Source: Streptomyces sp. NA04227
Lineage (GTDB): Bacteria > Actinomycetota > Actinomycetes > Streptomycetales > Streptomycetaceae
DNA length: 64,000 nucleotides
NCBI RefSeq assembly: GCF_013364195.1
Contig: NZ_CP054918.1
Coordinates: forward strand, 7,243,001-7,307,000
Reading direction: 5' to 3'
Below the pieces are notes generated by a model. The model did not search any database. It had not been told where the DNA came from and worked only from the letters and a program-made list of their open reading frames with translations. Both the position numbers and the translations under genes were made by a program. Every line of letters starts with the position of its first letter. Position 1 is the stretch's first letter. Positions 1 to 64,000 of the stretch are shown in pieces.

Positions 1-2
1 AC

Positions 3-4028
<4,026 letters not shown>

Positions 4029-4159
4029 ACAACGACGACACCCACGTCCGGCATCAGGTCCGGCATCCCGTCCGCCGCGCGGACGCGATGAGAGACATCC
4101 GACGGAAAGACACTTGAGAACACGGCCGCCGCAAGCGGCCGAACGGGGGAACCAAGGCG

Positions 4160-27952
<23,793 letters not shown>

Positions 27953-28014
27953 CCGAGGACCGGCACCAGCGAACCGAGCGAACCACCCCCGAAGCGGACA
28001 GAGACCGGAAGAAA

Positions 28015-29478
28015 ATGAACACGAACCACACGAGTGGAGACGAGTCACCGATGGACAACTCCCAGGCGGGCCGGGAAGCGCGCTGCCCCGTCGACCACGG
28101 CAAGGCGGTCACGCCGACCTCCGTGTCCGCGACCACGCTGCCGGGGCCGAAGCAGCACGCGGTGCGCCAGCTCTTCAAGTACTGGACGAATCCGCAGGCG
28201 TTCATCGAGGGCTGCCGCAAGGAGTACGGCCCCCGCTTCCAGCTCAGCATCCGGCTCCCTCCCCGGCCGGTGTACGTGCTGACCACGTCCGAGGACGTCA
28301 AGGCCATGTTCACCGCGCCCGCCGATGTGCTGCACACCGGCAACGGCTCGGCCACCATCGAGAAGTACACCGGCCAGTCCGGTCTGGCCTGGCTCGACGA
28401 GGACGCCCACAAGGCCCGCCGCAAGGCCATGATGCCCAGCTACCACGGCGCCGCCCTGGAGCGGATCACGGCCGCCATCGGCGAGACCGTCAAGACCGAT
28501 GTCGCGCTCTGGCCGCGCAACACCTCGGTCCAACTGCACTCCCACATACACGGCTTCACGATGAACGTGATCCGTGAGGTGCTCTACGGTCCCAAGGGCC
28601 CCACGTGCTGGCAGGAACTGCACGGTCTCCTCCTGGAGATGATGCGGTTCAACAACGGCCCGGTCTCGCCGATGCTGCTGCACAAGATGTCGCCGCGGAT
28701 GATCAAGATCCTGCGTGCGATCAAGCCGCTGGGCCTGGAACGCTTCCTCCAGCTGCGCGACCGGGTCGACACGCTGGTCTACGAGAGCATCGAGGAGCAC
28801 CGCGCCTCCGGCTACCGGGGCGACGACCTGCTCTCGGAACTCCTGGAGATGACCCACCCGGACGGCACGCCGCTGACCGACAGCGAGATCCGCGACGAGC
28901 TGTCGACGATCTTCCTGGCCGGCACCGAGACCACCGCGGCGGCCATCGCCTGGGCCTTCGTCTATCTGGCCCGCGACAAGCGCGTCACCGACAAGCTGCG
29001 CGCGGAGATGGCCGAAGGCGAAGACACCTACCTGACCGCGGTGGTGCACGAGGTCCTGCGGCTGCGTCCGTCGATTCCGCAGATCATCGTCCGCGAGGTC
29101 AAGAAGCCGATCGAGATCGGCGGCGTGCGCTACGAGCCGGGCCAGCACCTGTGGGCCAGCGCCTTCCTGCTCAACCGCGACCCCAAGCTCTACGAGAACC
29201 CGGAAGAGTTCCGGCCCGAGCGTTTCCTCAACGTCAAGCCCGGCGTGTACTCGTGGATTCCGTTCGGCGGCGGACGCATCCGCTGCATCGGCGACCGGAT
29301 CGCCCTGCAGGAGATGAAGGCCGTGATCCGCGAGGTCCTCAGCCAGTGCGATCTGGTCGTGGCCGAGCCGGAGCCCGAGCGTGCGCGCAGCCGGATCGTG
29401 GTGAACGTGCCCTCCGACTTCGCCCGGATGGAACTGCGCAACCGCGTCCCCAGCCCGGCACAGGAGGTGCACGCTTGA
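28015..29478 (+). CDS. Cytochrome P450, probable polyketide tailoring oxidase
   Basis: A 487-residue P450 that should hydroxylate or epoxidise the polyketide using an external ferredoxin and reductase, neither of which is encoded nearby. The I-helix oxygen-activation motif AGTETT is at about 302-307, the K-helix ExxR (EVLR) at about 346-349, and the haem loop FGGGRIRCIG has its Cys ligand at about 424. It is longer than the usual 400-residue Streptomyces P450s and has a Pro-rich LPGP entry near residue 42, resembling the longer BM3/CYP110-like soluble P450s. It starts 62 bp after the PKS stop. Two starts are possible: ATG 28015, 3 nt after GGAAG, or ATG 28051, 10 nt after GGAGA. It is probably co-transcribed with the PKS and overlaps the following hydrolase by 4 bp. 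The substrate is not known. Confidence 0.93.
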   Translation: MNTNHTSGDESPMDNSQAGREARCPVDHGKAVTPTSVSATTLPGPKQHAVRQLFKYWTNPQAFIEGCRKEYGPRFQLSIRLPPRPVYVLTTSEDVKAMFTAPADVLHTGNGSATIEKYTGQSGLAWLDEDAHKARRKAMMPSYHGAALERITAAIGETVKTDVALWPRNTSVQLHSHIHGFTMNVIREVLYGPKGPTCWQELHGLLLEMMRFNNGPVSPMLLHKMSPRMIKILRAIKPLGLERFLQLRDRVDTLVYESIEEHRASGYRGDDLLSELLEMTHPDGTPLTDSEIRDELSTIFLAGTETTAAAIAWAFVYLARDKRVTDKLRAEMAEGEDTYLTAVVHEVLRLRPSIPQIIVREVKKPIEIGGVRYEPGQHLWASAFLLNRDPKLYENPEEFRPERFLNVKPGVYSWIPFGGGRIRCIGDRIALQEMKAVIREVLSQCDLVVAEPEPERARSRIVVNVPSDFARMELRNRVPSPAQEVHA

Positions 29479-30194
29479 GCGCCCTGTTGATGCCCCTCAT
29501 CGCGGTCCAGGGACTGTGGGTGCGGGCCACCACCGAGCGGCTGCCGGAGGCCCAGGGTCCCTGCGAAGGGACCGTGGGGGAGGACACCTCCGGTACGCCG
29601 ATGCGGGTCGCCGTGCTCGGTGAGTCGACCGCCGCCGGGTGCGGCGCCGACTCCCACGACGAGGGCTTCCCCGGCAGCCTCGCCCGCGCGCTGTCCACGC
29701 AGCACGACTGCCCCGTCGGCTGGGAGGTGGTCGGCCAGCACGGCGCCACCGCCCGCCGTGTCCGCCACCGGCTGCTCCCGCAGCTCGGTGAGGGATTCGA
29801 CCTGGCGGTGCTGCTCGCGGGAGCCAACGACGTCCTCAACCGGCGCACTCCCGAGGAGTGGGGCGAGGATCTCGCGGCGATCGTCGACGACCTGGCGAAG
29901 CGGTCGACGTCCGTGGTCGTGGTCGGAACCCCGCCGTTCGCGGACTTCCCGTCACTGCCCTCGGCGCTCGCCCGGTTCTGCGCCAAGGGCGCGGCCGGTA
30001 TCGACCGGGCCTCCCAGCGGGTCTGTGCCGAGCGCCCGCGGGTGACCTGGATGGGGTCGACCGACATCATGACGATCACCCCGGACTTCTTCGCGCGGGA
30101 CGGCTTCCACCCCTCGGCGCACGGGTACGGCCGCTGGGCCCAGGCCGTGGTCGACCACCTGGGCTCCGACCAGTCCGACCAGCCCGCGCGGTGA
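29475..30194 (+). CDS. SGNH/GDSL-family hydrolase in the PKS operon
   Basis: A 239-residue SGNH hydrolase. The blocks are visible: LGESTAAG with the nucleophile Ser at about 51 (GES rather than the common GDS), the GAND block with Asn at about 118, and DGFHP with Asp209 and His212. I chose TTG 29475 because a perfect AGGAGG lies at 29462-29467, 7 nt upstream, and the TTGA overlap with the P450 stop indicates translational coupling. The alternative ATG 29490 would sit 22 nt from that site. The first 18 residues are hydrophobic but there is no clear cleavable signal, so it may act in the cytoplasm. Its position between P450 and exporter suggests it hydrolyses an ester or transfers an acyl group on the polyketide, or removes a protecting group. 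This role is inferred. Confidence 0.88.
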   Translation: MSALLMPLIAVQGLWVRATTERLPEAQGPCEGTVGEDTSGTPMRVAVLGESTAAGCGADSHDEGFPGSLARALSTQHDCPVGWEVVGQHGATARRVRHRLLPQLGEGFDLAVLLAGANDVLNRRTPEEWGEDLAAIVDDLAKRSTSVVVVGTPPFADFPSLPSALARFCAKGAAGIDRASQRVCAERPRVTWMGSTDIMTITPDFFARDGFHPSAHGYGRWAQAVVDHLGSDQSDQPAR

Positions 30195-30222
30195 TCACCG
30201 TGACCGAGAGGAAATCGGCAGC

Positions 30223-31647
30223 ATGACGGCACCCTTGAGCGAGACGAGGGCCCGGCGGGGATGGAGTATCGCCGTCGTCCTCATCGGCGTCTTCGTCTCC
30301 TCGCTGGACCTGTTCATCGTCAACATCGCGTTTCCCGACCTGGCGCAGGCGTTCCCGTCCTCCACCCTGAGCGACCTGTCCTGGGTGCTCAGCGCGTACG
30401 CGATCACCTTCGCCGCGCTGCTGGCACCGGCCGGTCGCTGGGCGGACAGGTCCGGCCGCAAACGTGCCTACCTGGCGGGGCTCGTGCTGTTCACGCTGGC
30501 GTCCGCCGCCTGTGCGGTGGCCCCGTCGCTGGGCGCGCTCGTGGCCGCGCGTGCGCTCCAGGCCGTCGGCGGCGGTCTGATGCTGCCGAGTTCCCTCGGT
30601 CTGCTGCTCCCGTTGTTCCCGCCGGAACGACGCGGCGCGGCGATCGGTCTGTGGTCGGCGATGGGCGGCGCGGCCGCCGCCCTCGGCCCGCCGGTCGGCG
30701 GCCTGCTCGTGCAGGCGGGCTGGGAGTGGGTGTTCCTGGTCAACCTGCCCATCGGCGTGGTCACCGTCTTCGTCGGTGTGTGGGCGCTCGACGAGGTCCG
30801 CGAGGAGTCCGGCACGTCCCCCGACGTCCTGGGCGCACTGGCCCTCGCGGTGACGGTCGCCGCGCTCGTAGCGGCGACCGTGCAGGGCGAGGACTGGGGC
30901 TGGACCAGCGGCCGCGTACTGGGCCTGGCCGCGCTCGGCGCGGTCGGCATCGTCTTCAGTGCGATACGGGCGGTGCGCCACCCCGCCCCGGTCATCGAAC
31001 CGGCCCTCCTGCGCATCCGCGCCGTCCTGTTGGCCAACATCGCCACCATGCTGTTCTTCGCCGGTTTCGGCGCCATGATCCTCGGCTCGGTGCTGTTCCT
31101 CACCGAGGTCTGGGACCACTCGGTGCTGCGCGCCGGGCTGGAGATCGCCCCGGGTCCGCTGATGGCGGCGGTCTGCGCGGTACCCGGCGGTCTGCTGGCC
31201 ACCAAGTACGGCAATTACCTGGTCGGTTTCGTCGGCAGCCTGTTCTTCGCGGCGGGCGGCGTCCTGTGGGCGACCGCCACTGCGACCGACGCCGCCTATG
31301 TGACCACCTTCCTGCCCGCCGGGATCATCGCGGGAATCGGTTCCGGTCTCGCTCTTCCCGCCCTGTCCGGAGCAGCCACCCTCCCGCTGCCCCCCGAGCG
31401 TTTCGCGACCGGCACCGCCATGGTCTCCATGTGCCGCCAGATCGGTCTGGCGCTGGGAGCGGCGGTCGTTGCCGCGGTCATGGGTGCCCGTCCCGACCTG
31501 GGTTCGTTCCACGCGGCCTGGTTCTTCATGGCGGCCTGCGGCCTGACCGGCGGCCTGGCCCTGCTCGCGATCCGGGACAAGGGCACCACCGGCCCCGCCC
31601 CGGCCACCCCCAAACGGCGCAAGGCGCAACACGCCCGCCGTCGTTGA
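30223..31647 (+). CDS. MFS transporter, DHA2 (EmrB/QacA-like) drug efflux pump
   Basis: A 474-residue proton-coupled exporter of the DHA2 group, with about 14 hydrophobic segments. The first helix carries the SLDLFIVNIAFP signature (motif D-like) and the loop after helix 2 carries GRWADRSGRKR (motif A). It ends in a basic tail (PKRRKAQHARRR). The ATG follows GAGAGG, and the gene begins 28 bp after the hydrolase stop, so it is the last gene of the PKS-P450-hydrolase-MFS run. It most likely exports the polyketide and contributes self-resistance. Strong hairpins follow immediately. Confidence 0.93.
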   Translation: MTAPLSETRARRGWSIAVVLIGVFVSSLDLFIVNIAFPDLAQAFPSSTLSDLSWVLSAYAITFAALLAPAGRWADRSGRKRAYLAGLVLFTLASAACAVAPSLGALVAARALQAVGGGLMLPSSLGLLLPLFPPERRGAAIGLWSAMGGAAAALGPPVGGLLVQAGWEWVFLVNLPIGVVTVFVGVWALDEVREESGTSPDVLGALALAVTVAALVAATVQGEDWGWTSGRVLGLAALGAVGIVFSAIRAVRHPAPVIEPALLRIRAVLLANIATMLFFAGFGAMILGSVLFLTEVWDHSVLRAGLEIAPGPLMAAVCAVPGGLLATKYGNYLVGFVGSLFFAAGGVLWATATATDAAYVTTFLPAGIIAGIGSGLALPALSGAATLPLPPERFATGTAMVSMCRQIGLALGAAVVAAVMGARPDLGSFHAAWFFMAACGLTGGLALLAIRDKGTTGPAPATPKRRKAQHARRR

Positions 31648-31662
31648 CCGGTCCCGGCGGTC

Positions 31663-31766
31663 CCGCACCCCCCGGTGCGGTCACCGGCCGGTTCCGGCAG
31701 TCCCCGCACCCCCCGGTGCGGGGACTGCTAACTTCCGGCGGCCGCCGGGGAGTTCGCACTCCCCGG
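31663..31766. terminator. Cluster of three hairpins between convergent genes
   Basis: Three stem-loops lie between the MFS stop and the photolyase stop. CCGCACC/GGTGCGG is at 31663-31680. A 14-bp perfect stem (GCAGTCCCCGCACC paired with its complement around a CCCC loop) is at 31697-31728. CCGGGGAGT/ACTCCCCGG is at 31745-31766. The first two share the same core and loop, as if duplicated. They can terminate transcription from both sides, and they mark the probable right edge of the PKS transcription unit. Confidence 0.8.
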
Positions 31767-31777
31767 CCGCCGCTCGT

Positions 31778-33160
31778 TCAGTCCCGGCCGCGCGCGTGCT
31801 TGAAGCGTGCGAGGCCGTCGGCGAGGTCGATCAGCGGGGCCGGATAGTCGAGCGCGGCCCGCAGGTCGTCCGGCAGCCGCCACGGCTCGTGCACCTTCTG
31901 CCCCGCCACGTCCGCGAGTTCGGGAACCCAGCGTCGTACGTACTCGCCTCGCGGGTCGTAACGCCTGCCCTGCAGCACGGGGTTGAGGACGCGGTGCGGA
32001 CGGGTGTCGGTCCCGGTCCCGGCGACCCACTGCCAGTTGAGCTGGTTGTTGGCGATGTCGCCGTCCACCAAGAGCTCCAGGAAGTGCCGGGCGCCGATCC
32101 GCCAGTCCACGTACAGCGTCTTGGTCAAAAAGCTCGCCGCGAGCAGCCGCGCCCGGTTGTGCATCCAGCCCTCCCGGCGGAGCTGGCGCATGGCGGCGTC
32201 GACGACCGGATAGCCGGTACGGCCCTCCCGCCACGCGGCGATGTCCTCGGCCGCGTCGTCCTCGGTCCGCCAACGGTCGTGCCGGGTGCGGTAGTTGTCC
32301 CAGGACGTCGCGGGCCGGGCCGCCAGCACCTGGTGGTGGAAGTCGCGCCAGCACAGTTGGCGTACGAAGGCGTCGGCGCCCGGTCCACCACCGGCCCGGG
32401 CCCGATGGACGAGGTCGACCGCGGACACGGCGCCGAAGTGGAGATAGGGCGACAGCCGCGAGGTCGCGTCGCCCGCGAGATCGTCGTGCCCCTCCTCGTA
32501 GTGGGACAGGCCGGTGCGGGACCGGACCCACCGCGCGAAGAGGTCACGTCCCGCCGTCTCGCCTCCGGCGGGGAGATCCGGCGAGACTCCCGCCAACTTC
32601 TTGCGGCCACTGGGCAGTGCCTCGCCGCGCACCGCACCGGGGACGCGTACGCGGCGCGGGGCCGGGAGGGGCACCCGCTGACTCTCCTGCGACCAGCGCC
32701 GGAAGTACGGGGTGAACACGGCGTAGTGGTCGGACCCGGCCGGTGTCACCGCACCCGGGGCGACCGCGGTGACCACGGCATCGTGCACCCTCAACTCCAC
32801 ACCCTGCTCGGCGAGTTCGGCCCGTAGCCGCTCCTCCCGGCGCCGTGCGTATCCGCTGACTCCCGCCGCCAGGTGCACCTCGACGGCCCCGCACTCCGCC
32901 GCGACCGCACAGACCTCCCGTACGACCGGACCCTCCCGCACCACGAGCCGTCCGCCGCGATCCCGCAGGGAGGCGTCCAGATCGGCCAGGCAGTCGGCGA
33001 GGAAGGCGCACCGGTTGGGCGCGTCGAAGCCCGCCGCGTGGACCGCGGGATCACGGACGAACAGCGGCACCACCTCGTCCGCCGCCGCCAGCGCGGCCCG
33101 CAGCGGCGGATGGTCGTGCAGACGCAGATCCGAGGTGAACAGGACGACCGCGACGGTCAT
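31778..33160 (-). CDS. phr: Deoxyribodipyrimidine (CPD) photolyase
   Basis: A 460-residue light-dependent DNA repair flavoprotein that splits cyclobutane pyrimidine dimers. The N-terminal antenna domain starts VVLFTSDLRLHDHP. The FAD domain has GLSHYEEGHDDL, RLSPYLHFGAVS, the QLCWRDFHHQ strand, MRQLRREGWMHNRARLLAAS, and LLVDGDIANNQLNWQWVAGT followed by the P-rich loop. The FNP found in many homologues is LNP here. I chose ATG 33160 because AGGAG lies 8 nt upstream and the conserved antenna strand begins at residue 3; the frame extends further upstream but without family sequence. It stands alone, convergent with the PKS operon. Which antenna chromophore it binds cannot be told. Confidence 0.94.
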   Translation of the reverse strand: MTVAVVLFTSDLRLHDHPPLRAALAAADEVVPLFVRDPAVHAAGFDAPNRCAFLADCLADLDASLRDRGGRLVVREGPVVREVCAVAAECGAVEVHLAAGVSGYARRREERLRAELAEQGVELRVHDAVVTAVAPGAVTPAGSDHYAVFTPYFRRWSQESQRVPLPAPRRVRVPGAVRGEALPSGRKKLAGVSPDLPAGGETAGRDLFARWVRSRTGLSHYEEGHDDLAGDATSRLSPYLHFGAVSAVDLVHRARAGGGPGADAFVRQLCWRDFHHQVLAARPATSWDNYRTRHDRWRTEDDAAEDIAAWREGRTGYPVVDAAMRQLRREGWMHNRARLLAASFLTKTLYVDWRIGARHFLELLVDGDIANNQLNWQWVAGTGTDTRPHRVLNPVLQGRRYDPRGEYVRRWVPELADVAGQKVHEPWRLPDDLRAALDYPAPLIDLADGLARFKHARGRD

Positions 33161-33307
33161 GGCGCCACTCCTGGTGGGTGCGGTGCGGGGGGATGAGCGG
33201 GTGGGGCGAGGGCGTGTGGGGGACATGAACGTCAACGAATACACGGTGACGGGGTCGCGGGCGTGGAGGCGCCCAGGGAACGGGCGGAGAGGTCCCGGCA
33301 GTTGTGA

Positions 33308-33338
33308 CATGCCCCTGGGCGCTACCATGCGGGGCATG
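33308..33338. promoter_or_regulatory. Inverted repeat in the photolyase/acetyltransferase divergent region
   Basis: The 307-bp region 33161-33467 has no gene. It contains an 8-bp perfect inverted repeat, CATGCCCC and GGGGCATG, separated by 15 nt. A TTGTGA (33302) and a TACCAT (33323) resemble -35 and -10 boxes, but the 15-nt spacing is short. It may be a promoter or operator for the acetyltransferase; evidence is weak. Confidence 0.35.
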
Positions 33339-33467
33339 GAGTGCTTTGCCGCTTGGCGTACGCGTCACTGAGGGCCGGCTCACCGCCGATCCTTCGGCCG
33401 GGAGCGGGCCGACCGATGCCCCTGTTCCGACCGGGTATCAAGCCCTCAGCCCGAAAGGCACACTTCC

Positions 33468-33950
33468 ATGCGCATTCGCGCGTTCAGCCAGCACGACCTG
33501 GCGCCGCTCACCGAACTGACCATCGAGACGTTCCGGCCGTTCTACGAGGACTCCTTCCGCCCCTTGGTGGGCGAGGTCGTCTTCTCCAACCAGCACGGCA
33601 ACTGGCGCGAGGAATACCGCGAGCAGGTCGCGGAGCTCCACGCACCCGAGCGGCACACCTACGTCGCGGTCGCCGAGGCCGAAGACGGCATCGCGGGTTA
33701 CGTGGCGTGGAGCGTCGACCCGGCTCGCCGCAACGGCAGTGTCACGCTCCTCTCCGTTTCGGCCAGACACCGCCGACACCACCTGGGCACCGCCCTGTGC
33801 GAGCACGCCTTCGAAAGGATGCGAGCACTCGGAGCCGAGGTAGTCGAGATCGGTACCGGAGGAGACCCGTTCCACGCACCCGCCAGAGCGCTGTACGAGA
33901 GCCTCGGGTGCACCCCGCTCCCCGTCACCGTCTACTACCGGCAGCTCTGA
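33468..33950 (+). CDS. GNAT-family N-acetyltransferase
   Basis: A 160-residue single-domain acetyltransferase that would move an acetyl group from acetyl-CoA to an amine. The acetyl-CoA pyrophosphate loop is seen in VSARHRRHHLGTALCEHAFE (motif A, R/QxxGxG-like), followed by the ALYESLGC segment typical of motif B. The ATG follows a GAAAGG-type site. Its substrate (protein N-terminus, antibiotic or metabolite) cannot be deduced. It is convergent with the ABC-F gene and shares a terminator with it. Confidence 0.87.
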   Translation: MRIRAFSQHDLAPLTELTIETFRPFYEDSFRPLVGEVVFSNQHGNWREEYREQVAELHAPERHTYVAVAEAEDGIAGYVAWSVDPARRNGSVTLLSVSARHRRHHLGTALCEHAFERMRALGAEVVEIGTGGDPFHAPARALYESLGCTPLPVTVYYRQL

Positions 33951-34056
33951 GCCGAGCGGTGTCCGGGGCCGCGAGGGAGTCCAAGGAGTAGTTGCAGCAA
34001 GGTAGTTGAGCTGCGGCGGTAGGAGTGCGGTACCTGTTGCCCCGCCACCCGCGCAG

Positions 34057-34090
34057 GTGGTCCGGCCGGGGATGACCCCGACCGGACCAC
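34057..34090. terminator. Bidirectional terminator between acetyltransferase and ABC-F genes
   Basis: A 9-bp perfect stem (GTGGTCCGG/CCGGACCAC) continues after one mismatch into a 5-bp CGGGG/CCCCG stem closed by an ATGA loop. It sits between two convergent stop codons and 14 bp from the ABC-F stop. Confidence 0.8.
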
Positions 34091-34104
34091 TCCTCACCCC
34101 CGGC

Positions 34105-35751
<1,647 letters not shown>

Positions 35752-35848
35752 ATGACTTTCCCTGAGTGTGCGTGGGTCTACGGGTGGCGGAAACGGCGGC
35801 AGTGGCCGTGGCCCGGACTCAGCGGAAGTAGTAGTACGAGAAAGTCAT
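35752..35848 (-). promoter_or_regulatory. Putative translational attenuator of the ABC-F gene
   Basis: In the mRNA, the first three leader codons (ATGACTTTC, 35848-35840) are perfectly complementary to GAAAGTCAT (35760-35752), which abuts the ABC-F start codon and overlaps its AGGGAAAG ribosome binding site. The 9-bp pair would close a loop of about 79 nt and hide the start. A ribosome held on the leader would cover the first strand and free the second. A small CGGC/GCCG hairpin with a CACT loop lies inside the loop. A short palindrome AGACG-ATG-CGTCT (35864-35876) lies just upstream of the leader. Confidence 0.65.
35819..35848 (-). CDS. Leader peptide MTFSYYYFR upstream of the ABC-F gene
   Basis: A 9-codon ORF, ATG at 35848 and TGA ending at 35819, encodes MTFSYYYFR. 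A GGTGG-like ribosome binding site precedes it closely. Three consecutive Tyr flanked by Phe residues, followed by Arg, give a bulky aromatic peptide of the kind that can stall a drug-bound ribosome. Leader peptides with such a role are established for ermC and for ABC-F genes such as msrD and vmlR. The present peptide is inferred to act the same way from its position, composition and complementarity to the downstream start region. Confidence 0.7.
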   Translation of the reverse strand: MTFSYYYFR

Positions 35849-36015
35849 GACGCCACCATAGCAAGACGATGCGTCTCGTCTCACCCTGATTTCCGAAGAA
35901 CCTGGTGAGGCGCGTCGCCTTGTGTGTGGTGAGGGGGTGGCTGTGCACGTCCCCGGCGGTGGCCGGTCGGCGGCAGGGCTGCGGCCGGGGACGGTTCACC
36001 GCCGGGTCGGTGCGG

Positions 36016-37623
36016 TCAGCGCAGTGGGTCGAGGACCGCGCCGGGGTTGAGGATTCCCGCCGGGTCGAGGGTCGCCTTGCCCGCGCGCAGGGCGGCGGCG
36101 AAGAGGTCGGGGCGCTGCCGGTCGTACCAGGGCCGGTGGTCGCGCCCCACCGCGTGGTGATGGGTGATGGTGGCCCCGCTCGCGAGCAGTGCCTCGGAGA
36201 CCGCCGCCTTGATCTCGTCCCACTGCTCGACGGTCTTGCCCCACTCGCCGGCCGCGTAGATGCCGAAGTACGGCGCCGGGCCGTCCGGGTAGACATGGGT
36301 GAACCGGCAGGTCACCACCCCCCTGGCGCCGACCTGGCGCAGGGCATCGCGGGCGGCGTCGTCGACGGCCGCGCGCAGGGTGTCGAAGCGGTCCCAGGTG
36401 CAGGCGGTCTCGAAGGTCTCCACGATCATGCCCTGGGCCGCCAGCACGTCCCGCTGGTAGGGCATGCGGACGAAGGCGGAGCGCCAGGTGTCGGCCGCAC
36501 CGGTACGCGCCGCCTGTTCCGCGCTGTCGGTGTAGCGGGGCGGCTCGGGCAGCGTGCCGCCGTGGTCGCGGCACAGTTCGAGCGCGCGGTCCATCCGGGC
36601 CGTGACGGGGTGATCGGCCGATTCGAAGCCCAGTACCAGGACGGCGGTCGGGGAGCCCGCGTTGATCAGGGCCTCCATCGGGTCCAGGAGACGGCAGTTG
36701 GCCGGGTCCAGCCCGGACTGCGACAGCGCGCGCACCGCCCGGACACCCGCGTCGTGGTCCGCGAACGCCACCGAGGCGCCCGCCCGCCACCGCGGCCGGT
36801 CCTGGAGGCGGACCCAGGCCTGGGTGATGACGCCGAGCGACCCCTCGGAGCCGAGGAACATCCGGTCGGGCGACGGGCCCGCGCCCGAGCCCGGGAGCCT
36901 GCGGGTCTCCAAGGTGCCGGACGGTGTGACGACGCGCAGCGACTCGGTGAGGTCGTCGATATGGGTCAGGCGCGTGGCGAAATGGCCCCCGGCCCGGGTC
37001 GCGAGCCAGCCGCCGAGGCTGGAGAACTCGAAGGACTGGGGGAAGAAGCGCAGCGTGTAGCCCCTGGGCCGCAACTGCTCCTCCAGGTGCGGGCCGAGGA
37101 CCCCGGCCTGGACGAGCGCGGCCCGGCTGGTCGGGTCGACCTCCAGGACCCGGTTCATCGCGGTGAGGTCGAGACTGACCACGCCCGCGTACGCGCCGCC
37201 CACCCGTGGCTCGACGCCGCCCACCACCGAAGAGCCGCCGCCGAACGGGACGACAGCGATGTTCGCCTCGGTGCACCAGTCCAGTACGTGGACGACCTGC
37301 GCCTCGGACGTCGGGCGTGCGACCAGATCGGGCACGTGGGGCAGTTTGCCGAGAAGTGCGCGTACGACATCGCGGAAGGCCTGCCCGTGACTGTGCGCGA
37401 GCCGGTCACGTACGTCCTCGGAGAGAATCGGTGCCAGGGCCGACGGCGCCGCGACCCTGCTCGCACCCACACCGAACGCCTCGATGGGCGGAGCCTCGTG
37501 CACGGTCGGGTCGGCGCACGGCAGCAACTGCGCGGTGCGCCGGGTGAGTTCGTCGCGCTCGGCGCCGGTCACCGCGTCCTCGACGTTTCCCCATCCCCAC
37601 CACGAGCGTGTCTTGCCGCTCAT
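36016..37623 (-). CDS. FAD-binding oxidase, alkyldihydroxyacetonephosphate synthase-like
   Basis: A 535-residue flavoprotein of the PP-loop (VAO/GlcD) family. The FAD domain shows VPFGGGSSVVGGV for pyrophosphate binding and the FFPQSFEFSSLGGWLATRAG and GSEGSLGVITQ segments. The C-terminal ITHHHAVGRDHRPWY with its His triplet is characteristic of alkylglycerone-phosphate synthase homologues. In eukaryotes that enzyme swaps an acyl for an alkyl group on DHAP in ether lipid synthesis. Actinobacterial homologues are poorly understood and may be oxidases of other hydroxy or lipid substrates. It is divergent from the TetR gene with 65 bp between starts and is probably its target. Confidence 0.88.
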   Translation of the reverse strand: MSGKTRSWWGWGNVEDAVTGAERDELTRRTAQLLPCADPTVHEAPPIEAFGVGASRVAAPSALAPILSEDVRDRLAHSHGQAFRDVVRALLGKLPHVPDLVARPTSEAQVVHVLDWCTEANIAVVPFGGGSSVVGGVEPRVGGAYAGVVSLDLTAMNRVLEVDPTSRAALVQAGVLGPHLEEQLRPRGYTLRFFPQSFEFSSLGGWLATRAGGHFATRLTHIDDLTESLRVVTPSGTLETRRLPGSGAGPSPDRMFLGSEGSLGVITQAWVRLQDRPRWRAGASVAFADHDAGVRAVRALSQSGLDPANCRLLDPMEALINAGSPTAVLVLGFESADHPVTARMDRALELCRDHGGTLPEPPRYTDSAEQAARTGAADTWRSAFVRMPYQRDVLAAQGMIVETFETACTWDRFDTLRAAVDDAARDALRQVGARGVVTCRFTHVYPDGPAPYFGIYAAGEWGKTVEQWDEIKAAVSEALLASGATITHHHAVGRDHRPWYDRQRPDLFAAALRAGKATLDPAGILNPGAVLDPLR

Positions 37624-37648
37624 CGCCGCACCACCTATCTGAACGTGG

Positions 37649-37659
37649 GGTAAGTTACC
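37649..37659. promoter_or_regulatory. Palindrome GGTAA-G-TTACC in the TetR/oxidase divergent region
   Basis: An 11-bp perfect palindrome with a one-base centre lies 25 bp from the oxidase start and 29 bp from the TetR start. Its place in a 65-bp divergent promoter region makes it the best candidate operator for the TetR protein. This assignment is inferred. Confidence 0.5.
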
Positions 37660-37688
37660 TGGCGGTCAGATTGGCATAGGGTGGCGCC

Positions 37689-38366
37689 ATGGGCAAGCAG
37701 GAGTCGGGCACGCGCGGGGCGGGCACCAGAAGCGGGGTGGGCACCAAGGGGATGCCCCGCAAGGAGCGGGAGCAGCTGATCCTCGACGCGGCGGCCGAGG
37801 AGTTCGGTCACAAGGGCCACGCACGCGGCTCGACCGCCGTCGTGGCGGCGCTCGCGGGGATCACCAAGCCGCTGATCTACGAGTACTTCGGGTCCAAGGA
37901 CGGCCTCTACCTGGCCTGCCTGGAGCGTGCCGGATCCCGCCTGGTGGAAGCGGTCGGCTCCGCGGCGGAGGGGCCCGCCGACCTCACGCACGCCGCGCGC
38001 ACCATGGCGGCGATCTTCCGGGCGCTGGAGTCCCGCCCGCACGACTGGGAACTCGTCTACGACTCGACCCTGCCCGCCGACACGGAACTCGGTGCCGCGG
38101 CCGCCGTCTACCGGCGGGAACTCAACCGCCTCGGCGCGGTGGGCGTCGCCGCGTTCCTCGGCGGATCCCGCGCCGCCGACCCCCGCGCCGACCCTCTCGA
38201 CGCGGACTTCGCCACGCACCTCTGGTACGGCACGGTGAGCGCCGCGGTCGCCTGGTGGCGGCATCACCCCGAGCAGACCGCCGCCGAGATGACCGCGCGC
38301 TTCGGGCGGGTCTTCGCTGTGCTTCAACCGGGGCTGGGGTTGGGGCGGGAGCCCGGGGAGGGGTAG
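37689..38366 (+). CDS. TetR-family transcriptional regulator
   Basis: A 225-residue repressor. The N-terminal DNA-binding region has EREQLILDAAAEEFGHKG, then the helix-turn-helix segment STAVVAALAGITKPLIYEYF and GSKDGLYLACL, all typical of TetR_N. The C-terminal two thirds is the variable ligand domain. It probably represses itself and the divergent FAD oxidase through the palindrome between them. An unusual feature is that the frame continues past the TAG stop into a long Ser-rich repeat tail (see the repeat at 38370-38483). Confidence 0.92.
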   Translation: MGKQESGTRGAGTRSGVGTKGMPRKEREQLILDAAAEEFGHKGHARGSTAVVAALAGITKPLIYEYFGSKDGLYLACLERAGSRLVEAVGSAAEGPADLTHAARTMAAIFRALESRPHDWELVYDSTLPADTELGAAAAVYRRELNRLGAVGVAAFLGGSRAADPRADPLDADFATHLWYGTVSAAVAWWRHHPEQTAAEMTARFGRVFAVLQPGLGLGREPGEG

Positions 38367-38368
38367 CG

Positions 38369-38483
<115 letters not shown>

Positions 38484-38551
38484 GTGGCGACGGCTGAGTC
38501 GCGGGCCGCGCGCCGAAGCGGCCGTCGAGCTTCCTGCCCTGCCAACGGCGG

Positions 38552-38592
38552 GTGGTGCGCGCGGAGTTGTGGCGTTCCTCCGCGCGCACCAC
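38552..38592. terminator. Bidirectional terminator, 15-bp perfect stem
   Basis: GTGGTGCGCGCGGAG at 38552-38566 pairs perfectly with 38578-38592 around an 11-nt loop. It lies between the convergent TetR gene and the RTX-repeat gene, 7 bp from the stop of the latter. Confidence 0.82.
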
Positions 38593-38598
38593 GGCCGG

Positions 38599-39465
38599 TC
38601 AGTGCTGGCTGACCTCGTCGGTGCCCGGACCGCCGGAGAGGGTGTCCTTGCCCTCGCCGCCGCGCAGGACGTCGTCGCCGCTGTTGCCGTAGAGCGTGTC
38701 GGCGCCCGCGTCGCCGTACAGGCGGTCGTTGTCCTTGCCGCCGTAGAGCGTGTCGTTGCCGTCGCGCCCGTGCAGGACGTCGTTGCCCTCGTCGCCGTAG
38801 AGGTGGTTCTCCTGCCACTCGGGGTAGTCGGGGTCCTGGACGCCGCCGCCGGTCAGCGAGTCGTTCCCGGCGCCGCCGTGGCACTCGTACGAGCAGTCGG
38901 TGAGGGTGTCGTCGCCGTTGCCGCCGTAGGAGCCGATGCCCCAGATTCCGCCGCCGCCCTGGATGCGGTCGTTGCCGTCCTCGCCGTGCATGACGACCGA
39001 GGCGTTGCCCGTCAGAACGTCGTTGCCCGCGCCGCCGCGGATGGTGGCGTAGGCGCTGTCCTTCGGGTTGACGGAGAAGGTGTCGTCGCGGTCACCGAGG
39101 TTGACGCGGTAGTTGTCCGAGTCATCGGAGTTCTCCGGGATGTGCACCCGGCACTCGACGACCTTGTGGTCGGACGCGGAGGGGTAGGTGCACTCCCGGG
39201 CCTTGGCGTCGATGTTGTTGCGGTCGCGGAAGGTGAGGACGTACTCGGAGTCGTTGGGCCCGTTCTCCACGACCCGGGCGGACACGGTGAGTTCGTTCAC
39301 CTGGCCGGGAGCGGCGACGAACGTGAGCTCGGCGTCCTCCCACACCATCTCGGCCGCGGCCGGAGCGGCCTGGGCCGCGGGCGCCGCCAGGGCGGCACCG
39401 CCGAGGATGAGGGCAAGAGCGCCGGTGGCGGCGGCGACGGAGCGGTACGAGGGATATGTGCGCAT
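38599..39465 (-). CDS. Secreted RTX-type (haemolysin-type) calcium-binding repeat protein
   Basis: A 288-residue secreted protein. Residues 1 to about 30 form a Sec signal peptide (MRTYPSYR, hydrophobic ALALILGGAALAA, then AQA). Residues about 35-130 are a beta-rich domain with a CTYPS...CRV Cys pair. The C-terminal half has 9-residue GGxGxDxLx repeats: GGAGNDVLT, GEDGNDRIQ, GGNGDDTLT, GGAGNDSLT, then GDEGNDVLHGRDGNDTLYGG and further units to SGGPGTDEV. These fold into a calcium-filled beta roll outside the cell. No enzymatic domain or type I secretion gene is nearby, so Sec export and a surface or matrix role are inferred. The ATG follows GAAGGG. Confidence 0.9.
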   Translation of the reverse strand: MRTYPSYRSVAAATGALALILGGAALAAPAAQAAPAAAEMVWEDAELTFVAAPGQVNELTVSARVVENGPNDSEYVLTFRDRNNIDAKARECTYPSASDHKVVECRVHIPENSDDSDNYRVNLGDRDDTFSVNPKDSAYATIRGGAGNDVLTGNASVVMHGEDGNDRIQGGGGIWGIGSYGGNGDDTLTDCSYECHGGAGNDSLTGGGVQDPDYPEWQENHLYGDEGNDVLHGRDGNDTLYGGKDNDRLYGDAGADTLYGNSGDDVLRGGEGKDTLSGGPGTDEVSQH

Positions 39466-40020
39466 GCGGAAGTAGCCCTTCGGAAACGGTAAGCGTGGTC
39501 GTGGTCGCAAGGGCGGCGCGCTGTGTGAAGTCGCGGCCGTCACTGTCGATGTCGCTGTCGAATGCGGTGCGTTCGGTCGACGCCTCGTCGTGCCGGACAC
39601 GTCGGCGCCGGGTGTGGGGTGTCTGTTGCACCACACACTTATGTGACGTTCGGGCCAAGGGTCTCGGTTGGTACCGGAACGCGCCATAAGTTTCGACCGA
39701 TTCGGCGCATTCATGCCGCAACCATCGATGCGGGCTGCACGCACCGCCGCCGAACGGGCCGTGGCGCTCCGCTGGTTAGCCCCCTCCGGTACCCGGGAGA
39801 GCCGCTGGTTTCGGACCTGGCGACAGAAGTTCACCCTTGCTGGGTTCGGCGCGGCCGCGCCCGAGTCGAGTCCTGTCGTTACTTGCCTCAGGGTGAGACC
39901 AGGAAACTCCCTGACCGCGCCTGCGCCTGGTAACAGCCCGGCAAGGGTTCACGGTCAGGGAGGTCGGTCCTGGCATGCCGGCGCGAGCGGCTGTCGTTCG
40001 CCGGTGCAGGTGAGGGAATG
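39466..40020. other. 555-bp intergenic region
   Basis: No convincing gene was found. It should hold the promoter of the RTX protein gene. A 7-bp inverted repeat, ACTTATG (39637-39643) and CATAAGT (39685-39691), could be a protein site. TGTCG-type hexamers near 39540 recall the repeat tract beyond the RTX gene. Confidence 0.4.
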
Positions 40021-41844
40021 TCAGTCCGAGGGGCGGGGAGTCCCGTAAAGGGCTTCTATTTCTTCGGCGTACTTCTCGTTGATCGGCTTTCGCTTGAGCT
40101 TCAGCGTTGGCGTGAGCTCGTCGCCTCCGGGCTCCCAGTACACCGGCAGAACTGCGAACTGCTTGATCTGCTCGACCCTGGACAGCTTGGCGTTCGCCTC
40201 GTGCACCGCCGCTTCCACCGCGGCTCGTACGCGGGGATGAGCGGAGAGGGCTGCGGGCGAGGAGTCCGTGATGCCGTGCTGGACGGTGAACTCGCCCATC
40301 ACGTCCGGGTCCAGTGTGACCAGGGCGGTCACGTACGGGCGGCGGTCACCTATCGCGATCACGGAGGCGGCGAGCGGGCAGGAGACCCGGAGCGCGTTCT
40401 CGATGTTGGAGGGCGACATGTTCTTGCCCGCCGAGTTGATGATCAGCTCCTTCTTGCGGTCGACGATGCGCACGAAGCCGTCGCGGTCGATGGTCGCGAT
40501 GTCTCCCGTGCGCAGCCAGCCGTCCGGGCCGACAGTTTCTGTCGTCTTCTCGGGATCGCGTCGGTAACCCTTCATCACCACGGCTCCGCGGGCCAGCAGT
40601 TCGCCGTCCTCGGCGAGGCGGAGTTCCACACCCGGCAATGCCCGGCCGACGGTGCCGGGGCGGATGTCGCCGGGGAGGTTCATGGTGGCGATGGCCGACA
40701 ACTCGGACATGCCCCAGCCTTCGAGCAGCGGGATGCCGATGGCCAGGAAGAACTCCAGGGCTTCCTGGGCGATCGGCGCGGCCCCTGTGCCCGGGGCGAC
40801 GGCCCGGTCCAGCCCGATGCGCGTGCGCAGCCCGGACAGGACCAGTCGCTCGGCGAGTGCGTGCTGAGCGCGGAGCAGGGGCGAGGGGCGGCGGCCGTCG
40901 AGTAGGTTCCGGGTTGCTTTCCTGCCCGTGCTCAACGCCCAGCGGGCGATGCGGCCGCGGAGGCGGCCTTCCGCGGCCACCGCGTTCTCGACGGCGGTCC
41001 TGACCTTGTACCAGAACATGGGGACGCCGAGAAAGACGGTGGGGTGGACCTCGCCGAGGACGTCGATCACCGTCCTGATATCGCGGACCGTCGTGATGGA
41101 CGAGCCCGTGACCATCGCGAGGTAGTGCGAGAAGTACCGGTTCGCCAGATGAGCGTCCGGGAGGTAGGAGATGAGCCTGCCGCCCATGACCAGCTCGGAC
41201 AGTTCGGGCAGGTGGGCGACCGAGGCCAGGTTCGCCAGGATGTTGGCGTGGGTGAGTTCGACCCCCTTGGGGGGTCCGGTCGTGCCGGACGTGTAGATGA
41301 GAGTGAGAACGTCTTCCCTGCCCACGCGACGCCAGGCCGCGTCGAAGTCGAAGTCGGCGTCGCCGCCTTCCTCTACCTCATCCAGCGTGAGGGTGCCTTC
41401 CACATCGTCGTCCACGCAGACGATGCGCTCCGGTGAGCCGGGCCCATCGGGCAGACGCGGGAGGAACTGCCTTTCGCACACCGCGACCTGGCTCCCGGAG
41501 TTGGACAGGATGTAGGCGATCTGCTCGGGTGTGCTGGTGTTGTAGACGGAGAAGGCGACGGCACCGAGGTGGAACAACGCCGCGTCCACCAAATGGAACT
41601 CGGGACGGTTGGTCATCATCAACGCGACCGTGTCCCCGCGTTTCACCCCGAGCGCGGCGAATCCGGCGGTGATGCTACGGACGCGGCGCCCGTACTCGGC
41701 CCAGGTGAGTGCGAGCAGGCCGTCCGACGAGCGGACCGCCACTGAGTCGGGTACGGAGGAGACGGTGTCCTGGAAGATCTCCGCCAGACTCGACGCCTCC
41801 ACGAGCAGGCGCCTCATGCGGGCGGCGTTCAGAGTGTTGCTCAT
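40021..41844 (-). CDS. Long-chain fatty acyl-CoA synthetase / AMP-dependent ligase
   Basis: A 607-residue adenylate-forming enzyme of the FadD15 type that activates a carboxylic acid, probably a long-chain fatty acid, to the AMP ester and then the CoA thioester. Motifs in order are LIYTSGTTGPPKGVELTH (ATP loop), GWGMSE, GWLRTGDIATID, and KKELIINSAGKNMSPSNIE, with the C-terminal catalytic lysine region TPTLKLKRK. The start is ATG 41844 with AGGAGGA 6 nt upstream. It lies downstream of an AraC-type regulator on the same strand, with a short-chain dehydrogenase remnant beyond, suggesting a former fatty-acid degradation locus. The preferred chain length is unknown. Confidence 0.93.
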   Translation of the reverse strand: MSNTLNAARMRRLLVEASSLAEIFQDTVSSVPDSVAVRSSDGLLALTWAEYGRRVRSITAGFAALGVKRGDTVALMMTNRPEFHLVDAALFHLGAVAFSVYNTSTPEQIAYILSNSGSQVAVCERQFLPRLPDGPGSPERIVCVDDDVEGTLTLDEVEEGGDADFDFDAAWRRVGREDVLTLIYTSGTTGPPKGVELTHANILANLASVAHLPELSELVMGGRLISYLPDAHLANRYFSHYLAMVTGSSITTVRDIRTVIDVLGEVHPTVFLGVPMFWYKVRTAVENAVAAEGRLRGRIARWALSTGRKATRNLLDGRRPSPLLRAQHALAERLVLSGLRTRIGLDRAVAPGTGAAPIAQEALEFFLAIGIPLLEGWGMSELSAIATMNLPGDIRPGTVGRALPGVELRLAEDGELLARGAVVMKGYRRDPEKTTETVGPDGWLRTGDIATIDRDGFVRIVDRKKELIINSAGKNMSPSNIENALRVSCPLAASVIAIGDRRPYVTALVTLDPDVMGEFTVQHGITDSSPAALSAHPRVRAAVEAAVHEANAKLSRVEQIKQFAVLPVYWEPGGDELTPTLKLKRKPINEKYAEEIEALYGTPRPSD

Positions 41845-42319
41845 GAGTGGTCCTCCTGGTCTCCTGTGCGCTGCCCGCAGCTCTCACCTGCAAGGCACCC
41901 GGTCCGCCGGGTGATCGGCGACCGGGCGCGCTCCCGCTCCCGCCGGTTGTCCTGCCGGGGTTCAGCCGAAGTGGGGGCTGGGGACTCGTCGTGGTAGTCC
42001 GGGTGACGGTGGCGATCGTTTCGCACCCGGCGAGTACGAAGCGGGGGCTCGGGAAACCGATGAGCGCCGTGCCGAGGGCGGTGCGCTCCTTGCTCGGTGC
42101 AGTTCAGAGCCCACTCGACGGCCTTCGACAGAACCGGCCCCGGTCCAGTCCTGCAGAGCCAGGTGCTCCCGCGTCGCCCGGCGCGGCTGCCTGCCCATCG
42201 TGTGCTCCGTTCCGCTGTGGTGTGCCCTCGTGCGGATTCATCCTCGAAGAGCACACGGCCCGACCGCGATGACCGGAGCGCACACACTCCGGGACCGGAG
42301 CGCTCATCGGCCCGGTGGG
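41845..42319. other. 475-bp intergenic region with a hairpin
   Basis: No supported gene lies between the acyl-CoA synthetase start and the AraC-type stop. A perfect 7-bp stem CACCCGG/CCGGGTG with a TCCG loop sits at 41896-41913, about 50 nt upstream of the synthetase start. It may be a 5' UTR structure or an operator. Confidence 0.4.
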
Positions 42320-43330
42320 TCAGTCGCGCGAGGTGCCGTCGGAGCGGTAGTCGCCGAGGTTCGAGCCGGTCCAGCGGCGGAAGGCCCGCCGCAGGGCGCT
42401 GGCCTCGGAGTAGCCGAGCCGGGTCGCCAGGTCCTCGACCGGTTCGGTGCCGCGCACCATGCTCGCGATCGCGGCGTCCCGCAGGATCTCCTCCTTGATC
42501 GCGCTCATGGAGGTGCCCTCGTCCCGCAGTAGGCGGCGCAGGTGCTGAAGGCTCATTCCGAGCCGGTGTGCCATGTCCTCCGGGTTCGGCCAGCTCCCCT
42601 GCAGACCCTGCTCCAGGATCTTGCGGACCTGGTCGGAGGTGCTGGAGCCGTAGTCGCGGGTGTGGAAGAGCTCGAAGGGGGAGTCCCGGACGTAGCGGGC
42701 CAGATCCGCCTCGTCCCGCACCACCGGAGCGACGAGCAGTGCGCTGTCGAAGCCGAGGGCCGCCACGGGGGCGTCGAAGACCGGGATCCGGCCGAACACC
42801 TTGTCGTAGTCGGCTGCGTACCGCGGCTCGGGGTAAGGCATTTCCAGCACCTGCAGCGGGATGCGCCTGCCGATGAGCCAGCCGGCGACCCGGTGCAGCA
42901 TGGAGAGGACGAGTTCGCCACCCAGGTGCTCCGGATCGTCCAGATCGCTGAGGTCGACCTCCACCCTGGTGATCGGCCGGCCGTGCAGCACCCGGCCGGA
43001 AGGTACACCCGGCAGGGCATTGGTGGCGTGCTCGAAGCGGGACAGCACACCGCGCAGGTCGGCCGCGTGTACCAGCAAGGTGCCCACCATGCGGAACGTG
43101 CCGCGGGGCACGGGTGCACGGCCGAGGCCCCACAGCTCGTCGTCGGTCAGCTCCCACAGGGCCTGGGTGGCCCGGGCCATCTGCGCAGCGGTGACACGGG
43201 CCAGGGGGTTGCCCGCAACGTCCGGTGGAATACCCGCGTCCCGCAGCAGCGGACGGACATCCTGGCCGCGGGCCTCTGCATACCTCAGCAGCCGCTGCAC
43301 GAAGTGGATGGGCACGGTCTGGCTCGCCAT
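42320..43330 (-). CDS. AraC-family regulator with arabinose-binding-like N-domain
   Basis: A 336-residue transcription factor. The N-terminal 190 residues (VQRLLRYAEARGQDVRPLLR, then GIPPDVAGNPLARV) match the AraC-type ligand domain seen in OruR- and ArgR-like proteins. The C-terminus has the double helix-turn-helix: MAHRLGMSLQHLRRLLRDEG, then DLATRLGYSEASALRRAFRR followed by WTG. Relatives of this architecture often control fatty acid or amino acid catabolism. Here it sits upstream of an acyl-CoA synthetase and divergent from an SDR remnant, which is consistent with a lipid-responsive activator. The inducer is not known. Confidence 0.9.
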   Translation of the reverse strand: MASQTVPIHFVQRLLRYAEARGQDVRPLLRDAGIPPDVAGNPLARVTAAQMARATQALWELTDDELWGLGRAPVPRGTFRMVGTLLVHAADLRGVLSRFEHATNALPGVPSGRVLHGRPITRVEVDLSDLDDPEHLGGELVLSMLHRVAGWLIGRRIPLQVLEMPYPEPRYAADYDKVFGRIPVFDAPVAALGFDSALLVAPVVRDEADLARYVRDSPFELFHTRDYGSSTSDQVRKILEQGLQGSWPNPEDMAHRLGMSLQHLRRLLRDEGTSMSAIKEEILRDAAIASMVRGTEPVEDLATRLGYSEASALRRAFRRWTGSNLGDYRSDGTSRD

Positions 43331-43418
43331 GGCTGATGACCGTACAAGATCCGATGCGCGCCACGGTCCCGAACCTCGCGAGCCCCGGTCATTCAGCGTG
43401 CTGCCGACAGCTGCCTAG

Positions 43419-43634
43419 CGTGAGCGGGATCAGTTCCGCGCCTTCAGTCCCGCCAACATCGCGCCGATGGTGGTCTACCTGGCCTCGGAGAAGTGCCCCT
43501 TCACCGGAAGCGTCTTCGCTGTCCAGGGCGGTGCCGTCGCGCTGATGGATGGCTGGACGGCGGCGGGAACGGCGGCGACGGAGGGTCCCTGGGAATCCGC
43601 CGAACTCACCGGACGACTCGACGCCTGGGCCTGA
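43419..43634 (+). pseudogene. C-terminal remnant of a short-chain dehydrogenase/reductase
   Basis: The frame reads QFRAFSPANIAPMVVYLASE, then KCPFTGSVFAVQGGAVALMD and ends WA-TGA, 72 codons in all. The PANIAP-VVYLASE and TG-VF-VQGGAVALM segments are the classic C-terminal end of SDR proteins of the hydroxyacyl-CoA dehydrogenase type. The Rossmann fold and YxxxK active site are absent, and a TAG stop precedes codon 1, so it is a 5'-truncated relic. It lies 88 bp from the divergent AraC-type start, suggesting that the deletion joint lies in this gap. Confidence 0.75.
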
Positions 43635-43692
43635 GGGACTGTTGTCGGCGCCCCGTGCGGGGCCGGCGAAACCCATACGGTCGTAGGTATTG

Positions 43693-43703
43693 CCAATCAT
43701 TGG
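43693..43703. promoter_or_regulatory. CCAAT-C-ATTGG palindrome upstream of lipase gene
   Basis: A perfect 11-bp palindrome followed 8 nt later by a second similar half-site pair (CAATTCATTG) in an unusually A+T-rich patch, about 220 bp upstream of the lipase start. It could be an operator or part of the promoter. Confidence 0.4.
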
Positions 43704-43922
43704 TGCAGCAATTCATTGTGTTGCCTGCAGATCTGACGCCGCTGCCGCCACGGCACGAACTCGCCGCAGTCCTCGGGCCTTTGCGGCGGTCCTCTCAGCA
43801 GGACGACCGATCCCCCCACCGCCGCAGATCGCCCTGAACGGACCGGGACCGAGCCGGTCAGGGATTCGGCGGAGGCGAGGACTGCGAACCCGCCAACCGA
43901 CCCGTTTCACAGGGAGCCGCAC

Positions 43923-44876
43923 ATGAGCCGCATCACCTCACTCGCCACTCGCGCCGCCGCCGTGGGGACTGCCCTTGCCGCTCTGTGCGGCGTCGGCATC
44001 GGCACCGCACAGGCGGAAACCACGCCCGCCAAGACCTATCCCGTCGGAGGCGTGCTCACGGCCCTGCGGAACTATGCCCTGACGCCGGGGCAGGTGGCCG
44101 GTGCCAACGACTGGTCATGCAAGCCGAGCAAGGAGCACCCCAACCCGGTGGTCCTCGCCCACGGCACCTTCTTCAACCTCGGCTCCAACTGGGCGGCCAT
44201 CGCGCCCACTCTGGCCAACCAGGGCTACTGCGTCTACGCCCTCAACTACGGCATGGACCCGGTGATCTCACTGAACCGGATCGGCGGACTCACCGCGACC
44301 GAGGAGTCCGGTCGGCAGCTGCAGACCTTCGTCGACAAGGTCCTCGCCTCGACCGGCGCCCGGAAGGTCGACGTCGTCGGCCACTCCCAGGGCGGAGTAC
44401 TCGCCAACTACTACATCAAGCGCCTGGGCGGAGCCGCCAAGGTGCGCACGTACATCGGCATGGCCCCCAACAACCACGGCACCACGTTCAGCGGGCTGTC
44501 CACGCTGGCCGACAAGCTCGGCGTACTCGGCCTGGTCCGTGGCGTGCTCGACCTGGCACGCATGCCCGGCGTCAAGGACCAGCTGAACGACTCCGACTTC
44601 ATCAAGGACCTGTCCTCCGACCCCGACACCGTCCCCGGCGTGCGCTACGCGGTGATCGCGACCCGGTACGACAAAGTCGTCACTCCCTACCAGAGCCAGT
44701 TCCTCGACGGGCCCGGGGTCGAGAACATCACGATCCAGGACCAGTGCCCCTCTGACCCGGTGGGCCACATCGGCCTGTTCAACGACGGCCCGACGATCCA
44801 GAACGTCCTCAACATCCTCGGTCCCGACAAGGCCGACTTCCAGCCCGACTGCGAGGACTACGGCCTGCCGCTCTGA
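43923..44876 (+). CDS. Secreted triacylglycerol lipase (alpha/beta hydrolase)
   Basis: A 317-residue exported lipase. Residues 1 to about 31 are a Sec signal peptide ending AQA-ET. The mature part has the oxyanion strand PVVLAHGTFFN, nucleophile elbow GHSQGG (Ser about 159), an acid-bearing TRYDKVVTPYQS and the catalytic His in DPVGHIGLFND. These are the features of the class 2 (LipA/EstA-like) actinobacterial lipases. Cysteines at DWSCKPS, YCVYA, DQCPS and PDCEDYG could form disulphides. It would hydrolyse extracellular fats or esters. A terminator follows at 44903-44936. Confidence 0.92.
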   Translation: MSRITSLATRAAAVGTALAALCGVGIGTAQAETTPAKTYPVGGVLTALRNYALTPGQVAGANDWSCKPSKEHPNPVVLAHGTFFNLGSNWAAIAPTLANQGYCVYALNYGMDPVISLNRIGGLTATEESGRQLQTFVDKVLASTGARKVDVVGHSQGGVLANYYIKRLGGAAKVRTYIGMAPNNHGTTFSGLSTLADKLGVLGLVRGVLDLARMPGVKDQLNDSDFIKDLSSDPDTVPGVRYAVIATRYDKVVTPYQSQFLDGPGVENITIQDQCPSDPVGHIGLFNDGPTIQNVLNILGPDKADFQPDCEDYGLPL

Positions 44877-44902
44877 CCTCTGTGAGCTGAGCTGTGAAAG
44901 GT

Positions 44903-44936
44903 CCCGGACCCGTCCGCGTCGGCGGGCGGATCCGGG
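44903..44936 (+). terminator. Terminator after the first lipase gene
   Basis: A 15-bp stem (44903-44917 with 44922-44936) has one mismatch and one G-U pair, with a GTCG loop, 27 bp after the stop. Confidence 0.75.
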
Positions 44937-44994
44937 GCGCGGGACGCCGAGCCGACCCCGGCATCGGTGCTTCTCCCGGGCGAAGGACCCCTAG

Positions 44995-46095
44995 GAGCTG
45001 TTCGGGGTTCGGATCATGTGGTGGAGGTGAGGTACTTCAACCACATGATTGAGCCTCGTAGATGGAGTCCGGCTTCGTAATTCTCTGGGGCTTTGTCGTA
45101 GCGGGTGGCCAGACCGCGCCAGGTCTTGAGTTTCTGGAAGCAGCGCTCGACGGTGTTGCGCTGCTTGTAGCGCTCTGGGTCGAAGGTGACAGGCCGGCCA
45201 CCGGCCGACCCCTTCTTCCTTCGGTTGGCCTGCTGGTCAGCCTTCTCAGGGATCACCGCGGTGATGTGCCGACGGCGCAGATAGGCCCGGTTCGCCTTCG
45301 ACGAGTACGCCTTGTCCGCGGCCACCGACCGGGGGCGGGTGCGGGGCCTGCCCGCCGGTCCGGGCACCCGGATCTTGTTCAGGAGTGTCGGCAACTGCGG
45401 ACAGTCCCCGGCCTGGCCGGCAGTGAGGACGAACGCCAGCGGCAGGCCCCGGGCATCGACAGCGGCGTGGATCTTGCTGCTTAACCCGCCGCGGGACCGG
45501 CCGAGTCCGGCCGCCTTGGCCCGGGCCCTGGTGCGGCGGCGTGCGCGAGCACGGTCCTGGCCCGGCGGCGTGTCCGCACCGGTCGCGGACGGGCGCGCAC
45601 CACCCTCCACACCGGCGGCTGATCGTCCAGCGGAGCCCCCTTTTCCTCGGTCAGCGCCTGCTCCAGCGCATCCAGGGTCTCCCCGGCGACCGCCAGGCCC
45701 GCTGCTTCGTGGTGAGCCCGCACGATGGTGGAGTCCACGCTGACCAGCTCAAGCCCGACCTGCCCGCGCATGCTGGCCTCAGCGATGAGAGCTTCCATCA
45801 ACACCTGGAACACCCCTGCTTTGGCCCAGGCATTGAAACGGGAGTAGACCGTGGACCAGGGGCCGTAGCGTTCTGGCACGTCACGCCAGCCCGACCCGGT
45901 GCGGAACCGCCACAACACCCCGTTGAACTGGTCCCGTACCCGACGCGGCAGCGGCCCGGAAGCGGCCACCGGCAGGTGTGGTTCCAGCAATGCCCACTCA
46001 GCATCCGTCACATCAAAACGTGCCACACGCCGCTTTCTACCAGCCCCGACCAGCACACCACCCGGCCCCACCAAGATCCGAACCCCAAACAGCTC
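44995..46095 (-). mobile_element. Intact IS5-family insertion sequence, 1,101 bp
   Basis: The element has 21-bp terminal inverted repeats at 44995-45015 and 46075-46095 (GAGCTGTT, then C or T, then GGGGTTCGGATC), differing at one base. It is flanked by CTAG at 44991-44994 and 46096-46099, the expected 4-bp target duplication. The restored target reads CCCTAGGG. The single transposase is on the minus strand and spans two frames. Ends and duplications are complete, suggesting a recent insertion. It landed between two lipase genes, 63 bp before the start of the second. Confidence 0.92.
45014..46026 (-). CDS. IS5-family DDE transposase, two frames joined by probable -1 frameshift
   Basis: The upstream frame begins near GTG 46026 (an in-frame TTG exists at 46074) and reads VARFDVTDAEWALLEPHLP, with the first catalytic Asp in LVSVDSTIVRAHH. 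It runs out at 45481. The downstream frame carries GLGRSRGGLSSKIHAAVD, the second Asp in VAADKAYSSK and the Glu in QRNTVERCFQKLK, ending at 45014. In mRNA the run AAAAGGGGG (forward 45636-45644) follows ALTEE. A -1 slip there joins EEKGG to the second frame with no intervening stop. Together they rebuild a complete DDE enzyme. This layout is normal for the IS427-type branch of IS5 and need not be a mutation. Confidence 0.88.
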
Positions 46096-46158
46096 CTAGG
46101 GCACCGCCCGGAACGGACCTTCCCCACCAGTGCTGTTGTCCAGAGGAGAGCACGAGAC

Positions 46159-47502
46159 ATGAAGAGAACTGCCGTCAGGCAGCTGACCACCGCCGTTGTC
46201 GCCGCGCTGGCCGTGACCGTGATGCCGTCAGCCGCTGCCACCGATTCGGCCGGGCCGGCCGCGGCCACGGCGAGCGACCCGTTCTACACCTACGACGGCA
46301 GCAAGCCCCTGGCCTCGTACACGCCGGGCGAGGTACTCAAGAAGCGGACGCTGCGGTACCACATCGTGGGTCTGCCGACCCCGGTCAAGGCGACTCAGCT
46401 TCTGTACCGCACCACCGACGCCCAGGGCCGCCCCTCCGCCAACGTGACCACCTTGGTGCGCAGCATCAATGGCGACGGCAGCAGGGCCGTGTCGTACCAG
46501 TCGTTCTACGACTCCCTCAATCCCGAGGACGGACCCTCCCGCGCCATCGCTGGCGACGTGAGCCTCGGCGGCCTGGTGCCGAACGCCGAGAGCCTCTTCC
46601 TGATTCCGCTGCTGTCCCAGGGCTACAACGTCATCATCCCGGACACCGAGGGCCCGAACGCCGACTTCGCGGCGGGCCCGGAGTACGGCGCCGTCACGCT
46701 CGACTCGATCCGGGCCGCGACCGGTTCGGCAGCGGACACCGGCATGAACGCGGACACCAGGGTCGGCCTGATCGGCTACTCCGGCGGTGCCATCGCGACC
46801 AGTTGGGCGGCGGCGCGGGCACCCGAGTACGCCCCCGACGTCAACAAGCGGCTGGTCGGCTTCACCGAGGGTGGACTGCTCGTCGACGCGGCGCACAACC
46901 TCAAGTACGTGGACGGCTCGGCGGTCTGGTCGGGTGTCATCCCGATGGCGGTCATCGGCGTGTCCCGTTCGTACGGCATCGACATCAGGAAGTACCTGAG
47001 CAGCTACGGCCAGCAGGTGTACGACAAGCTGGAGCACGGGTCGATCGCCAACGCCGTGGCTCAGTACCCCGGACTGACCTGGAAGAAGATGGCGAAGCCC
47101 GAGTACGCCGACCCGAACTCGGTGCCGGAGTTCGTCCAGGCGGTGAACAAGATCAACCTCGGTTCGGCGGCCACTCCGACCGTGCCCGGGTACATCGCGC
47201 AGGGCGATGGGGGCGTCTTCGAAGGTACCTTCAGCAACCTGCCCGGCATCGGCACCGGTGACGGCATCACGATCTCCGGCGACGTGCGGGCGCTCGCCCG
47301 GCAGTACTGCTCCACGGGCAACAAGTTGATCAAGTATCAGCAGTACGACCTGCTCAGCCACTTGCCGGCCGCCGCGGCATGGGCGCCCGGAGCGCTCTCC
47401 TGGCTGCGTGACCGGTTCGAGGGCAGGAGGGCACCGTCCGACTGCGGGCGCATCCCCGCCGGAAACTCCCTGGAACCCGAGAAGCCGACTGCGGGCTCCT
47501 GA
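46159..47502 (+). CDS. Secreted lipase, secretory lipase (LIP) family
   Basis: A 447-residue exported alpha/beta hydrolase. The signal peptide is about residues 1-27 (MKRTAVRQ, hydrophobic TTAVVAALAVTVMPSAAA). The mature part has YNVIIPDTEGPNADFAAGPE and the nucleophile elbow GLIGYSGGAIATSWAA, which with the large lid-like insert matches the LIP family (PF03583) known from fungi and actinobacteria. The start is ATG 46159 behind GAGGAGAG, 8 nt upstream. An IS element ends only 63 bp upstream, so the native promoter is probably displaced and expression may depend on the element. A terminator follows directly. Confidence 0.9.
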   Translation: MKRTAVRQLTTAVVAALAVTVMPSAAATDSAGPAAATASDPFYTYDGSKPLASYTPGEVLKKRTLRYHIVGLPTPVKATQLLYRTTDAQGRPSANVTTLVRSINGDGSRAVSYQSFYDSLNPEDGPSRAIAGDVSLGGLVPNAESLFLIPLLSQGYNVIIPDTEGPNADFAAGPEYGAVTLDSIRAATGSAADTGMNADTRVGLIGYSGGAIATSWAAARAPEYAPDVNKRLVGFTEGGLLVDAAHNLKYVDGSAVWSGVIPMAVIGVSRSYGIDIRKYLSSYGQQVYDKLEHGSIANAVAQYPGLTWKKMAKPEYADPNSVPEFVQAVNKINLGSAATPTVPGYIAQGDGGVFEGTFSNLPGIGTGDGITISGDVRALARQYCSTGNKLIKYQQYDLLSHLPAAAAWAPGALSWLRDRFEGRRAPSDCGRIPAGNSLEPEKPTAGS

Positions 47503-47516
47503 GCAGTCGAGGACAC

Positions 47517-47549
47517 GAGGCCCGGCATGAAATTCTCGTGCCGGGCCTC
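47517..47549. terminator. Terminator after the second lipase gene
   Basis: An 11-bp perfect stem GAGGCCCGGCA/TGCCGGGCCTC with an 11-nt loop begins 14 bp after the stop codon. The rest of the roughly 300-bp gap to the next gene shows no other clear element. Confidence 0.85.
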
Positions 47550-47801
47550 ACCGTGCCGGGCTCCTGCGGATCTGCGGCAGCGTGCGCGGTGCGACGGGTC
47601 AGTGCCCACCCTGTCCGTTCGGTCCGGTAGTGACAGAACGTGTGTACGTCCTGGGCAAAGCGGGCGGGCGTGCCTACGGCCCACGTGTTCCGGGTCTTCG
47701 GAACCGCAGGGGCACGGATTTTGCCTCCCTGTGTCCTCCTGGTGACCGCGCGCAGATGGCGACTGCTGCCCTCGCGCGAGAACCGCCACGAGGAGTGAGA
47801 C

Positions 47802-49973
47802 TTGGCGCAGGAGTCCACGTTGGAGTCGTGCAGCCCCGGAGGAGCCCGGAGGAGCAAGGTGACGCGTCCCGCCGACGCCGCCCACGGCCGCACCGCCGCT
47901 CTGGACGGCCTCGCTGCCGCCCTCCTCGACGGCCGCGGAAGGATCACCTGGTGGTCGCGGGCCGCGGGGGAGCTGCTCGGCTGGTCCGCCGGCGAGATCT
48001 TGGGCAGTCCGGCCCGTGACCTGCTCGCCCCGCAAGGCACCGCTGCGGCCCGGCCACAGCGGGGCGAGCACCGGCGTCCCACACCGCTGCGGCACCGGTC
48101 GGGCCGGATCGTGCGCGCCGAAGTCCGGCTGCTGGCGGCCGAGCGGGAGGGCAGCACCCTCGTCGTCGTCGTACCCATCGGTACCGCACGTCCGCGGGAC
48201 ACCGAATCGGCCCCGGCGTCCGCCCCGGCCGACCAGGAGCCCCTGTCCGGCGAGTCCGCGGGTGTCGCCGTGGCGGGCGCGGACGCCGCAGGCCCGCAGG
48301 CGGCTCGCCACCGCTTCACCGCGGCCTATCGGGGCGCTGTCGGAATCGGTGGGTCCCTCGACACGGTGCACAGCGCCCAGGAACTCGTCCAGGCCCTGGT
48401 ACCGGCCCTCGGCGACCTGGCCGCTGTCGATGTCCGCGAGGAGGTGCTGGCGGGCCGCGCTCCGTCCCAGGGATATCCCGGCGTCGACAAAGAGCAGCTG
48501 CGCAGAGCTGCCGCCAAGGCCGCCCGGGGAGCGTGGCCCGCCCCGCTGGTCCAGGTCGGCGAGCTCGTGCCGCCACTTCCCGACCGCCCTGAGTACCGGA
48601 GCACCGCCGTCGGACAGGAGGTGTTCGCCGAGGACCGGGAGACGGTCCTCGGGTTCCTGGGCGACGATCCCGTGCTGCTCGCCAAGATGATGCCCGTGGA
48701 CATGCGCAGTGCCCTCGCCTGCTCCATCTACCATCGCGGGCACATCTTCGGGTACGTCCTCGTCTGGCGCACACGCAGCTCCGTCCCCTTCGACGACAGC
48801 GACGCGGAGGTACTCAAGGAGTTCTGTGCGCGCTGTGCCCTGGCCATCGACAACGCCCTGCGCTATGTCCGTGAGCAGCGCACCGCCGTCGTACTGCAGC
48901 GAAGTCTTCTTCCGGCCGCGGCCACGCAGAGCACCGCGGCGGAGACCGCCGGCATCTATCTCCCGGCCAGTGGCAACGCAAGCGTCGGTGGTGACTGGTT
49001 CGATGCGTTCGGGCTCTCGTCACTGCGCCTCGCGCTGGTCGTCGGGGACGTGATCGGCCACGGGCTGCAGGCAACCGCCACCATGGCGCGGCTGCGCACA
49101 GCCGTTCAGACTCTCGCCGATCTCGACCTTCCGCCCGACGAACTGCTCACCCACCTGGACGACTTGGTGCAGCGGATGCGGGCAGAGGCCGATGCTCCCG
49201 ACACCGTCGGGGCCACCTGCCTGTTCGCCGTGTACGACCCGGTGTCCGGGGTGTGCAGGATGGCCAGCGCGGGCCATCCGCCGCCCGCCGTCGTCCTGCC
49301 CGACGGCACCGTCAGCCACCCCGAACTGCTCCCGGGCCCTCCCCTCGGAGTCGGGGACAACCCCTTCGAAGTCACCAGTGTCACCCTGCCACCGGGCAGC
49401 GTCCTGGCGCTCTTCACGGATGGGCTGCTCGGCCACGACATCGACGCCGGTCTGGCGCGGGTGAGGTCAGATCTGGCCGAGCTGGGGCGGGCGGACGAGC
49501 CCCTGCACAGGACAGGCCAGGCCGTCATCGACCGTTGCGCCGCAGCCGCACATCCCGAGGACGACATCACCCTGCTCCTTGCCCGCACTCGGACCGTCCA
49601 CGCGGCCGACACAGCCGCATGGGAATACCCCGCGGACCCCGCCGCCGTGCAGGACGCCCGCGCCGACACGAGCGCACAGATGACGGCCTGGGGGTTGCAC
49701 GAGGCTCTGTTCGCCACCGAACTGATCGTCAGCGAACTGGTCACCAATGCGATCCGGTACGCGGGCGGGCCGATCGTCCTGCGTCTCGTCCGCGACCGGG
49801 TTCTGGTCTGCGAGGTCTCCGATCCCAGCAACACCCAGCCGCGGCTGCGGCGCGCCCGCAGCACGGACGAAGGCGGCCGTGGCCTCTTCCTCGTCGCCCA
49901 GCTCAGCAGCCGCTGGGGCAGCCGGTACGGCCACGCCGGCAAGACCATCTGGACCGAACAGGATCTCGGCTAG
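47802..49973 (+). CDS. PAS-GAF-PP2C (SpoIIE)-HATPase regulatory phosphatase
   Basis: A 723-residue signalling protein. Residues about 30-125 form a PAS-like sensor (ALLDGRGRITWWSRAAGELLGWSAGEI). Residues about 180-365 are a GAF domain. The PP2C/SpoIIE phosphatase follows with NASVGGDWFDAF, VVGDVIGHG and DDITLLLAR metal-binding motifs. The C-terminus is an anti-sigma-type HATPase with ELIVSELVTNAIRYAGG (N box) and DEGGRGLFLVAQLSSRWG (G box). Such proteins control sigma factors through phosphorylation and dephosphorylation of anti-anti-sigma partners, here apparently with kinase and phosphatase in one chain. The TTG start is supported by AGGAG 6 nt upstream. No sigma factor is adjacent, so the partner is unknown. 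Confidence 0.9.
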   Translation: MAQESTLESCSPGGARRSKVTRPADAAHGRTAALDGLAAALLDGRGRITWWSRAAGELLGWSAGEILGSPARDLLAPQGTAAARPQRGEHRRPTPLRHRSGRIVRAEVRLLAAEREGSTLVVVVPIGTARPRDTESAPASAPADQEPLSGESAGVAVAGADAAGPQAARHRFTAAYRGAVGIGGSLDTVHSAQELVQALVPALGDLAAVDVREEVLAGRAPSQGYPGVDKEQLRRAAAKAARGAWPAPLVQVGELVPPLPDRPEYRSTAVGQEVFAEDRETVLGFLGDDPVLLAKMMPVDMRSALACSIYHRGHIFGYVLVWRTRSSVPFDDSDAEVLKEFCARCALAIDNALRYVREQRTAVVLQRSLLPAAATQSTAAETAGIYLPASGNASVGGDWFDAFGLSSLRLALVVGDVIGHGLQATATMARLRTAVQTLADLDLPPDELLTHLDDLVQRMRAEADAPDTVGATCLFAVYDPVSGVCRMASAGHPPPAVVLPDGTVSHPELLPGPPLGVGDNPFEVTSVTLPPGSVLALFTDGLLGHDIDAGLARVRSDLAELGRADEPLHRTGQAVIDRCAAAAHPEDDITLLLARTRTVHAADTAAWEYPADPAAVQDARADTSAQMTAWGLHEALFATELIVSELVTNAIRYAGGPIVLRLVRDRVLVCEVSDPSNTQPRLRRARSTDEGGRGLFLVAQLSSRWGSRYGHAGKTIWTEQDLG

Positions 49974-50231
49974 GGCCGGTTCGACAACGCAGCAGGACGT
50001 AGGAGTCGCAGCCGAGGCGTCCGAGCTTGACGTCCGTAGCCGCAGTCCCGACCCCCATGGCGAAGCAGCGCCTGACCCGGTGGGAGGGGAGCAACGCTGC
50101 CCTCGGCGAGCTCGCCGAGCGGTAGTGCCCCGCCCAACGGATCTTCGTTCGGCGGCGGATGCCTGGAGTGGTCCGACCGGTCTCCCGACCCCTGTGGTGA
50201 GAACGATGTGAGACGTGGGAGCGTTGGTCGG

Positions 50232-51503
50232 GTGAGTGAGACGACAACGAAGACCCTGCAGCACCGCTTTGACGGGCCGGACGACGCACCAGTCCTGATC
50301 CTGGGCCCCTCTCTCGGTACTACATGGCACATGTGGGACCGCCAGATTCCCGAACTCACCCAGCAGTGGCGGGTGTTCCGGTTCGACCTGCCCGGACACG
50401 GCGGCGCACCGGCGCACCCCGGCGACTCCGTCGAGCAGCTCGCCGACCGCCTCCTTGCGACGCTCGACGACCTGGGCGTGCGGCGGTTCGGCTACGCGGG
50501 GTGCGCACTCGGTGGTGCGATCGGCACCGACCTCGCGCTGCGCCATCCCGACCGGGTGGCCTGCCTCACCCTGATCGCCTCCTCGCCGAGGTTCGGTACG
50601 CCCGACGAGTTCCGGCAGCGCGGCGTGATCGTCCGTACGAACGGGCTGGACCCGATAGCCCGCAGCTCCCCGGACCGCTGGTTCACCCCCGGCTTCGCCG
50701 CCAATCAGCCCGCGATCACCGAGTGGGCCGTGCAGATGGTGCGCACCACCGACCCCGGTTGCTACATCGCCGCCTGCGAGGCGCTCGCCACCTTCGACGT
50801 ACGGGAACAGCTCGGGCGCATCGGTGTGCCAACGCTGGTCCTGGTCGGCTCCGAGGACCAGGTGACCGGACCCGCCGAGGCGCGCACCCTGGTCGCCGGC
50901 ATACCGGACGCCCGCCTCGCCGTGGTCCCGGGCGCCTCGCACCTGGCACCGGTGGAGCAGCCCGCCGCCGTCACCGACCTGCTCGTACGGCACTTCTCCA
51001 CGTCCTGGCAGGACTCGGCGGCCGTGCCGCCGGTGCCCCCGGTCAAGCCGGTGCTCACCCCGCCGACCGCACCGCTCGCGGAGATAGCCCCGCTGCCCGA
51101 CGACGCCTCCTCGGTGGTCCCGGCCGACCTCTACGAGGCGGGGCTCAAGGTGCGCCGCGAGGTCCTCGGCGACGCGCACGTGGAGCGGGCGCTGGCCGAG
51201 GCCGACGTCTTCGCGGAGGACTTCCAGCGCCTGATGACCCGCTACGCCTGGGGCGAGGTCTGGAGCCGCCCCGGCCTCGACCGGCGTGCGCGCAGCTGCG
51301 TCACGCTCACCGCGCTGGTCGCGGGCGGCCACTGGGAGGACCTGGCCAGCCACACCAGAGCCGCCCTGCGCAACGGCCTCACCCCGGACGAGATCAAGGA
51401 AGTCCTGCTCCAGGCCGCCGTCTACTGCGGAATGCCCGCGGCGCACAAGGCCTTTCGCATCGTCCACGAGGTGATCCGCGAGGAGACGACCCCGCGCGAG
51501 TGA
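50232..51503 (+). CDS. pcaL: PcaL-type fusion: 3-oxoadipate enol-lactonase / 4-carboxymuconolactone decarboxylase
   Basis: A 423-residue fusion. The N-terminal alpha/beta hydrolase (about 1-260) corresponds to the enol-lactonase of the protocatechuate branch of the beta-ketoadipate pathway, and the C-terminal 125 residues (LYEAGLKVRREVLGDAHVER to VYCGMPAAHKAF) are a full carboxymuconolactone decarboxylase. Unusually, the nucleophile elbow, normally GxSxGG, reads GCALGG, so the Ser position is Ala (codon gca). The acid (GSEDQV) and His (GASHLAP) regions remain. No other pca gene is within the window. The start is GTG 50232; ATG 50208 in the same frame is an alternative. Confidence 0.87.
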   Translation: MSETTTKTLQHRFDGPDDAPVLILGPSLGTTWHMWDRQIPELTQQWRVFRFDLPGHGGAPAHPGDSVEQLADRLLATLDDLGVRRFGYAGCALGGAIGTDLALRHPDRVACLTLIASSPRFGTPDEFRQRGVIVRTNGLDPIARSSPDRWFTPGFAANQPAITEWAVQMVRTTDPGCYIAACEALATFDVREQLGRIGVPTLVLVGSEDQVTGPAEARTLVAGIPDARLAVVPGASHLAPVEQPAAVTDLLVRHFSTSWQDSAAVPPVPPVKPVLTPPTAPLAEIAPLPDDASSVVPADLYEAGLKVRREVLGDAHVERALAEADVFAEDFQRLMTRYAWGEVWSRPGLDRRARSCVTLTALVAGGHWEDLASHTRAALRNGLTPDEIKEVLLQAAVYCGMPAAHKAFRIVHEVIREETTPRE

Positions 51504-51574
51504 CGTGGCCGCGCGCCGGGGACCGGGGCGCGTATCGCCGGGCCCCGGCCCATGTCCCGTAGCAGGATGAGGAC

Positions 51575-52207
51575 ATGAGACTCACCAAGAAGACGCATGC
51601 CTGTGTCCGCCTCGAGGGTGAGGGCGGCACCCTCGTCATCGATCCCGGAGCTTTCACCGAAGAGGACGCCGTGCTCGGTGCCGACGCCCTCCTGGTCACG
51701 CACGAGCACGCCGACCACTTCGACGAGTCCCGGCTGCGCGCGGCGCTGGAGGCCAACCCCGGCGCCGAGATCTTCACGCTGCGCGCGGTGGCCGACAAGC
51801 TCGGCCCCGCCTTCCCCGGTCGGGTCCACACCGTGGGGCACGGCGACACCTTCACGGCGGCGGGCTTCGACGTCCAGGTGCACGGCGAGCTGCACGCGGT
51901 GATCCACCCCGACATCCCGCGGATCACCAACATCGGCTTCCTCGTCGACGGTTCGGTGTTCCACCCCGGCGACGCGCTGACCGTTCCGGACCAGCAGGTG
52001 GAGACCCTGCTGCTGCCGGTGATGGCGCCGTGGAGCAAGATCTCCGAGGTGATCGACTACGTACGGGAGGTGTGTCCGCGCCGCGCCTTCGACGTGCACG
52101 ACGCCCTGCTCACCGACCTGGCCCGGCCGATCTACGACCGGCAGATCGGTGAGCTCGCCGAGGCCGACCACCGCAGGCTGGAGCCGGGCGCCTCGGCCGA
52201 GGTCTGA
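51575..52207 (+). CDS. UlaG-like metallo-beta-lactamase-fold hydrolase
   Basis: A 210-residue MBL-fold protein. The metal site is visible as VTHEHADHFD (HxHxDH), with HGELHAVIH and FHPGDAL supplying further ligands. Length and motifs fit the UlaG-like group (lactonase or phosphodiesterase-like activity) rather than antibiotic beta-lactamases. It starts 71 bp after the preceding fusion gene and is followed 51 bp later by exonuclease III on the same strand. A role in nucleotide or lactone hydrolysis is possible but unproven. Confidence 0.85.
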   Translation: MRLTKKTHACVRLEGEGGTLVIDPGAFTEEDAVLGADALLVTHEHADHFDESRLRAALEANPGAEIFTLRAVADKLGPAFPGRVHTVGHGDTFTAAGFDVQVHGELHAVIHPDIPRITNIGFLVDGSVFHPGDALTVPDQQVETLLLPVMAPWSKISEVIDYVREVCPRRAFDVHDALLTDLARPIYDRQIGELAEADHRRLEPGASAEV

Positions 52208-52258
52208 GGGGCCGGGCGTGGGCGGCCCGCTGTCAGAGGTGCCGGGTAGGTTGGCCAC

Positions 52259-53038
52259 ATGCGTATCGCCACCTGGAACGTGAACTCGATCACCGCCCGC
52301 CTGCCGAGGCTGCTCGCCTGGCTGGAGAACAGCGGTACGGACGTGCTGTGCATACAGGAGACCAAGACCACCGCCGAACAGTTCCCGAGCGACCAGCTTC
52401 GCGAGCTCGGGTACGAATCGGCGGTGCACGCCACCGGCCGCTGGAACGGCGTGGCCATCGTCTCCCGGGTGGGTCTGGACGACGTGGTCAAGGGCCTGGA
52501 GGGCGACCCGGGATACGAGGACGTGCACGAGCCGCGGTCCGTCGCCGCCACCTGCGGACCGGTGCGGGTCCGCTCGGTGTACGTGCCCAACGGCCGTGAG
52601 GTGGACCACGCCCACTACGCGTACAAGCTGCGCTGGTTCGAGGCCCTCAAGGACGCGGTGGCCGCGGACGTCGCGAGCGGCACGCCGTTCGCGGTGATGG
52701 GCGACTACAACGTCGCGCCGACCGATGAGGACGTCTGGGACATCACGGCCTTCGACGGCTCCACCCATGTCACCGAGGCCGAACGCGCCGCCCTGGCCGC
52801 GCTGCGCGAGGCGGGCCTGAGCGACATCGTGCCGCGCCCCCTGAAGTACGACCACCCCTTCACGTACTGGGACTACCGCCAGCTCTGCTTCCCCAAGAAC
52901 CGGGGCATGCGCATCGACCTCGTGTACGGCAACGAGGCGTTCGGCAAGGCCGTCTCCGACTCCTACGTGGACCGCGAGGAGCGCAAGGGCAAGGGCGCGT
53001 CCGACCATGCGCCGGTGGTGGTGGACCTGGACGTCTGA
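52259..53038 (+). CDS. xthA: Exodeoxyribonuclease III
   Basis: A 259-residue AP endonuclease and 3'-5' exonuclease of base-excision repair. Family motifs are all present: RIATWNVNSI, LCIQETK (metal Glu), VYVPNGR, VMGDYNVAP (catalytic Asp/Asn), FTYWDYR, MRIDLVYG and GASDHAPVVVDL (catalytic His). Length is typical. It needs Mg ions and acts on abasic sites in the cytoplasm. A strong hairpin 29 bp after the stop probably terminates its transcript. Confidence 0.95.
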   Translation: MRIATWNVNSITARLPRLLAWLENSGTDVLCIQETKTTAEQFPSDQLRELGYESAVHATGRWNGVAIVSRVGLDDVVKGLEGDPGYEDVHEPRSVAATCGPVRVRSVYVPNGREVDHAHYAYKLRWFEALKDAVAADVASGTPFAVMGDYNVAPTDEDVWDITAFDGSTHVTEAERAALAALREAGLSDIVPRPLKYDHPFTYWDYRQLCFPKNRGMRIDLVYGNEAFGKAVSDSYVDREERKGKGASDHAPVVVDLDV

Positions 53039-53066
53039 GGGAGGTTCGGGCGGCAGGAGTGCGGGA

Positions 53067-53091
53067 GGGGTGGGGGAGCGGCCCCCGCCCC
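53067..53091 (+). terminator. G/C hairpin after exonuclease III gene
   Basis: GGGG-T-GGGGG pairs with CCCCC-G-CCCC around an AGCGG loop, a 10-bp stem with one T-G wobble. Just beyond, an 18-bp direct repeat (core CGGGACCGTCCGTGG at 53123-53137 and 53141-53155, with a partial copy at 53111) fills the gap before the next gene. Confidence 0.7.
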
Positions 53092-53241
53092 GGCAGTGGC
53101 GCGGGCCCGTCGTCCGTGGGAACGGGACCGTCCGTGGCACCGGGACCGTCCGTGGTCGGGGACAATGGACGCAGTCCAGGCCCGCCCGCCCCGCCGGACG
53201 GCATCGTGCGCGGCGCCCGCACCGCACCCCGCAGGAGAACC

Positions 53242-54081
53242 GTGTCCGCAGCCAAACCCCACGTCGACCGGGAGGGGCGCCCGGACCTCGCGCTGGTCGC
53301 GGACTGCGCGAACTGCTTCGGTTTGTGCTGCGTCGCCCTGCCCTTCGCCGCCTCCACCGACTTCGCCGTCGACAAACCGGCCGGGAAGCCCTGCACCCAC
53401 CTGCGGACCGACCACAGCTGCGGCATCCACGCCAGGCTGCGCGACAGCGGCTATACGGGCTGTACGGTCTTTGACTGCCTGGGCGCGGGCCAGAAGGTCT
53501 CCCAGCACACCTTCCGGGGACGGGACTGGCGCGGCGACCCCGGTAGCGCCCGCACCATGTTCGAGGTCTTCCCGGTGGTACGGCAGCTGCACGAACTGCT
53601 GCGGTACGTGGTCGAGGCGGGACAGCTGCCCGCCGCGCGTCCGGTGCACCGTGAACTGCGCGCCGCCCGCGACGAGATCGAGACGCTCAGCCTGGGCAGC
53701 GCCGAGGAGTTGCTCGCCCTGGACGTCGCGGCACTGCGGCAGCGGGTCAACACCTGGCTGCAGAAGGCCGCCGAGCTGCACCGCGCGCAGGCGCCCGGCC
53801 GGCGGCCCAACCGCCGTGGCGCGGATCTCTTCGGTGCCCGGCTCAAGGGCGCCGACCTGCGGGGCGCGAGTCTGCGCGGTGCCTGCCTGATCGCGGCCGA
53901 TCTGCGCGGCGCCGATCTGCGCTTCGCGGACCTGACCGGAGCCGACCTCCGCGACGCCGACCTGTCCGGCGCGGACCTCACCGACGCCGCCTTCCTGGTG
54001 CCCCCGCAGCTCGCCGCGGCGAAGGGCGACCCCAGCACCCGGCTGCCCGAGGGCCTGCACGCACCGGCGCACTGGGCCTGA
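53242..54081 (+). CDS. Pentapeptide-repeat protein with Cys-rich N-terminal domain
   Basis: A 279-residue protein. The N-terminal part has CANCFGLCC, then CTHLRTDHSCGIH and GYTGCTVFDC, about eight Cys spaced like a metal or Fe-S site (related in look to CxxCxxCC proteins). A helical middle follows. The C-terminal part has about 15 A(D/N)LxG pentapeptides, from RGADLFGARLKGADLRGASL to DLTDAAFL, which fold as a right-handed quadrilateral beta helix. Pentapeptide proteins such as MfpA mimic DNA and bind gyrase, but here the fusion and function are unknown. I chose GTG 53242 since AGGAG lies 4-5 nt upstream; the longer frame upstream is a low-complexity G/P stretch. Confidence 0.87.
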   Translation: MSAAKPHVDREGRPDLALVADCANCFGLCCVALPFAASTDFAVDKPAGKPCTHLRTDHSCGIHARLRDSGYTGCTVFDCLGAGQKVSQHTFRGRDWRGDPGSARTMFEVFPVVRQLHELLRYVVEAGQLPAARPVHRELRAARDEIETLSLGSAEELLALDVAALRQRVNTWLQKAAELHRAQAPGRRPNRRGADLFGARLKGADLRGASLRGACLIAADLRGADLRFADLTGADLRDADLSGADLTDAAFLVPPQLAAAKGDPSTRLPEGLHAPAHWA

Positions 54082-54101
54082 CGCACGCCCGCCCCGGCTG
54101 C

Positions 54102-55871
54102 TCAGCCCTGCAGCAGCCGCAGATCCACCGAATCGGCGAGCGCGGCGAGGCCCGCCTCCGACGGGTGCAGATGGTCGCCGCTGTCGTAACCGGGCGCGAT
54201 CCGGGCCGGGTTGGCGGGATCGCGGAGCACGGCGTCGAAGTCGAGGACCGCGTCGAAGGCCGTACCGGAACGCAGCCAGCTGTTGATCTCCTGCCGTTCG
54301 GTGTCGACCGCTGCGGTGCAGCGCGCCTCACCCTGGCAGGGCGCGACGGTCGCACCCACCACGCGCAGGCCGCGCGCTCGCGCCCGTTCGGCGATCTCCC
54401 GCATGCCGACGGTCACCTGCTCCGAACTCGCCCCCCAGCGAATGTCGTTGACGCCCATGAAAAGGACGAGGGTACGGGCCGAGGTCTGCGCGAGGACGTC
54501 GCGGTCGAGCCGGTGCAGGGCGCTCACCCCGCCGGTGTCCGTGCTGATGCCGTCGCCCGGGTACCGGTCGGAGGTGATGCGGTTCGCCGAGATGCCGTGG
54601 TTCAGTACGCCGTACCGGGGCACCTCGTCCTGCGCCCGCAGCCGGTCCGCGAGCAGGTCGGGCCACCGGCGGTTGGCTCCTGGCGTGGAGCGCTCGCCGT
54701 CCGTGATCGAGTCCCCGAGCACCACCACGGAGCCGGGCCCGCCGCCCACGTCCACGCCCGCGAGCAGCGGCCAGTTGGAGAGCGTCGAGGTGTACGCGCC
54801 GCCCGAGTGCTCCGCACTGTGGTCGCCCGGCTCGCTCAGATAGGACTGCTGGACCGCGAGCTGGTGGACGGGCGCCGAGGCCACCGTCTCCGGCAGGTGG
54901 AAGCTGACCAGCAGATTGGCGTCCGCGGGCACCGTGAAGTCCAGCGGATCGCTCAACGCCTGTGCTCCGGCCGGGATTTCGGCGGACGAGCCGCCCCTGA
55001 ACCGCAGCGGCCTGGGCGCCGAGACGGCCGTGGCGCCCGACTCCTGTACGGCCACCGTCGCCGAGCCGATGCGTACCGGCGCCGAGGCGAAGGTGTTGTC
55101 GAGACGTACGCGTACCCGAGGGCCGCCCGCCGAGGTGTGCACCACCAGCCGGAGTGTGCGGTCGGACCACGGTCCCACCGAGGGCTGACCGGAGGTGGAG
55201 GCGGCCCAACTGCCCGTCCAGCCCGAAGTGTTGGACCGTACCGACACGGCGAACACGTGCAGGTCCGGGCCGGTGTCTCGGGGCAGGCGTACCGAGGAGA
55301 CCTCGCGTCGTTGGTCCAGCGGCACGGTGAGCGCGTACAGCCGTGCCTTCTCGGCGAGTTGGCCGCCGGGGGTGTTGACGTGGGGCAGGGCGAGCGCCTT
55401 GGCGCCCAGGCTGCCGGTGCGCCAGTCGAGCGCGGTGAGGTTGAAGGTGCTCCGCGAGCCGTCGCGGTAGTGGACCGTGCCCGGGCCGGTGGCCTCGCCT
55501 CCGGTCGCGGTGACCAGAAGGCTCAGCGCGTCTCCGCGGCCCTTGACCTGTATCGACTGGCCGTCGGCGACGACATTGTCCGGCTCGCCGGGTCTGGTGG
55601 CGGGCAGGGTGAAGCGCGAGCCGCCGACGGTCAGCGCCCGGCCGGGGGTCCAGCCCGCGGCGGCGAGATCACCGGCCGAAAGTGAGTTTCCCGCGCCGTC
55701 GAAGTCGGCCGCGGAGCTGTCCGTGTCGGCGCTCACCGCGCGGTTGTCGTAGAGCCGCTCCAGCGGCTGGGGGGTGTCGCCGGGCCTGGCCCGCGCCGGG
55801 GACTGCGGCCAGGGGGCGAGGGCCAGCACAGAGGCGAGCACGGCGGTCGTGGTCCACAAGCGTCGGCGCAC
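54102..55871 (-). CDS. Secreted SGNH/GDSL-family hydrolase (589 aa)
   Basis: An exported esterase or lipase. The signal peptide spans about residues 1-28 (MRRRLWTTTAVLASVLALAP, then ARA). About 330 residues of beta-rich sequence precede the catalytic domain, which shows GDSITDG (nucleophile), LNHGISANR, FMGVNDI (Asn) and SGDHLHPSEAG (Asp and His). Similar Streptomyces proteins are annotated as secreted lipases or carbohydrate esterases. The start is GTG 55871 with GGAGGAG about 6 nt upstream. It is convergent with the pentapeptide gene, only 20 bp apart, and no hairpin was seen between them. Confidence 0.9.
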   Translation of the reverse strand: MRRRLWTTTAVLASVLALAPWPQSPARARPGDTPQPLERLYDNRAVSADTDSSAADFDGAGNSLSAGDLAAAGWTPGRALTVGGSRFTLPATRPGEPDNVVADGQSIQVKGRGDALSLLVTATGGEATGPGTVHYRDGSRSTFNLTALDWRTGSLGAKALALPHVNTPGGQLAEKARLYALTVPLDQRREVSSVRLPRDTGPDLHVFAVSVRSNTSGWTGSWAASTSGQPSVGPWSDRTLRLVVHTSAGGPRVRVRLDNTFASAPVRIGSATVAVQESGATAVSAPRPLRFRGGSSAEIPAGAQALSDPLDFTVPADANLLVSFHLPETVASAPVHQLAVQQSYLSEPGDHSAEHSGGAYTSTLSNWPLLAGVDVGGGPGSVVVLGDSITDGERSTPGANRRWPDLLADRLRAQDEVPRYGVLNHGISANRITSDRYPGDGISTDTGGVSALHRLDRDVLAQTSARTLVLFMGVNDIRWGASSEQVTVGMREIAERARARGLRVVGATVAPCQGEARCTAAVDTERQEINSWLRSGTAFDAVLDFDAVLRDPANPARIAPGYDSGDHLHPSEAGLAALADSVDLRLLQG

Positions 55872-56038
55872 GACCGACTCCTCCCGGTAGCGGAAACGGA
55901 ACGAAGCGCCATGAAGGTAGGGAGACGGCAGGAACGCGTCAATGAGCCACGCATGAACGAGGCACGAACAGAGCTGGACGTCACCGGGCCGAGCGCGGCT
56001 GTGGTGTCACGGAGGGGGACGGTGCCACCCTGGGTGGT

Positions 56039-56479
56039 ATGAACATCCCTTTCCTGGGCAACTGGCGCAAGCGGCATACGGCCCAGCGCGGCGGCGGACT
56101 CGCGGACGCCTTCGCGGAGGACCCCGAAGGGGTGGGCGGGCTGCTCGCCGAGTGCGAACTGCTGCGCTCGCAGGCCGCCGCCGCAGGCCTCGAACTCGAC
56201 GACTCGCCCGCCTCGTTGCAGGCCCTTGACCAGTTGCTTCCGCGCTGGCGGGAGGACCCGGAGGTGCTGCCCTGGCTCGGCAACGACGCGGGTCTCTACC
56301 TGGGCACCGTGATCACCCGCAGCGTCCGTGGCGCGGGCTGGCACATCTGGCCCGGCGGGCACCCCGTGGTGCGGCTGGCCTCGGGCCGCGAGATCCGTGT
56401 GGTGGAGGCCGGTCTGGACTGGGCGGTGAGCGGCGCCCCCGAGTTGTCGCAGGTGTACGCCGAGGCCGCCGAGGCGTGA
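56039..56479 (+). CDS. Conserved actinobacterial hypothetical protein (146 aa)
   Basis: A 146-residue soluble protein starting MNIPFLGNWRKRHTA. The middle (SLQALDQLLPRWREDPEVLP) and C-terminus (GWHIWPGGHPVVRLASGREI) look like a compact alpha/beta domain. I recall similar unnamed Streptomyces proteins, possibly the DUF6278 family, but assign no function. It is divergent from the GDSL hydrolase gene with 167 bp between starts and has no operon partner. Confidence 0.8.
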   Translation: MNIPFLGNWRKRHTAQRGGGLADAFAEDPEGVGGLLAECELLRSQAAAAGLELDDSPASLQALDQLLPRWREDPEVLPWLGNDAGLYLGTVITRSVRGAGWHIWPGGHPVVRLASGREIRVVEAGLDWAVSGAPELSQVYAEAAEA

Positions 56480-57279
56480 GCGAGGAGCACCAGGGCGAGC
56501 CAACTCCCTCTGCGCGAACCCGAGATGGGCGGTGAAACGCGGTCGCGGCGACGGGGTGGCGGCCGCCTGCCCGTTGCGGGGCGGCCTCTCTCGGGCGGGC
56601 GGTGAGGGCCGCCCGCTCCCTGGCCTCTGACCTGCCTATATGACCGCCGAGGCCCAAAATAAGGTTATTGGTGATCAGTGCGTGTCGTCCAATAAGTCCC
56701 ATATTGGGGTGGATAGTTTGCGCGAACCGAAACAGAAAGTGGGCAGGACTTGGCATGGTTGTCGATCTTTTGATCGCGCTGAGCGACGTCGACGCGCACA
56801 TCCGGCACACACCCGTACCTCGGGGCGCCGGTCAGCGGCCCGCCGCGGTCCGCGCTCGGGCTCGTGGCCCGGGCGCGGGGCAGGAGCGCGACCGGCTGCC
56901 GCGAGGCTGTAGCGGAAGGGGACTCCCGCACTGACGCGGTGGCTCGCAGGGCCGAGCCCGTCCGGCAGCAGCCGGAGATCACTCCTCGCGCGGTGGTGCC
57001 GTCACGAACCGGTGACCGGCGCCAGGCGGGAAGAAGGTCAGCTGCAGTGCCGCCGGCCGGGTTGTGCTCAACACGGAGGGGGACAGACGGCAGGACGGTC
57101 AGGGCGACCGTGTGCCAGGGCGCGTACCTCGATCAGCGCTCGGCACGGCCCCGCCGTCCGGCCTCCGGCCGTACGACGTGCCGGAGGGTCCCGCTCACCT
57201 GGAGGGAGCGGCACTGTCGACACATGGCTCGGTCAGCATGTGGCGACGGTGCCGCTCCCTTCGTTTTTGCCCGTCGGTG
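56480..57279. other. 800-bp gene-poor region with an A+T-rich patch
   Basis: No convincing coding sequence was found. Between about 56635 and 56760 the DNA is much richer in A+T than its surroundings and holds inverted repeats: ATAA/TTAT near 56660, CCAATA/TATTGG near 56690-56710 and CCCA-TAT-TGGG near 56698. A 59-codon ORF from ATG 56754 (MVVDLLIALSDVDAH) has an AGGA site but ends in low-complexity Arg/Gly sequence. It may be a regulatory region, a small-RNA locus or a decayed gene. Confidence 0.4.
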
Positions 57280-58035
57280 TCACCCCGCCCGGTGCGCCCC
57301 GCGCCTGGACTCCGTCGGGGCCGGGCTCTTGGCGGTACGGGTGACGTCGGCGACGAGTTCGACCACATCGGGCCCGTACGCCTGGGAGTTGACGACCTTC
57401 AGGAGCAGGACGAAGGAGGCGCGGCCGTGCTTGCGGTGCAGGCGCTCGTGATTGCGGGCGAGGTAGCGGCTGGCCGCCTGATTGGTGATCGCGCGCTGGC
57501 CGCAGAAGAGGAAGACCGGCCGGGCGCTCTGGCCGAGGTCGGCGGTCAGCCGGGCGAGCAGCACGTACTCGGTGACGCCCTTCTCCATGCGGTAGACCTC
57601 GGTGCCGATGTGGAACGCGGTGCGGTCGGCGGGCGGTTCGGCGTCCTGGTCGATCCGCACTCCCGGCAGCTGCGACTGAAGATGCAGCGCGGTGCGCCGG
57701 TTGGAGGTCGGGCCGCCGACGCAGAACTCGGTGCGTTCCCCGAATCCCTGTTGCGCGGCGTCGTGCGCCACCACCTGGACGCTCGCGCCGCAGTCCTTGA
57801 TGAGGGCGGACAGTTCGAGCAGGGCGAAGACGTCGTGGCGCTTGACCGCGAGGTCCGGACCACCGGCGTCACGGTTGACGACGAGCAGCGACTCGGAGTT
57901 CTCGGGCAGGCCGAAGAAGCTCTGCTTGCGCCGCAGTTTGCGGCGCCACAGGTAGGTTCGCGCCACCCAGCCGAGCGAGGCACTGAGCCCCGCCGCTATC
58001 ACGCCGAGGATGATATTGCGCAGGTCTTCCGTCAT
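57280..58035 (-). CDS. Membrane-anchored hypothetical protein (251 aa)
   Basis: A 251-residue protein with one N-terminal membrane helix (IILGVIAAGLSASLGWVART) followed by a basic stop-transfer YLWRRKLRRK and a cytoplasmic alpha/beta domain. The latter contains SLLVVNRDAGGPDLAVKRHD, VQVVAHDAAQQGFG and RPVFLFCGQRAITNQAASRY, which recalls a Rossmann-like fold, but I do not recognise the family. ATG 58035 was chosen because the conserved-looking sequence starts there. It is divergent from the gamma-glutamyltransferase gene. Confidence 0.82.
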   Translation of the reverse strand: MTEDLRNIILGVIAAGLSASLGWVARTYLWRRKLRRKQSFFGLPENSESLLVVNRDAGGPDLAVKRHDVFALLELSALIKDCGASVQVVAHDAAQQGFGERTEFCVGGPTSNRRTALHLQSQLPGVRIDQDAEPPADRTAFHIGTEVYRMEKGVTEYVLLARLTADLGQSARPVFLFCGQRAITNQAASRYLARNHERLHRKHGRASFVLLLKVVNSQAYGPDVVELVADVTRTAKSPAPTESRRGAHRAG

Positions 58036-58160
58036 GGGCGCGCATGCTAGCGGTACCACGTACACGGGTTCGAGTGCCCCGCTACCAAGGCTTGAGACGT
58101 CCTGGCGGGGCGCACTCAACACCGTTACTCTGCGCGGACGGTCGCCCACTGGAGGTACGC

Positions 58161-59996
58161 ATGCGTCGCTCCGTCGCGCGGAGACTCTCGCTTCTGGCCG
58201 TTGCCACAGCCCTCGTCGGGGCCGGGGCAGCCGCGCCGCCCTCGGCTGTCGGTACGGCGGCGCAGCCGACTCGGACTCCGGCTCAGGCCCCGGTGCCGGC
58301 GAAGGCGCCGGTCGCCGTCGGGTACGGCGGTGCCGTGTCCAGCGTGGACGCCGACGCCTCGGCCGCGGGCATCGAGGTGCTGCGGCGCGGCGGCAACGCG
58401 GTGGACGCCGCCGTGGCCACCGCGGCGGCGCTCGGCGTGACCGAGCCGTACTCGGCGGGCGTCGGCGGCGGTGGCTACTTCGTCCACTACGACGCCAAGA
58501 GCCGTACCGTGCACACCCTCGACGGGCGGGAGACGGCGCCAGGCAGCGCGGGCAAGGACCTCTTCCTGGAGGACGGCAAGCCGATTCCGTTCGCCGAGGC
58601 GGTCACCAGCGGACTCTCCGTCGGGACGCCGGGAACGCCCGCCACCTGGCAGTCGGCGCTCGACGCTTGGGGCACCAAGAGCCTGCGCAGCCTGCTCGAA
58701 CCCGCCCGGCGGCTCGCCGCGGACGGCTTCACGGTGGACGCGACCTTCCGGGCCCAGACGGCCGACAACCAGGCCCGGTTCAAGGACTTCCCGGCCAGCG
58801 CCGAGCTGTTCCTGCCGGGCGGCGAACTGCCCGTCGTCGGCTCGACACTCAAGAACCCCGATCTCGCCCGCACCTACGAGGAGTTGGGCCGCAAGGGCGT
58901 CGGTGCGCTGTACCACGGCAGGCTCGCCGAGGACATCGTACGGACCGTGAACCGGCCGCCCGTCGATCCGGACGCCGAACGCCGGGTCCGTCCCGGCCGA
59001 CTGACCCTGGACGACCTCGCGGACTACCGTACGAAGCGCCAGAAGGCGACGCGCACCACGTACCGGGGCCTCGGCGTCCACTCGATGGCGCCCTCGTCCT
59101 CCGGTGGGACCACCGTCGGTGAGGCGCTCAACATCCTTGAGGGCACGGACCTTTCGCGGCTGTCGCCGGAGGAGTACCTGCACCGCTACATCGAGGCGAG
59201 CCGCATCGCGTTCGCCGACCGTGGCCGATGGGTGGGCGACCCGGCCTTCGAGGACGTGCCGACCGAGGGCCTGCTCTCACAGCGCTACGCCGACTCGCGC
59301 CGCTGCCTCATCGCCGACGACAAGGTCCTGACCAGTCCGCTGGCCCCCGGCGATCCACGGCACCCTGCGGACTGCGCGTCCGGCGGCCGGGCGGCGCCCA
59401 CGACCTACGAGGGCGAGAGCACCACACACCTCACCACGGCGGACAAGTGGGGCAACGTCGTTTCGTACACACTCACCATCGAGCAGACCGGCGGCAGCGG
59501 CATCACCGTGCCCGGCCGGGGCTTCCTGCTCAACAACGAGCTCACCGACTTCTCGTTCGCGCCGGCCGACCCGGCCGTGCACGACCCGAACCTGCCCGGC
59601 CCCGGCAAACGGCCGCGGTCCTCGATGTCGCCGACCATCGTGCTCGACGACGATCGCAGGCCCCTCGTCGCGCTGGGCACTCCGGGCGGATCCACCATCA
59701 TCACCACGGTGCTCCAGACCCTCACCAACTTCCTGGACCGTGGCATGCCCCTGGCCGACGCGATCGCCGCGCCCCGCGCCAGCCAGCGCAATCAGGCCAC
59801 CACGGAACTCGAACCCGCGCTCTGGAACAGCCCCTCGCGGGCGGCGCTCGAACGACTGGGGCATGTCTTCAAGGCGAATCCGGAGATCGGCGCGGCCACC
59901 GGAATCCAGCGGCTCGGCGACGGCCGATGGCTGGCGGCGGCGGAGACCTCCCGCAGGGGAGGAGGCGCGGCGATGGTCGTACGGTCGGCCCCTTGA
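58161..59996 (+). CDS. ggt: Secreted gamma-glutamyltransferase
   Basis: A 611-residue N-terminal nucleophile hydrolase that cleaves or transfers the gamma-glutamyl group of glutathione and related peptides. A signal peptide (MRRSVARRLSLLAVATALVG, then AAA) sends it out of the cell. Family segments are GGNAVDAAVATAAALGVTEP with GVGGGGYF, the self-cleavage site ESTTHLTTAD whose first Thr becomes the nucleophile, TGGSGI, and GTPGGSTIITTVLQ. The start ATG 58161 has GGAGG 5 nt upstream. It would be matured into large and small subunits at the Thr near residue 420. Confidence 0.94.
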   Translation: MRRSVARRLSLLAVATALVGAGAAAPPSAVGTAAQPTRTPAQAPVPAKAPVAVGYGGAVSSVDADASAAGIEVLRRGGNAVDAAVATAAALGVTEPYSAGVGGGGYFVHYDAKSRTVHTLDGRETAPGSAGKDLFLEDGKPIPFAEAVTSGLSVGTPGTPATWQSALDAWGTKSLRSLLEPARRLAADGFTVDATFRAQTADNQARFKDFPASAELFLPGGELPVVGSTLKNPDLARTYEELGRKGVGALYHGRLAEDIVRTVNRPPVDPDAERRVRPGRLTLDDLADYRTKRQKATRTTYRGLGVHSMAPSSSGGTTVGEALNILEGTDLSRLSPEEYLHRYIEASRIAFADRGRWVGDPAFEDVPTEGLLSQRYADSRRCLIADDKVLTSPLAPGDPRHPADCASGGRAAPTTYEGESTTHLTTADKWGNVVSYTLTIEQTGGSGITVPGRGFLLNNELTDFSFAPADPAVHDPNLPGPGKRPRSSMSPTIVLDDDRRPLVALGTPGGSTIITTVLQTLTNFLDRGMPLADAIAAPRASQRNQATTELEPALWNSPSRAALERLGHVFKANPEIGAATGIQRLGDGRWLAAAETSRRGGGAAMVVRSAP

Positions 59997-60151
59997 GTGG
60001 CGTGCACGTCGTGAGCCGCGTCGCCGAAGCCCGCTCGGGCGGAGGCGAGCGCGTGTCCATCGGGGGCCGGAAGTCCGCTCCGCGCACGGGAGCGGGAGTG
60101 CGAAGAGGAAGACATTGCCGTGGGGAAGAAAGCTGTGTGTAGCCAAGCTGT

Positions 60152-60166
60152 AACACCGACGGTGTT
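60152..60166. promoter_or_regulatory. 15-bp perfect palindrome AACACCG-A-CGGTGTT
   Basis: It lies 46 bp upstream of the next start in a short A+T-richer promoter-like stretch with TTGCCG at 60117. The position and perfect symmetry suggest an operator for a dimeric regulator; which one is unknown. Confidence 0.5.
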
Positions 60167-60211
60167 TGCTACTCGATTGCGGCACTCCGGTTCCCATGGA
60201 GGCAGGCTTCG

Positions 60212-61903
60212 ATGAACACCGATCAACTCCCCGTGGACATACGGGAGTTCGCGGCCTATCTGAGCGGACTCCTGGCACGGCTCAACCCGTACGAAGGGTG
60301 GTACGGGGTGTTCCGTGAGCGCGACCCCGAGGGCTTGCGCGCCTGCGCCGAGGGCCTGGAAGTACCGCCCTGGGACGTGGTGGAGTCCCTCCTCCAGGAT
60401 CTCGCCGCCCTGCACGGCGCCCCGGCCGCCGAGGCCGAGCACGAAGCCGCCCGGGCACTGCACATCGCGAGCGCCGCCGCCTACGACGCCCGCCCCGGCG
60501 GCCGCGAAGCCCTGGGCAGCAGGCTCGACTTCATGGCCGCGGAGCAGCGCCGTACGACCGGGCGACTGCGCGAACTGCGTGCGCGCACACCGCTGAGCCA
60601 GGAAGAGGCCAGCGAGCTGGAGTACGACCTCGCGTGGACCGAGGACGACCACGTACGGGCCCGCGCACGCTGCGGCGAACTCCAGGCCAGGCTCGCCGAA
60701 CTCGACCGTCGGGAACGCGCGGCGAGGGAGCGCGCCCCAGGCGGACCCGGCGGCCGGGCGGGGGAGTCGGGCCCGACCGCCCTTACGGGTGGTGCTCTGG
60801 TGCCCGAGCAGCGCGCGGCTGTCGACGCCGGGGCGGGGCAGCAGGGAATCGCGGCCGGTCGGGCGGCGCGGCGGGCAGCGGCGCGGGCGGCGGAGCGGGC
60901 CCAACGCGAGGATGCGGGCGCACCCGAACACGGCCTGGCCGAGGACGAGTTGAGTGCTGAGGGAGCCAGGCCCGGGGCCGGGCGGGACAGTGACGGGGCG
61001 GATACCGGTGTGGAATACGGTCCGGATTCCAGCATGCGACCGGTCGACGACTGGCCCGGAACGGGCGCGGTCGAGGCCCCCGGCCGAGCGGCGCGGCCGA
61101 GCGGGAGTGAGGTGTCCGGGGGCCGGGAGGAGTCCCTCGACCGTGGCGAATCGACCGGCTCCTGGCTGCGGTTGAAGCGCCGGTCGCGTGGCGGCGCCCG
61201 GTACGCCGGGGGCGGCCAGGATACGGCTGGTGCCCTGCCGGAGACACTGGGCGAGGAGGGACCCGCCCGACCGGGCCGTACGCCCACCGGAGCCCGTTTC
61301 GCCGGGGTGGCGGAGGAATCACCGGCACTCGCGGTGGAGCCGGAATCCGAGGCCGCAGAGGCCGAGCAGGACCCGTCGGCCCAACGGGAGATCGCGGCGA
61401 CCGTCGACGAACTGCGGCGGCTGCGCGCCGAAGGCCGTACCGGCGAGGCGCACAGCCTGCTGGCCGAGACCGCGCAGTGGCCCGAGTCCCGGTACCCGCA
61501 CCTGGCGGTGGCCCTGCGCCGGGCAGGCCTGGCGAGCGACTGGGACACGCTGTTGTGGGAGGCGTCGTCGCTGCCCACCGGCCGTCTGGTCGCGGTGGCG
61601 CACGCGCTCATGGGCGCACGGCACGAGGCGGCGTCGACGCAACTGCTGCGGCAGGCGGCGGCCCGGCCCGCCGACGAACTCGGCGAGTCCGTACTGGAGT
61701 TGGTGACCGAAGGGCGCGGCGGCGACGTGCGCGCCGTACTCGACGCCTTCCTGCGCGCCCGCAGCGCACAGGACGCGGCGAGCCTGGCCCGCGTCGCGCC
61801 CCGCCGACTGGTACCGCTCCTGCGCGAGTCGGCCGCGGCGATCTCCCCGGAGTGCGCCGCCGACCTCGGGCACGCACTCCGGGTGGCCGGGATCCGAGGC
61901 TGA
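60212..61903 (+). CDS. Conserved Streptomyces hypothetical protein, low-complexity centre (563 aa)
   Basis: The N-terminal 170 residues are helical and well structured (LLARLNPYEGWYGVFRERDP, then WDVVESLLQDLAALHG and a coiled-coil-like stretch rich in Arg and Glu). Residues about 175-390 are low-complexity Ala/Gly/Glu. The C-terminal 170 residues are again helical with repeat-like units (ATVDELRRLRAEGRTGEAHS, YPHLAVALRRAGLASDWDTL) resembling TPR-type solenoids. I do not recognise a family or function; the N-terminus suggests a regulator or scaffold. GGAGG lies 9 nt upstream of the ATG, and a 15-bp palindrome precedes it. Confidence 0.82.
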   Translation: MNTDQLPVDIREFAAYLSGLLARLNPYEGWYGVFRERDPEGLRACAEGLEVPPWDVVESLLQDLAALHGAPAAEAEHEAARALHIASAAAYDARPGGREALGSRLDFMAAEQRRTTGRLRELRARTPLSQEEASELEYDLAWTEDDHVRARARCGELQARLAELDRRERAARERAPGGPGGRAGESGPTALTGGALVPEQRAAVDAGAGQQGIAAGRAARRAAARAAERAQREDAGAPEHGLAEDELSAEGARPGAGRDSDGADTGVEYGPDSSMRPVDDWPGTGAVEAPGRAARPSGSEVSGGREESLDRGESTGSWLRLKRRSRGGARYAGGGQDTAGALPETLGEEGPARPGRTPTGARFAGVAEESPALAVEPESEAAEAEQDPSAQREIAATVDELRRLRAEGRTGEAHSLLAETAQWPESRYPHLAVALRRAGLASDWDTLLWEASSLPTGRLVAVAHALMGARHEAASTQLLRQAAARPADELGESVLELVTEGRGGDVRAVLDAFLRARSAQDAASLARVAPRRLVPLLRESAAAISPECAADLGHALRVAGIRG

Positions 61904-61957
61904 GAGGGGAACCCGGCTTCGCTCCCGCCTCGGCCCGGGCCCGTGCCCCGGCCGTGC

Positions 61958-62995
61958 TCAGCAGCTGTTCCGCGCGCGGGACGTACGCACCAGCTCGGGC
62001 AGGACACGCACCGCGAACCACAGGGCGACCACGACGACCAGCCAGAACTGCCAGGCGCGGACGTCCCCTTCGCGCACGTACTCCTCGTTGACAAAGATCA
62101 CGCACCCGACCAGGAGCGCGTCGCGGAGCGTCGACTTGTACGCCTTGCGCAGTTGCCTGCGTTCCCCGGCGTCGGCGAGCCTCGCGGCGTAGAGGGCGAC
62201 ATCACCGTAGGCCTCCTGGGCGGTGGTTCCCGCCGCGGCCAGATGGGAGCGCACCTCGGCCGTGTGCTCGCGGGCCTCACGGCCGGGCATGCCGTGCCGG
62301 CCGCGCAGCAGCCCGTCGAGCCGGGTGGTCCAGCGCCGGCTGTCGGGCTCCTCGGCGGGCCCCTCGAACCAGGCGTTCAGCGCGGGGGCCGGGCTGGTAC
62401 GTACCGAGGCGGCGAGCAGCAGGGGCGCCAGCAGGACCACCGGTGCGGGGAGCTTGACCAGCGGGTCCTCGGACAGAGCGACCGCGGCCGTGATCGCCCC
62501 GGCGACCAGCGCGCCGCCCGCGAGGCCCCAGCCGGTCACGGCCCGATACCGTCCGGCGCTGCGCATCCCCATCGCCACCGCGATACACACCAGGGCGGTC
62601 AGCACCAGCAGTACGAACGACCCGGCGCCCGGCGAGAACTGGACACGGATGCCCTCGGTGAACCAGAAGACCAACGTCGTCACCGCGCCGGTCACCGCAC
62701 CCGCGTAGAGGATGCGGCGGAACTGCTCGACGGGGGTGAGGCCGTTCAGGTCCACGGAGCCGCGGTAGCGCTCGTCGACGCGTTCCGCGGCGACGGTGTC
62801 GGCGTACGCGCGCGGGTCGCCCAGGAGTTCGGCGGCGCGCACCCCCGACTCCTCGGTGGTTTCCCGCACTTCGGCCAGCACGCGCTCGGCGAGGCCGTCC
62901 GGCACCTCGTGGTGCAGAAGGAGTTGCACCTCGAAGGTCGCGGCCCAGTCCGCGTCCGCCTCGTGCGGCCAGTCGATGGTTCTGCCGGTTGTCAT
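61958..62995 (-). CDS. Multi-pass membrane protein coupled to PadR regulator
   Basis: A 345-residue membrane protein. The N-terminal 90 residues (FEVQLLLHHEVPDGLAERVL, then ELLGDPRAYADTVAAE) resemble the small HAAS-type signalling domain often found beside PadR. They are followed by several hydrophobic helices (ILYAGAVTGAVTTLVFWF, SFVLLVLTALVCIAVAMG, GLAGGALVAGAITAAVAL, APVVLLAPLLLAASV), and a final helix WQFWLVVVVALWFAVRVL. A second GDPRAY-like stretch (AQEAYGDVALYAARLADAG) occurs near residue 280. Its ATG overlaps the PadR stop (ATGA), so the two are translationally coupled. It probably responds to or modulates the PadR-controlled stress. Confidence 0.85.
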   Translation of the reverse strand: MTTGRTIDWPHEADADWAATFEVQLLLHHEVPDGLAERVLAEVRETTEESGVRAAELLGDPRAYADTVAAERVDERYRGSVDLNGLTPVEQFRRILYAGAVTGAVTTLVFWFTEGIRVQFSPGAGSFVLLVLTALVCIAVAMGMRSAGRYRAVTGWGLAGGALVAGAITAAVALSEDPLVKLPAPVVLLAPLLLAASVRTSPAPALNAWFEGPAEEPDSRRWTTRLDGLLRGRHGMPGREAREHTAEVRSHLAAAGTTAQEAYGDVALYAARLADAGERRQLRKAYKSTLRDALLVGCVIFVNEEYVREGDVRAWQFWLVVVVALWFAVRVLPELVRTSRARNSC

Positions 62996-63321
62996 GGTGC
63001 CCCCGTGAGTGTGGCGACGGTCGTGGTGAAGTGCTGCCAGTCGGCCCGTTCCGCCGCCAGACGTGCGCGACCCTGGTCGGTGATCGCGTAGTACTTGCGG
63101 CCGGGCCCGTTCTCGCCGGGTGACCAGCGAACGGACACCGCGCCCTCCTCGGCGAGGCGGGTCAGTGCCGGGTAGAGCGTCGCGGGTTTGACCTCGCCGA
63201 GCCCGGACTCGGCGAGCCTGTTGATGAGCGCGTAGCCGTAGCTCTCGCCCTCCGTGTCCAGCACGCCGAGCAGACAGAGCTGTAGACAGGCGCGTATCCA
63301 CGCCCCCTGAGAGGAGTTCAC
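62992..63321 (-). CDS. PadR-family transcriptional regulator
   Basis: A 109-residue winged-helix repressor with the PadR hallmarks GVLDTEGESYGYALINRLAE, GEVKPATLYPALTRLAEEGA and the wing GPGRKYYAITDQGRARL. It lacks the long C-terminal helix region of classic PadR, fitting the short subfamily 2. GTG 63321 was taken as start. The gene is first in a two-gene operon with the membrane protein and has a palindromic operator over its own promoter, so autoregulation is likely. Confidence 0.93.
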   Translation of the reverse strand: MNSSQGAWIRACLQLCLLGVLDTEGESYGYALINRLAESGLGEVKPATLYPALTRLAEEGAVSVRWSPGENGPGRKYYAITDQGRARLAAERADWQHFTTTVATLTGAP

Positions 63322-63336
63322 TGCCCCCGCTTTCGT

Positions 63337-63385
63337 ATCTCCTACTAGTACGAGATTTATACTACTGCGAGAAGTGATCGTTCAA
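63337..63385 (-). promoter_or_regulatory. PadR promoter with overlapping operator
   Basis: On the minus strand TTGAAC (63385-63380) and TATAAA (63361-63356) with an 18-nt spacer make a good promoter. A 20-bp imperfect palindrome at 63337-63356 (ATCTC, TACTAGTA core, GAGAT, one mismatched pair) covers the expected transcription start. The TACTAGTA core resembles PadR-type sites, supporting autorepression. Confidence 0.7.
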
Positions 63386-63506
63386 CCGCCGCCGTCCTGC
63401 GCCTCCGGCGCAGATGAACGGCGGTGCGACGCCCTGTTCACGCGCAGTGCACGCCCGCTCCATGGGCCGGGTACGGAATGTCAGATCCGCGTGGTCTGAT
63501 GGAGGC

Positions 63507-64000
63507 ATGATCGAAGACTTTCTCGGCCAAGCTCTTGACGATGTGGAAGAGGCGGTCCGCAAGGCGGCCGCCGCGGAGGTGATGCCCCGCTTCCGGCAGC
63601 TCGCCGCGCACGAGATAGTCGAGAAGAACGGGCCGCACGACCTGGTGACGGTGGCCGACCGCAACGCCGAGGAGTTCCTCACCAAGGAGCTGACCCGGCT
63701 GCTGCCCGGCTCGCTCGTGGTGGGCGAGGAGGCGGTGCACGCCAACCCGCGGACCTACGAGGCGCTGAAGTCGGATGCCCCGGTGTGGATCGTCGACCCC
63801 GTGGACGGCACTCGGCAGTTCGTGCAGGGCGACCCCGGGTTCTGCACCCTGGTCGCGCTGGCCCAGCGCGGGGTCGTGCACGCCTCGTGGACCTTCGCGC
63901 CCGCGCGCGACCAGATCGCCGTCGCGGTGCGCGGCGGCGGGGCCCGGCTGGACGGGCAGCTCATACGTTCCGGTGAAGTGCCCGCGGACAAGATCCTCGA
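63507..64000 (+). CDS. Inositol-monophosphatase-family phosphatase, 5' part
   Basis: The gene starts at ATG 63507 just after GGAGG and continues past the window end, leaving about 164 residues. The metal-binding motifs of the lithium-sensitive phosphatase superfamily are visible: VTVADRNAEEFL, VVGEEAV and WIVDPVDGTRQF, then a GDP-FC-LVAL strand. The family includes inositol monophosphatase, HisN-type histidinol-phosphatase and CysQ. Which substrate is used here cannot be decided from this part. It is divergent from the PadR operon. Confidence 0.9.
   Translation, partial: MIEDFLGQALDDVEEAVRKAAAAEVMPRFRQLAAHEIVEKNGPHDLVTVADRNAEEFLTKELTRLLPGSLVVGEEAVHANPRTYEALKSDAPVWIVDPVDGTRQFVQGDPGFCTLVALAQRGVVHASWTFAPARDQIAVAVRGGGARLDGQLIRSGEVPADKIL

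Follow-up and report, generated by a model that had tools for sequence, protein, structure and literature searches.

The 64-kb stretch of DNA analysed here, hereafter the window, comes from a Streptomyces genome of 7.9 Mb assembled as a single contig. Its minus strand carries a gene for an ABC-F protein, which passed the NCBIfam model NF000355 (ribosomal protection-like ABC-F) with 396 bits against a cut-off of 380. The best-scoring NCBIfam model was NF000171 (TlrC/CarA/OleB/SrmB); the score of 700.6 bits lies below its cut-off of 800, and we do not claim membership of ARE4 or of the TlrC-CarA-OleB-SrmB group. Upstream of this gene, a sequence-only reading of the same DNA had placed a nine-codon aromatic leader peptide and an RNA switch. 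The features of the locus are as follows.

34105..35751, minus strand: ABC-F gene, an ORF of 548 amino acids, ribosome-protection type, with two PF00005 stretches
35751-35749, minus strand: ATG start codon of the ABC-F gene
35752..35760, minus strand: GAAAGTCAT, the putatively masked strand, overlapping the Shine-Dalgarno (SD) region and abutting the ABC-F ATG
35756..35763, minus strand: AGGGAAAG, SD region of the ABC-F gene, the same or similar in most relatives
35776..35818, minus strand: predicted hairpin GUC-CGGG..ACGG / CCGU..CCCG-UA-GAC, between leader and SD
35848-35819, minus strand: leader ORF ATGACTTTCTCGTACTACTACTTCCGCTGA, encoding MTFSYYYFR, predicted to be leaderless
35840..35848, minus strand: ATGACTTTC, candidate anti-SD strand, leader codons 1-3, with 9 Watson-Crick pairs to 35752-35760
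35855..35860, minus strand: -10 hexamer TATGGT, 6 nt ahead of the leader ATG
35864..35881, strandless: operator-like palindrome AGACGA-N6-TCGTCT, between -35 and -10
35879..35884, minus strand: -35-like hexamer GTGAGA, with an 18-nt spacer (short-UTR consensus ttGagg)

A search of 33300-38700 against Rfam gave no match at the leader. The single match in that interval was a weak one to ASdes (24.5 bits, gathering threshold 40), inside the ABC-F gene and on the other strand.

A short aromatic reading frame behind a -10 box

Relatives of the ABC-F gene were taken from a genome-contig scan as the best 80 of 140 loci, with 66-89% identity in the best segment; the named loci with the same gene are nearly all from Streptomyces. 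For these 80 loci and the window, 330 nt upstream of the gene were read, giving 81 regions. A TAnnnT box closely followed by a short ORF with aromatic residues near its end was found in 79 of the 80 loci and in the window, the sole exception among these best 80 of 140 being L028, which has the ABC-F gene with no leader. With closely similar criteria the sense strand gave 80/81, the reverse strand 0/81 and the first 330 nt inside the ABC-F gene 0/81, while 100 mononucleotide shuffles gave a mean of 0.11 and a maximum of 1/81. When the promoter was ignored, an ORF of 6-11 codons ending in Phe-X-TGA was again present in 80 of the 81 regions. The first scan, which was unfiltered, had returned candidates in 78. 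The proposed leader MTFSYYYFR is thus well above chance, and we take it to be real.

All 80 leaders, 6-11 codons in length, have Phe as the penultimate residue and UGA as the stop. The last residue is Leu (30), Val (30), Arg (18), Pro (1) or Met (1), and MAFLFFV, MAFFYFL, MRHYFFL and MGSYYFFR are frequent peptides. Length varies by whole codons, as in MAFLFV, MAFLFFV and MAFLFFFV, and Tyr, Phe and His exchange in such a way that the bases are altered and the aromatic character is kept. The Tyr run, on which the arrest of the ribosome had been placed, is not conserved; what is invariant in all 80 is the end, composed of Phe, one residue and UGA. The leader is evidently a translated short ORF whose RNA would be able to mask the ABC-F start.

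In all 80 leaders that were found blind to the promoter, the distance from the end of a TAnnnT box to a candidate start is 6 nt (53 leaders) or 7 nt (27 leaders); every other gap length, up to 39 nt, was seen a single time. According to the excerpted text of PMC8079986, the -10 box of S. lividans lies on average 6.3 nt from the transcription start and 17% of transcripts are leaderless. By the spacing standard of that source (PMC8079986, as excerpted), which sets the -10 box 5-7 nt ahead of the start codon, all 80 leaders fall within the range. Because the gap is 6 or 7 nt throughout, the leader is predicted to be leaderless. This bears on the claim that it has its own ribosome binding site. 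The bases meant are presumably GGTGGCG, which belong to the end of the -10 hexamer TATGGT and to the 6-nt gap before the ATG; since they lie upstream of the predicted 5' end, these Gs would be promoter DNA and not mRNA. The claimed binding site is therefore most likely promoter DNA.

Pairing energies with the 16S tail were calculated for the same starts. Taken at face value, the energy at the window leader is not weak (-6.3 kcal/mol, against -5.2 kcal/mol for the ABC-F gene), and values of -6 kcal/mol or lower are reached by 35 of 79 leaders, compared with 23 of 79 random coding positions and 8 ABC-F starts. However, the mean before the leaders, -4.34 kcal/mol, is no better than that of the random coding positions, -4.53 kcal/mol, and in the 30 loci with long UTRs, where an SD before the leader is clearly lacking, it is worse than random (-2.61 kcal/mol). 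A leader led by a ribosome binding site was judged unlikely from the -10 spacing and the mean energy, with the 35 leaders and the window value counting on the other side. In two loci found later, L178 and L191, the -10 box ahead of the leader is imperfect. A consensus promoter scan of 35700-36020 returned 0 sites.

The palindrome between the -35 and -10 hexamers is the only exact copy of AGACGA-N6-TCGTCT in the window, and its 21-mer has no other site within 3 mismatches in the genome. With up to 2 mismatches it is present at 37 of the 49 loci with short UTRs (up to 105 nt), at 3 of the 30 with long UTRs (111-259 nt) and in 0 of 980 shuffles. No copy was seen at the divergent TetR gene (37624-37688). 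A palindrome GAGACGtATCGTCTTG, at this site among others, recurs at ABC-F promoters of two families (f1 and f15), which suggests a putative shared repressor as a second layer of control. It occupies three positions, namely between -35 and -10, over the -10, or upstream of the -35, and its loci besides the window are L106, L110, L112-L117, L136, L137, L139-L141, L146, L151 and L152. In the long-UTR clade, many of the loci without the palindrome carry an A-rich patch (GGAAAACCG and similar; L049-L080) about 35-45 nt ahead of the leader; we take this patch to resemble WhiB7/WblC promoters.

Pairing between the leader and the Shine-Dalgarno region

The first nine bases of the leader show, as the sequence-only reading had stated, perfect antiparallel complementarity to GAAAGTCAT (35760-35752), a stretch that overlaps AGGGAAAG (35763-35756) and directly adjoins the ABC-F ATG. 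This exact pair holds in the window and is not general. A column alignment was made of 47 of the 81 sequences; it omits L028, the more distant loci and, on account of insertions or longer UTRs, L008, L025, L033 and L037. In it, the start-codon part of the helix (columns 1-4) is paired in 66.5% of cells, on which account the exact 9-bp helix was rejected as a general feature, and the CTTTC/GAAAG core (columns 11-15) in 84.5%. In other loci the anti-SD stretch is at the end of the leader. Shifted pairs of 10 bp are found in L075 (with AGGAAG), in L219 (with GGGGAAG) and in L011, and the leader of L047 has a 9-bp pair with TTGGAAAG. What persists across loci is that one part of the leader or another pairs with the SD region.

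The strength of this pairing was compared with several controls in 79 loci, L077 being omitted as its SD is not clear. Duplexes of leaders with their own SD have a mean of -14.73, against -12.43 (sd 0.23) for swapped partners, and none of 2000 permutations was as low (n=79); like the Fisher test and the codon counts below, this swap test takes no account of relatedness. The gain over synonymous leaders drawn with host codon usage is -2.9 kcal/mol on average. The fraction of synonymous leaders that pair as well is 0.05 or less in 52 of the 79 loci (38 of 49 with short and 14 of 30 with long UTRs), with a median of 0.017 and a mean of 0.18. In the window this fraction is 0.01 with host codon usage and 0.07 with uniform codons. 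Among 27 later UTRs, obtained by model search and not identical to earlier ones, 19 reach 0.05 or less (median fraction 0.023); 11 of these 27 leaders were already in the first set, and of the 16 with a previously unseen leader sequence 11 reach 0.05. Thus 27 of the 79 loci in the first set and 8 of the 27 later ones fall short, and in L018, L020, L025, L031, L035 and L210 synonymous leaders pair equally well or better (fraction about 0.95 or more).

The gain over synonymous leaders is due to rare codons, which are used where they make CTTTC. The second codon is GCT in 32 of the 34 leaders with Ala at this position; of the 5685 Ala codons in ABC-F gene bodies, 138 are GCT. For Phe, TTT makes up 25 of 206 leader codons against a background of 12 of 568. 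A CTTTC leader and a GAAAG SD occur together in 46 loci, neither in 19, only the leader motif in 11 and only the SD motif in 4 (n=80; Fisher 1.9e-7, relatedness ignored). The same peptide, MHFFYFL, is found in L008 and L011, with TTT and GGGAAAG in one and with TTC and GAGGAAG in the other. We also matched nearest neighbours by ABC-F protein into 52 disjoint pairs, of which 42 differ on both sides. In these 42 sister pairs the own partner is better in 22, worse in 8 and tied in 12 (sign p 0.008, Wilcoxon 9e-5). Taken together, these comparisons indicate that the complementarity of leader and SD is selected. It had been suggested that the idea would fall if homologues lacked both the leader and the pair. 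This is not the case, as the leader is present in 79 of 80 loci and the pairing exceeds the synonymous, swapped and sister-pair controls, though not as an exact 9-bp helix.

Covariation, which had been proposed as a check of the 9-bp pair, gave a mixed outcome when run over the named structure. Two-sided changes are few (3 pairs, 6 cells), and 166 of 500 shuffles also reach 3 pairs. The covariation score of 0.067 is above all 500 shuffles, but slid versions of the structure match it (0.075 and 0.069). Overall, 89.3% of the cells of the named structure are paired, compared with 36-60% for the slid versions. The leader-SD helix is absent from the RNAalifold consensus of the 47 relatives. The weak support from columns is explained in part by the shifting of the anti-SD stretch within the leader, which is beyond a column alignment. 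The helices of the internal hairpin are paired in 98.1% and 100% of cells in the 47 relatives, with no two-sided changes; being nearly invariant, this hairpin draws no support from covariation either way.

Folding of single sequences addresses the same region. The minimum free energy structure of the window contains the leader-SD helix, and its fold energy is ordinary when compared with shuffles (z -0.57). In the 49 short UTRs, the mean unpaired probability of SD and start is 0.28 in the free RNA and 0.50 when the leader and 9 nt are covered. Covering the stretch just downstream gives 0.26, and synonymous leaders give 0.38. The value with the leader covered is above that of the control block in 49/49 and the free value is below the synonymous mean in 44/49. 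For the window, the corresponding values are 0.24 (free), 0.53 (leader covered), 0.19 (control block) and 0.30 (synonymous leaders). In the 30 long UTRs, calculated without a control block, the probability goes from 0.33 to 0.54 on covering the leader, with a clear rise in 23 and a fall in 1. The SD is thus predicted to be paired in the default fold and to be freed when the leader is covered.

Distribution and neighbouring loci

R1, a model built on the short-UTR form, was searched against two genome sets, in both cases with the stricter filters. Within the genus, 48 of the 392 genomes sampled gave a match. At phylum level (296 genomes), matches were confined to the own genome and a second one from the same genus. 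At 48 of 392 genomes, the element would be common enough to matter for intrinsic resistance. Besides the own locus, 47 loci were matched; at 43 of them, L178 and L191 included, an ABC-F gene comes after the leader. L218 has the leader before another gene, L216 is a decayed copy with a truncated ABC-F gene, L221 is a spurious chance match and L201 was not classified.

At L218/L225, the leader MTYLFFV precedes a protein of 316 amino acids (L225:1520-2470, minus strand), for which Pfam gave no match at 0.001 and NCBIfam none above 15 bits. Its HGD...N...D motif resembles, we presume, that of aminoglycoside/macrolide kinases. Of 199 genomes, 18 contain relatives of this protein, and in 5 of the 18 (L226, L227, L228, L231 and L235) these stand behind an ABC-F-like frame, so that L218 looks like the same operon minus its ABC-F gene. 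The protein is possibly a partner drug-modifying enzyme. An 8-bp pair is possible between the L218 leader and the new SD, but it does not exceed what synonymous leaders achieve (0.61-0.64).

A wider sample of ABC-F genes comprised 84 loci, 44 of them returned by the search (window included) and 40 picked from the rest. At 66% identity or more, a candidate leaderless ORF is present in 12 of 13, the exception being L103, a match without the N-terminus. Three of the 12 carry the dissimilar MWSFYGYANRLRSL, which is identical in L101, L102 and L158, from two genera, and lies 288-310 nt before the ABC-F homologues. Below 66%, a candidate leader was found in 23 of 71 loci, including the recurring set MRLYFFL/MRLYIFL/MRLTFL and MGSL/MGTL; the reverse strands of the sample gave 2 candidates, none of them aromatic. 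The leaders that start with MRL (MRLYFFL, MRLYIFL, MRLTFL and MRLQIFL; L112, L113, L115, L136, L137, L140, L151 and L152) are leaderless candidates too, and the ABC-F genes behind them are about 55% identical to that of the window. We take their MRL start to recall the ErmDL arrest motif. In the own genome, 11 upstream stretches of other ABC cassettes, picked by domain position and not all ABC-F, showed no aromatic leader in the leaderless scan. One of them has a leaderless candidate, MAILLVH (L088:1-1201, ahead of another ABC gene), which may be a chance occurrence.

Proposed mechanism and relation to known systems

The reading that we favour, and consider likely, is translational attenuation in which the codons of a leaderless aromatic leader mask the ABC-F SD, with drug arrest as the probable inducer. 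Transcription would start at the leader AUG or 1-2 bases from it, and ribosomes would load on the 5' end with no SD. The leader would be an ORF of 6-11 codons, rich in Phe and Tyr and ending in Phe-X-UGA, whose pyrimidine-rich codons double as the anti-SD strand. Once it has been read and the ribosome has gone, the leader codons would pair with the GGGAAAG region and shut the ABC-F start; in the short-UTR form, the nearly invariant hairpin would separate the two strands. A ribosome arrested on the leader would cover it and leave the ABC-F SD open. For this arrest and the direction of regulation that follows from it, we infer that the most likely site is the Phe-X-stop end, in the presence of a tunnel-binding drug, e.g. 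a macrolide. Counting against this reading, the SD and start are only half open with the leader covered (0.50), and the masking model leaves unexplained how a buried 5' AUG begins a new round.

An arrested ribosome could instead prevent an early terminator from forming, as in msrD and lmrC. In Streptomyces, lmrC is controlled by transcription attenuation and the same has been proposed for tiaA and are5sc (excerpts of PMC8546547 and PMC12421871), and UTRs of 111-259 nt, at 30 of 79 loci, leave room for terminator structures. However, a scan of the minus strand in 35700-36020 of the window found no terminator-like site between leader and gene, the selected complementarity targets the SD region, and most of the short UTRs are close to 90 nt long with no T-run. 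We consider transcription attenuation unlikely. The lack of a terminator-like site in the window scan, with the predicted folding switch, leads us to prefer translational attenuation for the short-UTR form; the 30 long-UTR loci may be controlled at the level of transcription.

It is also conceivable that no drug is sensed, and that each ribosome reading the leader briefly opens the SD and sets a basal level only. Masking and opening, as folded here, require no arrest. Such plain coupling does not account for the conserved peptide end (Phe-X-stop in 80/80) or for Tyr/Phe/His exchanges that keep the aromatic character, and ABC-F resistance genes are usually induced through arrest on a leader (excerpted text of PMC10201436); we regard plain coupling as quite improbable. 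An amino-acid attenuator sensing charged tRNA-Phe or tRNA-Tyr, for which the Phe- and Tyr-rich leader and the leaderless leader peptides for Leu, Trp, Ile, Met and Thr in S. lividans (PMC8079986, as excerpted) could be cited, is hardly credible, since the downstream gene is a ribosome-protection ABC-F and not one of aromatic biosynthesis or a synthetase, Tyr and Phe interchange, and one copy of the element precedes a kinase-like gene.

Beyond translational attenuation at this locus, the leaders could represent a family of antibiotic-sensing leaderless leaders in actinobacteria, an evenly balanced proposition in our judgement, where the first ribosome on a bare 5' end opens or locks a resistance gene. 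The same few codons would serve as a drug-responsive aromatic arrest motif and as the anti-SD strand, and the mRNA would begin with the sensor peptide. The cassette of operator, leaderless leader and hairpin would be portable, one genome having it before a kinase-like gene. If this is true, antibiotic sensing would depend on leaderless initiation, and an aromatic Phe-X-stop peptide family would be linked to a class of ribosome drugs yet unnamed. In Streptomyces and relatives, a ribosome halted on the leader, probably by an antibiotic, could switch on the ABC-F gene.

Searches of the open-licence PMC literature for a leader of this description, including six exact peptides, found none, and searches there for ABC-F, OleB and TlrC/SrmB/CarA leaders and for leaderless attenuation found no description of the leader. 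Streptomyces ABC-F attenuation, leaderless amino-acid leaders and classic translational attenuation are already known. Leader control of ABC-F genes had been called established in Firmicutes, which is too narrow, as attenuation of lmrC, tiaA and are5sc in Streptomyces is published (PMC8546547 and PMC12421871, as excerpted). These genes resemble the present one in being Streptomyces ABC-F genes under ribosome-mediated attenuation. The excerpts of the same two papers describe uORFs MLV (are5sc) and MVGDDDISG (tiaA) with ribosome binding sites, UTRs of 232 and 194 nt, stalling at the start codon by lincosamide, streptogramin A and pleuromutilin, a terminator/anti-terminator model and ARE5 proteins. 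For tiaA, a translational reporter alone responded, and control at translation is possible there too (PMC8546547, PMC12421871, excerpts). Before cplR, vmlR, vmlR2 and lsaA the uORFs have 3-4 codons, and pleuromutilins, lincosamides and streptogramin A presumably stall them with little need for context (excerpt of PMC10201436); the uORF of tiaA, with the same drugs, has nine codons.

Streptococcal msrD is alike in its short hydrophobic leader, MsrDL (MYLIFM), before a macrolide ABC-F gene. Erythromycin arrests MsrDL at the stop codon and release is blocked, which may be set beside the invariant Phe-X-stop end of the window-type leaders; MsrDL has a ribosome binding site, mostly a UAA stop and a Rho-independent terminator (excerpted text of PMC10314930 for msrD). 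With 6-11 codons, an invariant Phe-X-stop end and a gene nearest to TlrC/CarA/OleB/SrmB, the window-type leaders would by analogy fit a macrolide arrest of the MsrDL type better than the pleuromutilin/lincosamide/streptogramin A type. They differ from MsrDL in being predicted leaderless, in the UGA stop (80/80) and in pairing directly with the SD. The ermC system consists of mutually exclusive hairpins of four segments. ermC-type translational attenuation is alike in that a masked SD is exposed by leader arrest (PMC10219788, excerpt). In the window-type leaders, unlike in ermC, the leader codons would themselves be the masking strand, a design that, if true, is simpler than that of ermC or msrD. 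A leaderless short ORF before a regulated gene is shared with leuL, trpL, ilvL, metL and thrL of S. lividans (PMC8079986) and with the mycobacterial polycysteine short ORFs cited in the review PMC9031893; as excerpted, these two sources describe actinobacterial leaderless leaders that sense amino acids and none before a resistance gene. Within the open-licence PMC literature, the leaderless start, the peptide family and the direct masking of the SD by leader codons look new.
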